This document shows, one piece after another, positions 1 through 64,000 of a stretch of 64,000 bases of DNA. A program made the translations under genes and the position numbers. This DNA comes from Flavobacteriaceae bacterium S0862. Lineage in GTDB: Bacteria; Bacteroidota; Bacteroidia; Flavobacteriales; Flavobacteriaceae. The notes under the pieces are model-generated. The model did no database searches, had not been told where the DNA came from, and saw only the letters and a list, made by a program, of their open reading frames with translations. The first letter of the stretch is position 1; every line of letters starts with the position of its first letter. The stretch spans positions 310,001-374,000 of the forward strand of contig JALKAW010000002.1 in assembly GCA_023015825.1 (NCBI GenBank), written 5' to 3'.

Positions 1-249
1 GCTTTCAGAAATTTGCATACCATAACTTACATTAAACCATCGGTTTGGAATATCAACTGTTGCGGCAAGAGCAACAACAAAACCATTTCCTTTAGTTGTA
101 GTAAAATTATCTGTTTTAATATTAAACAGGCTAATACCTCCGCCTATACCAAATCCATTTTTAATATTGAAACTTTTATGTTGTGCCTGAGTTATTGTAA
201 CAAAAAGCATACTTAGCGCTACTAATAAGGTAAGTTGTTTGTTTTTCAT
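1..249 (-). CDS. N-terminal part of a secreted, probably outer-membrane beta-barrel protein (runs off the left edge)
   Basis: On the minus strand an ATG at 249 opens a frame that stays open to base 1 (83 codons seen). It begins MKNKQLTLLVALSML and has a typical Sec signal peptide ending near TQAQ (residue 22). The mature part is rich in Gly, Asn, Thr and aromatic residues, with alternating stretches such as NGFGIGGGISLFN that look like barrel strands. A TAnnTTTG box lies just upstream (272-279). The C-terminus is outside the window, so the family cannot be fixed; an outer-membrane beta-barrel of the porin/OMP type is my inference. Confidence 0.75.
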   Translation of the reverse strand, partial: MKNKQLTLLVALSMLFVTITQAQHKSFNIKNGFGIGGGISLFNIKTDNFTTTKGNGFVVALAATVDIPNRWFNVSYGMQISES

Positions 250-271
250 AGGATTTTTAATCGTTAGGAAA

Positions 272-279
272 CAAATATA
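272..279 (-). promoter_or_regulatory. Bacteroidota -7 promoter box (TATATTTG) for the leftward gene starting at 249
   Basis: The minus strand reads TATATTTG, an exact match to the TAnnTTTG -7 element of Bacteroidota vegetative promoters, 22 bases before the ATG. No TTG/TTTG -33 element is visible at the usual 17-23 base spacing. Confidence 0.5.
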
Positions 280-326
280 ACTTAATTTAGTATTCATTTA
301 TTTTCGAACCATTTAATATTCTTGCT

Positions 327-1256
327 ATGGAACAGTTTATTTTTATACCTATTGTCTTTTTTGGACTAATAATTTTAATTTCTGCTTTTTTTATTGTGAA
401 ACAGCAAACTGCTGCTGTTATTGAGCGTTTTGGTAAATTTCAAAGTATACGTCATTCTGGATTGCAATTAAAAATCCCTTTAGTTGATCGAATTGCAGGA
501 AAGCTAAGTTTAAAAATTCAACAACTAGATGTAATTATAGAAACGAAAACTTTAGATGATGTATTTGTGCGCTTAAAAGTTTCTGTACAGTATAAGGTAA
601 TACGCGATAAAGTGTACGATGCATTTTATAAGCTAGATTATCCTCACGATCAAATTACAAGTTATGTGTTTGATGTGGTTCGTGCTGAAGTGCCTAAAAT
701 GAAGCTTGATGACGTATTTGTTAAAAAAGATGATATTGCTTTGGCTGTAAAAGCCGAATTAAACGACGCAATGTCTGATTATGGTTTTGATATTATTAAA
801 ACACTTGTTACTGATATAGACCCTGATGCACAAGTAAAAGCGGCAATGAACAGAATTAATGCGTCAGAGCGTGAAAAAATAGCAGCACAGTTTGAAGGTG
901 ATGCTGCTCGTATTCTTATAGTGGAAAAAGCAAAAGCTGAAGCTGAAAGTAAGCGTTTACAAGGGCAGGGTATTGCAGACCAGCGTCGTGAAATTGCTCG
1001 CGGTTTGGAAGAATCCGTAGAAGTCCTTAATAAAGTTGGTATCAACTCTCAAGAAGCATCTGCTTTGATTGTAGTTACTCAACACTATGATACATTACAA
1101 GCTATTGGTGGTGAAACAAACAGTAATTTAATCTTGTTACCTAATTCACCTCAAGCAGGAAGCAATATGTTAAATGATATGGTCGCTAGTTTTACAGCAA
1201 GTAACCAAATTGGCGAGGCTATGAAGAACTCGAACAGCAAGAAAAAAGATGAGTAA
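327..1256 (+). CDS. SPFH/band 7 (stomatin-like) membrane protein
   Basis: 309 aa. One N-terminal membrane segment (about residues 5-24, IFIPIVFFGLIILISAFFIV) is followed by a prohibitin-homology domain (about 25-190) that opens with QQTAAVIERFGKF, the usual entry sequence of stomatin/QmcA-like proteins. An Ala/Glu-rich helix (about 165-230, with EKIAAQFEGDAAR and KAKAEAESKRLQGQG) fits the coiled-coil oligomerisation region of the family. Such proteins form large ring or cage assemblies in the inner membrane and often modulate membrane proteases. No nfeD partner lies beside it. The ATG at 327 is the only start that keeps the membrane anchor. A strong terminator follows. Confidence 0.93.
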   Translation: MEQFIFIPIVFFGLIILISAFFIVKQQTAAVIERFGKFQSIRHSGLQLKIPLVDRIAGKLSLKIQQLDVIIETKTLDDVFVRLKVSVQYKVIRDKVYDAFYKLDYPHDQITSYVFDVVRAEVPKMKLDDVFVKKDDIALAVKAELNDAMSDYGFDIIKTLVTDIDPDAQVKAAMNRINASEREKIAAQFEGDAARILIVEKAKAEAESKRLQGQGIADQRREIARGLEESVEVLNKVGINSQEASALIVVTQHYDTLQAIGGETNSNLILLPNSPQAGSNMLNDMVASFTASNQIGEAMKNSNSKKKDE

Positions 1257-1277
1257 TTTATGTTCTAACTAAAACAT

Positions 1278-1313
1278 AAAAAAACCTCGAAGTGATTGCT
1301 TCGAGGTTTTTTT
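1278..1313. terminator. Bidirectional rho-independent terminator between convergent genes
   Basis: A perfect 15-bp inverted repeat, AAAAAAACCTCGAAG (1278-1292) and its complement (1299-1313), with a 6-base loop. The flanking A-run and T-run make it work in both directions, for the SPFH gene and for glnS. Confidence 0.92.
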
Positions 1314-1320
1314 ATGCTTT

Positions 1321-3330
1321 CTAAATTGCTTTAGCTTCAGCCACTAACAATTCATTTTTATCTTCTAAAGCTTTTTCTACAAACTCAGTAATTGCATCGT
1401 TTTTTTCTAGACCATTTTTAAGCATCTCCTTTAGCACTATCATGGTAGCAATACGAGTTCCTGCTTTTTTAACAGCGGTTCCAAATAACGGCTTGAGTTC
1501 TTCATAAGCAACATCTTTCGCCAATGTCTGTATCTCAGCTTTCGCTTTTAATTGCTTCTCTTGAGGAAGATTCGTGTATTTTTTACCTAATTGCTGAATC
1601 ACATTTATCGCCTTACGTTGCTGTTGTGATTGTTGAGGTTTAGGTTGATTTTGAATGCTATTTTGCTTAGGTTTCTGCTTAGCCCAGGAATCGCGCAAAC
1701 CTACCGTTTTATTAAACACTAATGCATTGGGTTTTGAGTCATTATCCACATTAAAATACCCTAAACGCTGAAATTGGAAGCGTTCTCCAACCTTAACGAC
1801 AGCTAAACTTGGTTCAACCAAAGCATTAATGGTTTTTAAAGAATTTGGATTGATAAACTCCATAAAATCCTTGTCTGGATGACTATCTGGAGATTCATCC
1901 ATAAATAATCTGTCGTATTCTCTAACCTCAGCTTTAATAGCATGATTTATTGATACCCAATGTAATGTACCTTTTACTTTTTTCGATGTGTCTTCAGAAT
2001 ATGTACAATGTATTTCTGTAATATCACCTTTGGCATTTTTTATAACATTTTCTGCTTTGATGATGTATGCGTTTTTTAAACGTACCTCACCTCCAAGCTT
2101 TAATCTAAAAAATTTATTTCCTGCTTCTTCCTTAAAATCTTCTTTTTCGATATAAATTTCTCTGGAAAAAGGCACTTGTCGTTTTCCTGCGCTTTTATCT
2201 TCTGGATTATTTTCAGCGTCTAACCACTCTTCTTTTCCTTCCGGATAATTCTTTATTACCACTTTAACAGGATCTAACACAGCCATAACACGAGGTGCTG
2301 TTTTATTTAAATCTTCACGAATACAAAACTCCAGCAACGACACATCAATTACATTTTCACGCTTCGCTACACCAACTTTTTCTATAAAATTTCTAATAGA
2401 ATTTGGTGTATAGCCTCGTCGTCGTAAGCCCGAAATAGTTGGCATTCGTGGGTCATCCCAACCAGACACCACACCCTCTTCTACTAGTTTAAGCAACTTT
2501 CGCTTACTCATAATAGTGTAGCTCAAGTTTAATCTAGCAAATTCTCGTTGTTTAGGAATTAAAGGGTACTCTCTAGCGCTATAGTTATACACTTGTTCTT
2601 TAAACCAATCGTAAAGCTTTCTGTGAGGTTTAAATTCTAAAGAGCAGAGAGAGTGCGAAATTTGTTCTATATAGTCACTTTCACCATGTGTCCAGTCGTA
2701 CATTGGGTAAATACACCAATCGTTTCCTGTTCTATGGTGGTGTGCGTGCATAATACGATACATTATTGGGTCTCGCATTAGCATATTAGGGTCTTCCATG
2801 TCAATTTTAGCGCGAAGTACATGTGTTCCTGATGGAAACTCTCCGTTTTTCATGCGTTCAAATAAATCTAGGTTTTCTTCTACACTTCTATTTCTATAAG
2901 GACTATTAGTTCCAACCTGTGTTGGCGTTCCTTTTTGTTCGGCTATTGCTTCGCTCGATTGTGAGTCGACATAAGCTTTCCCATCTTTAATCATTTGTAC
3001 AGCCCAATCATACAGCTGTTGAAAATAGTCCGATGAGTATAGTTCATTTTCCCATTTATATCCTAACCAAGCTATATCGCGCTTAATTGCATCAACGTAT
3101 TCTTGCTCTTCTTTGGTTGGATTGGTATCATCAAAACGAAGATTTACAGGTGCATTATACTTTTCACCTAAGCCAAAACTAATGCCAATAGCTTTTGTAT
3201 GACCAATATGTAAATAGCCATTTGGCTCTGGTGGAAAACGAAAACGTAAATGATTTTTAGGCATTCCGTTTTTTAAATCTTCTTCTATAATGTGCTCAAT
3301 AAAATTGAGTGATTTGGTTTCTTCAGACAT
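1321..3330 (-). CDS. glnS: Glutaminyl-tRNA synthetase with C-terminal extension
   Basis: 669 aa. Class I synthetase that attaches glutamine to tRNA-Gln in the cytoplasm. The HIGH signature is at residues 41-44 (YLHIGHTKA) and MSKRK at about residue 273; the bacterial/eukaryotic GlnRS features RFPPEPNGYLHIGH and DDTNPTKEEQEY identify it as GlnRS rather than GluRS. The E. coli enzyme is about 554 aa. Here the anticodon-binding beta-barrels end near residue 560, then come a Gln/Lys/Pro-rich linker and a predicted helical domain of about 90 residues (from QQRKAINVIQQLGKK to the end) that I cannot assign. Its presence implies direct Gln-tRNA charging rather than a GatCAB route. Confidence 0.97.
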   Translation of the reverse strand: MSEETKSLNFIEHIIEEDLKNGMPKNHLRFRFPPEPNGYLHIGHTKAIGISFGLGEKYNAPVNLRFDDTNPTKEEQEYVDAIKRDIAWLGYKWENELYSSDYFQQLYDWAVQMIKDGKAYVDSQSSEAIAEQKGTPTQVGTNSPYRNRSVEENLDLFERMKNGEFPSGTHVLRAKIDMEDPNMLMRDPIMYRIMHAHHHRTGNDWCIYPMYDWTHGESDYIEQISHSLCSLEFKPHRKLYDWFKEQVYNYSAREYPLIPKQREFARLNLSYTIMSKRKLLKLVEEGVVSGWDDPRMPTISGLRRRGYTPNSIRNFIEKVGVAKRENVIDVSLLEFCIREDLNKTAPRVMAVLDPVKVVIKNYPEGKEEWLDAENNPEDKSAGKRQVPFSREIYIEKEDFKEEAGNKFFRLKLGGEVRLKNAYIIKAENVIKNAKGDITEIHCTYSEDTSKKVKGTLHWVSINHAIKAEVREYDRLFMDESPDSHPDKDFMEFINPNSLKTINALVEPSLAVVKVGERFQFQRLGYFNVDNDSKPNALVFNKTVGLRDSWAKQKPKQNSIQNQPKPQQSQQQRKAINVIQQLGKKYTNLPQEKQLKAKAEIQTLAKDVAYEELKPLFGTAVKKAGTRIATMIVLKEMLKNGLEKNDAITEFVEKALEDKNELLVAEAKAI

Positions 3331-3370
3331 CTTTAAAAATAAAAGACAAAGTTATTAAATATTAGTGTAA

Positions 3371-3378
3371 TATATTTG
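3371..3378 (+). promoter_or_regulatory. -7 promoter box (TATATTTG) for folB
   Basis: Exact TAnnTTTG match 16 bases before the TTG start of folB, which would give a leader of about 10 bases. On the opposite strand TAACTTTG (3347-3354) is a similar candidate for glnS. No clear -33 element for either. Confidence 0.45.
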
Positions 3379-3394
3379 CTGAAAATATTTTGTT

Positions 3395-3757
3395 TTGGGA
3401 ATTATTAAAGTTGAAAATATTAGGGTTTTTGCACATCATGGATGTTTGGCAGAAGAAACTAAAATAGGTAGTGATTATCGTGTAGATTTAGAAGTAAAAG
3501 CAAATTTACAAACATCAGCTAAAACTGATAAACTAAGTGATACTATTGATTATGTGTTTTTAAATCGTATTATAAGAGAGGAAATGAAAAAACCTTCACA
3601 TTTACTTGAAACCGTTGCAAAAAGAATACTATTACGGATTTTTGATGAAGATGATTTAGTGAATAAAGCAACTGTTTGGGTAAGTAAACTAAACCCACCA
3701 ATAGGTGGTGATGTTGAAATGGTAACGATTAAAATGACCGAAAAACGAAAAAAGTAA
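3395..3757 (+). CDS. folB: Dihydroneopterin aldolase
   Basis: 120 aa, normal family length. Cleaves 7,8-dihydroneopterin to 6-hydroxymethyl-dihydropterin and glycolaldehyde in folate synthesis. The sequence opens MGIIKVENIRVFAHHGCLAEE, with the HG-(C)-xxEE segment typical of FolB, and later has the pterin-binding stretch around HLLETVAKRI, where the Glu anchors the pterin. The start is TTG; no ATG is available that keeps the first beta strand, and homologues begin at this point. Transcribed away from glnS. Confidence 0.93.
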   Translation: MGIIKVENIRVFAHHGCLAEETKIGSDYRVDLEVKANLQTSAKTDKLSDTIDYVFLNRIIREEMKKPSHLLETVAKRILLRIFDEDDLVNKATVWVSKLNPPIGGDVEMVTIKMTEKRKK

Positions 3758-3787
3758 GTGTTAATAGTGTGAAAACTTTATTTTTTT

Positions 3788-3795
3788 TACATTTG
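3788..3795 (+). promoter_or_regulatory. -7 promoter box (TACATTTG) for tRNA-Cys
   Basis: Exact TAnnTTTG match ending 12 bases before the tRNA 5' end. A start about 6 bases downstream would give a short 5' leader for RNase P. Confidence 0.5.
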
Positions 3796-3807
3796 CTGTC
3801 CTAATAA

Positions 3808-3878
3808 GGCGTCTTGGCCGAGTGGCTAGGCAGAGGTCTGCAAAACCTTGTACAGCGGTTCGAATCCGCTAGACGCCT
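3808..3878 (+). tRNA. tRNA-Cys (anticodon GCA)
   Basis: The full cloverleaf can be folded by eye: acceptor GGCGTCT/AGACGCC, a 3-bp D stem (GCC/GGC), anticodon stem GAGGT/ACCTT with one G-T pair and loop CTGCAAA giving anticodon GCA, T arm GCGGT-TCGAATC-CGCT. The discriminator base is T (U73), the identity base of tRNA-Cys. CCA is not encoded. Confidence 0.96.
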
Positions 3879-3880
3879 CG

Positions 3881-3911
3881 AAAACCTTCAAGGTAACTTG
3901 AGGGTTTTTTT
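3881..3911 (+). terminator. Rho-independent terminator after tRNA-Cys
   Basis: AAAACCTTCAAG (3881-3892) pairs with CTTGAGGGTTTT (3897-3908) across a 4-base loop with one G-T pair, followed by a T run. It may also serve the convergent gene at 3913-4581. Confidence 0.85.
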
Positions 3912-3912
3912 A

Positions 3913-4581
3913 TTACCCAATATCTTCTATTAAATTCTGAGGATTAAACTGGTCTTTCGGTAAAAAGCCTTTTACAATAAGCACTAAGCCACATATAACC
4001 AGAATAAGACCTAAAAGTTTTTTTACTTTTAATATACGCTCTGGAGTAAGTTTTTTCTTTAGTTGCTTTGCTAGTAATATTTTAAACAAATCTGTAACAA
4101 AATAGGCTAATATCATGGTGCTAAAGAAAGTTACAAACCTATTAAAGTCATTTTCAAGACTTGGTCCAGTAATAATAATTATACCTAACCAAAATACTAG
4201 AACACCAATATTTATAAAGTTTAGTAAAAAACCTTTAATAAATAATCCTAAATAATTTGTTTTTGTAAAGACCAATTCACTGGCTTCGTTAGTAGAACGT
4301 TTTGGTTTTTTAAGAAAGATGATGATGCCATAAACTGTGATAATCATCCCACCAAAAACAAACAAACCTGGTTGATTACTTAGGTTTTCTAATAATTGAA
4401 AACTACTAAAATACGCTAAAAATATAAAGAAAACATCAGCAACAATAACACCAATATCAAACACTACTGCTGCGCGAAATCCTTTTGTCGCACTGGTTTC
4501 AATAAGAACAAAAAAAACAGGACCTATCATAAAGGCTAAGAAAAAACCTAAAGGAATCGCTGCTTGTATGTCTTCTATCAT
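3913..4581 (-). CDS. LysE/RhtB-family amino-acid exporter
   Basis: 222 aa from the ATG at 4581 (MIEDIQAAIPLGFFLAFMIGP). About six hydrophobic helices. The first carries the LysE-type PLGFFLAFMIGPVFFVL signature, and a Lys-rich cytoplasmic loop follows helix 3. The family exports amino acids or their derivatives across the inner membrane; the substrate here cannot be read. A longer frame starts at 4635, but a terminator hairpin (4590-4620) lies in that extension and homologues begin at the hydrophobic segment, so the shorter start is preferred. Confidence 0.85.
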   Translation of the reverse strand: MIEDIQAAIPLGFFLAFMIGPVFFVLIETSATKGFRAAVVFDIGVIVADVFFIFLAYFSSFQLLENLSNQPGLFVFGGMIITVYGIIIFLKKPKRSTNEASELVFTKTNYLGLFIKGFLLNFINIGVLVFWLGIIIITGPSLENDFNRFVTFFSTMILAYFVTDLFKILLAKQLKKKLTPERILKVKKLLGLILVICGLVLIVKGFLPKDQFNPQNLIEDIG

Positions 4582-4589
4582 GTAATTTG

Positions 4590-4620
4590 TAATAAAAATG
4601 CCGAATAAATATTCAGCATT
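4590..4620 (-). terminator. Rho-independent terminator of the GIN-domain gene
   Basis: On the minus strand AATGCTGAAT/ATTCGGCATT forms a 10-bp stem with a 4-base loop and one G-T pair, followed by a T-rich tract. It lies between the stop at 4661 and the next leftward ATG at 4581. Confidence 0.75.
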
Positions 4621-4660
4621 TTGAAGTTGTAACAAATATAATAAAAGATGCTAAAGGATT

Positions 4661-5335
4661 TTAATTCATATGTTTAATTCTTCCTCCTAAAGCTTTACTT
4701 TTATTTACTTTTTTTGGGTCTCCGTATACAAATACGTCGCCTCCTGCTCTAATTTTTATATCTAACATATCTGTTGCGTTTACATCAGCCTCTCCTCCTG
4801 CTCTAATAGTTATTTCGGTAGATTCAGTCTTTAAATCCTTGCCTTTATAAACACCTCCTGTACTAATAGAAATATCTTGGCTTTGCGCTTTTCCTGAAGT
4901 TTGTATAACTCCTCCTGTTACAGATTTAATATCTGCTGTAGTTACTTTTAATTCTAGATTAATTTCACCTCCCTCTTGAGCTCTAAGCTCAATTTCGTAT
5001 TGCTTTATTTTATCATTAGATCTTATTTTTGCACCTTCATTAGCATCAATAATATCAATATTAGTGTAATATAATTTTACGTTTGTATTGTCACCATCAA
5101 AACTCTCTTCTAGCTTCATTCTAATTTTTAGCTTTCCGTTTTTGTTTACAATAACGACGTCATTTTTGTTTCTTCCAGAGATAACTGCTTCGTTTTTATT
5201 TGACTTGATAAGCTCTACTTCTATTAAATCGTAAACTTTTAACTCTGAAAATTCACCAATTTCTTTAGTAATCTCGCTTTGAGAAAAAGTGATTGTTGTG
5301 ATTAAAAATGCAATTGTTACTAAGATATTTTTCAT
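4661..5335 (-). CDS. Secreted GIN-domain (DUF2807, head GIN) protein
   Basis: 224 aa. A signal peptide (MKNILVTIAFLITTITFSQ) precedes a region of repeated short beta strands: VVIVNKNGKLKIRM, IDANEGAKIRS, ISISTGGVYKG, ITIRAGGEADVN, IKIRAGGDVFVYG. Gly-Gly turns at regular spacing are typical of the right-handed beta-helix DUF2807 (putative auto-transporter adhesin, head GIN) family common in Bacteroidota. These proteins are exported to the periplasm or cell surface; their function is not established. It starts 66 bp from the rnr stop and has its own terminator. Confidence 0.86.
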   Translation of the reverse strand: MKNILVTIAFLITTITFSQSEITKEIGEFSELKVYDLIEVELIKSNKNEAVISGRNKNDVVIVNKNGKLKIRMKLEESFDGDNTNVKLYYTNIDIIDANEGAKIRSNDKIKQYEIELRAQEGGEINLELKVTTADIKSVTGGVIQTSGKAQSQDISISTGGVYKGKDLKTESTEITIRAGGEADVNATDMLDIKIRAGGDVFVYGDPKKVNKSKALGGRIKHMN

Positions 5336-5401
5336 TTTGATTGTGTTTTGTTTGTTTTGAGGGTTCTAAATCAATAACTATACCATTTAGTATTTATTAT
5401 A

Positions 5402-7594
5402 TTAAACATCTTCTCTTTTTCCAATTAAAGAAAAATCAAGATGTTTTTTTACTAAATCGGCTTTCTTTACTTTAACAACAACCTCATCACCTAATTGATA
5501 CATATTTTTTGTGGCTTGGCCAATTAATGCATATTCATCCTGATCAAATTGGTAATAATCATCTTTAATATCTCTAATTCTTACCATGCCTTCGCACTTA
5601 TTTTCTATTATTTCTACATAAATTCCCCAATCAGTTACACCTGAAATTACTCCAACAAATTCTTGGTCCTGATGGTCTTGCATGAATTTAATTTGCATAT
5701 ATTTTATAGAATCCCTTTCGGCTTTAGTAGCGAGGTATTCCATGTTAGAGGAGTGTTGGCATTTTTCTTCATACACTTCTTCGCTTGCAGATTTTCCTTT
5801 ATCTAAATAATGTTGTAATAATCTATGAGCCATTACATCTGGATAACGACGAATAGGCGATGTGAAATGACTGTAATAATCGAACGCTAATCCATAATGT
5901 CCAATATTATTAGTTGTGTATTCAGCTTTACTCATACTTCGAATAGCAAGTGTATCTACTAAATTTTGTTCTTTTTTTCCATTTACTTCCTTTAATAAAT
6001 TATTTAAAGAAGCAGTTGTAGTCTTTCTATCTTTAAAATTTAACTTATAACCAAAACGACCAACAATATTTTGTAAAGCAGCAAGTTTTTCATCATTTGG
6101 TTCGTCGTGGACACGATAAATAAATGTTTTTTTAGGTGATTGTTTACCTACAAATTCTGCTACTTTTTTATTAGCTAATAACATAAATTCCTCAATCAAT
6201 TTATTAGCATCCTTACTGGTTTTAAAAAATACACCAACTGGGTTATTGGTTTCATCTAAGTTAAACTTCACCTCTACTTTATCAAACGATATTGCACCAT
6301 CTCCCATTCGCTTTTTACGCATGATTTTAGCAAGTTCATCTAACTTTAAAGTAGCATCAGCAATTGCCTGATCGGTTTTGTAAGCTTTTCCTGTTAATGC
6401 AATTTCTTTAGGTATTTCATTGGTTTTGGTCTCAATAATACTTTGCGCTTCTTCGTAAGCAAAGCGAGCATCACTATACGTTACTGTACGTCCAAACCAT
6501 TGATTTTTTATTTCAGCTTTATCGTTCATCTCAAACACTGCAGAAAAGGTATATTTTTCTTCGTTAGGTCTTAATGAGCATGCGTTATTTGATAATACTT
6601 CAGGAAGCATTGGCACTACTCTATCTACTAAATACACACTAGTAGCACGTTCGTAAGCTTCATCATCTAAAATAGTTCCTTCTTTTACATAATGTGATAC
6701 ATCTGCAATATGAATTCCTACTTCGTAATTACCATTTTTTAGTACTTGAAACGATAAGGCATCGTCAAAATCTTTTGCGTCTTTAGGATCTATAGTAAAA
6801 GTCAACACATCACGCATATCACGACGCTTTTTTATTTCATCTTCTTGAATGGATGTGTCTAGTTTATTAGCATAGTCTTCTACTTCATGAGGGAAATCAT
6901 AAGGTAATCCATACTCAGTTAAAATAGAATGAATTTCGGTGTTATGTTCTCCTGGTTTACCTAGTACTTTAATAACCTTTCCAGTTGGCGAATCTTGTTT
7001 TTCTGGCCAATCAATAAGTTTTACAAGTACTTTATCACCATCTTCAGCATTGAGTGTTTTGTTAAGTGGTACAAATACATCGACATACATTTTATTACTA
7101 TCCGGAACCACAAAAGCATAGCTTTTATGTTTTTGTATTACTCCAACATACTCGGTTTTATGTCTGGAAATTATTTGAGTAATTTCTCCTTCAAGTTTTC
7201 CTCTTTTTCTGCGTTTATAAACATATAATTCTACTTCATCGCCATGAAGTGCTTTATTTACATTGTTTGAAGCGATGAAAATATCGTCTTCAAAATCTTC
7301 ACAGATTACATAACCTGATCCTCGAGCAGAGGCATCGAAAATTCCTGTGTGGTATTCAGATGAAGCGATAGCTTTAAATTTTCCACGATCAACTTCTTCT
7401 ATTTCATCTTTCGCTTTTAAGCGATGTAAAGTTTTAATAATTTGATTTCTACTACTAGCATCGTTTACACCAAGCTTAGCAGCTATTTGTTTGTAATTAA
7501 AAGATTTATTTCTATCTACTTTAAGAATCGTGTGGATACTATCTGTAAGGTTATGTATTTGTTTAGAATTCTTTTTTATTTTCTTTCTTGTCAT
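5402..7594 (-). CDS. rnr: Ribonuclease R (RNB-family 3'-5' exoribonuclease)
   Basis: 730 aa, normal for RNase R. An N-terminal winged-helix region (about 1-80, with NYKQIAAKLGVNDASSRNQI) is followed by cold-shock OB domains (about 85-220), the RNB catalytic domain (about 250-590) and a C-terminal S1 domain (about 645-726). The catalytic acidic cluster is seen in DPKDAKDFDDALSF (near residue 270), and SPIRRYPDVMAHRLL is the RNB C-terminal signature. It degrades structured RNA and helps in rRNA/tRNA quality control and cold growth. The Lys-rich tail of E. coli RNase R is absent. It diverges from rpiB. Confidence 0.96.
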   Translation of the reverse strand: MTRKKIKKNSKQIHNLTDSIHTILKVDRNKSFNYKQIAAKLGVNDASSRNQIIKTLHRLKAKDEIEEVDRGKFKAIASSEYHTGIFDASARGSGYVICEDFEDDIFIASNNVNKALHGDEVELYVYKRRKRGKLEGEITQIISRHKTEYVGVIQKHKSYAFVVPDSNKMYVDVFVPLNKTLNAEDGDKVLVKLIDWPEKQDSPTGKVIKVLGKPGEHNTEIHSILTEYGLPYDFPHEVEDYANKLDTSIQEDEIKKRRDMRDVLTFTIDPKDAKDFDDALSFQVLKNGNYEVGIHIADVSHYVKEGTILDDEAYERATSVYLVDRVVPMLPEVLSNNACSLRPNEEKYTFSAVFEMNDKAEIKNQWFGRTVTYSDARFAYEEAQSIIETKTNEIPKEIALTGKAYKTDQAIADATLKLDELAKIMRKKRMGDGAISFDKVEVKFNLDETNNPVGVFFKTSKDANKLIEEFMLLANKKVAEFVGKQSPKKTFIYRVHDEPNDEKLAALQNIVGRFGYKLNFKDRKTTTASLNNLLKEVNGKKEQNLVDTLAIRSMSKAEYTTNNIGHYGLAFDYYSHFTSPIRRYPDVMAHRLLQHYLDKGKSASEEVYEEKCQHSSNMEYLATKAERDSIKYMQIKFMQDHQDQEFVGVISGVTDWGIYVEIIENKCEGMVRIRDIKDDYYQFDQDEYALIGQATKNMYQLGDEVVVKVKKADLVKKHLDFSLIGKREDV

Positions 7595-8283
7595 TTATTT
7601 TTTTATCATATTCTGTTCCTTGAAGTTAAGGAATCTATTAATTTTTAAACTTAATATTTAAGTGAAGAAGGTGTATTAAGTTTATGCAAAGCTAACATTT
7701 AAAATTTAAATAGATTATTTTAAAAATTGACTTATTCACATTTAATAATATAATAACTATTTCTTTTTTAAAATTTAAAATAAAAATGGTGATTATTATT
7801 GCTTGTTAACTACTACAATAACTTTTTTAATTATTTCTTTGATATTAAGTTATCTTCTCTTTATCTAAATGTAATTAACAAGTTGTTGGTATAATAAACT
7901 CTTTATAATTAATTATTTAAATATTTTAGTTAACAATTATCTATTATAGATATAAACAATTTAAAACTCATAAATATTTACGCTTTTTTTGTTTGTAACC
8001 ATATTTTATTAGTTAACAAAAATGCAACTTCTTACAATAACTAAATTTGGATTTTAAAAACATATTTATACTTGTAAAAAAAATTAAAATAATAAAATAT
8101 TAGTTATTAGAAGTAATGATGAGATATTAACAATTATTTAAAAAGTAACTAACAACTTTAAAAAGCCCATGTTTATATTTTGTAATTTTGTAACCAAGAT
8201 GAAATACGATTAAAATACATCTTTTTTAAATAAACTTCGTCTTATTTTTGTATTGAAAATATTACTAATTAAAATAACTTATT
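7595..8283. other. Gene-free, extremely AT-rich divergent intergenic region between rnr and rpiB
   Basis: About 690 bp with no convincing ORF or RNA gene. TTAACAA occurs at 7875-7881, 7930-7936, 8013-8019 and 8127-8133 on the plus strand, and its complement at 7803-7809; GTTAAC palindromes sit at 7805, 7929 and 8012. A 6-bp inverted repeat TTCCTT/AAGGAA (7616-7633) lies near the rnr start. One DnaA-box-like TTATTCACA is at 7732-7740. TAATTTTG (8183-8190) and TATTTTTG (8243-8250) match the -7 box and could serve rpiB. It presumably holds both divergent promoters; anything further is speculative. Confidence 0.55.
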
Positions 8284-8721
8284 TTGAAAATATCTATAGG
8301 AAATGATCACGCAGGAACCGATTATAAATTTGCTATTATTAAACTTCTTAAATCTAAAGGAATAGAAGTTACAAATTATGGAACAGATAGTAAAGATAGT
8401 GTAGATTATCCTGATTTTGTACATCCTGTTGCTAAAGATGTGGTTAATAACTCTGCAGACTTCGGAATCCTAATTTGTGGAAGCGCAAATGGTGTGGCTA
8501 TGACAGCTAATAAATATCAAGAGGTTAGAGCTGGTTTATGTTGGAATAAAGAAATTGTTGAATTAACCAGACAACATAATAATGCTAATGTATTGTGTAT
8601 TCCAGCAAGATACACTGCAATACCTCAAGCACTACAAATGGTTGAAACTTTTTTAAACACAAAGTTTGAAGGAGGAAGACACCAAAATCGCGTAAATAAA
8701 ATTCCTGCAACATCTTGCTAA
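8284..8721 (+). CDS. rpiB: Ribose 5-phosphate isomerase B (RpiB/LacAB family)
   Basis: 145 aa, normal length. Interconverts ribose 5-phosphate and ribulose 5-phosphate in the pentose phosphate pathway. It begins MKISIGNDHAGTDYK, where Asp and His of NDHAG bind the substrate phosphate/sugar. It has the LICGSANGVAMTANK loop with the family's catalytic Cys, and HNNANVLCIPARY. The start is TTG at 8284; the first beta strand begins at once, so no later start works. It leads a short rightward group with a CDF exporter and an acetyltransferase. Confidence 0.95.
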   Translation: MKISIGNDHAGTDYKFAIIKLLKSKGIEVTNYGTDSKDSVDYPDFVHPVAKDVVNNSADFGILICGSANGVAMTANKYQEVRAGLCWNKEIVELTRQHNNANVLCIPARYTAIPQALQMVETFLNTKFEGGRHQNRVNKIPATSC

Positions 8722-8744
8722 TCACAATCTAAAATTAGCATACA

Positions 8745-9665
8745 ATGGGTCACTCGCATTCACATAATCATTCTCATCATAATCATGAGAATTTACAAGG
8801 TAGAAACCTGTTAATTACTATTTTTTTAAATATTCTAATTACTGCAGCACAAGTAATTGGTGGTGTTATTTCTGGAAGTTTAGCACTTTTAAGTGATGCT
8901 TTACATAATTTTAGTGATGTTATTTCATTAGTGGTGAGTTATATAGCTAATAAATTAGCGAAAAGAAAAGCATCTCTTCAAAAAACATTTGGTTATAAAC
9001 GTGCCGAAATATTAGCGGCTTTTATTAATGCTTCTACACTTATTATAGTAGCAGTTTTATTAATTATTGAAGCAATTGAACGCTTTCAGAATCCGCAAGA
9101 AATTGAATCGGGATTAGTTATATGGCTATCCACTATTGCAATTTTAGGAAATGGTTTTAGCGTACTTTTATTAAAAAAGGATTCAGAAGTAAATATGAAT
9201 TTAAAAAGTGCATATCTTCATTTACTTACCGATATGATGGCTAGTGTGGCTGTATTAGTAGGCGGTTTGTTAATGAAATTTTATGATGTGTTTTGGGTAG
9301 ATAGTGTACTAACTTTTTTAATTGCTATATATTTAATTTGGATGGGTTACGATTTATTAAAATCCTCAACAAAAGTACTCATGTTATTTACGCCTGAAGA
9401 CGTACCTATAGATAAAATTGTAAAAGAAATTAATAGTTTAGATGGGATTAAACACACACACCACATTCATGTGTGGCAACTAAACGAAGAGGAAATTCAT
9501 TTTGAAGCGCATATAGATTTTGAAAAAAACATTACGCTTTCAGAATTTGATGATACACTTAATACAATTGAAGAGATACTATTTCATAAATTTGAAATTA
9601 ATCATGTGAACATTCAACCAGAATTTGGTAAATGTGATGATAAAGATGTGATTGTACAAGATTGA
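8745..9665 (+). CDS. Cation diffusion facilitator (CzcD/ZitB-type zinc exporter)
   Basis: 306 aa. The His-rich N-terminus (GHSHSHNHSHHNHEN, residues 2-16) is a metal-binding tail. Six membrane helices follow. Helix 2 carries SDALHNFSD (His and Asp metal ligands) and helix 5 carries HLLTDMMAS, together the HD-HD type site of zinc transporters. A C-terminal cytoplasmic ferredoxin-like domain (about 205-295) has THHIHVWQLNEEEIHFEAHI. It works as a proton-coupled antiporter exporting Zn2+ or similar ions. It starts 23 bp after rpiB, probably co-transcribed. Confidence 0.93.
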   Translation: MGHSHSHNHSHHNHENLQGRNLLITIFLNILITAAQVIGGVISGSLALLSDALHNFSDVISLVVSYIANKLAKRKASLQKTFGYKRAEILAAFINASTLIIVAVLLIIEAIERFQNPQEIESGLVIWLSTIAILGNGFSVLLLKKDSEVNMNLKSAYLHLLTDMMASVAVLVGGLLMKFYDVFWVDSVLTFLIAIYLIWMGYDLLKSSTKVLMLFTPEDVPIDKIVKEINSLDGIKHTHHIHVWQLNEEEIHFEAHIDFEKNITLSEFDDTLNTIEEILFHKFEINHVNIQPEFGKCDDKDVIVQD

Positions 9666-9685
9666 CAAAATTTATAAAGTAAATT

Positions 9686-10132
9686 ATGCTAAAAATAACC
9701 ACTAAAACCTTTCAAGAGCTTACAAATGAAGAGTTGTACGATTTACTTCAACTACGAAGTGAAGTATTTGTGGTTGAACAAGATTGTGTATATCAAGACC
9801 TTGATGGAAAAGATAATAAAGCATTACATGTTATAGGAAAAAAAGACAACAATATTGTGGCTTATACACGTGTTTTTAAATCAGGTGATTATTTTAAAGA
9901 AGCAAGCATTGGTAGGGTAGTGGTGAGTAAGGATGAACGCCAACATAAATATGGCTATGATATGATGGAAGCCTCAATTAAAACAGTAAGTGATAATTTT
10001 AATGAAACCACAATAAAACTTTCCGCACAAACTTATTTGAAAAAATTCTACAACAATTTAGGGTTTAAGGAAGTAGGAGAGGAGTACCTTGAAGATAACA
10101 TCCCTCATGTTGCCATGATAAGGAAACTTTAA
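9686..10132 (+). CDS. ElaA-like GNAT-family N-acetyltransferase
   Basis: 148 aa. The opening LTNEELYDLLQLRSEVFVVEQDCVYQDLDGKD matches the ElaA group of GNAT proteins, and SIGRVVVSKDERQHKYGYDMMEASI is the acetyl-CoA binding motif A region, with an atypical R-x-x-K-Y-G loop. LSAQTYLKKFYNNLGF is the usual C-terminal strand-helix. The substrate is unknown. It lies 20 bp after the CDF gene, and its stop abuts the stop of the convergent OmpA-type gene. Confidence 0.9.
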   Translation: MLKITTKTFQELTNEELYDLLQLRSEVFVVEQDCVYQDLDGKDNKALHVIGKKDNNIVAYTRVFKSGDYFKEASIGRVVVSKDERQHKYGYDMMEASIKTVSDNFNETTIKLSAQTYLKKFYNNLGFKEVGEEYLEDNIPHVAMIRKL

Positions 10133-10975
10133 TTATTTATCGTCATTCTTAATAATCCTAGTCACTAAAATTTCTACGCGTCTATCGTATTTCGGGTCGC
10201 CACCTAAAGGGTATTTTCTACGCATACCTTCATAGCGCATACGTTTTTTACTCACACCTTTTCGAGATAAATAATAGTAAATATAACGTGCTCTGGCTTC
10301 CGATAAATTACGTTTTTTTGTTTTTCTATCAACAGCATCCATCGTGTTTTTTGTACAACACACATGCCCTTGAATGGTAAAATAAACATCACTCCGTTCG
10401 TTTAATAGTATAGCAATTTTCTCAAGAGTCTCCATAGATTCTGGAAGTACATCACTGTAACCTGTTCTAAATAATATATTATCTAAAACCACTTTATCAC
10501 CAACTTTTAAGTCGCCTTTTAAAGCACTTTCCATGGTTTCTTCTTCCTTTATAACTTCAGGACGAGGAGGAATATATACATAAGCTATTATTTCAACTTT
10601 ACGATTTAAACCTCTAATAACATCAGCATCAACGGTATTAATGGTTTTTAAAAGCACCTCTCCCTTCCCATCTACGTTGCTTATAAGCGTATTGTCAATT
10701 TCGTGTTCGGAAAAAATAGATTTTATGGCATTTGCACGTTGTTGTGATAATTGAAGATTGTAAGAATCACTTCCAATATCATCACAAAATCCATAAATAG
10801 ATATTTTGGCAATATCTTGATTTTGAATATCTCTAATAAAAAGTAGTAATCTATTATCCTCAATATCAGAAACCTCATATTCATCAGTATCAAAATAGAC
10901 CTCATGTTTTAGTTCTGTTTGAGAAAACATGATATTTCCAAATAGAAAAAATATGTATAGAATTTTTTTAATCAT
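10133..10975 (-). CDS. Periplasmic protein with two tandem OmpA-like peptidoglycan-binding domains
   Basis: 280 aa. A signal peptide (MIKKILYIFFLFGNIMFSQ) is followed by a first OmpA-like domain (about 25-130; ISIYGFCDDIGSDSYNLQLSQQRANAIKSIF) and a second (about 155-272; FTIQGHVCC, NLSEARARYIYYYLSRKGV, RRVEILV). The NxxLSxxRA and DRRVE motifs are those that contact meso-diaminopimelate. There is no beta-barrel or lipobox. It is 32 bp downstream of the S41 protease gene in the same direction, so rnpA - protease - OmpA protein probably form one unit. A role in envelope anchoring is inferred. Confidence 0.85.
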   Translation of the reverse strand: MIKKILYIFFLFGNIMFSQTELKHEVYFDTDEYEVSDIEDNRLLLFIRDIQNQDIAKISIYGFCDDIGSDSYNLQLSQQRANAIKSIFSEHEIDNTLISNVDGKGEVLLKTINTVDADVIRGLNRKVEIIAYVYIPPRPEVIKEEETMESALKGDLKVGDKVVLDNILFRTGYSDVLPESMETLEKIAILLNERSDVYFTIQGHVCCTKNTMDAVDRKTKKRNLSEARARYIYYYLSRKGVSKKRMRYEGMRRKYPLGGDPKYDRRVEILVTRIIKNDDK

Positions 10976-11007
10976 AATCTTAAAAATTCTTAGTAATAAT
11001 ATAAAAA

Positions 11008-12642
11008 CTAGTTTAAATAACTTTTATATGTATTAGCATCACTTAGCACCTCAACAGCTTTTTTAATTTCATTATTATGGGTTAAATAGTACTTATGAAG
11101 CCCTTCTCTATAAAAATATCGTTTAATGATTTCATTTTCTAATAATGAGGTTAACTGGCTTTTATTTTCGTCAACTGCTTGGGTTTTGTATAATTTTAGG
11201 GATGAAATGAGCTTAGAATAATCATTTTCAAGGGTTTCGTCCAAGCCCTCACTTTTTGCAATTACCAGTAATTCACTAAGCTGATTTTCAGTTTTTGTTT
11301 TAAAATCAAAATTAGTAGTCTTCAAATAATTTTTAAAATCTTTAAAGTCTGAATCAGAAAATTTAAAAGACATTAAATCATCCACAGAATTATTGTAATA
11401 ATAGTTTGTAGCAAAGTTAAAAATATAATCACCACCAACAATTGCATTCGTAATTGTTGAGGGTTTAGCATCTTCAATGACTATATCTGGTTGTATACCT
11501 CCACCGTCAAAAACAGAGCGACCATTTTTTGTTTTAAACTCGTTAAAATTATCTTGTTTTACGCGAACAGCATTTCCATCTTTATCTCTATTCCAATAAT
11601 CTAAAGCTTGAATACAGCGACCAGAAGGTGTGTAATATCTTGAAATAGTAACTTTAATTTGAGTACCATAGGTAAGTTGCTTAGGTCTTTGTACCAAACC
11701 CTTACCAAAACTACGCACACCAACCACCACAGCTCTATCAAGATCTTGTAGTGAACCAGAAACAATCTCACTAGCCGAAGCACTTCCCTCATCTATTAAA
11801 ACCACCAATGGGATTTCTAAATCGATGGGTTGATTTTGGGCATAATAGGTTTTATTATACTTTTCTACTTTAGATTTGGTAGTCACTACTAATTGTCCTT
11901 TTTCAACAAATAAATTAACAATATTCACTGCTTCAAGTAGTAATCCCCCTGGGTTTCCTCTTAAATCCAAAACTATAGATTTTGCTCCTTCTGCCTTTAA
12001 TTCTTTAAGTGCGTTTCCAGTTTCTCTAGAAGCTGTTCTTGTAAATTTTGATAAAGCTATATAACCAGTATTTTCATTAACCATATCGTATAAAGGAACA
12101 GCATCAACTTCAACTTCTTGATGAGTAATTGTAGCAGTATTTGTTTTACCTTGACGCACATATGTAACATTAACTTTTGACCCAGGAGCACCACGCAATA
12201 AATCACCAGCATTTTCTTTAAAAGACGCTACGGTTATGTCTTCAACCTTAATAATTTCGTCTCCAGCTTTTAATCCAGCTTGGTCAGCAGGGTAATCTTT
12301 ATAAGGTTCAATAATTACAAGTTTGTCTTTTAATGTTTTAACACTAGCACCAATTCCCGTATAATCGCCTGTATTGTTTATTCTAGAAGCCTCAACATCT
12401 TGTTCGTTAAAAAAAACAGTATAAGGATCTAGGTCTTTTAACATACTTTTAATAGCAGTATCCATTAAATCACCAGGATTTGTTTCATCAACATAATTCA
12501 TGTTGACCTCTTTAAACATGGTGGTAAAAATTTCTATTTGCTTCGCAATTTCAAAAAAATCGCTTTTAAAAGCAGTAGTAGACAGCAGTATAAAGGTTGC
12601 TAGTACTGGAAGTATAAATTTCTTTTTTAAAAAGTTTTTCAT
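11008..12642 (-). CDS. S41-family C-terminal processing peptidase (CtpA/Prc-like)
   Basis: 544 aa from the ATG at 12642, which gives a clean N-terminal signal/anchor (MKNFLKKKFILPVLATFILLS). A longer frame to 12687 would overlap rnpA. A PDZ domain (about 80-165; GIGASVKTLKDKLVII, AGLKAGDEIIKVEDI) is followed by the S41 catalytic domain with KSIVLDLRGNPGGLL and the nucleophile region DEGSASASEIVSGSLQD; FGKGLVQ carries the catalytic Lys. It processes or degrades periplasmic proteins from their C-termini. It begins 10 bp after rnpA. The C-terminal 130 residues are helical. Confidence 0.93.
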   Translation of the reverse strand: MKNFLKKKFILPVLATFILLSTTAFKSDFFEIAKQIEIFTTMFKEVNMNYVDETNPGDLMDTAIKSMLKDLDPYTVFFNEQDVEASRINNTGDYTGIGASVKTLKDKLVIIEPYKDYPADQAGLKAGDEIIKVEDITVASFKENAGDLLRGAPGSKVNVTYVRQGKTNTATITHQEVEVDAVPLYDMVNENTGYIALSKFTRTASRETGNALKELKAEGAKSIVLDLRGNPGGLLLEAVNIVNLFVEKGQLVVTTKSKVEKYNKTYYAQNQPIDLEIPLVVLIDEGSASASEIVSGSLQDLDRAVVVGVRSFGKGLVQRPKQLTYGTQIKVTISRYYTPSGRCIQALDYWNRDKDGNAVRVKQDNFNEFKTKNGRSVFDGGGIQPDIVIEDAKPSTITNAIVGGDYIFNFATNYYYNNSVDDLMSFKFSDSDFKDFKNYLKTTNFDFKTKTENQLSELLVIAKSEGLDETLENDYSKLISSLKLYKTQAVDENKSQLTSLLENEIIKRYFYREGLHKYYLTHNNEIKKAVEVLSDANTYKSYLN

Positions 12643-12652
12643 AACAATAATT

Positions 12653-13030
12653 TTAATTCTTATTGAAGTCATCATGAAATTTTTCAAATAACAAATTCAT
12701 TTTAGCTTCAATTTGTTTTAATGTAGGTTTTTCATTCCCAATGTACAAAATCATAAACGCACATTGTGTTGAAAAGTTGTTAAAATATACAGGTTTATTT
12801 AATCGATAAGCCTCTCTTAATAATCGTTTTATCCTGTTTCTATCAACGGCGCTTTTAAAATGGCGTTTACTTACCGAAACTCCAGTTTTAATAGTAACAC
12901 CATCATTAAAAGGGGTTTCTAGATACACTAAACGTAAAGGAAAAGCAGAAATTGAACGTCCTTCTATGAACATTTTTTCAATAAGCTTTTTGCTTTTTAG
13001 CTTTTCTTTCTTAGAATAAGAGGTATCCAT
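12653..13030 (-). CDS. rnpA: Ribonuclease P protein component
   Basis: 125 aa, normal length. The diagnostic basic helix RNRIKRLLREAYRL (about residues 67-80) and SVSKRHFKSAV identify the RNase P protein, which binds the catalytic RNA and the 5' leader of pre-tRNAs. rpmH, the usual upstream partner in other phyla, is absent from the 111 bp before it. Downstream is the S41 protease gene. Confidence 0.94.
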   Translation of the reverse strand: MDTSYSKKEKLKSKKLIEKMFIEGRSISAFPLRLVYLETPFNDGVTIKTGVSVSKRHFKSAVDRNRIKRLLREAYRLNKPVYFNNFSTQCAFMILYIGNEKPTLKQIEAKMNLLFEKFHDDFNKN

Positions 13031-13141
13031 TTATTAGACTTAACAAATCGCAAGATACAACACTCATTTAAGGTATGATAAAAATCATGTTTTAAAAACT
13101 CAGGGAGTAGTAATTTAACACAGCTAAAATTTCTAAATTTT

Positions 13142-14992
13142 ATGGGAGAATTAAAAGTAACAAAACTTACCAGTAAAGAAGATAAAGCTAATTATATTTT
13201 TCATTTACTTAAAGACATAGAGGCTCTCGATTTTATGATTAATAATGATTTAATCGAAAAATCACCCATTAGAATAGGTGCAGAACAAGAATTTTGTTTA
13301 GTAAACAATGAGTTTTTACCAAGTAATAATGCTGTAGAAATATTAAAGGATATCAACGACAATCATTTTACAACTGAAATAGGCAACTATAATTTAGAGA
13401 TAAATTTAGACCCTATTGAATTAAAAAATGACTGCTTTTCAAAACTTCACAATCAGTTAACCGAACTTTTAGGTAAAGCCAATAAAATAGCTGAAAACAA
13501 AAAAACTAAAGTTCTATTAACAGGAATATTACCAACACTCACTCTTAAACATATTGGTATAGAAAATATGACGCCAATAGATAGATATTTTGTGTTAAAT
13601 GAAGCCATAAAAGAGTCCAGAAAGCAAGATTTTAATATTCATATTAAAGGCATTGATGAGATAAATTTACTTCATGACAGTGTAATGCTTGAGGGCTGTA
13701 ACACAAGTTTTCAAATGCACTTGCAAGTAAACCCAGATACTTTTATAGACACCTATAACTGGGCACAAGCAATTTCGGGCCCTATTTTAAGTGCTTGCAC
13801 TAATTCCCCCCTTTTATTTGGAAAAGAACTTTGGAGCGAAACTAGAATATCTTTGTTTACTCAAAGTGTAGATACAAGAGCCAATTCATTTTTATTAAAT
13901 GAGAAACAATCCAGAGTGAGCTTTGGTGACCATTGGTCTACAGGAAGTGTTGCTGATATTTTTAGAGATAATGTTTCTAGATTTAGAAGCTTAGTGACTA
14001 CAGAGTTTACTAAGGACAGCGTTGAAATGCTTGAAAAAGGAGAAATTCCTGGGTTAAAAGCATTAAACCTTCACAATGGTACCGTGTATCGCTGGAACAG
14101 ACCATGTTATGGTGTTGGCGGAGGGAAACCACATCTTAGAATTGAAAACAGATATATTCCTTCGGGACCAACAATGATTGATGAAATAGCTAATATGGTA
14201 TTTTGGGTAGGAGTTATGATGGGAAAACCTAAAATGTATGATAATATTCATCAAAAAATGAATTTTAAAGACGTTAAAAGCAACTTTTTTAACGCAGCAA
14301 GATATGGCATGAACACCCAGTTTCATTGGAATGGTAAAATTATTCCTAGTCATGAACTAATTTTGAACGAACTAATTCCAATGGCCTACAAAGGGCTTTA
14401 TAAAATGAATATTTCTCCAAAAGATGCTGAATATTATTTAGAAATTATAAAAAACAGAATTACCTCAAATAATGGGTCTCAATGGATAACTAAGAGCTAC
14501 AGAAATCTTTTAAAAACTAGAAAACGATTTGAAGCCATTCAAATATTAACCTCTAAGATGTATGCAAAGCAGCAAAAGGAATATCCAATATCATCATGGA
14601 ATATTGTTAAAAAAGACACGACGCCAGAATTCTCTCCAAAAAAAATAGTGAAGCATGTTATGAGTTCGGATATTTTCTCTGTAGATGAAAATGATAGTCT
14701 TGATTTGGTAATTAATATTATGAAGTGGAAAAAATTTAATCACATGCCTGTAATTAACAATGATAAGGAATTGGTTGGTTTATTATCATCAACAGATATG
14801 GAGAAATACATAAGCAATTCTCACAATGGGAGACGTACTATTAGTGGAATCATGCAAAAAACCATTGTTACTATTAACCAATATTCAAGCGCAAAAGACG
14901 CAAAAAAACTTATGAAAAAGCACAATATAAATAGCCTTCCTGTTGTAGAAAAAAATAGGTTAATAGGAATTATAACTTCAAAAGACGTTTAA
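13142..14992 (+). CDS. GCS2-type carboxylate-amine ligase fused to a C-terminal pair of CBS domains
   Basis: 616 aa. Residues about 40-470 are a glutamate-cysteine ligase family 2 (YbdK-like) domain: RIGAEQEFCLV (acidic ligands of the ATP/metal site), TEIGNYNLEINLDPIEL, TSFQMHLQVNP, RFRSLVTTEF, and GGGKPHLRIENRYIPSGPTM, a core strand. Residues about 500-616 form two CBS repeats (VMSSDIFSVDENDSL..., IMQKTIVTINQYSSA...), which bind adenine nucleotides in many proteins. The family joins a carboxyl group to an amine with ATP; whether this one makes gamma-glutamylcysteine or another amide is not shown. Nine bases separate it from the M14 gene downstream, implying joint function. Confidence 0.88.
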   Translation: MGELKVTKLTSKEDKANYIFHLLKDIEALDFMINNDLIEKSPIRIGAEQEFCLVNNEFLPSNNAVEILKDINDNHFTTEIGNYNLEINLDPIELKNDCFSKLHNQLTELLGKANKIAENKKTKVLLTGILPTLTLKHIGIENMTPIDRYFVLNEAIKESRKQDFNIHIKGIDEINLLHDSVMLEGCNTSFQMHLQVNPDTFIDTYNWAQAISGPILSACTNSPLLFGKELWSETRISLFTQSVDTRANSFLLNEKQSRVSFGDHWSTGSVADIFRDNVSRFRSLVTTEFTKDSVEMLEKGEIPGLKALNLHNGTVYRWNRPCYGVGGGKPHLRIENRYIPSGPTMIDEIANMVFWVGVMMGKPKMYDNIHQKMNFKDVKSNFFNAARYGMNTQFHWNGKIIPSHELILNELIPMAYKGLYKMNISPKDAEYYLEIIKNRITSNNGSQWITKSYRNLLKTRKRFEAIQILTSKMYAKQQKEYPISSWNIVKKDTTPEFSPKKIVKHVMSSDIFSVDENDSLDLVINIMKWKKFNHMPVINNDKELVGLLSSTDMEKYISNSHNGRRTISGIMQKTIVTINQYSSAKDAKKLMKKHNINSLPVVEKNRLIGIITSKDV

Positions 14993-15000
14993 AAAACTAG

Positions 15001-16203
15001 ATGGTGGAAATTTATAGCAAAGCATTAAACACGTCTATTTTAGTTGATAGATTAGTTGGAAAAATCAAAGGAAAACCCAATGGGCCTACCATAGTTTTTT
15101 TTGGTGGAATACACGGCAACGAAACAGCAGGAGTATTTGCACTTAAAGAAGTTTTTGAGAAAATAAAAGAAACTCAAGTAGTAGGCACAATATATGGTAT
15201 TTCTGGAAACCTAAAAGCTCTCAAAACTAACCAAAGATTTATAGATAAGGATCTTAATAGAGTTTGGTTAAAAGAAAACTTAAGCCAGCTAGAAAACAAA
15301 ACAAACCTCAACAACGAAGAAGAGGAGCAACAAGAGTTGTATAGAATATTAAAACATATTTTAAAAGAAGAAGAAGGTCCATTTTATTTTATAGACTTAC
15401 ACACAACCTCGAGTAAAACTCTGCCTTTTATTACTATTAACGATGCTTTAATTAACAGAAAATTTTCAAGCCTGTTCCCAGTTCCAGTAGTTTTAGGTAT
15501 TGAAGAGTATTTAGATGGACCGCTGCTGAGTTATATTAATCAACTTGGCTATGTGTCACTTGGGTTTGAGTCTGGTCAACATGACGATTTATGTGCCATA
15601 ACAAACAATGTAGCATTTATATTTTTAAGTTTGATTTATGCTGGCGCCTTAGAGCAAGACGAAGTGCAAAACTTTCATGATTATTACGATATTTTAGTAA
15701 ATGCCTCCGATCAAGATAAAGAAGTTTATGAAGTGGTTTATCTTCATAGGCTGTTAAAAACGAAAAATTTTAAAATGAAACCAAATTTTAAGAGTTTTCA
15801 AAATGTCAAAAAGGGAGAGCAACTAGCAATAGAAGAGAATAAAACCATTGAATCGCCATATAGTGCAAAAATTTTCATGCCTCTTTATCAAAAAAAAGGA
15901 AGCGAAGGATTTTTTATTATTAAAAAAATACATCCGTTTTTCTTAAGTCTTTCCGAGGTTATTAGAAAATGGAAAATGGATACCTTAATAACCATGCTTC
16001 CGGGCATCACGTGGATGGATAAACAACGAGGAGTTTTGAGAGTAAATTTAAAAGTAACTAAATACCTTGCCAAACAAATATTTCACTTATTTGGCTATAG
16101 AAATAAACAAAACACCACCACACATATGTTGCTTTTTAATAGAGAACGAACCTCAAAAAAAGAGATGTATAAAAACCTAAAATGGTACAAAAGGGTATCT
16201 TAA
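15001..16203 (+). CDS. M14-type succinylglutamate desuccinylase/aspartoacylase family zinc hydrolase
   Basis: 400 aa. Zinc-site residues are visible: GGIHGNETAG (His38, Glu41), DLNR (84-87, substrate Arg) and FIDLHTTSS (His134), with GFESGQH (Glu190) as the probable catalytic Glu. These are the landmarks of the AstE/ASPA branch, which cleaves N-acyl amino acids. The last 170 residues (from about 230) form a basic domain with IESPYSAKIFMPLYQKKGSEGFF, resembling the beta domain of aspartoacylases. It sits 8 bp after the GCS2-CBS gene. Substrate unknown; the neighbour suggests an amide or peptide made by the ligase. Confidence 0.87.
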   Translation: MVEIYSKALNTSILVDRLVGKIKGKPNGPTIVFFGGIHGNETAGVFALKEVFEKIKETQVVGTIYGISGNLKALKTNQRFIDKDLNRVWLKENLSQLENKTNLNNEEEEQQELYRILKHILKEEEGPFYFIDLHTTSSKTLPFITINDALINRKFSSLFPVPVVLGIEEYLDGPLLSYINQLGYVSLGFESGQHDDLCAITNNVAFIFLSLIYAGALEQDEVQNFHDYYDILVNASDQDKEVYEVVYLHRLLKTKNFKMKPNFKSFQNVKKGEQLAIEENKTIESPYSAKIFMPLYQKKGSEGFFIIKKIHPFFLSLSEVIRKWKMDTLITMLPGITWMDKQRGVLRVNLKVTKYLAKQIFHLFGYRNKQNTTTHMLLFNRERTSKKEMYKNLKWYKRVS

Positions 16204-16218
16204 TTAAGACACCCTTTT
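16189..16218. terminator. 30-bp near-perfect palindrome across the stop codon of the M14 gene
   Basis: AAAAGGGTATCTTAA is followed directly by its complement with one mismatch (16197/16210). The stop codon lies at the centre. A weaker repeat, ATTAAGG/CCTTAAT, follows at about 16234-16257 near the stop of the convergent M1 gene. A terminating or mRNA-end role is likely, but no clean T run follows, so the call is tentative. Confidence 0.5.
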
Positions 16219-16246
16219 AAAAATCAACATTGTATATTAAGGTTTT

Positions 16247-18166
16247 TTAGCCCTTAATTTTTGGTTTGTTCTTTAATTCATCATCTTTAACTACGCTCAA
16301 AGAATTGTTAGAATCATCAACATCTGCCATTTTCTTAATAGGGTCAATGGTTACAGATTTTATTTTACTTTTATCTACTGCAACACCAAAACTAAAACTT
16401 TCATTAGCCCAAGACCAATCCGACAATACTTTTGTGGATTCTGGAGTTGGCTTTTCGCCTCGCATCATTTCTAATGGAATATAAAAATCTTCAAAAGTTC
16501 CATCAACATATTCAACTCTTAAATCAATAGGCATTGGCATTAACCCCTTTCTGTCTAATATTATAGTTGTTCCTTTATCAGTTGCTTCTACTGATGTAAC
16601 TCCATAATCAATAGTATTTGTTGTTTGTCCAAAATCTATTAAATACCAATCTAATTCTAAGCCTGAAATTTTTTCAGCAGTACGAATAATATCATTTGGT
16701 GTTGGATGAGAAAACGCATAGTCATCAAAATACTTCTTGATGGTTGCTTTTAAATTATCTTCACCAATTACATAGCCTAATTGAGCCATAAAAACAGCAC
16801 CTTTGCTATAAGCAGCAGTACCATAAGCACGATTAAGGTCGTAACGATCAGAATGTGTAGTAAGTGGTTGCTCATAGCCCGAATTTGCTAATCTAATATA
16901 GCCTTTATAGGATCCAATGTGAGGATTTTCACTTGTTCGTCCAGAAATTTCAGTCATTGCCAAAGCGCTTATGTAACTTCCAAAGCCTTCGTCCATCCAC
17001 TCATGTTTACCTTCGTTTGTGGCCAATAAAAATTGAAACCATGTATGTGCCATTTCATGCGATGTCACACCAATTAACCCATTTAAACTTCTACCGCCAG
17101 TAATTAAAGTACACATAGCGTACTCCATACCTCCATCCCCACCTTGAATAACAGAGTATTGCTCGTAAGGATATTTACCAACGTTTTCACTAAAAAATTG
17201 CATTAATTGCGCTGTAACGGGCTGTAATTTTTCCCAATTTTCGTTGGTTTCAGGATTGTCTTTCCAAAGAAAATGAAGCATAGGTCCGTCAGGTACTTGA
17301 AGACTATCGTGATTATAATCTGGGTCTGCAGCCCAAGTAAAATCGTGTACCATTGGTGCTTTAAAATGCCAAGTTAATTTTTCACCAGAACCTATTGGTC
17401 CTTTTGTTTTGTTTGCATCGTAACCATGCCCTATTTCTTCTGGATTTTGAAGGTAACCAGTGCCACCAATCACATAATTTCTATCTATGGATATTTTAAC
17501 ATCAAAATCTCCCCAAACACCATGAAATTCTCTTGCTATATATGAATCAGCATGCCACCCTTCAAAATCATACTCTGCCAATTTAGGATACCATTGCGCC
17601 ATAGATAAATCTATGCCTTCACGACTATTTCTACCATTTCTTCTAATTTGTAAAGGCACTTGCGCACTAAAAACCATATCAAAAGTTGCTTTTTCACCTG
17701 GTTTTATTGGAGTTGCTAGCTTTACCTCTAAAACCGTGTCAACAACATCATATTCAAGTGGTTTTCCATTTTGTGTTAACGACGCGACTTTAATATAGCC
17801 AATTTCATTAGGTTTTAGTTTACTGATTCTACTTTCAATAATCGGATTTTCTTTAGTACCTACATTTGTCACCATTCTACCATCTGGATCAGCAATGTTC
17901 TGTAAGCGCATGTCCATATTGCTACCAGGTTGAAAGGCGTTTAAGTATAAATGATAAAAAACGCGATCTAAAACATCAGGTGAGTTATTAGTATAGACTA
18001 ATTTTTGCTTTCCTTGATATTTAAAAGTTTCAACATCCATATCTATTTCCATAGTATAATCAACGTGTTGTTGCCAATACCCAGGATTAGGATTGTTTTG
18101 TGAGTTTGATTTAACGCCAACTAAAAAGATAACTATTAAAAGAATTCTTGAGAATAGAGTTTTCAT
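16247..18166 (-). CDS. Secreted M1-family zinc metallopeptidase (aminopeptidase N-like)
   Basis: 639 aa. Signal peptide MKTLFSRILLIVIFLVGVKSNSQ. An N-terminal beta-sandwich domain (about 30-250) precedes the catalytic domain, with GGDGGMEYAM (the GxMEN-type exopeptidase loop in altered form) and HEMAHTWFQFL...WMDEGF, an HExxH-(18)-E zinc site near residue 365. SKGAVFMAQL, containing a Tyr in AYSKG, fits the transition-state region. It probably digests peptides in the periplasm or at the cell surface. It lies 16 bp after the subtilase gene in the same direction and is the last gene of the set. Confidence 0.92.
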   Translation of the reverse strand: MKTLFSRILLIVIFLVGVKSNSQNNPNPGYWQQHVDYTMEIDMDVETFKYQGKQKLVYTNNSPDVLDRVFYHLYLNAFQPGSNMDMRLQNIADPDGRMVTNVGTKENPIIESRISKLKPNEIGYIKVASLTQNGKPLEYDVVDTVLEVKLATPIKPGEKATFDMVFSAQVPLQIRRNGRNSREGIDLSMAQWYPKLAEYDFEGWHADSYIAREFHGVWGDFDVKISIDRNYVIGGTGYLQNPEEIGHGYDANKTKGPIGSGEKLTWHFKAPMVHDFTWAADPDYNHDSLQVPDGPMLHFLWKDNPETNENWEKLQPVTAQLMQFFSENVGKYPYEQYSVIQGGDGGMEYAMCTLITGGRSLNGLIGVTSHEMAHTWFQFLLATNEGKHEWMDEGFGSYISALAMTEISGRTSENPHIGSYKGYIRLANSGYEQPLTTHSDRYDLNRAYGTAAYSKGAVFMAQLGYVIGEDNLKATIKKYFDDYAFSHPTPNDIIRTAEKISGLELDWYLIDFGQTTNTIDYGVTSVEATDKGTTIILDRKGLMPMPIDLRVEYVDGTFEDFYIPLEMMRGEKPTPESTKVLSDWSWANESFSFGVAVDKSKIKSVTIDPIKKMADVDDSNNSLSVVKDDELKNKPKIKG

Positions 18167-18182
18167 AAAATATAGTGTAATA

Positions 18183-19790
18183 TTAATTTGATATTTTGCT
18201 TGCCATAATCAAAGCGTTATAAGCGTTTACAAGTTTAGAAGATTTTGACAGTTCTCCAAAGGATTTGACAGAATTTTGACTACCAGGAACTGTAACTTTT
18301 GTTGAAAGCGGTAAACCAGAATCCATAATGATTTGTTTTACTTGTGCTGCCGTAAGTTTTGGATAGTACGAGCGTATTAAGGCAGCTACACCTGAAATAG
18401 CTGGCGCAGCAAACGATGTACCATCAATAAAATCATATTCATTATTTGGTTTAGGAGAATAAATTTGTGACCCAGGAGCAAATACATCAACATTTTTCTT
18501 TCCGTAGTTAGAGTAAGACGCAACAAGATTAGAACCATATTTAGAATTTATTGCACCAACCGATATGTATGTATCAATAATCTCTGAACCATTTTTATGA
18601 TCGTTCGGGTAACTGGATTTTTTGTCTAAGTCTAAACCTTCATTTCCCGCCGAACCAACAAAAAGCACATCGTTTTGTGCAGCATATACCAATGCCTCTT
18701 GTACCTTATCACTGTGTGGTGAGTAGTACTTACCAAAGCTAGCGTTAATGATTTTAGCACCATTATCTACCGCATACTTAATTGCTAAAGCGATGTCTTT
18801 GTCATACTCATCACCATTCGGCACTGCTCTTAATGCCATTATTTTCACGTGATTGGCAACACCATTCATTCCTTTACCATTGTCACGCTCTGCAGCTATA
18901 ACGCCTGCTACATGTGTTCCATGTAATTCTTCTTTTTTAACAGGGTTAACATTGTTGTTACCGTATGTTGTTTGAGTAAAATCGCTAGGGTCGTCTCCTG
19001 TTTTTCTTCCTTTTAGGTCTTTATTTAGATTAACAGTTAATCGTTCGTTAATTTGCGTAAGATCATAATTAATAGCCTCAATGGTTTCTTTGATACTACC
19101 AACACCAAACCCATAAGTCTGTTTAATAACCGAAACATCTTTTAATAATGATTCGTTTGTTGTTTTAATGGCAAAAACATCTTCTTTAGTATAATACTCT
19201 TTGTTTAAATGATTGGCAACAGCTTTATCTGAGGCAGTAATTTGTTGAATTATTTGATCATATTGTGTTTTTAATGTACTATATTTTTGGTATTCTTTAT
19301 CATATTCAGCTTTTGCCTCAGCATATCTTGGATAACCAGTGTTGCCACTTACAATGATGCGTACATATTCGAGCTGCTCATCATAAGTATCACCTAAAAA
19401 ATTCCAACCATGAATATCATCTACATAACCGTTATTATCATCATCTTTATTGTTGTTAGGTATTTCTTTTTTATTTACCCAGATCACATCATCTAGGTCT
19501 TCGTGATTTGTATCTATTCCAGCATCAATAACAGCAACAATAACAGTTTGCCCTTTTTTGTTTTTAATTACTTCGTTATAGGCTATATTAGTACTCATTC
19601 CAGGAATGGTATCTTTTACCAAATCTAGATGCATCCAGTTTTTAGATTCGTTTTCAGAAAGCTCAGTAAACTTTAAGGGTGTATTGTCAATATTTTCAAT
19701 AGGTGTTGACAAAATAGCGGCAGAAGAGCCACAGCCAAATAACAAAGTCATTGTTAGTATACCTAAAACAAAGAGGTTAAGTTTTTTCAT
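18183..19790 (-). CDS. Subtilisin-like (S8) serine protease lipoprotein
   Basis: 535 aa. Lipoprotein signal with lipobox LFGC (Cys20). The S8 triad is complete: Asp in VIAVIDAGIDTNHEDL, His in HGTHVAGVIAAE and Ser in DGTSFAAPAISGVAAL; the oxyanion Asn sits in SAGNEG. An insertion of about 130 residues between the Asp and His motifs (about 140-270) is helical and Lys/Asp-rich, and is typical of Bacteroidota S8 lipoproteins. No separate propeptide is evident. Expected on the outer-membrane surface or periplasmic face. Its start is 3 bp after the metallo-hydrolase stop, so they are co-transcribed. Confidence 0.93.
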   Translation of the reverse strand: MKKLNLFVLGILTMTLLFGCGSSAAILSTPIENIDNTPLKFTELSENESKNWMHLDLVKDTIPGMSTNIAYNEVIKNKKGQTVIVAVIDAGIDTNHEDLDDVIWVNKKEIPNNNKDDDNNGYVDDIHGWNFLGDTYDEQLEYVRIIVSGNTGYPRYAEAKAEYDKEYQKYSTLKTQYDQIIQQITASDKAVANHLNKEYYTKEDVFAIKTTNESLLKDVSVIKQTYGFGVGSIKETIEAINYDLTQINERLTVNLNKDLKGRKTGDDPSDFTQTTYGNNNVNPVKKEELHGTHVAGVIAAERDNGKGMNGVANHVKIMALRAVPNGDEYDKDIALAIKYAVDNGAKIINASFGKYYSPHSDKVQEALVYAAQNDVLFVGSAGNEGLDLDKKSSYPNDHKNGSEIIDTYISVGAINSKYGSNLVASYSNYGKKNVDVFAPGSQIYSPKPNNEYDFIDGTSFAAPAISGVAALIRSYYPKLTAAQVKQIIMDSGLPLSTKVTVPGSQNSVKSFGELSKSSKLVNAYNALIMASKISN

Positions 19791-19793
19791 TTT

Positions 19794-20648
19794 TTATAAA
19801 TCGTTTAAAGTAAGTTTTTCTTTGAAGCGAACACCTTTTTCGGTGTGCTGTATTGTTATTATTTCATGATGTGCATCATGTTCTAAAAATAAATAAAAGC
19901 TATTATCGGCTGCCATATTTAAAAACACATCTTTCTCGTCAAGTGTTAAAAGCGGTCTGGTATCGTAACCCATTACAAATGGTATAGGTAAGTGACCTAC
20001 TGTTGGTAATAAATCTGCCATAAAAGCTATGGTTTTATCTTTGTATTTAATAAGTGGAATCATTTGTTTTTCGGTATGACCATCGGCAAAGAAAATATCA
20101 AAACCTAACGGTGAATTTTTTAAAACCTTGTCACTTGGAAGGTCAACAAATTTTAAATGACCACTTTCTTCCATTGGAATAATATTTTCAGTCAAAAATG
20201 ACGCTTTTTCTCTTTTATTAGGTTTTGTTGCCCATTCCCAGTGATTTTTATTGCTCCAAAAATGCGCATTTTTAAAAGCAGGCTCATAACCTGTTCTATT
20301 TTTGTTCCACTGGATACTGCCTCCACAATGGTCAAAATGTAAATGCGTCATAAACACGTCGGTAATATCATCACGATAAAAGCCATATTTTTTCAATGAG
20401 CTATCAATACTGTCATTTCCCCACAAATAATAATACCCAAAGAATTTATCACTTTGTTTATCTCCCATTCCAGTATCAATTAAAATTAATCGATTACCAT
20501 CTTCAATTAACAAACAGCGTGCCGCAATATCAATCATATTATTACTGTCGGCAGGATTGGTTCTTTGCCATAAAGATTTTGGTACCACACCAAACATGGC
20601 TCCTCCATCTAATTTAAAATTTCCGGCGTTTATAGGATATAATTTCAT
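19794..20648 (-). CDS. Metallo-beta-lactamase-fold hydrolase
   Basis: 284 aa, no signal peptide, so cytoplasmic. The MBL zinc motif THLHFDHCGG is complete (HxHxDH), with further ligands in FADGHTEKQM and the C-terminal LEHDAHHE. LILIDTGMGD is the usual strand before the metal site. The general architecture is that of AHL-lactonase-like or other small-molecule MBL hydrolases; substrate unknown. It heads a leftward set with a subtilase and an M1 peptidase, 54 bp after the sulP stop. Confidence 0.9.
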   Translation of the reverse strand: MKLYPINAGNFKLDGGAMFGVVPKSLWQRTNPADSNNMIDIAARCLLIEDGNRLILIDTGMGDKQSDKFFGYYYLWGNDSIDSSLKKYGFYRDDITDVFMTHLHFDHCGGSIQWNKNRTGYEPAFKNAHFWSNKNHWEWATKPNKREKASFLTENIIPMEESGHLKFVDLPSDKVLKNSPLGFDIFFADGHTEKQMIPLIKYKDKTIAFMADLLPTVGHLPIPFVMGYDTRPLLTLDEKDVFLNMAADNSFYLFLEHDAHHEIITIQHTEKGVRFKEKLTLNDL

Positions 20649-20702
20649 AGTTATTGCAAAGTAATAAAATGAGAAGAATTACAAGAAAAAGTTAAGAATA
20701 TA

Positions 20703-22895
20703 TTAAGAGATAACGTCTTTTAGGCGCTTCCCAAAATCAAATAGTGCTTTTATCTCTTTTATGCTAGCTAACCGCTCTTTGCCAAACACTAAAATAGCAT
20801 TTCCGTTACTTTCAATATGATAATATGGATTGCTCTCGAAGAAATGAGTAATGTCGTCTTTAAAAAATATTTTTATAGCCTCAACATCCTCACCGAGAAG
20901 ATAAAAACGTTTAGAAAAATCACTATGGTCTTGAATGGGAATATCCTTGAATCCCGCAAATGCATATACTTTTTCTAAAAAACCTTCTCTATCTAAGGTA
21001 AATTCAGGAATGTTTTTATCTAATTGAATATGTAGCATGGTTGAACGCACAACTTCTTTTGCAATAAACTCACCTTCAGAAAACTCAATATCAAACAGTT
21101 TTATTGCTAGATTTTTTTCAGTTAGTTTATTGTAGATGTGATTGATTTTTTTGGTTCTAAAGAATAAAAAATAATCTAAAAAATGAGTTTCCCTTTGTTT
21201 GTCAGCATTATAATTCAACCCATAATCCTTAGCAAAACCTTCTATTGCAGATTGTCGTTTAGTCAAACTGTTCTTGATTAAATTAGGAACAGGTAACAAA
21301 CGCCTCATAGCAAAAGGGTGTTTTGAATCGGTATCGTGCATATCTAAACCTATTACCTCAAAATGACCATCCCTTTTAGTAAATAATTCTTGATAATCAT
21401 TAAGATTCTCCATCACAGTATGGTCAACAAATTGACATAAAGAGAAATCTACTACAACATCTTGGTCTTCTGGAATAGCATCTAGCTTTTCCTTTAGTCT
21501 ATAAAAATTTAAGAAGCTACAAAAGTGTTTAACACTCACATAATAATTGCCACCTTCATCTTCTTTAAACATAAGAACATTTGGCTTTAAAACATTTCTA
21601 GCAAACAATGACACTCCTTTATTCATTATTATATGAATAATAAATGTTACAACAACACCAGAAGAGATTCCAGTAATTAAACCAACCTTAAGCGTTACAA
21701 ATAGCGTAACAAAAAATATAATAAGCTGTTCTTTACCTATCGAAAATATATTTTTGATGGTTTTAGGAGAGGCTAGTTTGTAGCCAGTAAACACTAGTAT
21801 TGCCATTAGCGCTGGCAACGGAATTCGTTTTAATTCAGTACTAAAAAGCACTATAAAAATGACTAAAAAAAGTGCATGGAAAAAATTTGACGAACGATTA
21901 CTTCCTCCATTATTTACATTAACAGAACTTCTTGCAATAACCGTTACAACATTTAACCCTCCCAAGAAACCGCTACCAACTGAAGCTAATCCAAGCGCCT
22001 TTAAATCTCTATTAACATTAGAACGCCTTTTTTGAGGGTCGAGCTTATCAACCGCTTTTATGCTTAACAACGACTCAATACTAGCAATAAGAGTTAAGGC
22101 AACAACACTTGCCCAGAAAGCAGATGTTCCAATTTTACTAAAATCAATGATTGGTATTTCAGAAATAATAGTGCTTATATTAGGTATTCCTGAAATCATG
22201 TAATTTTTATCTATTGGGTTAGCCTCATGCGCTACTAACTCAAAATAATAACTAAAACCAATTGATAAAATAACAATCCACATAGGCGCAGGTATCAATT
22301 GTAGATATTTGTTTCTAATTTTAGGATAGAACAGCATGATACACAAACTCAAAAGACCTATGATTGCTGCATAAATCAATCCTGGATTTGTATAGTGAAT
22401 AGCATCATTAATTGTGTAAGGAATCTCCAATAAATAATCGATTGTATCGGCTCTATCTATTTTATGAGCCAACATAATATGAAATTGTTTTCCTAGAATG
22501 ATTAAACCAATAGCAGCAAGCATACCTTGAATTGCAGAAGAGGGAAAGAAATCAGCCAGTTTGCCTAAACGAAGAAACCCCAAAAGAATCATTAAGATTC
22601 CAGAAAAAATAATTGCAGCATAAGCGCTTTCCAATCCCAACGTTGATATTGCAACCAATAAAACACCAACCAACCCATTACCAGGTCCTGAAATGGTTAC
22701 ATGGCTTCCACCTAAAATAGAAACCAATAAACCTCCAACTATTGCAGCGATGATTCCAGCAATAGGAGGAGCATCACTTGCCATGGCTAGTCCAAGACCT
22801 AATGGCAAAGCGATAAGACTTACCACAAAACCAGAAAAAATGTTTTTTGGTATAGATTTTAAAAAATCTATCAGAATATTTTTCTTTGGACTCAT
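20703..22895 (-). CDS. SulP-family anion transporter with STAS and additional C-terminal domain
   Basis: 730 aa. Residues about 10-430 contain the SulP membrane domain (about 12-14 helices; opens with SGFVVSLIALPLGLGLAMASDAPPIAGI, the SLC26 helix-1 signature). A STAS-like domain follows (about 450-550; DVVVDFSLCQFVDHTVMENL). A further 170 residues (from about 560, LDYFLFFRTKK to the end) are soluble and not assigned. SulP proteins move sulfate, bicarbonate or other anions; the substrate is not readable. The ATG overlaps the usp stop by 4 bp (ATGA), so translation is coupled. Confidence 0.91.
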   Translation of the reverse strand: MSPKKNILIDFLKSIPKNIFSGFVVSLIALPLGLGLAMASDAPPIAGIIAAIVGGLLVSILGGSHVTISGPGNGLVGVLLVAISTLGLESAYAAIIFSGILMILLGFLRLGKLADFFPSSAIQGMLAAIGLIILGKQFHIMLAHKIDRADTIDYLLEIPYTINDAIHYTNPGLIYAAIIGLLSLCIMLFYPKIRNKYLQLIPAPMWIVILSIGFSYYFELVAHEANPIDKNYMISGIPNISTIISEIPIIDFSKIGTSAFWASVVALTLIASIESLLSIKAVDKLDPQKRRSNVNRDLKALGLASVGSGFLGGLNVVTVIARSSVNVNNGGSNRSSNFFHALFLVIFIVLFSTELKRIPLPALMAILVFTGYKLASPKTIKNIFSIGKEQLIIFFVTLFVTLKVGLITGISSGVVVTFIIHIIMNKGVSLFARNVLKPNVLMFKEDEGGNYYVSVKHFCSFLNFYRLKEKLDAIPEDQDVVVDFSLCQFVDHTVMENLNDYQELFTKRDGHFEVIGLDMHDTDSKHPFAMRRLLPVPNLIKNSLTKRQSAIEGFAKDYGLNYNADKQRETHFLDYFLFFRTKKINHIYNKLTEKNLAIKLFDIEFSEGEFIAKEVVRSTMLHIQLDKNIPEFTLDREGFLEKVYAFAGFKDIPIQDHSDFSKRFYLLGEDVEAIKIFFKDDITHFFESNPYYHIESNGNAILVFGKERLASIKEIKALFDFGKRLKDVIS

Positions 22896-23740
22896 TGAAT
22901 GATTAATACATCAGTTGGTAATTCGGTTAAAATATGTTCTATATCATGGGGAAATAATCTATCCCAAAACGTCATTTTTGAAGGCGCGTTCATCACTAAT
23001 AAATCAGCTCGCATTATTTGAGCATAATGACCTATTGAGTATCCTTGCTTTCCAAAAATTGGCTGAGACTTTATAGATATGTTTTTGGTGTATTCACTAT
23101 CTAAGGTTTTAATAATTTCGTTTATTCTAGAAGCTTCACGTTGTCTAATCCGTTCTTTTAAAATATTAGTTTTTCTTAAGGACTTATCGTCATCAACCTT
23201 AATAGCTATTTCCTCTTGATTAATTTCTTCTACAATTGTAATGCGTTCAGAATTAAGTTGATGCGCAACATAAAAAGCTGCATTAATAGTTTGAGTAGTC
23301 TTAGGGTCTTTTAAGCCATTTACAACTATATGCTGACAAGCTATATGCTCAACAGAAGGATTGATTAGTAACAAAACAGAACATTGTGCCTTTCTAGTAA
23401 TTTTTCTAGCGATTGACCCAACATAGTATTTTAAAAAGTTCTCTCGCTGAAGCGCACCAAGAATTAATAAATCTATATTTTTTTCATTAGTGATAGATAA
23501 AATGACCTCAACAGGGTTTCCTGGCTTAAAAATTATCTCAAAAACAAGCCCTTTTTTTACAAAAGACTCTAATATAGCATTAAACTTAGTATCCTTTTCA
23601 GTTGATTGTTCTCCAACATGTATCAATACTAAATTAGACTTTAACCTTAATGCTAGCCTTGAGGCTTCATGAATATTGGCTTTGAGATTAGGGGAAAAGG
23701 TAACACCAATTCCTATTTTTTTAAATGGTTTTAGAGACAA
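22892..23740 (-). CDS. Tandem universal stress protein (two UspA domains)
   Basis: 282 aa. The first Usp domain spans about 8-140 (IGVTFSPNLKANIHEASRLALRL, LILGALQRENFLKYYVGSIARKITRKAQCSVLLL), the second about 145-282 (HIVVNGLKDPKTTQTINAAFYVAHQL, LLVMNAPSKM..ELPTDVLII). The ATP-type loop G-x2-x-G-x9-G(S/T) is degenerate in both halves, so nucleotide binding is uncertain. Cytoplasmic. It overlaps sulP by 4 bp; the stable pairing suggests Usp regulation of the transporter (inference). Confidence 0.9.
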   Translation of the reverse strand: MSLKPFKKIGIGVTFSPNLKANIHEASRLALRLKSNLVLIHVGEQSTEKDTKFNAILESFVKKGLVFEIIFKPGNPVEVILSITNEKNIDLLILGALQRENFLKYYVGSIARKITRKAQCSVLLLINPSVEHIACQHIVVNGLKDPKTTQTINAAFYVAHQLNSERITIVEEINQEEIAIKVDDDKSLRKTNILKERIRQREASRINEIIKTLDSEYTKNISIKSQPIFGKQGYSIGHYAQIMRADLLVMNAPSKMTFWDRLFPHDIEHILTELPTDVLIIQ

Positions 23741-23828
23741 TACTATTTAATCTTATATTAATAAGTTTTGAAAGATAGTACTTTTTCAAAAACTACAACT
23801 ATTTAAATCTTTAGGTCGTTTTTACTAT

Positions 23829-23836
23829 TATATTTG
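23829..23836 (+). promoter_or_regulatory. -7 promoter box (TATATTTG) for the antiporter gene
   Basis: Exact TAnnTTTG match 30 bases before the ATG at 23866, within the 125-bp divergent spacer after usp. No -33 element is obvious. Confidence 0.45.
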
Positions 23837-23865
23837 TTTAATATTTTCACAAAAAAGTAATAAAA

Positions 23866-25695
23866 ATGTTAGAACTAGCAGGAATCATTATTTTAGGAAT
23901 TTTAGCTCAATGGGTTGCATGGCGTTTTAAAATTCCTGCAATATTACCATTGATTTTAATTGGTTTATTAGTAGGTCCAATTGCAGCAGAATTTTTAAGT
24001 GAAGACGGAGCAAAATGGATAGAACCAATATGGAATGGAGAAAAAGGACTTTTTCCCGGAGAAGGACTATACTATTTTGTGTCCTTAGCCATTAGCATTA
24101 TTTTATTTGAAGGAGGCTTAACATTAAAGCGTTCTGAAATAAGAAATGTTGGACCAGTAATAACCAAGTTAATTACTCTAGGATCGGCTGTTACATTTTT
24201 TGCAGCAGGTATTTTAGCACATTTTGTTTTTGATTTAAGTTGGGAAATTTCATTTTTATTTTCTGGGCTGATTATTGTAACTGGCCCAACAGTTATTACA
24301 CCTATCTTGAGAAACATTCCCCTTAAAAAAGATGTTTCAGCAGTTTTAAAGTGGGAAGGTATTCTTATTGATCCTATTGGTGCATTGGTAGCTGTATTAG
24401 TTTTTGAGTTTATAAGTGTTGGTGGTGATAGTGGTTTTACAAAAACGGCGCTTATGGAATTTGGAAAAATCATTCTTTTTGGAACGACATTCGGATTCAC
24501 TTTTGCTCACGCCTTAGCCTTTGCTATAAATAAGAAACTAATCCCTCATTATTTACTTAATGTGGTGTCGCTTTCAACAGTTTTACTGGTGTTTGTAGAG
24601 TCTGAAATATTTGCCCACGAATCAGGGCTACTAGCGGTTGTTGTCATGGGAATGGTACTCGGTAACGGAAAACTTGAAAACCTGAAAGAACTTTTGTATT
24701 TCAAAGAATCACTAAGTGTATTGTTAATATCTATACTATTTATTTTATTGGCTGCTAATATAAATATTGAAGATTTAGAGCTGCTATATAGCTGGAAAAC
24801 AGGCATATTATTTGCCGCAGTAGTATTTGTAGTAAGGCCTTTAGCAGTGTTTTTAAGCACTTACAATTCAAATCTTAAGCTTAACGAAAAACTATTTATT
24901 AGCTGGGTTGGACCACGAGGAATTGTTGCTGCAGGTATTGCGTCTCTTTTTGGTAGTAAGTTAATAAAAGAAGGTGTTGAAGGCGCAGAATACATAACGC
25001 CTTTGGTTTTTATGATAGTACTCGGAACCGTTTTATTAAATGCTACCACTGCACGTTTATTTGCTAAAATAGTAGGTGTGTTTTTAACAAAATCAGAAGG
25101 TATTTTAATAATTGGCGCTTCAAAAGTGTCAAGGTTGTTAGGGCATTATTTAGAAAACAACGGAAGACACGTTGTGTTAATAGATAGCAATTTAACCAAT
25201 ATTAAAAAAGCTAAAGAACTTGGGCTAGAAGCCTTTGACAGTAATATCTACTCTGAAACTCTAGCAGATAACATTGAATTAAACGATGTTGGGTATTTAA
25301 TGGCTTTAACAGGTAATTCCGATATTAACAAATATGCTATTGATAAGTTTGGAGAGCAATTTGGCGAAAATGGGTCATTTAGACTCGTCACAAAAGATGA
25401 AATGTTAGACGACCAAAACAATCCAAAAGAAGGGCTGTTTAGTCAAACAGATGATTATAATACACTTTCTGAGGTAACCCTAAAATTCCCATCAATACAA
25501 GAGTTGACACTCAAGGACAAAGAGCATTACCTTGAGCTTATTGAAATAACCAATAATGATAAAGACATCATTCCTTTATTTGTAAAAGACCATACAGGCG
25601 AGTTGCATATCATATCATCTTTTAATAAAGACGTTAAAGATGTAGATAAAGGAAGTAAACTAGTATATTTAGGTAAACCATTTAAGATTAAATAA
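23866..25695 (+). CDS. NhaP-type Na+(K+)/H+ antiporter (CPA1) with C-terminal TrkA-N/RCK domain
   Basis: 609 aa. About 12 hydrophobic helices (residues 1-395) with features of the CPA1 family: AILPLILIGLLVGP, SIILFEGGLTL, ILIDPIGALVAVLVFEF (the conserved acidic ion-binding helix) and SWVGPRGIVAAGIASLF. After the membrane domain comes a Rossmann NAD-binding domain (about 403-520; GILIIGASKVSRLLGHYLE) and a small C-terminal TrkA-C-like part. It exchanges monovalent cations for protons in the inner membrane for pH and salt homeostasis, with nucleotide control by the soluble domain inferred. Confidence 0.93.
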   Translation: MLELAGIIILGILAQWVAWRFKIPAILPLILIGLLVGPIAAEFLSEDGAKWIEPIWNGEKGLFPGEGLYYFVSLAISIILFEGGLTLKRSEIRNVGPVITKLITLGSAVTFFAAGILAHFVFDLSWEISFLFSGLIIVTGPTVITPILRNIPLKKDVSAVLKWEGILIDPIGALVAVLVFEFISVGGDSGFTKTALMEFGKIILFGTTFGFTFAHALAFAINKKLIPHYLLNVVSLSTVLLVFVESEIFAHESGLLAVVVMGMVLGNGKLENLKELLYFKESLSVLLISILFILLAANINIEDLELLYSWKTGILFAAVVFVVRPLAVFLSTYNSNLKLNEKLFISWVGPRGIVAAGIASLFGSKLIKEGVEGAEYITPLVFMIVLGTVLLNATTARLFAKIVGVFLTKSEGILIIGASKVSRLLGHYLENNGRHVVLIDSNLTNIKKAKELGLEAFDSNIYSETLADNIELNDVGYLMALTGNSDINKYAIDKFGEQFGENGSFRLVTKDEMLDDQNNPKEGLFSQTDDYNTLSEVTLKFPSIQELTLKDKEHYLELIEITNNDKDIIPLFVKDHTGELHIISSFNKDVKDVDKGSKLVYLGKPFKIK

Positions 25696-25708
25696 CACTC
25701 TTAAACCA

Positions 25709-27505
25709 CTAATCGTTAAGCTTTAAAACAGCCATAAACGCTTGTTGAGGTATTTCTACATTACCTACTTGACGCATACGTTTTTTACCCTTTTTCTGTT
25801 TTTCTAACAATTTACGCTTACGAGAAATATCACCGCCATAACACTTAGCTGTTACATCTTTTCTAAGTGCTTTTACTGTTTCTCTAGAGATAATTTTTGC
25901 GCCAATTGCAGCCTGAATAGGAATATCAAATTGTTGACGAGGAATTAACTCTTTTAGTTTTTCACACATTTTTTTACCAATATGATGTGCATTATCTGCA
26001 TGAATTAATGCTGATAGAGCATCTACAGGCTGAGCATTTAATAGAATATCTACGCGTACTAATTTAGAAGTTCGCATTCCAATAGGATGATAATCAAAAG
26101 AAGCGTAACCCTTTGAGACTGTTTTTAAACGATCATAAAAATCGAAAACAATTTCTGCTAAAGGCATATCAAACGATAATTCAACGCGCTCAGTAGTTAA
26201 GTATGTTTGATTAGTAATTTGACCTCTTTTTTCAATACATAAAGACATCACATTCCCTACAAAATCAGCTTTTGTAATTATGGTTGCCTTAATATATGGC
26301 TCTTCAACACGATCTAAACCAGAAGGTTCAGGTAAATCGGTAGGATTATTTACTATTATAGGTTGGTCTGGATATTTTCTTGTAAAAGCATGATAACTAA
26401 CATTTGGTACAGTTGTAATAACGGTCATGTTAAATTCACGCTCCAAACGTTCCTGAATAATTTCCATGTGCAGCATCCCTAAGAAACCACAACGAAAGCC
26501 AAAACCAAGAGCTGCTGAGCTTTCAGGAACAAAAATTAAAGAGGCATCATTAAGCTGTAGTTTTTCCATGGAATTTCTAAGCTCTTCGTAATCTTCAGTA
26601 TCAACAGGGTAAATCCCAGCAAAAACCATTGGCTTTACATCCTCAAAACCCTCAATAGCATTTGTAGTTGGATTTTTTGCATCAGTAATGGTGTCTCCAA
26701 CCTTAACCTCTTTGGCTTCCTTAATTCCAGTAATTACGTAACCAACATCGCCTGCTTTTATTTCTTGCTTAGGAACCTGTTTAAGTTTTAAAGTACCAAC
26801 CTCATCTGCACCATAAGTTTTACCAGTAGCAATAAATTTAATTTGTTGGTTTTTTTTTATAGAGCCATTAATAACCCTAAAATAAGTTTCAACACCACGA
26901 AAAGAATTATAAACCGAATCAAATATTAATGCTTGCAAAGGCTCATCTACATTACCTGTTGGAGCAGGAATACGCTCAATAACAGCTTCCAATATTTTAT
27001 CAACTCCAAATCCAGTTTTTCCGCTTGCATGTATAACTTCTTCAGGCTTGCAACCTAATAAGTCAACAATATCATCGGTCACCTCTTCAGGGTTTGCGCT
27101 AGGTAAATCTACTTTATTAAGCACAGGAATTATTTCTAAATCATTCTCTAGAGCAAGATATAGATTAGAAATAGTTTGCGCCTGTATGCTTTGTGCAGCA
27201 TCTACAATAAGTAAGGCGCCTTCACAGGCAGCAATAGATCTTGACACTTCGTATGAAAAATCCACATGACCAGGAGTATCTATAAGATTAAGGACATAAT
27301 CTTCACCTTTATAGGTATAATCCATTTGAATGGCATGCGATTTTATAGTAATACCACGCTCTCTTTCAAGATCCATACTATCTAAAAGCTGATCTTGTTT
27401 TTCCCGTTCGGTAACCGAACCAGTAAAGTCCAGTAGCCTGTCGGCTAACGTACTTTTTCCGTGATCTATATGTGCAATAATGCAGAAGTTTCTAATCTTT
27501 TTCAT
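25709..27505 (-). CDS. lepA: Elongation factor 4 (LepA) GTPase
   Basis: 598 aa, normal length. G1 motif AHIDHGKST (12-20), switch [13 protein letters not shown]3 [11 protein letters not shown] and G4 NKVDLPSA, followed by EF-G-like domains II, III and V and the LepA-specific C-terminal domain ending [30 protein letters not shown] (spaced over residues 555-586), the hallmark of LepA. It acts on ribosomes in initiation or back-translocation. The start is ATG at 27505. Confidence 0.97.
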
Positions 27506-27520
27506 CTATCCTTTTAGGAG

Positions 27521-27546
27521 GTATTTTTGCCAGACCGCAAAAATAC
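27521..27546. promoter_or_regulatory. Perfect 10-bp inverted repeat carrying two opposed -7 boxes upstream of lepA
   Basis: GTATTTTTGC (27521-27530), a 6-base spacer, then GCAAAAATAC (27537-27546). Each arm contains TATTTTTG, a TAnnTTTG match: on the minus strand at 27538-27545 (well placed for lepA, leader about 26 bases) and on the plus strand at 27522-27529. An operator role is possible but not shown. Confidence 0.5.
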
Positions 27547-27626
27547 ACAAAATAAATTTTGTAAAACCCTAAACGAGTGCTTTAAAGATTACGGAAAAGA
27601 CGTAATATGGTTTCGATTTATTATTA

Positions 27627-27634
27627 TAAGTTTG
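27627..27634 (+). promoter_or_regulatory. -7 promoter box (TAAGTTTG) for the outer-membrane protein gene
   Basis: Exact TAnnTTTG match 33 bases before the ATG at 27668. The -33 region reads TTTCG rather than TTTG. Confidence 0.4.
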
Positions 27635-27667
27635 TGATTGTAAAATGCAAAAGCTATTAAATTGAAT

Positions 27668-30058
27668 ATGAGGATTTTTTATATAACCTTACTTTTTTTA
27701 AGCACAACAACCATTTGGTCTCAATCCTTTACTTTATCTGGGAATATTGTTGATGAATCAAATCGTCCAGTTGCGTATTCAAATATTTTATTACTCCAAA
27801 GTCAAGATTCAACAATAGTTTCTGGAACAACATCAGATGATAATGGTAAATTTATTTTTAATAACGTTGCTCCAAACAACTACATTTTAAAGGCAAGTTT
27901 TATAGGTTATATTGACAATTATTCAAGCATTATCATTTCTCAAGATACTCAAACCCCAACAATTATTTTAGAAGAATCTATTGAAGCATTATCAGAAATT
28001 GAACTGGTTTATAAAAAACCAACTCTTAAGCGTGAGGTTGATAGATTGGTTTTTAATGTTGAAAACACTGCCTTAAGTGAGGGAAATTTAATGGAGGTTT
28101 TAAGAAATACACCAAGTGTTATTGTTATGGATGATGCAATTACGGTTAAAGGGTCGCAACCAATAGTGTATATTAATGATAAAAAAGTGCATATTTCATC
28201 AAGCGAGATTGTAGAACTGCTCCAGGGCACTTCGGCATCCAATATTAAATCGGTTGAGGTAATTACAAACCCTCCAGCACGTTATGATGCAGAAAGCGGA
28301 GTGGTTTTAAATATTGTGATGGCTAAAAATGTCATTTCTGGTTATAACGGAAGTATCTTTAGTAGTGTCACTCAGGGTGTTTTTCCGAGGGCAAACTATG
28401 GAATAACTAATTATTTTAAAGGAGAAAAGGTGGCCTTTTTCGCCAATTATAGCTACAACAGAGAAAAAATTGATCGTGTTGACAGAGAAACTATTAATTT
28501 TCTAAACACTCAATATTGGAATACAGATGAGGACATAAATAAATGGACGGAAACGCACAATATAAATATAAATTTTGACTGGGATATTAATAAAAATAGC
28601 ATATTAAGCTTGTCTGTAAACTCATTGTTTTTGCCTTATTATAAAAGAGTGACTAATAGTAAAACGGAAGTTTTGCCAATTAACCCTGATGATGTGGCCT
28701 ATTTCTTTTTTGATAATGTTTCTAGAGATAAAAAACAAAACACGGGCTTTGATTTGGATTTTACACATAGATATGATGATAATTCCAAACTTTCATTTAA
28801 TACACATTATACGAACTATGATTACAGAAGAAAGCAAAGCGTAAGTACGGATTATTTTCTAGGCAATAGCACATTTGATAGTAACAATACTTTCAAAACA
28901 AGAGCAGACCAAGGCACAGAAATTTTTACATCTCAAGCCGATTACTATTTACCCATTAATAATTCATCTACATTTGAAATAGGTGCTAAGTTTTCTGATG
29001 TTACAACAAATAGTGTTATTAAACATTACGATATAATAAATAATTTGCCTGTTAAAGACCCAGCAAAAAATGATGTTTTTGATTATAATGAAAAAGTATT
29101 CGCTGGTTATATAAGCTTTGATAAAAGCTGGGAAAAGTGGAGTTTGAGCACTGGAATTAGAGCTGAACAAACTAATATTGAAGCAAGGTCTCAGTCGGTC
29201 AACGAAAACAACAATCAAAATTATTTAGAGTGGTTTCCTACTTTAAATTTAGGTTATAGGACTTCTGAAAAACTAAATATTTATGTAAATTACAAACGTA
29301 GCTTGCAGCGTCCAAACTATAGTAATATAAACCCATTTAGATATTACTTAAATGATAATGCCTATGTTACCGGGAATCCTGAGTTAAAACCAATTTTCAC
29401 TAACCAATATAAATTAGGATTGTCAATTAATAATATTTTTGTAATAGAGACTTATTACAAAAAATACAAGAACAACATTTTTCAGATACCTATTCAGAAC
29501 AACAATAGCAATACAATTGCATATTCTTCTGTAAATATTAATTACACCGAAGAAATTGGATTTGACATTGAAGCATATGTAGATGTAAACGACAAATGGA
29601 GTATGTATGTTGGCTCTTCATTTTATAACTACAAAGATAATGCAACCCTTTTTAACGAAGTAATTAGTAAATCAACATGGTCAAATTACACAATTTTTAG
29701 CAACGACTTTTCTTTCTTAAAAGATAACAGCCTCGTGGCAAACCTCGCATTAACCTATATGCATAAAAACGTTCAAGGACTTCAAGTTGTTGATTCAAGG
29801 TTAGCATCAGATGTGTCAATTAGAAAAACATTATTTAAAGGCAAAGGAAGCTTGTCTTTATTAATTTCCGATCTATTTAATCAACAAGATTTTTATTGGA
29901 AAACAAAATTTGCTGATCAAGATAATACTACCAAGGTAAATTTGGATAACAGATACATAAGACTGGGTTTTAGATATAAGTTTGGAAACACAAAACTTTC
30001 AACCAATGAGCGCACTAGCTCTGTTCAAGAACGTGAGCGGCTTGAGCATGAGCATTAG
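27668..30058 (+). CDS. TonB-dependent receptor-like outer-membrane protein (CarboxypepD_reg + plug + beta-barrel)
   Basis: 796 aa from ATG 27668 (MRIFYITLLFLSTTTIWSQ, signal peptide); a TTG two codons upstream is less likely. Residues about 22-105 form a carboxypeptidase-regulatory-like domain (LSGNIVDESNRPVAYSNILL), then a plug-like region (LSEGNLMEVLRNTPSVIV, KGSQPIVYINDKKV, ASNIKSVEVITNPPARYDAE) and a large C-terminal barrel of the outer-membrane beta-barrel protein 3 type. The last strand ends FRYKFGNTKL. The pattern fits the Bacteroidota OMP_b-brl_3 group of TonB-receptor relatives. Substrate unknown; no SusD partner nearby. Confidence 0.9.
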   Translation: MRIFYITLLFLSTTTIWSQSFTLSGNIVDESNRPVAYSNILLLQSQDSTIVSGTTSDDNGKFIFNNVAPNNYILKASFIGYIDNYSSIIISQDTQTPTIILEESIEALSEIELVYKKPTLKREVDRLVFNVENTALSEGNLMEVLRNTPSVIVMDDAITVKGSQPIVYINDKKVHISSSEIVELLQGTSASNIKSVEVITNPPARYDAESGVVLNIVMAKNVISGYNGSIFSSVTQGVFPRANYGITNYFKGEKVAFFANYSYNREKIDRVDRETINFLNTQYWNTDEDINKWTETHNININFDWDINKNSILSLSVNSLFLPYYKRVTNSKTEVLPINPDDVAYFFFDNVSRDKKQNTGFDLDFTHRYDDNSKLSFNTHYTNYDYRRKQSVSTDYFLGNSTFDSNNTFKTRADQGTEIFTSQADYYLPINNSSTFEIGAKFSDVTTNSVIKHYDIINNLPVKDPAKNDVFDYNEKVFAGYISFDKSWEKWSLSTGIRAEQTNIEARSQSVNENNNQNYLEWFPTLNLGYRTSEKLNIYVNYKRSLQRPNYSNINPFRYYLNDNAYVTGNPELKPIFTNQYKLGLSINNIFVIETYYKKYKNNIFQIPIQNNNSNTIAYSSVNINYTEEIGFDIEAYVDVNDKWSMYVGSSFYNYKDNATLFNEVISKSTWSNYTIFSNDFSFLKDNSLVANLALTYMHKNVQGLQVVDSRLASDVSIRKTLFKGKGSLSLLISDLFNQQDFYWKTKFADQDNTTKVNLDNRYIRLGFRYKFGNTKLSTNERTSSVQERERLEHEH

Positions 30059-30108
30059 TAGCCATCTATTCTTTTAGAATGTTGAGCGCTAGTGATATTA
30101 GAATCTTT

Positions 30109-31218
30109 TTAATCCTGCCACTCAGCAATAAACAGGTTGGTATCACGACCACCACCATTATTTCTATTTGAAGAAAAGATTAACTTTTTCCCATCATTAG
30201 AAAATACTGGAAAAGCATCAAACGTTTCACCATGAGTAATACGTTTTAAGTTTTTCCCATCAATATCAATCATGTATAAATTAAAAGGAAATCCTCTTTC
30301 TGCCTCAAAGTTAGAAGAGAATAAAATTTTCTCACCACTTGGGTGAAAAAATGGACTCCAATTGGCATTTCCTAGGTTTGTTAATTGACGCAAATCACTC
30401 CCATCAGCATTACATATGTACAATTCCATTTCGGTTGGTTGCACCAATCCTTCAGCTAATAAATCTTTATATTCTTTAATTTCTTCTTCAGTTTTTGGTC
30501 TTGAAGAACGGAAAATTAATTTTGTGCCATCTGGCGAGAAAAATGCACCACCATCGTAACCTAATTCATGTGTCACTTGCTTCACATCTGTACCGTCAAT
30601 ATTCATGGTGAATAGCTCTAAATCACCAGTTCGCATAGATGTAAAAACTATTTTGTCTCCTTTTGGAGATACAGTAGCTTCGGCATCATATCCAGGTTCG
30701 TTTGTTAACTGAGCCGTGATATTTCCTTCTAAATCCGAAACAAAAATATCGTAGCTTTCATAGATTGGCCAAATATATTTTCCTTCTCTACGCAAAGCAG
30801 CTGGAGGACACTCGTCACCACCCAAATGTGTTGAACCGTAAACAAAATGTTTGTTATCTGGCAAGAAATACGCACAAGTAGTTCTTCCTAAACCAGTACT
30901 TACCATTGGTGGAATTGTTTCATCAAAAGTTTCATCGGCATTCATTAAAAACATCTGGTCGCATTCAACACCCCAGTTTGTGTTATTAGACTGAAAAACA
31001 ATTTGCTTGTCATCAAAACTCCAATACGCTTCAGCATTATCTCCTCCAAAGGTTACTTGACGAATAGATTTAAAATGAACTTCTTCAGGATATATTAAAG
31101 AATCCACCCATTGGTTTGTTGCGCCAGAAGCAGCGTCTGTAGAATCTCCTTTTTTTTCTGATTTACATGATACGATTACCAATCCTAGAAGAATAATAAA
31201 TGCAGTTATTTTTTTCAT
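30109..31218 (-). CDS. PD40/TolB-like beta-propeller lipoprotein
   Basis: 369 aa. Lipoprotein signal MKKITAFIILLGLVIVSCKS (Cys18). The rest is a TolB-type propeller with repeated PD40 blades: AYWSFDDKQIVFQSN, ATVSPKGDKIVFTSMRTGDLELF, AFFSPDGTKLIFRSSR, PFFHPSGEKILFSSN, PVFSNDGKKLIFSSNRNNG. It is likely anchored to a membrane facing the periplasm. Function is not established; many such proteins occur with peptidases, and a divergent M28 peptidase gene starts 58 bp away. Confidence 0.9.
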   Translation of the reverse strand: MKKITAFIILLGLVIVSCKSEKKGDSTDAASGATNQWVDSLIYPEEVHFKSIRQVTFGGDNAEAYWSFDDKQIVFQSNNTNWGVECDQMFLMNADETFDETIPPMVSTGLGRTTCAYFLPDNKHFVYGSTHLGGDECPPAALRREGKYIWPIYESYDIFVSDLEGNITAQLTNEPGYDAEATVSPKGDKIVFTSMRTGDLELFTMNIDGTDVKQVTHELGYDGGAFFSPDGTKLIFRSSRPKTEEEIKEYKDLLAEGLVQPTEMELYICNADGSDLRQLTNLGNANWSPFFHPSGEKILFSSNFEAERGFPFNLYMIDIDGKNLKRITHGETFDAFPVFSNDGKKLIFSSNRNNGGGRDTNLFIAEWQD

Positions 31219-31276
31219 GAATTTTTATATAAATGGCATTTAATGCCTAATTTTGCGCAAAAATAAGATTTATATT

Positions 31277-32503
31277 ATGAAAAAAATATCGCTATTAGTT
31301 CTTTTTTTATCGTTAGTAGGATGTAAAAAGGAATATACACCAGAAAACAAAATTAAAGAAGACGTTACTTTTTTAGCTGATGACAAGCTTGAAGGACGTG
31401 GTACTGGTACTGAAGGAGAGAAAGCAGCAGCTGATTATATTGCAAAACGCTTTGAAGATTTAGGGCTTGAAGGTAAAGGCACAAATGGCTATTTTCAAGA
31501 TTTTACGTTTACTCCAAAAACTAATCCACATTCTGAAGCAAAATTTACAACGGTAAATGAAGATGGTAGCATTACTGGTAGAAATGTTTTAGGATTTATT
31601 GATAATAATGCATCGCAAACCGTAGTAATTGGCGCACACTATGACCACCTTGGTTATGGAGGCGAGGGCTCTCTTGATAGATCTGAAGAAAAAGCCATAC
31701 ATAATGGTGCAGATGATAATGCAAGTGGTGTGGCAGTTATGCTAAATTTAGCAGGCAAACTAAAAGAAACCAACACAAGTAACAACTATTTATTTATGGC
31801 TTTTTCAGGTGAAGAAATGGGGCTTTTAGGGTCTAATTACTTTGCAAAAAATGCAACAATACCAACAGATTCTATTAACTACATGTTCAATATGGATATG
31901 GTTGGTCGTTTAAAAGCAGATAGCACATTGGCTGTTTATGGTGTTGGGACATCACCTTATTTTAAGCAAGTAATTAGTTCTAGCAATAAAGGCTTTAAAA
32001 TTATTGAAAACGAATCTGGTGTTGGCCCTTCAGATCACACTTCGTTTTATTTAGTTGATATTCCTGTATTACACTTTTTTACAGGACAACATGAAGATTA
32101 CCATAAACCTGGAGATGATTCAGAAAAGTTGAATTATGACGGAATGAAAATGATTTCAGAATACATTTTTGATATCATAACAGATTTAGATGATAACGGA
32201 GAATTAGCCTTTAGAAAAACAAAAAATGAAAGTGAAGAAACACCAAGATTTAAAGTAGGTTTAGGTGTTGTACCAGATTATTTATATGATGGTGAAGGGA
32301 TGCGTATAGATGGTGTTACCGAAGATAAACCAGCCATAACAGCTGGACTTAAAAAAGGAGATGTTATTGTGAAATTAGGAGATAGTACTATTACAGATAT
32401 GATGAGTTATATGAGAGCCTTATCTGTATTTGAAGCTGGAAACACGACTAAGGTTACTTACAAGCGAGATGGTAAAGAAGCGACTGCTGAAATAAAGTTT
32501 TAG
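31277..32503 (+). CDS. M28-family zinc peptidase lipoprotein with C-terminal PDZ domain
   Basis: 408 aa from ATG 31277 (MKKISLLVLFLSLVGC; lipobox Cys16); a frame extending 8 codons upstream would spoil the signal. Zinc ligands follow the M28 order: GAHYDHLG (His), HNGADDNASGV (bridging Asp), FSGEEMGLLGS (catalytic Glu and ligand Glu), NMDMVGR (Asp), and GPSDHTSFY (final His). A PDZ-like domain is at the C-terminus (about 320-405; AITAGLKKGDVIVKLGDSTI). Probably an exopeptidase at the envelope. dusB follows 21 bp later. Confidence 0.93.
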   Translation: MKKISLLVLFLSLVGCKKEYTPENKIKEDVTFLADDKLEGRGTGTEGEKAAADYIAKRFEDLGLEGKGTNGYFQDFTFTPKTNPHSEAKFTTVNEDGSITGRNVLGFIDNNASQTVVIGAHYDHLGYGGEGSLDRSEEKAIHNGADDNASGVAVMLNLAGKLKETNTSNNYLFMAFSGEEMGLLGSNYFAKNATIPTDSINYMFNMDMVGRLKADSTLAVYGVGTSPYFKQVISSSNKGFKIIENESGVGPSDHTSFYLVDIPVLHFFTGQHEDYHKPGDDSEKLNYDGMKMISEYIFDIITDLDDNGELAFRKTKNESEETPRFKVGLGVVPDYLYDGEGMRIDGVTEDKPAITAGLKKGDVIVKLGDSTITDMMSYMRALSVFEAGNTTKVTYKRDGKEATAEIKF

Positions 32504-32524
32504 TACAAATAACAATTATTTATA

Positions 32525-33517
32525 TTGATTAAAATAGGCAACATTGAGCTACCAGATTTCCCATTGCTGTTAGCACCAATGGAAGATGTTAGCGACCCTC
32601 CGTTTCGTGCACTGTGCAAAGAACAAGGAGCCGATGTCGTGTATACAGAGTTTGTTTCAAGCGAAGGACTTATTCGAAACGCAGCTAAAAGCGTTATGAA
32701 ACTCGATATCTACGAAAAAGAGCGTCCTGTAGGCATCCAAATTTTTGGTGCCAATATGGAAAGCATGTTACAGACCATTGATATTGTTGAAAAATCCAAT
32801 CCAGATATTATAGACATCAACTTTGGCTGTCCTGTAAAAAAAGTAGTGAGCAAAGGTGCAGGCGCAGGTATCTTAAAAGATATCTGTTTGATGGAGCAGC
32901 TTACTGCCGAAATGGTAAAACGCACCAATTTACCAGTAACCGTAAAAACACGTTTGGGATGGGATCATGATTCCATAAAAATTGTTGAGGTTGCCGAAAG
33001 ACTTCAGGATGTTGGCTGTAAAGCTATTGCAATCCACGGTAGGACACGTGCACAAATGTATAAAGGCGAAGCCGATTGGAAACCAATTGCCGAGGTAAAA
33101 AACAACCCTAGAATGCATATTCCTGTATTTGGAAATGGTGATGTAGATTCACCAGAAAAAGCAATGTTAATGCGAGACAGTTTTGGTTTGGATGGCGCAA
33201 TGATTGGTCGCGCAACAATTGGAAATCCTTGGTTTTTTAGACAAGTAAAACATTTTTTTGAAACAGGTGAGCACTTGCCTCCAGTTTCTTTAGCAGAACG
33301 AGTGGAGGCAGCTCGCAGACACTTACAAATGGCAATAGACTGGAAAGGCGAAAAACTAGGTGTTTTTGAAACAAGAAGACATTATACCAATTATTTTAAG
33401 GGGATTCCGCATTTTAAAGAATACCGAATGAAAATGGTTACTAGCGATGATGCAAAAGATGTCTTTGCAGCTTTTAATGAAGTTGAAGATAAGTTTTCAG
33501 ACTTTCAGTTTGTTTAA
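32525..33517 (+). CDS. dus: tRNA-dihydrouridine synthase (DusB-like)
   Basis: 330 aa. FMN-dependent TIM-barrel enzyme that reduces uridines in the tRNA D loop. LLLAPMEDVSDPPFR (16-28) is the FMN-binding entry, DINFGCPVKKV carries the catalytic Cys102, VKTRLGWD and AIHGRTRAQMYKGEADW bind substrate/FMN, and VFGNGDVDSP with GAMIGRATIGNPWFF binds phosphate. The length and C-terminal domain fit DusB. The start is TTG; homologues start here and no in-frame ATG precedes it. The rightward gene ends 4 bp into the convergent permease gene. Confidence 0.95.
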   Translation: MIKIGNIELPDFPLLLAPMEDVSDPPFRALCKEQGADVVYTEFVSSEGLIRNAAKSVMKLDIYEKERPVGIQIFGANMESMLQTIDIVEKSNPDIIDINFGCPVKKVVSKGAGAGILKDICLMEQLTAEMVKRTNLPVTVKTRLGWDHDSIKIVEVAERLQDVGCKAIAIHGRTRAQMYKGEADWKPIAEVKNNPRMHIPVFGNGDVDSPEKAMLMRDSFGLDGAMIGRATIGNPWFFRQVKHFFETGEHLPPVSLAERVEAARRHLQMAIDWKGEKLGVFETRRHYTNYFKGIPHFKEYRMKMVTSDDAKDVFAAFNEVEDKFSDFQFV

Positions 33518-34716
33518 GCCGCAACAATCAATCTTTTTGTAATTCTAGAAGAAGCTAATTTTGAAGCCAAGACTCCTAAAATAGTTATGGTAATAAATAC
33601 AATAAAAATGTTTTCTAAATGTATGCTTACAGGATAAGGGAAATTAGCGGTTATCATAAGAAGTGAAAACTGCTGCTGTAACACTACAACAAGATAGCCT
33701 AAAAACAAGCCAATAGCTCCACCCAAAACACTCATTAGGCTTCCTTGTAAAAAGAAGATTTTTCTAATATCTTTTACTGTAGCACCAACATTATACAAGG
33801 TATTAAGGTTCTTTTTCTTGTCTAGAATCATCATAATTATCGAACCAATAACATTAAAAAGTGCAATAATCAATACCAGAGTAAAAATTAGGTAAACAGC
33901 GAGATTTTCGGTGTTTAGCATTTTGTATAGCGCATCGTTAAGTTGTTCTCTGGTTTTAATTACAAAAGCACCTTCCAAAGCAAGCTCAAGCTCTTCTTGT
34001 ATAGCCTCAACACCTTCAATATCTTTAAGTAAAAACTCAATTCCACTTATTTGATTTTGATTGTAGTTAAGTAAGTACTGTGCGGTTTCTAAATTAGCAT
34101 AAACCATAGAATTATCAAGATCTTCATTAACCACAAAAATTCCAGAATTTAAAGCATTAACCGATTTAAAAATTGAATTAAGAGAAGAAGGCTGTCCTTT
34201 TCCTGGTTTTGGAACAGAAATCTTGATGGTTTCTCCAAAATCAAAAATACCAAACGATAAATAATTTGAAACACCAGAGCCAGCAACTATTTGATCAGTA
34301 CCACGCTCAAACCACTGCCCTATAACACTTAGAGAATCAATGGTCGATTTTGGATAGTTATTATCTACGGCCTTTAGGGTTACAATAAGTTGTTTATCCT
34401 TAAAATTTAATACAGCACGTTCTTCTATAATTTTGGAATATGAGGCAACTCCTTCAACCTCATTGATTTTGCTTAACATATCTTCAGATAGTGTAAAGGA
34501 CTTTCCTTGAGCAGGAATTGCTTTAAGATCAGGATCCACGAATGATGTAAACTGAAGACTAAAATCTTTTAAACCAGCAAACCCAGATAACACAATAAAT
34601 AACGATGCACTACCAATAATAACACCTATTGCCGCAATTATGGTAATGAAATTAATAGCATTATTACTGCTTTTAGAAAACAGATAGCGCTTTGCTATAT
34701 AAAAAGGAAAACTCAA
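33514..34716 (-). CDS. LolC/LolE-like (FtsX-family) ABC transporter permease
   Basis: 400 aa. An N-terminal helix (about 20-45, NAINFITIIAAIGVIIGSASLFIVLSGFAGL), a large periplasmic domain (about 46-265, MacB-PCD-like) and three C-terminal helices (about 270-395) with the FtsX-family pattern (YLIFTLVLIIALFNVIGSIIMMILDKKKNLNTLYNVGAT). The topology and opening FYIAKRYLFSKSSNN match lipoprotein-releasing permeases. No ATPase gene is adjacent, so the partner lies elsewhere. It begins directly after the rbfA stop, so they are translated as a unit. Confidence 0.88.
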   Translation of the reverse strand: MSFPFYIAKRYLFSKSSNNAINFITIIAAIGVIIGSASLFIVLSGFAGLKDFSLQFTSFVDPDLKAIPAQGKSFTLSEDMLSKINEVEGVASYSKIIEERAVLNFKDKQLIVTLKAVDNNYPKSTIDSLSVIGQWFERGTDQIVAGSGVSNYLSFGIFDFGETIKISVPKPGKGQPSSLNSIFKSVNALNSGIFVVNEDLDNSMVYANLETAQYLLNYNQNQISGIEFLLKDIEGVEAIQEELELALEGAFVIKTREQLNDALYKMLNTENLAVYLIFTLVLIIALFNVIGSIIMMILDKKKNLNTLYNVGATVKDIRKIFFLQGSLMSVLGGAIGLFLGYLVVVLQQQFSLLMITANFPYPVSIHLENIFIVFITITILGVLASKLASSRITKRLIVAA

Positions 34717-35109
34717 CTATTTTTTCTTTCTTTTTTCTAATGAATCAGGAATTTCTAAAGGATTATCCAATCCCTTTAAGGAACGATTAATTTGATCGAT
34801 ATATTCTAAAGAATCATCAATAAAAAAAACAAGTTGAGGCATACGCCTTAATTGATGCTTAGTACGCTGTGCCAATTCATGCTTTATTAAAGAAGCATTA
34901 GACTGTATACCCTCCAATAATTGAGGACCTTTATCAATTGGGAAAATACTTAAATACACTTTAGCGATAGAAAGATCGACTGTTACATTAACCTTTGTTA
35001 CCGAAATAATTACACCCTTCATTCCTCCTTGAGTGGCTGCATTTTGGAGCACATCTACCAAGTCTCGCTGTAAAACCGAAGCTATTTTTTTTTGTCTATT
35101 ACTTTCCAT
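34717..35109 (-). CDS. rbfA: 30S ribosome-binding factor A
   Basis: 130 aa from the ATG at 35109 (MESNRQKKIASVLQRDLVDVL); an upstream frame of six codons lacks family support. A KH-like single domain: VISVTKVNVTVDLSIAKVYLSIF and HELAQRTKHQLRRMPQLVFFIDDSLEY are the RbfA core strand and C-terminal signature. It acts in late 30S maturation around the 16S 5' end and in cold adaptation. Coupled to the following permease gene. Confidence 0.93.
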   Translation of the reverse strand: MESNRQKKIASVLQRDLVDVLQNAATQGGMKGVIISVTKVNVTVDLSIAKVYLSIFPIDKGPQLLEGIQSNASLIKHELAQRTKHQLRRMPQLVFFIDDSLEYIDQINRSLKGLDNPLEIPDSLEKRKKK

Positions 35110-35165
35110 GGCACAAAAATAATACATTTCAATTGTTAAAACTTTAAAACGTTAGTCTTTTAAAT

Positions 35166-35173
35166 TAAATTTG
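35166..35173 (+). promoter_or_regulatory. -7 promoter box (TAAATTTG) almost touching the mce start codon
   Basis: Exact TAnnTTTG match ending 4 bases before ATGATG at 35178. A usual start 5-7 bases after the box would give a leaderless or nearly leaderless mRNA, with the second ATG (35181) as the possible true start. Confidence 0.4.
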
Positions 35174-35177
35174 CAGT

Positions 35178-35591
35178 ATGATGAACAAAATTGAACACAT
35201 AGGTATTGCAGTTAAAAGCATAAAAAATTCAAATGACTTATTTGAAAAACTTTTTGGAGAATCACACTATAAGATTGAAGACGTGGAAAGCGAAGGCGTT
35301 AAAACGTCCTTTTTTAAAGTAGGAGAGAATAAAATTGAGCTTTTAGAGGCTACAAACGAAAAAAGCCCCATTGCAAAGTTTATAGATAAAAAGGGTGAAG
35401 GCATTCATCACATAGCATTTGATGTTGATGATATTGAGAAAGAAATAAATCGATTGAAAAAAGAAGGCTTTGTGGTCTTAAACGAAAAACCAAAGAAAGG
35501 AGCAGACAATAAGTTGGTAGCTTTTTTACATCCCAAATCAACTAACGGAGTGCTTATTGAGCTATGTCAAGAGCGCATTAATAAAGAATAA
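35178..35591 (+). CDS. mce: Methylmalonyl-CoA epimerase
   Basis: 137 aa, normal length. A glyoxalase/VOC fold with the metal ligands in KIEHIGIAVKS (His7), GEGIHHIAFDVDDI (second His) and GVLIELCQ (Glu). It converts (S)- to (R)-methylmalonyl-CoA between propionyl-CoA carboxylase and methylmalonyl-CoA mutase; no other pathway gene is in the window. The start could be either of two adjacent ATGs (35178, 35181). It diverges from rbfA. Confidence 0.94.
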   Translation: MMNKIEHIGIAVKSIKNSNDLFEKLFGESHYKIEDVESEGVKTSFFKVGENKIELLEATNEKSPIAKFIDKKGEGIHHIAFDVDDIEKEINRLKKEGFVVLNEKPKKGADNKLVAFLHPKSTNGVLIELCQERINKE

Positions 35592-35638
35592 TTTACTTGC
35601 GGAGAAATAAAATAAGTAGTAATATTGCAGCCTAATTT

Positions 35639-35712
35639 GGTCCCATAGCTCAGTTGGTTAGAGCATCTGACTCATAATCAGAGGGTCCTTGGTTCGAGCC
35701 CAAGTGGGACCA
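35639..35712 (+). tRNA. tRNA with CAU anticodon (elongator Met most likely; Ile2 not excluded)
   Basis: 74-nt cloverleaf: acceptor GGTCCCA/TGGGACC, D arm GCTC-AGTTGGTTA-GAGC, anticodon stem TCTGA/TCAGA with loop CTCATAA, T arm CTTGG-TTCGAGC-CCAAG, discriminator A, no encoded CCA. The 1-72 pair is normal and the three G-C pairs of initiator tRNA are absent, so it is not fMet. Met and lysidine-type Ile2 cannot be separated by eye. Upstream, TTG plus TAATATTG spaced 22 bases could be its promoter. Confidence 0.9.
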
Positions 35713-35722
35713 CTTTTTGAAG

Positions 35723-35754
35723 AATCCGACTTAATTACTAAGTTGGATTTTTTG
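35723..35754 (+). terminator. Rho-independent terminator after the CAU tRNA
   Basis: AATCCGACTTA (35723-35733) pairs with TAAGTTGGATT (35739-35749), 11 bp with one G-T pair and a 5-base loop, followed by a T run. Confidence 0.88.
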
Positions 35755-35833
35755 TTTAAAACATGTTGTGACTGCGTATTACTTAAAAATGCGAATTAAC
35801 ATTCTGTGATTAAGTACCTTTATATATAAACTT

Positions 35834-37909
35834 ATGAGATGCATTAATACAAGATATTATTTTAACACAACTACCGTCTTAATAACGGCACTTTTTTTGA
35901 TAATAAGTTCGCCTATTCATGCTCAGGAAAACAATACTAAAACCGATACGCTTCCCACTATATTAATTAACGCTTCCAAAATAGTGGCATCTAAAAAAAA
36001 GATTCCATTGGCTATATCTACTGTAGATCTTGCAACTAGAAGCGATATTTCCCAACAACTTTCATTAAATGATTACATAAACACCATTCCTGGGTTATTC
36101 GCGCTAAATGCAAATAATTTTTCACAAGATTTGAGAGTGTCTATTCGAGGGTTTGGCGCTAGATCTGCATTTGGAATTAGAGGCATTAAAATAATAGTTG
36201 ACGGCATTCCAGAAACCACACCAGACGGTCAGGGCCAAATAGACAACCTTAATATTGGAACAATAGATAAAATTGAAATTATTAGAGGCCCAGCGTCTTC
36301 ATTATATGGCAATGCTTCTGGAGGTGTAATTAACATACTTACAAAAGATCAATTTGAAACTAATTTTGTAAAAGCTGGACTTACATATGGAAGTTATGGG
36401 TTTCAACAATATCAAGTAAATGCAGGACTCCTATTTGGAAAAACCAATGTTCTTATGCAAGAGACAAATACCACATCTCATGGTTATAGGGTTATGAGTG
36501 GATTTAAAAGTAATAATCTAAATTTAAAAATACGACATGTATTTTCTAATAACTCTAAATTAAACGCTCAAATTAACTTTAGCAATAGCCCTTTTGCCGG
36601 AGATTCTGGTGGACTCACCTTAGAGGAAGTAGAAGATGATCGAAAACAGGCAAGAGGAAGAAATTTGGACTTTAAAACGGAAGAATCCATTAATCAATTT
36701 AAAATAGGAACCAATTTTAAACATAAATGGTCGAATAGCACTTTCAATACTTATGGCTTTTTTTCTTCTCGTGAATTTTTTGGAAAGCTGCCTTTCGAGA
36801 ATGGAGGAATCGTTGATTTGGATAGGAAATATTTTGGTTTTGGGAGCAGTTATAACCATAAGAGTGATATAAATAAATTCCAAAACACGTTTCAAGTAGG
36901 TTTTGATTTGGCAAATCAAAATGATACGAGAAAACGATTTGATAATTTGCAAGGAGAAACAGGAGCAAAGGCACTAGATCAACTTGAGTCATACGCAACT
37001 TTTGGTGTCTATGCTTTAAATCATGTTAAATTCGAAAAGGTGTTATTAAATTTTGGGATGCGATTCGATTATAACAGAATTAAAGCAAGTGATAATTTTC
37101 TGGCCAACGGAGATCAATCAGGAACGATATATTTAAATTCATTTAATCCAAGCATTGGTCTAAGTTATCAAATACAACGTGATCAGTATCTCTATGGAAA
37201 TTTCTCTACAAGTTTTGAAACACCAGTTATGAGTGAGCTTTCTGCCAATGTGATAGATGAGGGCGGTTTTAATCAATCTTTAAATCCGCAAAAAGCTAAA
37301 AACTTTGAGATTGGATACAAAGTAGAGAGTAAAAATTTAAGTGGAGAACTAGCTTTGTTTTATATAACAACAACAGATGATATTATTTCATATGAATTAG
37401 AAATGTTTCCAGGACGTACATTTTATAAGAACGCAGGGAAAACCATTAGGAAAGGATTGGAAATGAATGGAGCAATTAGCATAGACTCTAGTTTTAATAT
37501 CACTCTGAATTACACATATTCAGATTTTAACTTTGACACCTATTCTACATCCAATGATGATTTTAATGACAACGAACTTCCTGGGATTCCAAAACATATG
37601 GGTGCAATTACATTTTTATACCATAACAAAAATGGACTTAAAGCACGATTTGTTAATCAGTTTGTGGGGGCGTTATTTTTGAATGATGCTAATTCTGTTA
37701 AGGATCAGGGTTATTTGAAAACAGATATAAATATAGGTTATGAAAAAAAGTTCAAATATTTACATTTAATCCCATTTGTTGGAATTAATAATCTGTTCAA
37801 TACTGTATACAACGACAATATTAGAATAAATGCCTTTGGCGGCCGCTATTACGAACCAGCACCTGGAATAAATGTTTTTGGAGGTATAAGGTTAATGCAT
37901 ATACTCTAA
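35834..37909 (+). CDS. TonB-dependent outer-membrane receptor (FecA/FhuA-like)
   Basis: 691 aa. A signal peptide ends at about SPIHAQ (residue 31). A plug domain (about 40-165) holds SIRGFGARSAFGIRGIKIIVDGIPETTPDGQGQ, IDKIEIIRGPASSLYGNASGGVINI, all hallmark TonB-receptor plug motifs. A 22-strand-type barrel follows, ending in a final strand VFGGIRLMHIL. The general sequence resembles siderophore or metal receptors without an N-terminal CarboxypepD domain. Ligand unknown; no partner lipoprotein or transporter genes beside it. Confidence 0.93.
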   Translation: MRCINTRYYFNTTTVLITALFLIISSPIHAQENNTKTDTLPTILINASKIVASKKKIPLAISTVDLATRSDISQQLSLNDYINTIPGLFALNANNFSQDLRVSIRGFGARSAFGIRGIKIIVDGIPETTPDGQGQIDNLNIGTIDKIEIIRGPASSLYGNASGGVINILTKDQFETNFVKAGLTYGSYGFQQYQVNAGLLFGKTNVLMQETNTTSHGYRVMSGFKSNNLNLKIRHVFSNNSKLNAQINFSNSPFAGDSGGLTLEEVEDDRKQARGRNLDFKTEESINQFKIGTNFKHKWSNSTFNTYGFFSSREFFGKLPFENGGIVDLDRKYFGFGSSYNHKSDINKFQNTFQVGFDLANQNDTRKRFDNLQGETGAKALDQLESYATFGVYALNHVKFEKVLLNFGMRFDYNRIKASDNFLANGDQSGTIYLNSFNPSIGLSYQIQRDQYLYGNFSTSFETPVMSELSANVIDEGGFNQSLNPQKAKNFEIGYKVESKNLSGELALFYITTTDDIISYELEMFPGRTFYKNAGKTIRKGLEMNGAISIDSSFNITLNYTYSDFNFDTYSTSNDDFNDNELPGIPKHMGAITFLYHNKNGLKARFVNQFVGALFLNDANSVKDQGYLKTDINIGYEKKFKYLHLIPFVGINNLFNTVYNDNIRINAFGGRYYEPAPGINVFGGIRLMHIL

Positions 37910-38173
37910 CAAACCCTTTTTTAGACTAATAAAATTAAGTTTAAATGAAATGTAGGTTTTTCTTTTTTTAAAGAGTAGTCTAATAATTTTTTAAACAATT
38001 AGCCATCGAGAACAATTGAATGAAGTTTTGTTAAAATAATTATTAAAGCCCAAAAAAATTGCAGAAAATACATGCAAACTTTATTTTCGCATAATAAAGG
38101 GATAATGAAAGAGTTATAAGTTTAATTAATTCTTTCAAAAAATTAATTAATTAGTCAGTGTCAATTGCAGTAT
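37910..38173. other. AT-rich intergenic stretch, nothing recognisable
   Basis: Between the TonB receptor and the hairpins before the PID-CTERM-like gene I see no ORF with coding character, no tRNA-like fold and no clear promoter. It has AT-rich self-complementary stretches such as AATTAATT repeats near 38124-38154. Confidence 0.5.
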
Positions 38174-38223
38174 AAAAACGTATTTCATCGACGTTTTTTA
38201 AACACTTCATAGGTGTTTTTTTT
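38174..38223 (+). terminator. Two adjacent hairpins, the second with a T run (terminator-like)
   Basis: AAAAACGT (38174-38181) pairs with ACGTTTTT (38191-38198); directly after it AAACACT (38200-38206) pairs with GGTGTTT (38212-38218) and is followed by eight T. Either end of the TonB-receptor transcript or an attenuator in the 5' leader of the following small gene. Confidence 0.6.
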
Positions 38224-38271
38224 ATGGTAAATATTTTGATAACTGGCTTTTTTTCATACTTTAACCTCAAA

Positions 38272-38484
38272 ATGACTCAAAAAAACAATATGAAATTAGC
38301 CCAAATCTTATTTGTTTTTACTAATGTAGTTTATGCCTATCAAGGGCCTATACCGCCGCCGCCAGCACCACCACCACCACCAGGACTACCTATTGATGGT
38401 ACTGTTGTTTTTGTTTTTGCGTTAGCTCTTTTATATGGAGTAATTAAACATCTTGGTTTTATTAAATCAAAACCTAAGAATTAG
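38272..38484 (+). CDS. Small secreted proline-rich protein with PID-CTERM-like C-terminal sorting signal
   Basis: 70 aa from ATG 38272 (MTQKNNMKLAQILFVFTNVVYA...); ATG 38290 is also possible, and an upstream extension to 38224 overlaps the hairpins. A signal peptide (to about VVYA) is followed at once by a Pro-rich stretch PPPPAPPPPPGLPIDG, a hydrophobic segment (VVFVFALALLYGVI) and a basic tail (KSKPKN). This pattern of Pro run, P-I-D, one helix and basic tail is the PID-CTERM-type arrangement of small Bacteroidota proteins, thought to be a sorting signal. Almost no mature domain is left, so its job is unclear. Its stop overlaps ribE by 4 bp (convergent). Confidence 0.72.
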   Translation: MTQKNNMKLAQILFVFTNVVYAYQGPIPPPPAPPPPPGLPIDGTVVFVFALALLYGVIKHLGFIKSKPKN

Positions 38485-39071
38485 AGTTTTATTTCTTGAA
38501 GCTTACTTACGTATTTTCCTATTACATCAAATTCTAAATTAACAATGGATCCGGTTTTAAGACTGCTAAAATTTGTGTGTTTGTAAGTATAAGGTATTAT
38601 TGCAACACTAAAAGTATCTTTTTTAGAGTCTACAACGGTTAAGCTAACACCATTAATTGTTATAGAGCCCTTTTCGATGGTAATGTTTCCTAATGAAGCA
38701 TCATATTTAAAAGTATACTGCCAACTTCCATCATGTTCTTTTACATTTATGCATGTTGCAATTTGATCTACGTGCCCTTGAACGATGTGCCCATCTAATC
38801 TATCCCCGAGCTTCATAGCTCTTTCAAGATTCACCAAATAGTTAATCTTTAATGCTCCAATATTAGACTTATCTAGAGTTTCTTTAATAGCAGTTACTGT
38901 ATATTCTTTATCTTTTATATTTACAACAGTTAAGCAAACACCATTATGTGCAACACTTTGGTCTATTTTTAGCTCATTTGTTATATTACTTTCAATAGTT
39001 ATATTAATGTTCTCTCCCTTTCTTACTAAGCTTTTAATTATTCCAAGATCTTCTATAATACCAGTAAACAT
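38481..39071 (-). CDS. ribE: Riboflavin synthase, alpha chain
   Basis: 196 aa, normal length. Makes riboflavin from two lumazine molecules. Two lumazine-binding repeats: the first opens MFTGIIEDLGIIKSL with VAHNGVCLTV, the second has GHIVQGHVDQIATC and GVSLTVVDSK; each begins with the characteristic SxTxNGVxLTV-type strand. No FMN riboswitch could be recognised upstream: the 61 bp to pdxA hold only opposed promoter boxes. Monocistronic. Confidence 0.96.
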   Translation of the reverse strand: MFTGIIEDLGIIKSLVRKGENINITIESNITNELKIDQSVAHNGVCLTVVNIKDKEYTVTAIKETLDKSNIGALKINYLVNLERAMKLGDRLDGHIVQGHVDQIATCINVKEHDGSWQYTFKYDASLGNITIEKGSITINGVSLTVVDSKKDTFSVAIIPYTYKHTNFSSLKTGSIVNLEFDVIGKYVSKLQEIKL

Positions 39072-39089
39072 ATAACGATTTTATTTAGT

Positions 39090-39111
39090 TAAATTTGTAA
39101 CATCAAAATTA
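39090..39111. promoter_or_regulatory. Overlapping divergent -7 boxes for ribE and pdxA
   Basis: Plus strand TAAATTTG (39090-39097) points to pdxA (ATG 39133). Minus strand TAATTTTG (39104-39111) points to ribE (ATG 39071). They sit within 22 bp, so the two transcripts could interfere. No -33 elements are clear. Confidence 0.45.
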
Positions 39112-39132
39112 CAAACAAAGTCATCATTATTA

Positions 39133-40179
39133 ATGAGAAGAGATGAAAAAATTTTAGTAGGGATATCTATTGGTGATCTTAATGGCATTGGTGGTGAAAT
39201 AATTCTTAAAACTTTTGAGGATGACAGAATTCTTGATTTTTGCACTCCCATTATTTATGCATCTAATAAAGCAATAGCCTTCTTAAAGGCTCACTTTAAT
39301 AGCGAGATAAACTTTAATGGTATTCATAAGCCCGAACAAGCTGTGCATGGAAAAATAAATGTGTTAAATGTATGGAAGGAAAATATCGCTATTAATTTTG
39401 GCAGTGAAGACTTGAAAATTGGTGAGTATTCCATAAAATCTTTTAAGGCAGCAACAAACGATTTAAAAAATAAAAAAATAGATGTTTTGGTCACAGCACC
39501 TATTAATAAACACAATATCCAATCGGAATCTTTTAGCTTTCCTGGACACACAGATTATTTATCACAGGAACTTGAAGGTGAAGGGCTTATGTTTATGATT
39601 ACTGAAGAGTTAAAAGTAGGTCTTCTTACAGACCATGTTCCAGTTAGTGAGGTATCATCAAAAATTAAAAGAGAATTAATTATATCTAAAATAGAAACCA
39701 TTGATAAAACATTAAAAATGGATTTTGGGATTAGAAAACCCAAAATAGCTGTTTTAGGCATAAATCCACATACAGGAGATGGTGGTGTTATTGGAACGGA
39801 AGACGACGATATTTTAAAGCCAACTTTAATAGATATACGTAAAAGTGGAAAACTCGTTTTTGGACCCTATTCAGCCGATAGCTTTTTTGGATCTAACAAC
39901 TATAAAAACTTTGATGCAATAATTGCTGCATATCACGACCAGGGGCTCATCCCATTTAAAACACTCTCTTTTGGACAAGGCGTAAATTTTACTGCTGGAC
40001 TTAATGGCGTTAGAACCTCTCCAGACCACGGAACTGCTTATGAAATTGCAGGAAATGGACACGCAGACAACAGTTCTTTTAAAGAAGCATTATTTGCTGG
40101 AATTCAAATTTTTAAAAATCGCCAAGAGTTTGAAAGAATTAACAGCAATCCATTAAAAAAACAAAGACAAAAGATATAA
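39133..40179 (+). CDS. pdxA: 4-hydroxythreonine-4-phosphate dehydrogenase
   Basis: 348 aa. NAD-dependent, metal-binding enzyme of the DXP-dependent pyridoxal 5'-phosphate pathway. GISIGDLNGIGGEIILK is the N-terminal signature. The metal-binding His residues are in SFPGHTDYLSQ, LLTDHVPVS and AAYHDQGLIPFK; GVRTSPDHGTAYEIAG is the C-terminal signature. In this phylum the gene is often next to yceD-rpmF-fabH, as here. Own promoter box upstream. Confidence 0.95.
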   Translation: MRRDEKILVGISIGDLNGIGGEIILKTFEDDRILDFCTPIIYASNKAIAFLKAHFNSEINFNGIHKPEQAVHGKINVLNVWKENIAINFGSEDLKIGEYSIKSFKAATNDLKNKKIDVLVTAPINKHNIQSESFSFPGHTDYLSQELEGEGLMFMITEELKVGLLTDHVPVSEVSSKIKRELIISKIETIDKTLKMDFGIRKPKIAVLGINPHTGDGGVIGTEDDDILKPTLIDIRKSGKLVFGPYSADSFFGSNNYKNFDAIIAAYHDQGLIPFKTLSFGQGVNFTAGLNGVRTSPDHGTAYEIAGNGHADNSSFKEALFAGIQIFKNRQEFERINSNPLKKQRQKI

Positions 40180-40222
40180 ACAAAAAAATGTTTATAACCG
40201 CATATAGGTAAATATAATTTTA

Positions 40223-40230
40223 TATATTTG
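40223..40230 (+). promoter_or_regulatory. -7 promoter box (TATATTTG) for yceD-rpmF
   Basis: Exact TAnnTTTG match 22 bases before the yceD ATG, in the 73-bp gap after pdxA. No -33 element is evident. Confidence 0.5.
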
Positions 40231-40252
40231 CACGCTCGAAATAAATGTGGAG

Positions 40253-40792
40253 ATGAAGAAACTGAAAGAGTTTATAATTCAATTTATAGGATTAAAACAA
40301 GGAGAACACAATTTCGAGTATAAAATTGACAATAAGTTCTTTAACCATTTTGAGTACGACGAATTTAATGATGCAAATCTCAATGTAAAGGTTGTTTTAA
40401 ATAAAAAAACCACACTTTTAGAATTGTATTTTATGGTGTCTGGAACAGTTAATATAAACTGTGATTTAACAAACGAACCCTTCGACCAAGTTATCGAAAA
40501 TGATTTTAATTTGGTTGTCAAGTTTGGAGATGAGTATAATGATGAAAACGAGGAAATTTTAATTATACCTCATTCAGAATATGAAGTTAATATTGCGCAG
40601 TATATTTATGAATTAATTGTATTATCAGTACCATTTAAAAGAGTTCACCCAGGCGTAAAAGATGGGTCTTTAAATTCAGAAATATTAAAAAAACTTGAAG
40701 AATTAAGCCCTAAAAGCTTAGAAGAAAAAACAGAAAATGAGGACATTGACCCTCGTTGGAATACATTAAAAAAACTATTAACGGATAAATAA
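40253..40792 (+). CDS. yceD: YceD/DUF177 family protein
   Basis: 179 aa from the ATG at 40253; a GTG two codons earlier is also open. The core, TTLLELYFMVSGTVNINCDLTNEPFDQVIENDFNLVVKFG, has the Cys-x-x-(Thr) and acidic region of DUF177, though only one of the usual paired Cys is obvious here. The family is found beside rpmF across bacteria and is linked to 23S rRNA processing or accumulation. Acidic C-terminus with WNTLKKLL typical of the family. Eight bp before rpmF. Confidence 0.88.
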   Translation: MKKLKEFIIQFIGLKQGEHNFEYKIDNKFFNHFEYDEFNDANLNVKVVLNKKTTLLELYFMVSGTVNINCDLTNEPFDQVIENDFNLVVKFGDEYNDENEEILIIPHSEYEVNIAQYIYELIVLSVPFKRVHPGVKDGSLNSEILKKLEELSPKSLEEKTENEDIDPRWNTLKKLLTDK

Positions 40793-40800
40793 TATAGAAA

Positions 40801-41001
40801 ATGGCACATCCTAAAAGAAAAATCTCGAAAACAAGAAGAGATAAAAGAAGAACACATTACAAAGCAACTGTACCACAAATTGCTACGTGTCCTACTACAG
40901 GAGAAGCGCACTTATACCACAGAGCTCATTGGCACGAAGGAAAACTTTACTATAGAGGTCAAGTATTGGTAGATAATTCTCAAGAAGAAAATATAGCATA
41001 A
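40801..41001 (+). CDS. rpmF: 50S ribosomal protein L32
   Basis: 66 aa. Starts [20 protein letters not shown], the invariant L32 N-terminus; the zinc-ribbon part has a single CPTTGE with one Cys, so the four-Cys zinc site is reduced, as in many L32 forms. Follows yceD by 8 bp and is closed by a strong terminator. Confidence 0.96.
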
Positions 41002-41023
41002 GCAATATGCCAGCATAATAATT

Positions 41024-41051
41024 AAACGCTCACTTGTGAGCGTTTTTTTTA
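41024..41051 (+). terminator. Rho-independent terminator after rpmF
   Basis: AAACGCTCA (41024-41032), 4-base loop CTTG, TGAGCGTTT (41037-41045) and a T run. A perfect 9-bp stem separates yceD-rpmF from fabH. Confidence 0.93.
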
Positions 41052-41118
41052 TGATAAATTTTTTTTGAAGTCAAAAACACCTATTTTGCACCACATTTGT
41101 TCAATAAAGGGTGTTTTT

Positions 41119-41154
41119 CGTCACTTTTTTGACGTTTTACGTCACTTTTGTGAT
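41119..41154 (+). promoter_or_regulatory. Paired direct and inverted repeats (CGTCACTTTT) upstream of fabH
   Basis: CGTCACTTTT occurs at 41119-41128 and 41140-41149, 21 bases apart (two helix turns). In addition CGTCA (41119-41123) faces TGACG (41130-41134), and GTCAC (41141-41145) faces GTGA (41150-41153). This looks like two binding sites on one DNA face, 27-62 bp before the fabH ATG. Confidence 0.45.
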
Positions 41155-41180
41155 TTTTTGTTCAAAACTAAACTATAACT

Positions 41181-42176
41181 ATGAGTAAGATCACAGCAGC
41201 AATTACAGCTGTTGGCGCATACGTGCCAGAATATGTATTAACCAACCAAATATTGGAAACAATGGTTGATACAAATGACGAATGGATTACAACTAGAACA
41301 GGAATTAAGGAGCGTAGAATCCTTAAAGACGAAGGTAAAGGAACTTCTTTTTTAGCCATTAAAGCCGCAGAAGACTTAATAAACAAAAAAGGAATAGATC
41401 CAAAAGACATAGAACTGGTAATTGTTGCAACTGCAACTCCAGATATGAAAGCCGCATCAACAGCTGCCTATACTGCTACACAAATTGGTGCAACAAATGC
41501 ATTTTCTTTTGATTTAGAAGCGGCGTGTTCAAGCTTTTTGTTTGGAATGTCAACAGCTGCAAAATATATTGAATCAGGGAGATATACAAAAGTACTCTTA
41601 ATAGGAGCAGATAAGAACTCTTCATTTATAAATTACGAAGATAGAGCTACTTGTATTATTTTTGGAGACGGAGCAGGAGCTGTATTATTTGAACCAAACG
41701 ATGAAAACTTAGGGCTTCAGGACGAATACTTAAGAAGCGATGGCTCTGGAAGAGAATTTTTACAAGCTACTTATGGTGGCTCGTCTTACCCTATGACCCA
41801 GGAAGCTTTTAGTGAGGGGAAACATTACGTGTTTCAAGATGGGAAGACGGTATTTAAAAACGCCGTATTTAATATGGCTGATGTAGCAGTAAAAATATTA
41901 GAACGTAACAACATAACAAAAGACGATATTGCTTGGTTAGCAGCTCATCAAGCTAACAAACGTATTATTGATGCGACAGCTAATAGGATAGAGCTAGACA
42001 ATAATAAAGTAATGATGAACATCGAAAAGTATGGTAATACTACATCGGCAACGCTTCCGTTATTATTACATGATTATGAATCGCAACTCAAAAAAGGAGA
42101 TAATATAATTTTTGCTGCTTTTGGAGGCGGCTTTACTTGGGGTTCAATTTACTTAAAATGGGCCTATAATTCTTAA
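41181..42176 (+). CDS. fabH: Beta-ketoacyl-ACP synthase III
   Basis: 331 aa. Starts fatty-acid elongation by condensing an acyl-CoA with malonyl-ACP. The Cys-His-Asn triad is present: EAACSSFLFG (Cys116), WLAAHQANKRI (His) and KYGNTTSATLPL (Asn). GAGAVLFEP and the C-terminal FAAFGGGFTWGS complete the signature. plsX, the usual gene between rpmF and fabH in other bacteria, is missing here. Followed by accB after 28 bp. Confidence 0.96.
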   Translation: MSKITAAITAVGAYVPEYVLTNQILETMVDTNDEWITTRTGIKERRILKDEGKGTSFLAIKAAEDLINKKGIDPKDIELVIVATATPDMKAASTAAYTATQIGATNAFSFDLEAACSSFLFGMSTAAKYIESGRYTKVLLIGADKNSSFINYEDRATCIIFGDGAGAVLFEPNDENLGLQDEYLRSDGSGREFLQATYGGSSYPMTQEAFSEGKHYVFQDGKTVFKNAVFNMADVAVKILERNNITKDDIAWLAAHQANKRIIDATANRIELDNNKVMMNIEKYGNTTSATLPLLLHDYESQLKKGDNIIFAAFGGGFTWGSIYLKWAYNS

Positions 42177-42204
42177 CAAACTAACTAAATTAAAATAGCA
42201 AATT

Positions 42205-42681
42205 ATGGATTTAAAAGAGATTCAAAACTTAATCAAATTTGTCGCCAAATCAGGTGCAAGTGAGGTTAAATTGGAGATGGATGACATTAAAATCACCATT
42301 AAAACAGGATCAGATTCTGAAACCACAATAGTACAACAAGTTCCAGTTCAAACACAAATGCCACAGGCAGCACCACCAGCTGCAACTACAGCTCCTGCGC
42401 AAGATGCTGTACCTGCGGCCACGACCGAGGATAACTCAAAATATATTACAATAAAATCACCAATCATAGGAACTTTCTATAGAAAACCATCACCAGATAA
42501 ACCGTTATTTGTTGAGGTAGGGCAAACTATTGCTGAGGGCGATGTACTTTGTATTATTGAGGCAATGAAATTATTCAATGAGATAGAATCTGAAGTTTCA
42601 GGAAAAATAGTAAAAATACTAGTTGACGATTCTTCTCCAGTAGAATTTGACCAGCCATTATTTTTGGTTGACCCATCTTAA
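42205..42681 (+). CDS. accB: Biotin carboxyl carrier protein of acetyl-CoA carboxylase
   Basis: 158 aa. The N-terminal helix ([24 protein letters not shown]) is the BCCP dimer region, followed by an Ala/Pro/Gln-rich flexible linker (about 42-78) and the biotinyl domain. The biotin-accepting Lys122 is in [21 protein letters not shown] is the BCCP thumb-type loop. It carries biotin between AccC and the carboxyltransferase. accC follows after a repeat-rich 105-bp gap. Confidence 0.95.
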
Positions 42682-42786
42682 ATTTTAGATTATTAGATCC
42701 CTTGATTGTTAGATGCATGTTATTCTAATAATCGAATAATCCAATAATCCAATAATCCAATTGTCTAATTATCTAATTCGAAAAAG
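42682..42786 (+). repeat. accB-accC spacer with four tandem 8-bp repeats in an imperfect dyad
   Basis: AATAATCG at 42727-42734 is followed without gap by AATAATCC at 42735-42742, 42743-42750 and 42751-42758: four copies of an 8-mer. Flanks TTAGATTATTAGAT (about 42684-42697) and TCTAATTATCTAA (about 42764-42776) are near-complementary, so the whole spacer can fold. It resembles small repeated intergenic elements, but I cannot test its copy number in the genome. Confidence 0.7.
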
Positions 42787-44139
42787 ATGTTTAAAAAAAT
42801 ATTAATAGCCAATCGAGGGGAAATAGCACTACGTGTTATTAGAACCTGTAAAGAAATGGGAATTAAAACAGTTGCGGTTTACTCTACAGCTGATGCCGAA
42901 AGTCTTCACGTAAAATTTGCAGATGAAGCTGTTTGTATAGGGCCAGCTCCAAGTAGTGAGTCTTATTTAAAAATGTCCAACATTATTGCTGCTGCAGAAA
43001 TAACAAACGCAGATGCAATTCATCCAGGATATGGGTTCTTATCTGAAAATGCCAAATTCTCTAAAATTTGTGGCGAGCATGATATTAAATTCATTGGTGC
43101 ATCTCCTGAAATGATTGATAGAATGGGAGACAAAGCTAATGCAAAGGCGACCATGAAAGCAGCAGGAGTACCTTGTGTACCAGGTAGTGAAGGCGTTATC
43201 GAAGACTTCGAAGAGTGTGAAAAACTTGCCGAAGAAACGGGCTACCCTGTTATGCTTAAGGCATCTGCTGGAGGTGGTGGAAAAGGAATGCGTGCTGTAT
43301 GGAAACCAGAAAACTTAAAAGAAGCTTGGGAGTCTGCTAGACAAGAATCTAAAGCAGCTTTTGGGAATGACGATATGTATATGGAGAAGCTTATTGAAGA
43401 ACCTAGACATATAGAAATTCAAATTGTTGGAGATTCTCGTGGAGTTGCTTGTCATTTATCAGAAAGAGATTGCTCGGTTCAACGACGTCACCAAAAACTA
43501 ACTGAAGAAGTTCCTTCTCCATTTATGACAAATGCTTTGCGCAAAAAAATGGGAGAAGCAGCCGTAAAAGCTGCTGAGCACATTAAATATGAAGGCGCAG
43601 GAACTGTTGAATTTTTGGTTGATAAAAACCGAAATTTCTACTTCATGGAAATGAATACGCGTATTCAAGTGGAACACCCAATTACTGAGCAAGTTATTGA
43701 TTTCGATTTAATTCGTGAACAAATATTGGTCGCTGCAGGCGTACCTATTTCTGGAAAGCACTATACGCCAAATTTACATTCTATTGAATGTAGAATTAAT
43801 GCTGAAGATCCATTTAACGACTTTAGACCTTCACCAGGAAAAATCACAACGCTACATGCTCCTGGAGGTCATGGCGTACGTTTAGACACTCATGTTTATG
43901 CAGGATATTCTATTCCTCCAAATTACGATTCGATGATAGCCAAACTAATTACAACTGCTCAAACTCGAGAAGAAGCAATTAATAAAATGAAGCGTGCTTT
44001 AGATGAATTTATTATTGAGGGTATTAAAACCACCATTCCATTCCATAGACAATTAATGGATCATCCAGATTATTTAGCTGGAAATTATACTACTAAATTC
44101 ATGGAAGATTTCGAAATGGATGAAAAGTATAAAGATTAA
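42787..44139 (+). CDS. accC: Biotin carboxylase subunit of acetyl-CoA carboxylase
   Basis: 450 aa, normal length. ATP-grasp enzyme that carboxylates biotin on AccB with bicarbonate. [17 protein letters not shown] is the N-terminal biotin-carboxylase signature, [12 protein letters not shown] the glycine-rich ATP loop, [14 protein letters not shown] and [18 protein letters not shown] the metal and active-site region (catalytic Glu and Arg). Strong terminator after it. Confidence 0.97.
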
Positions 44140-44141
44140 GT

Positions 44142-44177
44142 AAAAAAACTCCGAAAATAATTTTCGGAGTTTTTTTA
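44142..44177 (+). terminator. Rho-independent terminator after accC
   Basis: AACTCCGAAAA (44147-44157), 3-base loop, TTTTCGGAGTT (44161-44171) with flanking A and T runs: a perfect 11-bp core stem. Confidence 0.94.
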
Positions 44178-44327
44178 TGCTGTACTTTTTTAATTGTACA
44201 TTTAACTCATGACAAAAAAAATATTAAAGACCAATGAAATGCCTTGGGTATTAATTCCCGGGCTTTAACTTCCTTTTTGTTTACTTCAACTTTTAATTTC
44301 TTTTTTTAACTTTTTTAAAATTTTCTC

Positions 44328-45470
44328 ATGAAAAACATTATTGTATTGGGTGCTGGTATGGTTGGCAGCGCAATGGCTATTGACTTAGCAAAAAGACATA
44401 AAGTTACTTTAACAGATGTTAATTTACTCACTTTGGAAAAAGTAAAACAAAAGCACAAAAACATTAACTTCTTATTATTGGATGTAACAAATAGAGAAGC
44501 ATTAAAATCCATGATTAAAGATTTTGATTTGGTGATTTGTGCAGTTCCCGGTTTTTTAGGGTTTGAAACTCTTAAAGCTATTATTGAAGCAGAAAAAAAC
44601 GTAATTGACATTTCTTTTTTTCCAGAAAACTCTTTAGAATTAGATGCTTTAGCCAAAGAAAAAAATGTAACTGCTATTGTAGATTGTGGAGTTGCCCCAG
44701 GAATGGATAACGTTATTCTTGGATATTACAATGAAAAAATGAAACTCACCGATTTTGAATGTTTGGTTGGTGGTTTACCAAAAATTAAAAAATGGCCTTT
44801 TTGCTATAAAGCACCATTTTCTCCAGTCGATGTTATAGAAGAATATACAAGGCCAGCTCGTTATTTAGAAAATAGCAAAGTAATAACTCGAGAAGCATTA
44901 ACAGATTGTGAATATTTGGAATTTGACAATATTGGAACACTAGAATCTTTTAATTCAGATGGGTTGCGGTCGATAATTTATACCATGCCTCACATTCCTA
45001 ATATGAAAGAAAAAACCCTGCGATACCCAGGTCATGTAGAATATATTAAAGTACTTAAAGAAAGCGGTTTTTTTAGTGAAGAAACTATTGAAGTAAATGG
45101 TAATAAAGTAACACCACTGGATTTTACGAGTAAAGTATTATTTAACGAATGGAAGCTTGGGGAAACCGAAGAAGAGCTTACTGTTATGCGCGTAACGGTT
45201 AAAGGCGAAAACGATAATGGAAAAACAGAAGAAGTTATATATAACCTTTACGATGAGTATTGTCCAAAAACAGAAACATCTTCAATGTCTAGATCTACAG
45301 GATATACAGCAACTGCAGCAGCAAACCTATTCTTGGAAGGACTGTTTAGAGAAAAAGGTGTTTTTCCACCAGAACTCGTTGGAAAACATGAAGTCTGTTT
45401 TAATTATTTTTTAAGCTATTTGAAAGAACGAGGTGTTGTCTATAAAAAAACGTCAAGACTGTTAGAATGA
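44328..45470 (+). CDS. Saccharopine dehydrogenase-family protein (saccharopine reductase-like)
   Basis: 380 aa. An N-terminal Rossmann domain MKNIIVLGAGMVGSAMAIDLAKRH (GxGxxG 8-13) and a C-terminal catalytic domain with DCGVAPGMDNVILGY, GGLPKIKKWPFCYKAPFSPVDVIEEYTRPARY, a signature of the lysine-pathway saccharopine reductase/Lys9-like branch. Probably NAD(P)-dependent in lysine or homocitrulline metabolism; the exact substrate is not certain. The stop overlaps the next ATG by 4 bp. Confidence 0.9.
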   Translation: MKNIIVLGAGMVGSAMAIDLAKRHKVTLTDVNLLTLEKVKQKHKNINFLLLDVTNREALKSMIKDFDLVICAVPGFLGFETLKAIIEAEKNVIDISFFPENSLELDALAKEKNVTAIVDCGVAPGMDNVILGYYNEKMKLTDFECLVGGLPKIKKWPFCYKAPFSPVDVIEEYTRPARYLENSKVITREALTDCEYLEFDNIGTLESFNSDGLRSIIYTMPHIPNMKEKTLRYPGHVEYIKVLKESGFFSEETIEVNGNKVTPLDFTSKVLFNEWKLGETEEELTVMRVTVKGENDNGKTEEVIYNLYDEYCPKTETSSMSRSTGYTATAAANLFLEGLFREKGVFPPELVGKHEVCFNYFLSYLKERGVVYKKTSRLLE

Positions 45471-45916
45471 ATTTAAAACAAAAGTTGTATCAATCATGTG
45501 AAACATTTATTGAAGAGAGGTTTCAAGCAATACAGAAAACAATTAAAGAGTTACAAAAAGCGCTTCTTTCTGAAACCAAAAGTAGCGCAGGAGATAAGCA
45601 TGAAACGGGAAGAGCTATGCTACAACTTGAACGAGAGAAAACAGGCCAGCAATTAGCTGAAATTAATAAAACAAAAATGGTTTTATCGAAAGTGAACCCT
45701 GAAAAACAATCAAATGTTGTTACACTAGGATCTTTAGTATATACCACCCAGTCAAACTATTTTATCGCAATAAGCGCAGGAAACTTAGTGGTTGATAATG
45801 AATCATTTTATGCGATTTCAGCAAATACACCTATAGGTAAATTGCTTATAGGTAAAACAAAAGGAGATAATATTAACTTTAACGGAAAAAGTATTGAAAT
45901 TAAAAAAATAGAGTAA
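45467..45916 (+). CDS. Small GreA/GreB-like coiled-coil protein
   Basis: 149 aa. The first 80 residues form a helical hairpin (QKLYQSCETFIEERFQAIQKTIKELQKALL, LQLEREKTGQQLAEINKTKMVLSKV). The C-terminal half is beta-rich and ends in PIGKLLIGKTKGDNINFNGKSIEI, very like the PLGKALLGKKxGDxV segment of the GreA/GreB C-terminal FKBP-like domain. Size and order fit a Gre-like fold without the acidic hairpin-tip residues I could confirm. Translationally coupled to the saccharopine dehydrogenase gene (ATGA overlap). A transcription role is inferred only. Confidence 0.72.
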   Translation: MNLKQKLYQSCETFIEERFQAIQKTIKELQKALLSETKSSAGDKHETGRAMLQLEREKTGQQLAEINKTKMVLSKVNPEKQSNVVTLGSLVYTTQSNYFIAISAGNLVVDNESFYAISANTPIGKLLIGKTKGDNINFNGKSIEIKKIE

Positions 45917-46834
45917 TTACCTATTATTAATTTTTAAGCAAATTTTTTGGTTGATTTCTAGGTTATTAGGTGTTTCCAAAAAAATAGTTGCGTCATTTAA
46001 AATGGCTTCAACTAAATAATAATTACCATTGTAATAACTTTGTTTTACCGTGGCCTTTATTTTAGAATCTTCAACAACAACTAATTGATGTGCATACAAA
46101 ATTCCGTAAGGCTCTATTAAATTGAATTCACCAAAAAATGAAGCAACTAAGGGCGATGGAGGATTATTATATAACTCAAAAGGAGCTCTATTAGCAATAA
46201 GCTCTCCTTTATGAAGCACAATCATTTTATCGGAGAATGGTAATACATCATTCTTATCATGAGTGGCAACAATACATGTAATATTATTTTCTTTTAAGTG
46301 CTTGAATAGATTGCGTCTTAGAGATTGTTTTTTAAAATTATCAATATGACTAAAGGGCTCATCTAAAAGAATAATTTCAGGCTTTAAAGCAATGGCTCTT
46401 GCTAAAGCAACTCGTTGTTTTTGTCCGCCACTTAGATATTGCACTTTAACTTTAGCAAATTCCTTTAACTCAACTACGTCAATAAGTGTATTGATTCGCT
46501 CTTGTTTTTCTTCTGGGTAAAAATTTGACAAGAATTTTCCAATATTCTCTTCTACTGTTATATAGGGCATCAAATCGAATTCTTGAGCAACATACTTTAT
46601 AAAAGGGTAGCCAACCACTAAGTTATGGCTTGGACCAAGAATTGCTTGATCTTTCCATGAAATTGAACCTTTATCTAAATCATATTCACCATAAAGCAAT
46701 TTTAACAACGAGCTTTTTCCAGAACCACTTTCACCAATAATAGAGATATTTTCTCCAGTATATGCGGAAAAACTAACGTTTTTTAAAACCTTTTCTTTAT
46801 GATATCCAAATGAGATGTTTTGAACGCTTAACAT
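45917..46834 (-). CDS. ABC transporter ATP-binding protein
   Basis: 305 aa from ATG 46834 (MLSVQNISFGYHKEKVLKNVSF); a longer frame to 46873 would run into a terminator hairpin, so the shorter start is preferred. Walker A GESGSGKSSL, Q-loop VAQEFDLMPY, signature LSGGQKQR, Walker B IILLDEPFSHID and the H-loop VATHD are complete. The last 80 residues form a TOBE-like beta domain (KATVKQSYYNGNYYLVEAIL). This fits a PotA/CysA-type importer ATPase. No permease or binding protein is adjacent, so the substrate is unknown. Its stop directly abuts the Gre-like gene (convergent). Confidence 0.88.
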   Translation of the reverse strand: MLSVQNISFGYHKEKVLKNVSFSAYTGENISIIGESGSGKSSLLKLLYGEYDLDKGSISWKDQAILGPSHNLVVGYPFIKYVAQEFDLMPYITVEENIGKFLSNFYPEEKQERINTLIDVVELKEFAKVKVQYLSGGQKQRVALARAIALKPEIILLDEPFSHIDNFKKQSLRRNLFKHLKENNITCIVATHDKNDVLPFSDKMIVLHKGELIANRAPFELYNNPPSPLVASFFGEFNLIEPYGILYAHQLVVVEDSKIKATVKQSYYNGNYYLVEAILNDATIFLETPNNLEINQKICLKINNR

Positions 46835-46861
46835 AAAAATGTTTGAAAGCAAAAATAGTAT

Positions 46862-46890
46862 AAAAAAAGCCATCTAACATAGACGGCTTT
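46862..46890 (-). terminator. Rho-independent terminator of the FG-GAP/T9SS gene
   Basis: On the minus strand AAAGCCGTCTA/TAGATGGCTTT forms an 11-bp stem with one G-T pair and a 3-base loop, followed by a T run. On the plus strand the mismatch is A-C, so it is built for leftward transcripts. Confidence 0.85.
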
Positions 46891-46914
46891 AATATAAAAG
46901 TTCAATTAAAAGTA

Positions 46915-48975
46915 TTATTCTTTAATAAATTTTTGTGTATGAGATAGTCCATCTTGCATCACTCTTAGGAAATAAGTTCCAGTACTTAAAGAAGACACAT
47001 TGACCGTATTATTTCTGCCAAATTTACTGTTTAAAACGCGCTTACCTGAAATATCAAAAACAGTATAAATAGCGTCACTTAAGTTATATTTTGTTTTTAC
47101 ATATAGTGTGCTTTTTGCTGGATTTGGAAACAATGTTAAATCTTGAGCAAAAGTTTTTGATTCGGTTCCTAAAGTGGTTCCCTCTGCAACAGTAATTGTT
47201 TGATTTACACTAAGATTGTTTAGTACATCAACTATACCTGAAGGCCAGTAAACTTTAACCGATGTAACACTTGTATCAACACCAAGGCCAAAATGTGTAG
47301 TTAAACTATTCATGTATCTAAACCCTTCACCACTTCTAACATCACGTATTTGAGTTCCAGAACCAGTAGTAATTTCTATTCTAGCTCCAATTCCAGCCTT
47401 GTTAAGGCCATTCCCATTTAATTTAATTTTAACGTACTTATTAGTACTTCCATTGTTATAATATATTTTAGAACCACTTACTACATCCAAAAACCCATCA
47501 TTATCTAAATCGCCAATTGCACCTTGAGGTGGCACACCTGAAGTATAGGCGGTAAAAGACATATTTATTGGATTTCCATCATTAACCAGAATGTTTCCGT
47601 TAGAGAGAATGTCTATAAAGCCATCGTTATTAAAATCTGCTGGAACATTATCGATACCAGTATAGGTAAAGAAACCTAAATTGGTAGTTGGAGTAATATC
47701 GGTGAAAGTACCATTCCCATCATTACGCATCATTTTATGTGAAGTACCATTGTAACCACCAATAAAAACATCCATGTCACCATCATTATCATAATCACCC
47801 CACGCTCCAGACCATGTTTGGATTGGGTCGGCTAAATTTGCAGCACCAGCAACTTCAGTATACGAACCATTACCATTGTTTCTAAACAACTGGTTTGTGC
47901 GTCTAGCTTCACCACCACCACATTTTGCCATAAACATATCGATGTCACCATCATTATCGTAATCTACCCAAACAGATCCATAATTACCTCCAGAGGGGTA
48001 AATACCTAGACCTTCTGGTACACCATTTGGATCAGCTCCTTGATAGTATTCTAATCCACTGGTTTCATTCATATAATATATGTTTGGTGCGATATCATGA
48101 CATATAAAAACATCCAAACGGCCATCTTCATTAATATCCACAAAATTTGTGCGCTGCGTAAAGATGCCGCTTTGAGTTTCGGCAATAGCATAATCAGTTC
48201 CACTATTAATAGCCTTAACAATATTTACACCTGATCCATTACCCCAAACAAGATCAGTATAACCATCCCCATTGTAGTCACCAGCCGCTAAACTCCAAGA
48301 GGCGCTATAAGGGGCTGATACAGGATAATCGTGGCCAATAAAACTTCCACTACCAGTTTGTTCTTGAATATTTATATCATAAACATTACTGTCGTTTACA
48401 TTTTTAGCAACGATAGAGACTATGTCGTCTAAACCGTCGTTGTTCATATCTACAGTACCTCTTACGGTACCACCACCATTCCTTGGATCTTCAGTAAAAC
48501 TTATTGGTTGTTGTACTGTTTCGGTTAATATAAAATCGAAAGCAGAAGAATCCCATCTGTTATCCCAAGCAATATAATATGTTTTATTTGCTTCAACATT
48601 AAATTGAACCACAGATAAGCGACTGTAAACATCTTCGCCATCATCATCACTATTTGCCAAACAATTTAAAGATGCGCAGCTTCCATCATAAACCTGTAGC
48701 TTAGTATCTTTACCGTTATTTCCAGTAATATCGGAAGAAATTACAACCTGGTAATCATTAACAGGTGTGTATGCAAACCACTCTCCATTGTCTGCAGTAC
48801 TACCAGAAGAACAACCAGCAACTGGCGCGGTTCCATTAAATGAAGTTATAGAATATGTTCCGCCACTTGTTATATGAGTTGCACTATCAGCTGCCGAACA
48901 AGTATCAGAGCTACTTTGTGCCTTAATAGCGAAAGGCACTAAGCAAATGATTAAAAAAAGTAATTTTGTTTTCAT
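46915..48975 (-). CDS. Secreted FG-GAP/VCBS repeat protein with ASPIC/UnbV domain and T9SS sorting signal
   Basis: 686 aa. Signal peptide (MKTKLLFLIICLVPFAIKAQ). A carbohydrate-binding-like region (about 25-155; YSITSFNGTAPVAGC, DTKLQVYDGSCASL) precedes many Asp-rich FG-GAP/VCBS calcium-type repeats (VDMNNDGLDDIVSIV, GDYNGDGYTDLVWG, VDINEDGRLDVFI, VDYDNDGDIDMFM, GDYDNDGDMDVFI, ADFNNDGFIDIL, GDLDNDGFLDVV). An ASPIC/UnbV segment (about 520-600; KAGIGARIEITTGSG, VKVYWPSGIVDVL) follows, then a type A T9SS C-terminal domain (LFPNPAKSTLYVKT to VMQDGLSHTQKFIKE). Exported to the surface. It is 23 bp after the diheme cytochrome gene. Confidence 0.93.
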   Translation of the reverse strand: MKTKLLFLIICLVPFAIKAQSSSDTCSAADSATHITSGGTYSITSFNGTAPVAGCSSGSTADNGEWFAYTPVNDYQVVISSDITGNNGKDTKLQVYDGSCASLNCLANSDDDGEDVYSRLSVVQFNVEANKTYYIAWDNRWDSSAFDFILTETVQQPISFTEDPRNGGGTVRGTVDMNNDGLDDIVSIVAKNVNDSNVYDINIQEQTGSGSFIGHDYPVSAPYSASWSLAAGDYNGDGYTDLVWGNGSGVNIVKAINSGTDYAIAETQSGIFTQRTNFVDINEDGRLDVFICHDIAPNIYYMNETSGLEYYQGADPNGVPEGLGIYPSGGNYGSVWVDYDNDGDIDMFMAKCGGGEARRTNQLFRNNGNGSYTEVAGAANLADPIQTWSGAWGDYDNDGDMDVFIGGYNGTSHKMMRNDGNGTFTDITPTTNLGFFTYTGIDNVPADFNNDGFIDILSNGNILVNDGNPINMSFTAYTSGVPPQGAIGDLDNDGFLDVVSGSKIYYNNGSTNKYVKIKLNGNGLNKAGIGARIEITTGSGTQIRDVRSGEGFRYMNSLTTHFGLGVDTSVTSVKVYWPSGIVDVLNNLSVNQTITVAEGTTLGTESKTFAQDLTLFPNPAKSTLYVKTKYNLSDAIYTVFDISGKRVLNSKFGRNNTVNVSSLSTGTYFLRVMQDGLSHTQKFIKE

Positions 48976-48998
48976 AATGATTGGGATATTATAATATT

Positions 48999-50093
48999 TT
49001 ATTCAATTTCGTTTTCTAATGAGTTAATCCATTGCTCTATAAGTTTAACACCTTCTTTATGCTGCAGGTTTCGGCCCATAATTGGCATTTTATACTCGTC
49101 TAAGGTTGATTTAAGCCTAAACAGTAAAGCTGATTCTTCTGATTTTCCAGGAGCCACAATATGTGACAAGCCTTCTTCAAGCTCAAAATTATGTTCAACA
49201 CCAACTCCTATGTTTTTAAAATCATCTGTGTCTTTAAAAGAAAATCTCATTGGCGCATATTCGCAATAACCTTTGTCTGAATGACAGTGTGCGCAATTAA
49301 TATCTAAATAAGACCTAACTCTTAAATCTAATGGCTGTGAAATATCTGACCAATCGACTACTGAAACAATTTCAGAAGGAATGTTTGAGGTATTTAGATA
49401 CCCAAATTCTGCCCATTTCTTTAATTGATTCTTAATACCATCCTTAAAAGCAAAATCTTCATTTATGTTTTGTGGTTTTGGACCTATTGGCAATATTTCA
49501 TCGTATTTGTTATGGCAAGTAAAACACTCGTTATATGATGGGATTTTATAATTAACAGCTTTTGTTTCATTATTGTCTTCAATCTTTACGTTGACAAAAC
49601 TGCCTTCGGTTGTGTAAACTGCTTCAGATTGTTCGTCATTCCATTTATAATTAACCAATACCCATTCGCCTTCTTTTTTTATAATAAGGCGTGTTTCAAT
49701 CATTTTTCTATTTTTCTCAGGCAAGACATTTTCAAAGTAATGATTGGTTATTAAAACCGCACCATCAGGAAAATCTAACACGCTATGGTCATTAACATAA
49801 TTTGCTTTAGAGCCTTTAGGCATCCATACAAATGTTTGAGCTTTTGCATAATCAATAAATAGTCCGCTTGTTATTTTGTATGGCAGTACCCCGTAAACAG
49901 GTTTTAAATCAGACATTTCACCTTCAAAAAAATTATATTCTGAAAGTGTAGGATAAGGTATGTTCTCTAGGTTGAGAGAAACCGGAGATGTTGGTGTAGG
50001 TTTAATTTGCACATAGTTGTCGTCTTCAGAACACGATGTACAAGAAAATACAAATAGCAAAAGCCCTATTAAACAGGAGTAATTTTTTGTCAT
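48999..50093 (-). CDS. Diheme c-type cytochrome lipoprotein (SO2930-like)
   Basis: 364 aa. Lipoprotein-type signal (MTKNYSCLIGLLLFVFSCTSC, lipobox Cys near 18-21). Two heme-binding CxxCH motifs: CFTCHNKYDEI (about residue 193) and CAHCHSDKGYC (about 273). The opening repeat LNLENIPYPTLSEYNFFEGEMSDLKPVYGVLPY and the overall layout resemble the SO2930 family of diheme cytochromes. Likely in the periplasm or on the outer membrane, handling electrons; partner unknown. Same operon direction as the FG-GAP/T9SS gene. Confidence 0.88.
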   Translation of the reverse strand: MTKNYSCLIGLLLFVFSCTSCSEDDNYVQIKPTPTSPVSLNLENIPYPTLSEYNFFEGEMSDLKPVYGVLPYKITSGLFIDYAKAQTFVWMPKGSKANYVNDHSVLDFPDGAVLITNHYFENVLPEKNRKMIETRLIIKKEGEWVLVNYKWNDEQSEAVYTTEGSFVNVKIEDNNETKAVNYKIPSYNECFTCHNKYDEILPIGPKPQNINEDFAFKDGIKNQLKKWAEFGYLNTSNIPSEIVSVVDWSDISQPLDLRVRSYLDINCAHCHSDKGYCEYAPMRFSFKDTDDFKNIGVGVEHNFELEEGLSHIVAPGKSEESALLFRLKSTLDEYKMPIMGRNLQHKEGVKLIEQWINSLENEIE

Positions 50094-50220
50094 TTATAGA
50101 AAATTTGGAAAGCTAATTTACTTAAAATGAGAGCCTGCTAGTAATTAATTAGTTATAATGCCAAAATTTCCATATGATATGTTTAAAGGCAGATTTTTTC
50201 TACAAACGACAGGGCTTAAA

Positions 50221-51210
50221 CTAAAATAGTTTGTTTGTGTTTAAGTATTCGGCGATTTGAACAGCATTAGTTGCTGCACCTTTACGTAAGTTATCTGAAA
50301 CAATCCACATGTTTAATGTGTTTGGTTGTGTTTCGTCTCTTCTAATTCTGCCCACAAAAACATCATCTTTCCCATGTGCTAAAATGGGCATTGGATAGGT
50401 ATTTGTACTTGGGTTATCTTGTACAATAATGCCTTCAGTATTAGATAGTATTTCACGTATATCTTGTAAGTTGAAATCGTTTTCAAATTGTACATTTACC
50501 GACTCAGAATGTCCTCCAGCTGTCGGAATCCTTACAGCGGTGGCAGTCACCGAGAAAGTTCTATCATCTAATATTTTTTGGGGTTCTCTAGCCAATTTCA
50601 TTTCCTCTTTAGTGTAGCCATTTTCAAGAAAAACATCACAATGTGGCAACGCGTTTCTTCCAATTGGATAAGGGTATGCCATTTCGCCTTCAACTCCATT
50701 TATTTCATTTTCTAGCTGCTGTACTGCTTTTACACCTGTTCCAGAAACCGATTGATACGTTGACACAACTACGCGTTTCATTTTATACTTTTTGTGTAAT
50801 GGAGCTAAGGCTAGAACCAATTGAATGGTTGAACAGTTTGGATTTGCAATAATTTTATCTTGCCTTGTAAGTGTTTGAGCATTAATTTCTGGAACCACTA
50901 ATTTTTTATCTAAATCCATTCTAAAAGCAGAAGAATTATCAATCACCGTGGTGCCTACTTCAGCAAATTTTGGAGCCCACTCTAAAGAAGTATCTCCACC
51001 AGCAGAAAATAGAGCTATATCCGGTTTCATGGAAACAGCGTCACTTAACCCAACTATTTTATATGAGTTTCCTTTAAATTCAATTGTTTTACCCACACTT
51101 CTTTCAGAGGCAACAGGGATTAATTCAGAAACGGGAAAATTACGTTCTTCAAGAACTTTTAATATAACATCGCCAACCATTCCAGTTGCGCCAACAACAG
51201 CTACTTTCAT
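50221..51210 (-). CDS. asd: Aspartate-semialdehyde dehydrogenase
   Basis: 329 aa. NADP-dependent reduction of aspartyl phosphate on the lysine, threonine and methionine route. N-terminal GATGMVG (NADP loop), catalytic Cys126 in NPNCSTIQ, STYQSVSGTGVKAV and the active-site His in PTAGGHSESVNV. Monocistronic after the mscL terminator; a -7 box (CAAAAGTA, minus-strand TACTTTTG, 51231-51238) lies 21 bases before the ATG. Confidence 0.96.
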   Translation of the reverse strand: MKVAVVGATGMVGDVILKVLEERNFPVSELIPVASERSVGKTIEFKGNSYKIVGLSDAVSMKPDIALFSAGGDTSLEWAPKFAEVGTTVIDNSSAFRMDLDKKLVVPEINAQTLTRQDKIIANPNCSTIQLVLALAPLHKKYKMKRVVVSTYQSVSGTGVKAVQQLENEINGVEGEMAYPYPIGRNALPHCDVFLENGYTKEEMKLAREPQKILDDRTFSVTATAVRIPTAGGHSESVNVQFENDFNLQDIREILSNTEGIIVQDNPSTNTYPMPILAHGKDDVFVGRIRRDETQPNTLNMWIVSDNLRKGAATNAVQIAEYLNTNKLF

Positions 51211-51274
51211 ATAATTGATAGATTAAAAAGCAAAAGTATACATTAATTCATTTTTGAAGTAAAAATAAACCAAC

Positions 51275-51310
51275 AAAAAAGGGTTGATTTTTTGATATCA
51301 ACCCTTTTTT
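51275..51310 (-). terminator. Rho-independent terminator after mscL
   Basis: AAAAAAGGGTTGAT (51275-51288) pairs perfectly with ATCAACCCTTTTTT (51297-51310) across an 8-base loop; T run on either strand. Confidence 0.92.
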
Positions 51311-51329
51311 AACAAGTTTGTATTAAATG

Positions 51330-51731
51330 TTATTTCTTTAACAAGTCTCGAATCTCAGCCAATAAATCGTTATCAGATGGTCCAGCAGGTGCTTCAGGAG
51401 CAGGCTCTTCTTTTTTCTTCATATTGTTAATTCCTTTTATAATTAAGAACATAACAAAAGCTACAATAATAAAATCAATTAAATTTGTTAGAAACTCTCC
51501 CCACATCAATGCAACCTCTCCAGTTATGTTTCCAGCTTCATCTGCAACACCCTCTTGAAGAATCATTTTCTGATCTTTAAAATCTGATTTAAACACCAAT
51601 CCAATAAGTGGTGACACAATTCCTCCAGTAAATGAAGATACAATCTTGTTGAAAGCTGCTCCCATTACAAAGGCAACAGCAATGTCAACTAAATTGCCCT
51701 TCATTGCAAACTCTTTAAATTCTTTAAGCAT
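51330..51731 (-). CDS. mscL: Large-conductance mechanosensitive channel
   Basis: 133 aa, normal length. The N-terminal amphipathic helix and TM1 (EFKEFAMKGNLVDIAVAFVMGAAFNKIVSSF) are the MscL signature, with TM2 at about 78-100 (FLTNLIDFIIVAFVMFLIIKGI) and the C-terminal helix DNDLLAEIRDLLKK. It opens as a pressure valve under hypo-osmotic shock. 70 bp after alr. Confidence 0.96.
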   Translation of the reverse strand: MLKEFKEFAMKGNLVDIAVAFVMGAAFNKIVSSFTGGIVSPLIGLVFKSDFKDQKMILQEGVADEAGNITGEVALMWGEFLTNLIDFIIVAFVMFLIIKGINNMKKKEEPAPEAPAGPSDNDLLAEIRDLLKK

Positions 51732-51801
51732 AATAGTTAATGTTTTTAGTTAATCCTTGACTAAAATACGAAAAAAATTAAATGTTAAAATAATCTTAAA
51801 A

Positions 51802-52908
51802 TCATTTTATAATTTTTCGCTTAATGCGCCTTGAAATAGAGGTAATTAACTCGTAAGAGATAGTATTAGCAGATTCTGCTAAATTTTCTGCTGTATGTTG
51901 GTTGTCAAAGATAATTACTTCGTCTCCCTCATTGCAGTCGATATGTGTTATATCAACCATAATCATGTCCATACAAACATTCCCAATAATATTGGCTTTT
52001 TCTTTATTGATAAACACAAATCCTTTACCATTTCCAAAGTGCCTACCAAGACCATCAGCGTGACCAATTGGGATGGTTGCGGTTTTTTTAAAAGAAGTGC
52101 TTTTAAAAGCTCTATTGTAGCCAACGGTTTCCCCTTTCTCTATGAGGTGTATTTGAGAAATAACAGATTTTAAAGTAGCTATTGGCTTTAGGTTTTTATT
52201 CTCGCTTACTGAGTTGCCAAAACCATATAACCCAATTCCACATCTTACCATATCTAAATGCGCTTTGGGATAATTTAAAACACCTGAAGTATTACAAAGA
52301 TGAAGAAACGGTTTATAGTTTAATAAATCTACAAACTTTTTCGAAGCGTTTTTAAAGCTAGATATTTGTGATTTCGTAAATTCTCTTTCAGATAAATCTT
52401 CACTAGCAGCAAGATGTGAAAAAACAGATGCTACTTTAATTGAATTACTATTTTGTAACTGTGAAATAATATTTTGGATATCATTTTCCCAAAACCCAAG
52501 TCTGTTTAGACCTGTATTGAATTTTATATGTACAGGATAACTTGATTGATTTTCTTTTTCTGCACAAGAAATAAAACTTTTTAAAACACGAGCACTATAC
52601 AAACTTGGCTCCAAGCAGTGGTCAATAATTGCTTTAAAATTTATAGACTGTGGATGCAAAACCAAAATTGGCTTTGTTATATCTGCATTACGCAAGGCAA
52701 CACCTTCTGAGGTGTAAGCTACGGCAAAATAATCGACGTTTAATTCTTGTAGATGAAGTGCTATTTGTTCGGCATCACTACCATAAGCAAACGCTTTTAC
52801 GACTGCTAAAAACTTAGTATTTTTTTTAAGTTTTGATTTGAGGTGTTCAAAATTATGCGTAAGCGCTTTTAGGTCTATTTCAAGAACTGTTTCCTCAGCT
52901 TTAGCCAT
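51802..52908 (-). CDS. alr: Alanine racemase
   Basis: 368 aa. PLP enzyme giving D-alanine for peptidoglycan. The PLP Lys38 is in [12 protein letters not shown] (the usual KANAYG loop in its Bacteroidota variant), and the catalytic Tyr is in [21 protein letters not shown] and [13 protein letters not shown] complete the fold signature. It starts inside the last 8 bp of tdk. Confidence 0.94.
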
Positions 52909-53548
52909 TTCCTGTTTTTAATTTATGAGAAACTTCTTCGGCATCATTAACCTTCATGTTTCTCACTTTGTCTCGTAACATGGCTTTGTAAAATGCTGCT
53001 CTACTTAATGGTTCATACTCATCAACTTCGCCTAACAAAACTAAGTCGTCACTTTTTGCTTTTCTATAGCTGTATTGCGCTAAGTTTCCTGTTCTTGTGC
53101 AAACTGCATGAACCTTAGTGACATATTCTGCTGTTGCCATTAAATTTGGCATTGGCCCAAAAGGATTTCCTTTAAAATCCATATCTAAACCAGCAACAAT
53201 CACACGAATACCTTTGTTGGCCAAATCATTACAAACTCTTACAATTTCATCATCAAAAAACTGAGCTTCATCAATCCCAACAACATCACAACCATCTGCT
53301 AAAATAGGGATATTAGCAGCTGCAGGAACAGGAGTAGAACGAATTTCATTAGCATCATGCGACACGACCTTGTCTTCATCATAACGTACGTCAACAGTAG
53401 GTTTAAAAATCTCAACTTTTTGCCTTGCAAATTGCGCACGTTTAAGTCTGCGAATCAATTCTTCTGTTTTTCCAGAGAACATTGAGCCACAAATAACCTC
53501 AATCCAACCAAATTGTTCTTTATGATTTACTGTATTTTCAAGAAACAT
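52901..53548 (-). CDS. tdk: Thymidine kinase (type II) lacking the usual zinc cysteines
   Basis: 215 aa. Phosphorylates thymidine in the salvage route. Walker A GSMFSGKT (21-28), [10 protein letters not shown] (Walker B/catalytic Glu) and the C-terminal lasso region [13 protein letters not shown]. In type II enzymes this lasso holds zinc by four Cys (CxxC...CxxC). Here VCTRTG keeps one Cys only and [10 protein letters not shown] has none, so zinc binding is doubtful. It overlaps alr by 8 bp and is transcribed first. Confidence 0.93.
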
Positions 53549-53571
53549 TTTGTAATTTTAACACTAAAATA

Positions 53572-53591
53572 ATGCAAATATTCGTTTGCAT
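53572..53591. promoter_or_regulatory. 7-bp inverted repeat (ATGCAAA/TTTGCAT) between divergent tdk and the rsmI operon
   Basis: ATGCAAA at 53572-53578 faces TTTGCAT at 53585-53591 across 6 bases, in the 101-bp divergent gap. A possible operator; no direct support. Confidence 0.3.
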
Positions 53592-53649
53592 AAAGGTGAA
53601 GTAAATTTATTAAAAATCAAAAACCAAAAGCGCATTAAATTTAAAAGTT

Positions 53650-54384
53650 ATGAAAAAGAAGCTAGAATCGGATCTAATAAGTATAGCGCACAGAATTCTT
53701 AAATTAAAAGGAAAAGAAGATGTTTTAAAAATGCATGCCGAAGTGGAAGCCCTTTATGAAAAACTGTCTGTTTTAAAATTCGCACATGAAAATTTTGAAG
53801 ATGATATACCAACAATTGGTAGCGATTCATCTTTTTTTGGTATGCTAGATCAGGCATTTAACAACACAGTAAGTGATAATATTGAAGTAGAAGATCGAAT
53901 TTATGTTAATCTGGATGAAGTAGAAGACGATGGTATTATGGAGCCTGCAATTGAAAAAATCAAAGATATTGTGGCTCAAATGCCTCAAGAAACACAAGAA
54001 GTAGATGAGTTTTTAAAAACGGTAATACCTCCTGAAAACGACTTTGAAGAATTGACAGCGGGATTTAAAGATATGCCAGTTTTTGAAGCTGTTACTGAAA
54101 CAAAAACCAAGGCAAAAGAAGATACTAAAAAAACATTAAATGATGCTTTAAAAGGAAAAGCTTTGACTTTTGGGTTAAACGATAAAATAGCTTTTATAAA
54201 GCACTTATTTGATGGTAACAATGAAGATTTTGAACGCGTTATATCTCAAATTAATACCTCTCAAACTTTTGAGGAGGCCAATACGCTAATACATAACATT
54301 GTTAAACCCGACTATGACCATTGGGAAGGTAAAGAAGAGTTTGAAGAACGCTTCATGGAAGTTATTCAAAGTAAGTTTGAGTAA
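53650..54384 (+). CDS. Conserved acidic hypothetical protein, first gene of the rsmI operon
   Basis: 244 aa, acidic, no signal peptide or membrane segment. The N-terminal helix (MKKKLESDLISIAHRILKLKGKEDVLKMHAEVEALYEKL) looks coiled-coil forming; the middle (about 70-160) is low-complexity acidic. The C-terminal 70 residues (FGLNDKIAFIKHLFDGNNEDFERVISQINTSQTFEEANTLIHNIVKPDYDHW) form a compact helical module I recognise as common in Bacteroidota hypothetical proteins but cannot name. Its stop abuts the rsmI ATG, so they are coupled. Confidence 0.82.
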   Translation: MKKKLESDLISIAHRILKLKGKEDVLKMHAEVEALYEKLSVLKFAHENFEDDIPTIGSDSSFFGMLDQAFNNTVSDNIEVEDRIYVNLDEVEDDGIMEPAIEKIKDIVAQMPQETQEVDEFLKTVIPPENDFEELTAGFKDMPVFEAVTETKTKAKEDTKKTLNDALKGKALTFGLNDKIAFIKHLFDGNNEDFERVISQINTSQTFEEANTLIHNIVKPDYDHWEGKEEFEERFMEVIQSKFE

Positions 54385-55056
54385 ATGAGCAAACTGTATA
54401 TTGTTCCAACACCAATAGGAAATTTAAAAGATATCACTTTAAGGGCTATTGAGGTTTTAATAGAAGTCGATTTAATATTAGCTGAAGACACTAGAACTTC
54501 TGGCAAACTCTTAAAACATTTTGATATTGATACACCTTTGCAGTCTCACCACATGCATAACGAGCATAAAACGGTTGAGACAATTATTCAAAAACTAAAT
54601 TCAGGAATGACCATTGCTTTAATTAGCGATGCAGGAACACCTGCAATTTCTGACCCTGGATTTTTACTGACAAGAGCGTGTATTGAAAATAATATTGAAG
54701 TAGACTGTTTGCCAGGAGCAACTGCATTTGTTCCAGCCTTGGTGAATTCAGGATTACCAAACGATAAATTTGTATTTGAAGGATTTCTGCCAGTAAAAAA
54801 GGGGCGTCAAACAAGATTAAAACTACTAGCTGAAGAAACCAGAACCATGATTTTTTACGAATCTCCACATAAGCTTATTAAAACTTTGACTCATTTTTGT
54901 GAGTATTTTGGTGAAGACAGACGACTTTCTGTATCTAGAGAATTGACTAAACTCTATGAAGAAACCATTAGAGGAACAGCCAAAAAAGTGCTTGAACACT
55001 ATACAAATAAACCACCAAAAGGTGAAATTGTGATTGTTGTCGCAGGACTTAAATAA
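54385..55056 (+). CDS. rsmI: 16S rRNA 2'-O-ribose C1402 methyltransferase
   Basis: 223 aa, shorter than the E. coli protein (286 aa) because the C-terminal extension is absent, as is common in this phylum. Tetrapyrrole-methylase fold with LYIVPTPIGNLKDITLRAIEVL, AEDTRTSGKLLKHF and ISDAGTPAISDPGFLL, the RsmI signatures; SAM binds in this fold. Directly follows the acidic hypothetical gene and overlaps the UDG-like gene by one base (TAATG). Confidence 0.95.
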   Translation: MSKLYIVPTPIGNLKDITLRAIEVLIEVDLILAEDTRTSGKLLKHFDIDTPLQSHHMHNEHKTVETIIQKLNSGMTIALISDAGTPAISDPGFLLTRACIENNIEVDCLPGATAFVPALVNSGLPNDKFVFEGFLPVKKGRQTRLKLLAEETRTMIFYESPHKLIKTLTHFCEYFGEDRRLSVSRELTKLYEETIRGTAKKVLEHYTNKPPKGEIVIVVAGLK

Positions 55057-55628
55057 TGCATGAATTACTTCACAATATCAGTCATTGCACCATTTGTTCC
55101 AAGCATTTACAATTAGGCCCAAGACCTGTGGTTTCTGCACATCCAGATTCAAAAATTGTAATTATTGGTCAAGCACCTGGAACAAAAGTTCATAATTCTG
55201 GGATTCCTTGGGATGATGCTAGTGGAAAGCAACTTAGAAAGTGGCTAGATGTATCGAATGAAGATTTTTATGACGAAACAAAATTTGCCATAATTCCTAT
55301 AGGGTTTTGTTATCCCGGAAAAGGAAAAACAGGCGATTTACCACCAAGACCAGAATGCGCACCACAATGGCATCAATCATTATTTAATTTAATGCCAAAT
55401 CTAGAATTAATCATATTGATTGGTATGTATGCTCAAAAGTATTATTTAGAAGATTCAGCTAAAAAGACACTTACCGAAACGGTTGCTAACTATTCAAAAT
55501 ATTTGCCTCAGCATTTTGTATTACCTCATCCATCACCTAGAAATCGATTTTGGTTAACTAAAAACCCTTGGTTTGAGGAAGAGGTTGTTCCAATACTTAA
55601 AAATAAAGTTGCTAAAATTATCTCATAA
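55056..55628 (+). CDS. Uracil-DNA glycosylase superfamily protein
   Basis: 190 aa. VIIGQAPGTKVHNSGIPW is motif 1 of the UDG fold (GQAPG like the GEAPG of family 4 and its relatives), and LPHPSPRNRFWL is the C-terminal H-P-S-x-R loop. The first Cys pair (CTIC, 12-15) and later Cys residues (near 95 and 109) could bind a 4Fe-4S cluster as in family 4 enzymes, though their spacing is not a clean match. Base-excision repair role inferred. Confidence 0.86.
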   Translation: MHELLHNISHCTICSKHLQLGPRPVVSAHPDSKIVIIGQAPGTKVHNSGIPWDDASGKQLRKWLDVSNEDFYDETKFAIIPIGFCYPGKGKTGDLPPRPECAPQWHQSLFNLMPNLELIILIGMYAQKYYLEDSAKKTLTETVANYSKYLPQHFVLPHPSPRNRFWLTKNPWFEEEVVPILKNKVAKIIS

Positions 55629-55662
55629 AGTTGTAATATTATAGTCTAAACACTTCACGATT

Positions 55663-57384
55663 ATGTCTAAAAAATTCATTTACCTATTAACAGCATTTAC
55701 AATCATCTTTTTTTCATGTAAAAAGACCAACGAAATAACTACTCAAGAATATTTTGATATTGTAAATCAAGAGCTTACAGGAGATTTAGCCTATGAAACT
55801 ACTGCGTTTGTAGAAAAATATTGGCGTGTTGTTGGGAATACGGGATTTAATAAAAGTGTTTACAGAATTGCCGAACAGCTCGAAAAAGACGGTTATGTTT
55901 TAGAAGATAATGCTACTGAAGATGACTTTTTAACCTACCGAATTGAAACAAGGCCATTAAAAAGACCTACGTGGGAATCGGTCGGTGCAACAGTAACAAT
56001 AAATGGTGAGGAAAAACCACTGCTTAGTCATACAACAAACCGAAATATGATAGCTCTAAATTCGTATAGTACATTAGAAGAAGGAGATACAGCTCAGGTA
56101 GTTTATATAGAAGACATAAAAAAGCTAGGAGAAACAGATGTAAAAGGAAAAATTGTGTTTGCTGAAACTCATCCAGGGCGAATATTTAAAACTGCAGTTA
56201 CCGAAGGAGGCGCAGTTGGTATAATTACCTATAATAATCCAGACTATTTACAACCAGAAAAAAACACAACATCTATCCAGTTTCGCTCCATTCCATTAGA
56301 TTCTGTGAGCAAAGCATGGGGAATTGCCATGTCTTTTGAAGCTAAGGAGCGATTAAAAAATAGCTTATTGAATGGAAAAACCACTTTAAATGTAAAAGTT
56401 GAAACTAATATTTACCCTTCGGAAGAATTAACTATTGTCGCAGATATTAAGGGAAATGAATTGCCAAAAGAACGTTTGGCTTTTAGCGCTCATATACAAG
56501 AACCAGGAGCTAATGACAATGCTTCAGGAGTTGGAGCTACATTGGAAATGGCTTCTCTAGCTGCTAAATTATTTAAAGATGGAAGATTCTCACCAAGAAG
56601 AACACTAACATTCCTTTGGGGCGACGAGATTGTGTCCACAAGACGTTATGTAGAGGAAGATAGTATTAGAGCTAAAGATATTAAATGGGGAATATCTCTT
56701 GATATGGTCGGAGAAGACACTGAAAAAACAGGAGGCTCATTTCTAATTGAAAAAATGCCAGACCCAAGTGCCATTTGGACAAGAGGAAATGATAAACATA
56801 CAGAATGGGGAGGACGACCATTAAAAGCTGAAGACATGACGCCTCATTATTTAAACGATTTTGTAATCGAAAAATTTAAAGAACAAGGAAGGCGTGCTAA
56901 CTGGATCGTGAATACTAATCCTTATGAAGGCGGAAGCGACCATGTACCATTTTTAAGAGGCAATATTCCAAGTGTATTGTTTTGGCATTTCACCGACCAG
57001 TTTTACCACACAGATAACGACAGAATAGATAAGGTTTCTAAAACTACTTTAAAGAATGTTGCAACTGGCGCATTAGTATCTGCCATTGAGTTGGTAAATT
57101 CAGATGAAACTACTGCAAAACGAGTTTTAGAAAGCATAGAAGAAGCTGCTATTAATCGTCTGGAAGAAGAGCAAAAACAAAGTGAATTAGCTATTGAAAA
57201 TGGCGATACCCTAGAGAAGCAAATTGAGATTATTAACACATGGGAAGATTGGTATTTAAAAGCGGCAAGTACCACAAATGATATGGTAAAAGATAATGGC
57301 TTAATTAAATCTAGTATTGAATCTACTCAAAAAGCGATTAGTGAAAAAGCTAAGAGTGTTTTGGATGCGTTAGAAGTAAAATAA
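55663..57384 (+). CDS. M28-family peptidase lipoprotein
   Basis: 573 aa. Lipoprotein signal with FFSC (Cys19). A PA-like insert region precedes the M28 catalytic part: LAFSAHIQEPGANDNASGVGATLEMA (His and bridging Asp), FLWGDEIVSTRRYVEE (the Glu pair position), SLDMVGEDTEKTGGSF (Asp) and YEGGSDHVPFLRG (final His). The HIQEPGANDNASG form is typical of a Bacteroidota M28 subgroup. The C-terminal 90 residues are helical and acidic. Ends the rightward group of rsmI genes after a 34-bp gap; distinct transcript possible. Confidence 0.9.
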   Translation: MSKKFIYLLTAFTIIFFSCKKTNEITTQEYFDIVNQELTGDLAYETTAFVEKYWRVVGNTGFNKSVYRIAEQLEKDGYVLEDNATEDDFLTYRIETRPLKRPTWESVGATVTINGEEKPLLSHTTNRNMIALNSYSTLEEGDTAQVVYIEDIKKLGETDVKGKIVFAETHPGRIFKTAVTEGGAVGIITYNNPDYLQPEKNTTSIQFRSIPLDSVSKAWGIAMSFEAKERLKNSLLNGKTTLNVKVETNIYPSEELTIVADIKGNELPKERLAFSAHIQEPGANDNASGVGATLEMASLAAKLFKDGRFSPRRTLTFLWGDEIVSTRRYVEEDSIRAKDIKWGISLDMVGEDTEKTGGSFLIEKMPDPSAIWTRGNDKHTEWGGRPLKAEDMTPHYLNDFVIEKFKEQGRRANWIVNTNPYEGGSDHVPFLRGNIPSVLFWHFTDQFYHTDNDRIDKVSKTTLKNVATGALVSAIELVNSDETTAKRVLESIEEAAINRLEEEQKQSELAIENGDTLEKQIEIINTWEDWYLKAASTTNDMVKDNGLIKSSIESTQKAISEKAKSVLDALEVK

Positions 57385-57396
57385 AAAGCACAATAA

Positions 57397-57424
57397 ATAG
57401 CCTTACTATTTTTAGTAAGGCTAT
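57397..57424. terminator. Stem-loop between convergent genes
   Basis: ATAGCCTTACTA (57397-57408) and TAGTAAGGCTAT (57413-57424): perfect 12-bp stem, 4-base T loop. Only weak T-rich flanks, so it may be a transcription end for either side. Confidence 0.7.
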
Positions 57425-57450
57425 ATCTAAATTTTTAAGGCTTAATAAAT

Positions 57451-58053
57451 TTAATATTGCGACCCATCATGCTTACCTTCATTCCAACCATGCTTTCCTA
57501 AATATTGTTCGCCACTTTCAACAGCACCATCTTCTATACTTGTTCCCATACTATCGTTCCAACGGTTGAGATAACCAAACAATGAAATAACACCTAGCAT
57601 CTCTACGATTTCACCATCATCCCAATGCTCATGCAGTCTTTTTTTTATGTCTTCATCAACAGTATTAGGTACTTGACTTGCTAACAAACTAAAGTCGAGA
57701 GCAGCACGTTCTGCTTCGTTAAAAGCAGGATGCGTTCTATATTCCCAAATGTTATCTAGCTGTTCTTGTTCGGCGCCATAACGTTCAGCAGCACGAATTG
57801 CATGCGCTTGACAATACCTGCAACCCGTTGAGTTGCTACTAACCCAAGCAATCATACGTTTTAAAGCGGAAGTCACACGACCTTCGTTGGCCATTACAGC
57901 TTTGTTTAGGTTAATGAACGCCTTAGAAATAGCTGGACGACGTTGCATAGTCAATACTGAATTTGGGCAAAAGCCAAGTGTTTCGCTAAAGAATTCTGCT
58001 AATTCTTTTGTTTCTAAATCATGATCTGCTGACAAAGGTGTTACTAATGGCAT
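57451..58053 (-). CDS. AhpD-like alkylhydroperoxidase / peroxidase-related protein
   Basis: 200 aa. Carboxymuconolactone decarboxylase fold with the redox motif CRYCQAHAIRAAERYGA (CxxC near residue 75-78 followed by His), the active site of AhpD-type proteins. The flanking helices AFINLNKAVMANEGRVTSALKRMIAWVSS and AERAALDFSLLASQVPN fit the peroxidase-related group. Probably reduces peroxides or acts as a redox partner. Opposite strand to the OsmC gene, with which it shares a 155-bp promoter gap. Confidence 0.88.
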   Translation of the reverse strand: MPLVTPLSADHDLETKELAEFFSETLGFCPNSVLTMQRRPAISKAFINLNKAVMANEGRVTSALKRMIAWVSSNSTGCRYCQAHAIRAAERYGAEQEQLDNIWEYRTHPAFNEAERAALDFSLLASQVPNTVDEDIKKRLHEHWDDGEIVEMLGVISLFGYLNRWNDSMGTSIEDGAVESGEQYLGKHGWNEGKHDGSQY

Positions 58054-58208
58054 ATTGCTATATATTTTAGTTTTTTAATAGTATTTTTGAACTAACAAGA
58101 AACATCTAACGATCAAAATAATATAATTGCAAAACTTATTTCGTGGATGTTCATTGTGTCGAAATTAATGAAATATTTGCTTACACAATAAACGAAAAAT
58201 CTTTGAAT

Positions 58209-58631
58209 ATGATAAATAAAATAACCACTGAGTGGAAAGGTGGAATGACATTTAAATCGGATAATCCAAGTGGCAACTCTTTTTTAGTTGACGATAAGGT
58301 TGAAGGAGTTAACAAACGTGAAGGATTAGCGCCTAAATCACTTATGTTATCTGCGTTAGCAGGTTGTACAGGCTTGGATGTGGTTTCTGTTTTAGATAAA
58401 ATGAAGGTAACCAATTATGATTTTAAAATGGAGGTTACCGGAGAATTGACCGAAGAACATCCAAAGTATTACCATAAAGTTAAACTTGACTACCACTTTT
58501 ATGGCATAAACCTCAATGAGAAAAAAATTAAAAAGTCAGTAGATCTTTCGGTTGAAAAATATTGTGGCGTGATGGAAATGTTTCGTCAGTTTGCTAAGTT
58601 AGACACTGAAATCCATTATCATAAGATATAA
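58209..58631 (+). CDS. OsmC-family peroxiredoxin-like protein
   Basis: 140 aa from ATG 58209 (MINKITTEWKGGMTF); an upstream GTG frame adds 22 residues with no family match. The two reactive Cys are visible: LSALAGCTGLDVVSVL and VEKYCGVMEMFRQ. It resembles the YhfA-like branch of OsmC proteins. Thiol-based detoxification of organic hydroperoxides is inferred. Divergent from the AhpD-like gene, so a shared peroxide response is plausible. RecJ follows 21 bp later. Confidence 0.9.
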   Translation: MINKITTEWKGGMTFKSDNPSGNSFLVDDKVEGVNKREGLAPKSLMLSALAGCTGLDVVSVLDKMKVTNYDFKMEVTGELTEEHPKYYHKVKLDYHFYGINLNEKKIKKSVDLSVEKYCGVMEMFRQFAKLDTEIHYHKI

Positions 58632-58652
58632 GAATTTATTCAAAATTAATTT

Positions 58653-60341
58653 ATGCGTTGGACGCTTAAGCCAAAACCAGAAGCTGCGAAAGTAGCATTA
58701 TTAAAAGAGACACTTCAAGTAGACGATGTAGTTGCAACGCTATTATTACAACGAGGAATTGAAACTTATGAAGCGGCAAAAACCTTTTTCAGACCAAGCT
58801 TAAGTGATTTACACGATCCATTCTTGATGAAAGATATGTACAAAGCAGCTTCACGAATTGAAGCTGCGCTTCTTCAACGTGAAAACATTCTTGTATATGG
58901 TGATTATGATGTAGATGGCACTTCATCAGTAGCTTTGATGGCTTCTTATTTAAAAACAAGAACAGATAATGTAACAACTTATATTCCAGATCGATATGAT
59001 GAAGGCTATGGTGTGTCTTTTAAAGGTATCGATTTTGCACATGATAACGACTTCACGCTTATCATTGCTTTAGATTGTGGAGTCAAAGCCATTGATAAAG
59101 TCGCTTATGCAAAAGAGAAAGGGATAGATTTTATTATTTGTGACCATCACAGACCAGGAAATAAACTACCTGAAGCAGTCGCTATTTTAGACCCAAAACG
59201 TGATGATTGTGACTATCCTTATAAAGAATTGTGTGGTTGTGGTGTTGGATTTAAACTCATTCAAGCATTAGCATCAAAAGAAGGAAAGTCTGTTGAAGAA
59301 TTAGTGGAGTACTTGGATTTGGTTGCAACAGCAATTGGTGCAGATATTGTCCCAATTACAGGCGAAAATAGAGCTTTGGCATATTTTGGTTTGCAAGTGA
59401 TTAATTCTAGCCCAAGAGCAGGAATCAAAGCAATAATTAATCAAGTTAAAAAAGAAGAACTTACTATTACAGATGTGGTGTTTATTGTTGCTCCAAGAAT
59501 TAATGCTGCTGGACGAATGAAACATGGGAATTATGCAGTTACATTGTTGACCGAAACTAATTTTGGGCAAGCGAAAGAATACGCTGCTGAAATAGAAGAA
59601 TTTAATACAGATAGAAGAGAAGCAGATAGACGAATTACAGAAGAAGCACTTCAGCAAATTGATAAACAAAGTGAACAGGAACGCTTTACTACCGTTGTTT
59701 ACAATGAAACTTGGCATAAAGGCGTTATTGGTATTGTAGCCTCTCGATTGATAGAAACCTATTACAGACCAACCTTAGTGTTTACAAAAAGTGGCGACAA
59801 GTTAGCAGCTTCAGCGCGTTCTGTTTCAGGTTTTGATGTATATAATGCTTTAGAGGCCTGCTCAGACTACATAGAACAATTTGGGGGTCATAAATATGCC
59901 GCTGGCTTAACTTTAAAAGAAGAAAACTACGAAGTATTTAAACAAGCTTTTGAAGATGAGGTTTCAAAGACAATTAACAACTCATTGTTGACACCAGAGA
60001 TTAAGGTTGATATGCAAATTGATTTACCTCAAGTAAACGATAAATTATGGCGAATTATTAAACAGTTTGCACCTTTTGGTCCAGGAAATATGACACCCAT
60101 TTTTATGACAGATAACTTAAGAGATACTGGTTATGGTAAATGTGTAGGTGAAGATGATAAACACTTACGAATAACAGTCACTCAGTCTGGGAAAGAAAAG
60201 TTAGTTTGTATAGGTTTTGGTTTAGGAGACAAGCTGGATATAATTTCTAATAAAAAACTTTTTAAAGCAGTTTATTCTGTTGATGAAAACCATTGGAATG
60301 GAAATGTGTCCTTACAATTGAAATTGAGAGATATTAAATAA
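58653..60341 (+). CDS. recJ: Single-stranded-DNA-specific exonuclease RecJ
   Basis: 562 aa. The DHH phosphoesterase motifs are complete: VYGDYDVDGTSSVALM (motif I-II), LDCGVKAIDK, ICDHHRPGNKLP (motif III DHH) and the DHHA1 domain with SGFDVYNALEAC...FGGHKYAAGLTL (GGH loop). The C-terminal OB-type domain follows (from about 455). 5'-3' exonuclease in recombinational and mismatch repair. Its stop overlaps the next possible ATG by one base. Confidence 0.96.
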   Translation: MRWTLKPKPEAAKVALLKETLQVDDVVATLLLQRGIETYEAAKTFFRPSLSDLHDPFLMKDMYKAASRIEAALLQRENILVYGDYDVDGTSSVALMASYLKTRTDNVTTYIPDRYDEGYGVSFKGIDFAHDNDFTLIIALDCGVKAIDKVAYAKEKGIDFIICDHHRPGNKLPEAVAILDPKRDDCDYPYKELCGCGVGFKLIQALASKEGKSVEELVEYLDLVATAIGADIVPITGENRALAYFGLQVINSSPRAGIKAIINQVKKEELTITDVVFIVAPRINAAGRMKHGNYAVTLLTETNFGQAKEYAAEIEEFNTDRREADRRITEEALQQIDKQSEQERFTTVVYNETWHKGVIGIVASRLIETYYRPTLVFTKSGDKLAASARSVSGFDVYNALEACSDYIEQFGGHKYAAGLTLKEENYEVFKQAFEDEVSKTINNSLLTPEIKVDMQIDLPQVNDKLWRIIKQFAPFGPGNMTPIFMTDNLRDTGYGKCVGEDDKHLRITVTQSGKEKLVCIGFGLGDKLDIISNKKLFKAVYSVDENHWNGNVSLQLKLRDIK

Positions 60342-60348
60342 TGAGGCT

Positions 60349-60362
60349 CCTGCTTTCGCAGG
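60349..60362 (+). repeat. REP-like hairpin (CCTGC-TTTC-GCAGG) before the MFS gene
   Basis: CCTGC (60349-60353), loop TTTC, GCAGG (60358-60362), flanked by further partial pairing. The core CCTGCTTTCGCAGG resembles small dispersed palindromes found in many bacteria. It sits just after the recJ stop and argues that the MFS coding start is the later ATG. Confidence 0.45.
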
Positions 60363-60370
60363 GAATAAAT

Positions 60371-61639
60371 ATGGCAAAAAAAGATCCTTACGCAGCACTA
60401 CGTTACAAAGAATTCAATATTTTTCTATTAGTAAGGTTTGCATTGATTTTTGGATGGTCCATGCAGTTTGTTGTGATTGAATGGCAAGTTTATGCAATGA
60501 CTAAAGATCCATTATCACTTGGAATTATTGGTTTATGTGAATTTTTACCAGCATTTATATTAGCACCCTTTGCTGGACATATAGTTGATAAAAAAGAAAA
60601 GAGAAATCTATTTACTCTTTGTATTGCCTTGTTTTCCATTATAAGTTTTGGGTTATTCTGGTTAACATCTGAGCATATTGAAACCACTTGGGGAACAAAA
60701 ACAATCTTATTTTGTATTTACGGGTTAGTTTTTTTTGGAGGTGCTTTGAGAGCGTTTTTTGGACCAACCATTTTTTCACTTATCGCCCTTCTTGTTCCTA
60801 AAGCAATATACCCTAACGCTGCAACATGGAGTAGCAGCACTTGGAAAGGAGCTACTGTATTTGGCGCTTTGTGTGGTGGATTTTTGATTGCTTGGATAGG
60901 TGTTAATTATACACTTGGGATTATTTTTATACTAGTGATGATTGCATTGTTGTTGGTTACTCAAATAAAAAAGAAACCAATTTTAAATAAAGTAACTAAC
61001 GAATCAATTAAAGAAAGCTTAGAGGCTGGAATTAGATTTGTTTTTAATGACAAAGTAATTTTAGGAGCGCTAACCCTAGACATGATAGCAGTTTTGTTTG
61101 GTGGAGCTGTTGCAATTTTTGCCGTATTTGCCAAAGACATATTAGATGCTGGACCAAAAGGATTTGGAATATTAAACGCTGCGCTTTCAACAGGAAGTAT
61201 TATTACAATGCTGGCAACAACCTATATACCTATTACCAAAAACACAGGAAAAAAATTACTTGTTTCAGTTTTTGGATTTGGAGTTTGTATGATAATTTTT
61301 GGAGCTTCAAAATTAATGTGGCTAAGTGTGTTAGCATTGTTCTTTTCAGGTGTGTTTGATGGCGTTTCGATGGTTATTCGCCAAACAATTCTTCAGTTAA
61401 AAACACCTGATAATATGAGAGGACGAGTTGGTGCTGTTAACTCTATGTTTGTTGGTTCTTCTAATGAACTTGGAGCTTTGGAGAGTGGTATTGCAGCAAG
61501 GCTTTTTGGGGCTCCACTAGCAGTTGTTCTTGGTGGAACCATAACACTTATTACTGTGGTTGTAATAAATATTAAAAACAAGCCATTACGAGGCCTAGAT
61601 CTAAGAGAAGATATTGAAGCTTATGAGGAAGAGGACTAA
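60371..61639 (+). CDS. MFS transporter (EntS/enterobactin-exporter-like fold)
   Basis: 422 aa from ATG 60371 (MAKKDPYAALRYKEFNIFLLVRF); a possible ATG at 60341 overlaps the recJ stop but would translate through the hairpin. About 12 hydrophobic helices; LAPFAGHIVDKKEKRNLF is the MFS loop 2-3 motif (GxxxDRxxRR form) and MRGRVGAVNSMFVGSSNELGALESG is the conserved segment of the EntS/MdtG-like branch. Substrate unknown. Convergent overlap with lpxH at 61636-61639. Confidence 0.86.
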   Translation: MAKKDPYAALRYKEFNIFLLVRFALIFGWSMQFVVIEWQVYAMTKDPLSLGIIGLCEFLPAFILAPFAGHIVDKKEKRNLFTLCIALFSIISFGLFWLTSEHIETTWGTKTILFCIYGLVFFGGALRAFFGPTIFSLIALLVPKAIYPNAATWSSSTWKGATVFGALCGGFLIAWIGVNYTLGIIFILVMIALLLVTQIKKKPILNKVTNESIKESLEAGIRFVFNDKVILGALTLDMIAVLFGGAVAIFAVFAKDILDAGPKGFGILNAALSTGSIITMLATTYIPITKNTGKKLLVSVFGFGVCMIIFGASKLMWLSVLALFFSGVFDGVSMVIRQTILQLKTPDNMRGRVGAVNSMFVGSSNELGALESGIAARLFGAPLAVVLGGTITLITVVVINIKNKPLRGLDLREDIEAYEEED

Positions 61640-62406
61640 TATTTTTTTAACGTCATTTTTTCACCATCAAATACACCATAGGTGTAATACTGTATCCAAT
61701 CACCAAGATTGATGTATTTTGAATTAGGTTCTAAATCGATTTCTAAAGGCAAATGTCTATGTCCAAAGATAAAATAGTCTCGATGATTTTCTTGAAGTTT
61801 ACGTCTGCAATATTGCACCAACCATTCGTTGTCTTCACCTAAAAATTTGGCATCTTCATCGCCAGAAATCAATTTGTTTTTTACAGACATATATTGTGCT
61901 AATCGCACACCTAAATCTGGATGTAACCAACGAAATAGCCATTTGCTAAACGAGTTGGTAAATACTTTTTTCATGCGTTTGTAACCCTTGTCTCCAGGAC
62001 CCAAACCATCACCATGACCTATAAAAAAAGATGTTTGATTAAAGAAGAATTCTTGTGGTTTATAAAACACAGAAATATTAAGTTCTTCTTCAAAATACCC
62101 ATTCATCCATAAATCGTGATTCCCAACAAAATAATAAATTGGAATGCCAGAATCAGAAATTTCGGCAAGTTTTCCTAAAGTTCTTGTAAAACCTTTAGGG
62201 ACTACTTTTTTATATTCAAACCAAAAATCAAATAAATCTCCCAAAAGAAAAATGGCAGCAGCATCTGTTTTAATCTCATCTAACCAAGCTACAAACTTTT
62301 TTTCACGAGGAAGTGACGCTTCATGTGTTGGTGCACCTAGATGATTATCGGATGAGAAATAAATTTTCTTACCTTCAGGAACCTTTATGTGGGTAGCTTT
62401 ATTCAT
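61636..62406 (-). CDS. lpxH: UDP-2,3-diacylglucosamine diphosphatase (LpxH-type)
   Basis: 256 aa from ATG 62406; a TTG at 62418 is less likely. Metallophosphoesterase motifs: FSSDNHLGAPT (Asp20, His22), LLGDLFDFWFEY (GDxxD), VGNHDLW (GNHD), FIGHGDGLGPG and FGHRHLPLEI (metal His residues). The YFVGNHDLWMNGYF segment with the following region fits the LpxH lipid A branch. Acts at the inner face of the inner membrane in lipid A synthesis. Starts 8 bp inside queD. Confidence 0.9.
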   Translation of the reverse strand: MNKATHIKVPEGKKIYFSSDNHLGAPTHEASLPREKKFVAWLDEIKTDAAAIFLLGDLFDFWFEYKKVVPKGFTRTLGKLAEISDSGIPIYYFVGNHDLWMNGYFEEELNISVFYKPQEFFFNQTSFFIGHGDGLGPGDKGYKRMKKVFTNSFSKWLFRWLHPDLGVRLAQYMSVKNKLISGDEDAKFLGEDNEWLVQYCRRKLQENHRDYFIFGHRHLPLEIDLEPNSKYINLGDWIQYYTYGVFDGEKMTLKKY

Positions 62407-62851
62407 TATCGTTTGCAAACCATTCGGCGAAACTAGTAGCAGTTTCTTGCAGTTTCAATGAGAAAAGTTCAATGTTACTGGGTAATCTTTTTTTTATTTT
62501 TGATGCAAAATCTATGACCATCATTTCGCTAGTAGGTTGATAGTTAACGAGTAGTACATTGTGATCTCTATCTTCAAGTTCCTTTGCTAATTCTACGTGA
62601 GGCGTGTTTTTATTAAATACGGTTGCATGATCAAACACATCGACAATCTCTTCCTTGACTATTTTTTTTAAATCACCAAAATCTATGACCATTCCATATT
62701 TCACGTTAGAGTTATCTGAAATAGGTTTTCCAATCACCGTGACATATAATCTATAACTGTGGCCATGAACGTTTTTACATTTACCGTCATAACCATAAAG
62801 TGCATGACCAGTTTCAAAAGAGAATTGTTTTGTAATTCTAATATTACTCAT
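62399..62851 (-). CDS. queD: 6-pyruvoyl-tetrahydropterin synthase / QueD-family protein
   Basis: 150 aa. FSFETGHALYGYDGKCKNVHGHSYRLYV gives the zinc His residues (16, 29, 31) and the catalytic Cys25; VFDHATVFNKNT and the C-terminal ETATSFAEW carry the substrate-binding Glu. QueD makes 6-carboxy-tetrahydropterin in queuosine synthesis; a PTPS role cannot be excluded. It overlaps lpxH. A -7 box (minus-strand TATCTTTG, 62871-62878) lies 20 bases before the ATG. Confidence 0.92.
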   Translation of the reverse strand: MSNIRITKQFSFETGHALYGYDGKCKNVHGHSYRLYVTVIGKPISDNSNVKYGMVIDFGDLKKIVKEEIVDVFDHATVFNKNTPHVELAKELEDRDHNVLLVNYQPTSEMMVIDFASKIKKRLPSNIELFSLKLQETATSFAEWFANDNE

Positions 62852-62912
62852 TGCTATTCATTTTCAGTGCAAAGATATTCATTTTGTAAAAGGAATTGCT
62901 TTTTAGATTACA

Positions 62913-62941
62913 TTTGGCCAATAATTGACAATATATTTTTG
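62913..62941 (+). promoter_or_regulatory. Complete Bacteroidota promoter (TTTG - 17 bp - TATTTTTG) facing the broken oxygenase gene
   Basis: -33 TTTG at 62913-62916 and -7 TATTTTTG at 62934-62941, spacing 17. Both elements match the consensus. It is the only promoter in the window where I see both parts clearly. It faces a reading frame that has no start codon. Confidence 0.6.
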
Positions 62942-62964
62942 TTGGTTTACTCACTCTCTATTAA

Positions 62965-63610
62965 TCAAAGGACTTACTTTTTGAAGAATTAGCATTTGTT
63001 GAAAATCCTCAATACGAGCGCATTATAGAAGATATTTTAGAGCGGAAATATAGTATTGTTGAAGATTTTTTTACAAACGAAGAAGTTTTTGTTTTTAAGA
63101 CAATCTTTAGTAGAAAAACATGAAGAAAACGCTTTTAAAAAAGCAGCAATTGGAAATTGTAATAATGAAATTATTGTAAAATCTATTCGTGGGGATGTTA
63201 TTTTATGGATAGATGAAAATAAAAGGGATACGTCAGAAAAATTATTTTTCAATTCGATTAACAACTTAGTAAGCTATTTAAACAGAACTTGTTTTTTAGG
63301 AATTTTGCATAAAGAGTTTCATTACGCATTATATCCTAAAGGTACTTACTATAAAAGACATATAGACACGTTTCAAAATGATGATAGAAGAAAACTCTCT
63401 ATAGTTTGTTATTTAAATGAAGATGGTTGGTTGCCTGAAAATGGAGGCGAATTAATATTGTATTTAAACGAAAATGGTGAAGAAATAGAAAAAATTATTT
63501 ATCCACTCCCTGGACGCGTTGTAATTTTTGAAAGCCAGAATATTGCGCACGAAGTAAAGCCTGTAAACAAAGAAAGACTGAGCATAACAGGTTGGTTAAA
63601 AACAAGTTAA
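62965..63610 (+). pseudogene. Broken 2OG-Fe(II) oxygenase gene: no start codon and a one-base frameshift
   Basis: From 62965 the frame reads SKDLLFEELAFVENPQYERIIEDI...SIVEDFFTNEEVF up to about 63092; the frame then shifts by one in a T run (63092-63096) and continues as LRQSLVEKHEENAFKKAAIGN to the stop at 63610. Removing one T joins both parts smoothly into EEVFVLRQSL. The C-terminal part has the iron ligands in YKRHIDTFQ (H-x-D) and IAHEVKP (second His), and RLSITGWL holds the 2OG Arg. No ATG, GTG or TTG lies in the first frame after the upstream TAA (62962-62964). A 184-residue frame from a TTG at 63056 is only the shifted half. Confidence 0.8.
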
Positions 63611-63691
63611 TTAACGTCTTTTGTATTTATTGTAAAAATAGATTATAATCAATGCAATTGCTAGTACTAGAAAAAGTTTACTTCCACCCAT
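63611..63691 (-). CDS. Very small single-helix membrane protein (26 aa)
   Basis: ATG at 63691 gives MGGSKLFLVLAIALIIIYFYNKYKRR and stop: one hydrophobic helix and a basic tail (inside-positive). It begins one base after the stop of the 57-aa gene upstream, which suggests coupled translation. I do not recognise the family; at this length chance cannot be excluded, but the clean helix and coupling support it. Confidence 0.5.
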   Translation of the reverse strand: MGGSKLFLVLAIALIIIYFYNKYKRR

Positions 63692-63692
63692 A

Positions 63693-63866
63693 TTATTCTT
63701 TGTTTGCTCTTTTTTTGTTATAATAATATATAGCGTAAGCTATAGTTACTAAAACTACAAAAGGGATCATTGAACCAATAAATATACCAATCCCATAATC
63801 GTTATTTGGAGCGTCTTGTAATTTCTTGTCAATATTTACTTCCTGCAGTATTGTTGCTATTATCAT
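63693..63866 (-). CDS. Small membrane protein (57 aa)
   Basis: ATG at 63866 gives a soluble N-terminus (MIIATILQEVNIDKKLQDAPNNDYGI), one long hydrophobic segment (about 27-48, IGIFIGSMIPFVVLVTIAYAIYY) and a basic tail (NKKRANKE). It lies between a truncated membrane-protein gene (stop 63889) and the 26-aa gene (start 63691), all leftward. Not recognised; probably a small inner-membrane subunit or regulator. The opposite-strand frame here is a shadow. Confidence 0.6.
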   Translation of the reverse strand: MIIATILQEVNIDKKLQDAPNNDYGIGIFIGSMIPFVVLVTIAYAIYYYNKKRANKE

Positions 63867-63888
63867 ACGTTACATTATTATGTCAAAG

Positions 63889-64000
63889 TTACATCTTTTG
63901 TGAAAGTGGCAAAAACTGTCGTCTAAATTTTATTATAAGAGGAATTCCTCTTGCAATAATCCAGAAAGTTATTGCTATAAAAATTGCATATAGTTTGTAG
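63889..64000 (-). CDS. C-terminal end of a membrane protein (runs off the right edge)
   Basis: Minus-strand frame with 36 codons seen before the stop at 63889-63891. It reads YKLYAIFIAITFWIIARGIPL then a basic end (KFRRQFLPLSQKM): a last transmembrane helix and cytoplasmic tail. The next leftward gene starts 23 bases after the stop, so the three genes likely form one transcript. Family unknown. Confidence 0.55.
   Translation of the reverse strand, partial: YKLYAIFIAITFWIIARGIPLIIKFRRQFLPLSQKM

Follow-up and report, generated by a model that had tools for sequence, protein, structure and literature searches.

What does a marine flavobacterium do with a predicted carboxylate-amine ligase that carries two CBS domains and whose gene is followed, only 8 bp on, by that of a putative amide hydrolase? 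In the window (the whole stretch analysed, 64,000 nucleotides at G000:C22:310001-374000 of a 3.35 Mb genome), the ligase gene occupies 13142..14992 (616 aa; assigned from its ORF with fold and profile comparison) and the M14 AstE/ASPA-type zinc deacylase gene 15001..16203 (400 aa; assigned from PF24827 and residue invariance), both on the forward strand, and the ORF ends leave an intergenic gap of 14993..15000. We confirmed the two ORFs, their gap, their coordinates and their strand as the first-pass annotation had given them. The spacing is comparably tight in related loci; a Gaetbulibacter locus, L009, encodes a ligase 98% identical to that of the window; inspection by eye found no obvious signal sequence on either protein, and PADLOC returned no match. 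The reading we prefer, at a probability of about 0.5, is that an ATP-dependent, CBS-tuned carboxylate-amine ligase and an M14 enzyme hydrolysing the same metabolite together control how much of a small amide is present in the cell. The ligase would join a carboxylate to an amine or amino acid at the cost of ATP, the carboxylate being, by analogy, the glutamate side chain or a similar acid activated as an acyl phosphate; the CBS pair at its C terminus is probably where a nucleotide-type ligand binds to set activity; and the M14 zinc amide hydrolase would cut the product (or handle the substrate) of the ligase, the two fixing the amide level between them.

The YbdK-type label given to the ligase in the first pass proved unreadable from the window protein itself by Pfam, which found CBS repeats only and no GCS2 domain (PF04107) at E up to 1, with 0 PF04107 matches in the whole genome of the window. 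Searching NCBIfam and PDB sequences with the full window ligase likewise returned CBS only, and the NCBIfam YbdK, EgtA and GshA equivalogs did not match its core at E 0.01. Support for the label came instead through relatives, hhalign and an AlphaFold2 model. With a cut-off of E 1, PF04107 matched 33 of 41 proteins of the ligase family (best 6.9e-11), that of the window not among them, and the NCBIfam YbdK, EgtA and GshA models matched other members weakly (best 4.3e-9). We built a profile of 41 cores from 36 of 72 sequences (below 72% identity), the window sequence, one further Chlorobiaceae sequence and three Actinomycetota sequences, and hhalign aligned this profile with eight YbdK-type proteins at a probability of 98.2% (4e-14). 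A single YbdK sequence gave an alignment of no use against the ligase profile, and searching PDB sequences with that profile gave two matches, both at chance level. The first AlphaFold2 model of the ligase was poor (pLDDT 65.6), so the core was folded alone, giving from 11 sequences a model of moderate quality (pLDDT 73.5, pTM 0.81; residues 147-187 and 222-260 below 50). Foldseek placed YbdK (1r8g) first for this core model (E 3.6e-10, TM 0.73 on target length) and plant glutamate-cysteine ligase next. Taken together, the core (residues 1-486, 13142..14599, delimited by hhalign mapping of the 41 sequences) is predicted to belong to the GCS2 superfamily, a membership seen only through relatives, profile comparison and structure models. 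It has in common with the YbdK-type/GCS2 proteins (PF04107), including EgtA and the plant-type glutamate-cysteine ligases, the fold and most polar site positions, whereas it differs from them in falling below Pfam detection, in some 75 extra residues within the aligned core and in its CBS pair.

A comparison of predicted structure and active site with YbdK, proposed in the first pass as a check on the ligase, bore out the likeness only in part: YbdK was the top structural match, but the site is partly changed. The hhalign mapping covers 19 polar positions that do not vary in the YbdK-type proteins. Twelve of them hold the same residue in 37 or more of the 41 ligase sequences (window Glu48, Glu50, Glu86, Arg148, Tyr149, His193, Ser222, Asp244, Arg258, Arg320, Glu335 and Arg337), a further position, Arg387 (R289), is kept in 30 of 41, and six are changed in the family; which of the 19 are catalytic is our assumption, and pLDDT drops under 50 in some stretches of the modelled site. 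Three residues invariant in all 41 sequences, Gln191, Trp318 and Arg333, replace His136, Asp226 and Thr235 of YbdK. Such retention combined with invariant replacement places the window ligase in a separate sister family of the YbdK-type enzymes, with a likely active site and probably different substrates.

The two CBS domains named in the first pass are evident, with PF00571 matching the window ligase at 1.5e-25 in two stretches; together with a motif scan, these place the repeats at residues ~503-616 (14648..14989). Both repeats close with Ser/Thr-x-x-Asp (GLLSSTD and GIITSKD, the same in L009), which we take to be the CBS ribose-binding motif, and its Asp is present in both repeats at 13 of 14 flavobacterial loci. 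The solved structures closest to the pair are MJ1225 and MJ0100, the latter solved, according to its title, with S-adenosylmethionine and methylthioadenosine. Gating of the ligase by ATP/AMP through the CBS pair, as first suggested, is plausible from these motifs. In 16 of 21 Balneolaceae copies the motif Asp of the second repeat is replaced by Asn, so the gate may be lost in these proteins, and the CBS pair is missing altogether from the Chlorobiaceae and Actinomycetota relatives of the ligase.

The downstream enzyme is more directly recognizable, matching PF24827 (AstE_AspA_cat) at 1.2e-20 and 74.3 bits (Pfam cut-off 25) and aspartoacylase chains in PDB at 1.2e-9. The zinc site that the first pass had described as intact is so: His38, Glu41, His134 and Glu190 (the HGNE/DLH/E set) are present and invariant in all of 27 aligned M14 proteins, which we picked from the fetched loci, as are Asn70, Arg79, Asp84, Asn86 and Arg87. 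His38, Glu41 and His134 form the zinc site, Glu190 is a candidate catalytic residue and Asn86-Arg87 a candidate carboxylate-binding element. The protein shares its catalytic domain and zinc site with AstE and aspartoacylase (M14, PF24827), but it lies far under the NCBIfam cut-offs for both equivalogs (42.8 against 305.65 bits for arg_catab_astE, 59.6 against 180 bits for aspartoacylase), has another partner gene and carries a C-terminal extension (residues ~310-400, 15928..16200, from alignments). This extension occurs in the flavobacterial and some Balneolaceae forms and is missing from the short Balneolaceae form.

We next turn to how consistently the two genes occur together. The ligase was present in 116 of 395 sampled genomes of the phylum, and an M14 profile matched 89 genomes at E 1e-10, from which nine with weak matches only (E above 1e-40) were dropped, leaving 80. 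Both genes were found in 77 genomes, the ligase only in 39, strong M14 only in three and neither in 276; that is, strong M14 accompanied 77 of 116 ligase-positive and 3 of 279 ligase-negative genomes (Fisher p 3e-48, a value that ignores shared ancestry). In 72 of the 77 genomes with both, M14 lies directly downstream of the ligase on the same strand, an association that exceeds chance; the remaining five are the five genomes of family f5, where both genes are present yet apart. Among ligase carriers, M14 is found in 7/7 genomes of the window's family, 43/43 of the Balneolaceae (named through Rhodohalobacter), 21/23 of the Chlorobiaceae (which have the FMO protein in 5/5 tested genomes) and 1/3 of family f8, and strong M14 in 0/35 of eleven other families. 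The expectation that the pair would be conserved as neighbours thus holds in Flavobacteriaceae, Balneolaceae and Chlorobiaceae, and the 39 of 116 ligase carriers that lack strong M14 indicate that M14 is not obligatory and that the ligase can work alone. Two annotated records of actinobacterial ligase relatives showed no neighbour annotated as an AstE/ASPA-type deacylase. The trees of the two proteins are correlated (rho 0.84 over 40 loci; within families 0.64 (6), 0.43 (17) and 0.86 (7)). So consistent a pairing among relatives makes it very likely that ligase and M14 serve one metabolic pathway.

That the genes are merely carried along in a conserved neighbourhood, with no function in common, could draw on the flavobacterial loci, where flanking genes are conserved too and synteny is high anyway; we consider it highly improbable, as the adjacency persists amid quite different flanks in Balneolaceae and Chlorobiaceae and in the latter involves a different M14 lineage. 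At ten related loci M14 adjoins the ligase in nine, the exception being L016, from a metagenome-assembled genome with a broken ligase. This Rhodothermales gene (L016:4482-6404) has an in-frame stop and no M14 beside it, and is either a pseudogene or an assembly error; ligase matches over two frames at G293:C89 and G171:C75 are further broken or misassembled copies. Copy number also varies: three Balneolaceae loci (L076, L078 and L079) have two tandem ligase copies ahead of one M14, and genome G321 carries the ligase in triplicate along with two strong M14 genes.

Both members of the pair are found with other partners. In Chlorobiaceae, the CBS-less ligase is paired with another M14 lineage, which is separate from the window type and groups with the M14 of a RimK-RimB operon (local support 0.93); this other branch suggests that the ligase seems to have acquired an M14 neighbour at least twice. 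Conversely, in all three genomes that have M14 without the ligase, a window-type M14 (35% identity) adjoins genes for a GshB-like ATP-grasp protein and a MATCAP protein (PF08014), the M14 at one of these loci, L122, being convergent. The window-type pair and an ATP-grasp/MATCAP cluster of this sort coexist in four genomes (G103, G118, G171 and G211), the cluster having no M14 in the fetched stretch. We regard this two-way swapping, small as its numbers are, as the strongest sign that M14 acts on the products of amide ligases, which is what it suggests.

The same swapping bears on whether the enzymes might instead act in series, M14 deacylating an N-acyl precursor to give an amino acid that the ligase then uses, in a salvage or acyl-exchange route. 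AstE and aspartoacylase are catabolic deacylases, and gene order and co-occurrence suit a two-step pathway equally well; however, a window-type M14 beside an unrelated amide ligase in three genomes suggests that its role is linked to ligase products generally, which is not decisive and leaves the series arrangement a possible though somewhat unlikely account. For the preferred make-and-break cycle, homology, retained active-site residues, tight conserved gene pairing and congruent trees are observed; the chemistry, its direction, the CBS ligand and one metabolite common to both enzymes we infer. A parallel exists in the RimK-RimB system, where, in an excerpt of PMC12239564, an amide ligase and an opposing hydrolase are encoded together, as in the window pair, although RimK is an ATP-grasp enzyme, RimB an aspartic peptidase, and the targets include a ribosomal protein. 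A weak relative of the window M14 sits in a RimK-RimB operon at L129.

An ordinary glutamate-cysteine ligase making glutathione or another gamma-glutamyl thiol, in a pathway finished by a GshB-like gene at another locus, would account for the family's weak matches to glutamate-cysteine ligase models. The first-pass statement that no gshB lies beside the ligase is right for the locus itself, but a GshB-like ATP-grasp gene is present elsewhere in the same genome, and such a gene occurs in 7/7 ligase-positive against 4/34 ligase-negative genomes of the window's family. Genus is a confounder in this comparison, and at E 1e-20 just 9 of the 116 ligase carriers have a GshB-like gene, so it is not a general partner of the ligase; the invariant changes at the YbdK-type site, specific to the ligase family, also speak against the ordinary enzyme. 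Moreover, bshC is present in 384 of the 395 sampled genomes, that of the window included. Genome G106, which we take to be Chlorobaculum tepidum, carries the ligase. In that organism glutathione is undetected, and Chlorobiaceae are described as without glutathione genes, according to an excerpt of PMC6282198. The near universality of bshC and a ligase carrier with no detectable glutathione make a glutathione role unlikely and weaken the small-thiol product first proposed; the complete two-locus thiol pathway we consider very improbable.

A product of another kind is hinted at by mechanosensitive channels. In all four genomes of family f52, the gene immediately following the ligase encodes an MscS channel (for example L100:5417-6499), in the place that M14 takes elsewhere. 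An MscS orthologue (~57% identical) also lies ~0.6-7 kb from the ligase in all four genomes of f14, which we take to be Rhodothermaceae, as we take f36 to be Salinibacteraceae. The ligase might accordingly make a charged or neutral dipeptide-like osmolyte that M14 destroys, or a mechanosensitive channel releases, at falling salinity, and its named carriers, judged by name, are mostly marine or halophilic. The MscS link, however, was found post hoc and may reflect a single ancestral event, and protein acidity, a rough proxy for salinity, was not higher in 13 of the 23 ligase-positive Chlorobiaceae genomes than in 20 ligase-negative ones; when all ORFs were taken, the ligase-negative genomes were the more acidic (p 0.004), and a comparison confined to one genus showed no difference (p 0.78). 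With evidence so mixed, the osmolyte role is a lead, and we hold it to be improbable. It has a precedent in the NAGGN osmolyte operon PA3459-PA3461, which, in an excerpt of PMC8070244, likewise unites synthesis and peptidase genes, although its enzymes are unrelated to the window pair and its product is known.

Returning to the preferred amide cycle, its enzyme class is known, and the combination of a ligase-CBS protein with M14 was not found in the literature searched. Searches that mostly excluded subscription papers found no work joining a carboxylate-amine ligase with a CBS domain and none combining CBS domain, glutamate-cysteine ligase and succinylglutamate desuccinylase; co-mentions of glutamate-cysteine ligase and CBS domain were off topic, judged by title. 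GCS2-type ligases are commonly annotated as glutathione enzymes, even in bacillithiol-using bacteria. A CBS-fused ligase family with a conserved deacylase partner points to an overlooked metabolite, which the pairing makes findable. More tentatively, an undescribed metabolite could be at the centre of a regulated amide cycle that occurs widely across Bacteroidota, Balneolota, Rhodothermota and Chlorobiota, in which one ligase family combines with alternative means of disposal (M14 of two lineages, or MscS) and one M14 lineage with alternative ligases (GCS2-CBS or GshB-like ATP-grasp).

Several neighbouring genes were recorded along the way. A TPR-DUF4292-M23 cluster adjoins the ligase in several families without M14; considered as a possible partner, it was set aside because it resembles ordinary cell-envelope genes. 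In the window's own genome, one cluster at G000:C33:53306-70280 (L131:6640-12250) encodes a sodium:dicarboxylate symporter, a GshB-like ATP-grasp protein, a rhodanese, a protein resembling N-formylglutamate amidohydrolase and a MATCAP protein, the last of these like tubulin tyrosine carboxypeptidase. Just upstream of the pair (12653-13030), the window and L010 are missing a 270-aa lipoprotein-like gene that in L009 and L011 lies between S41 peptidase and rnpA-like genes.
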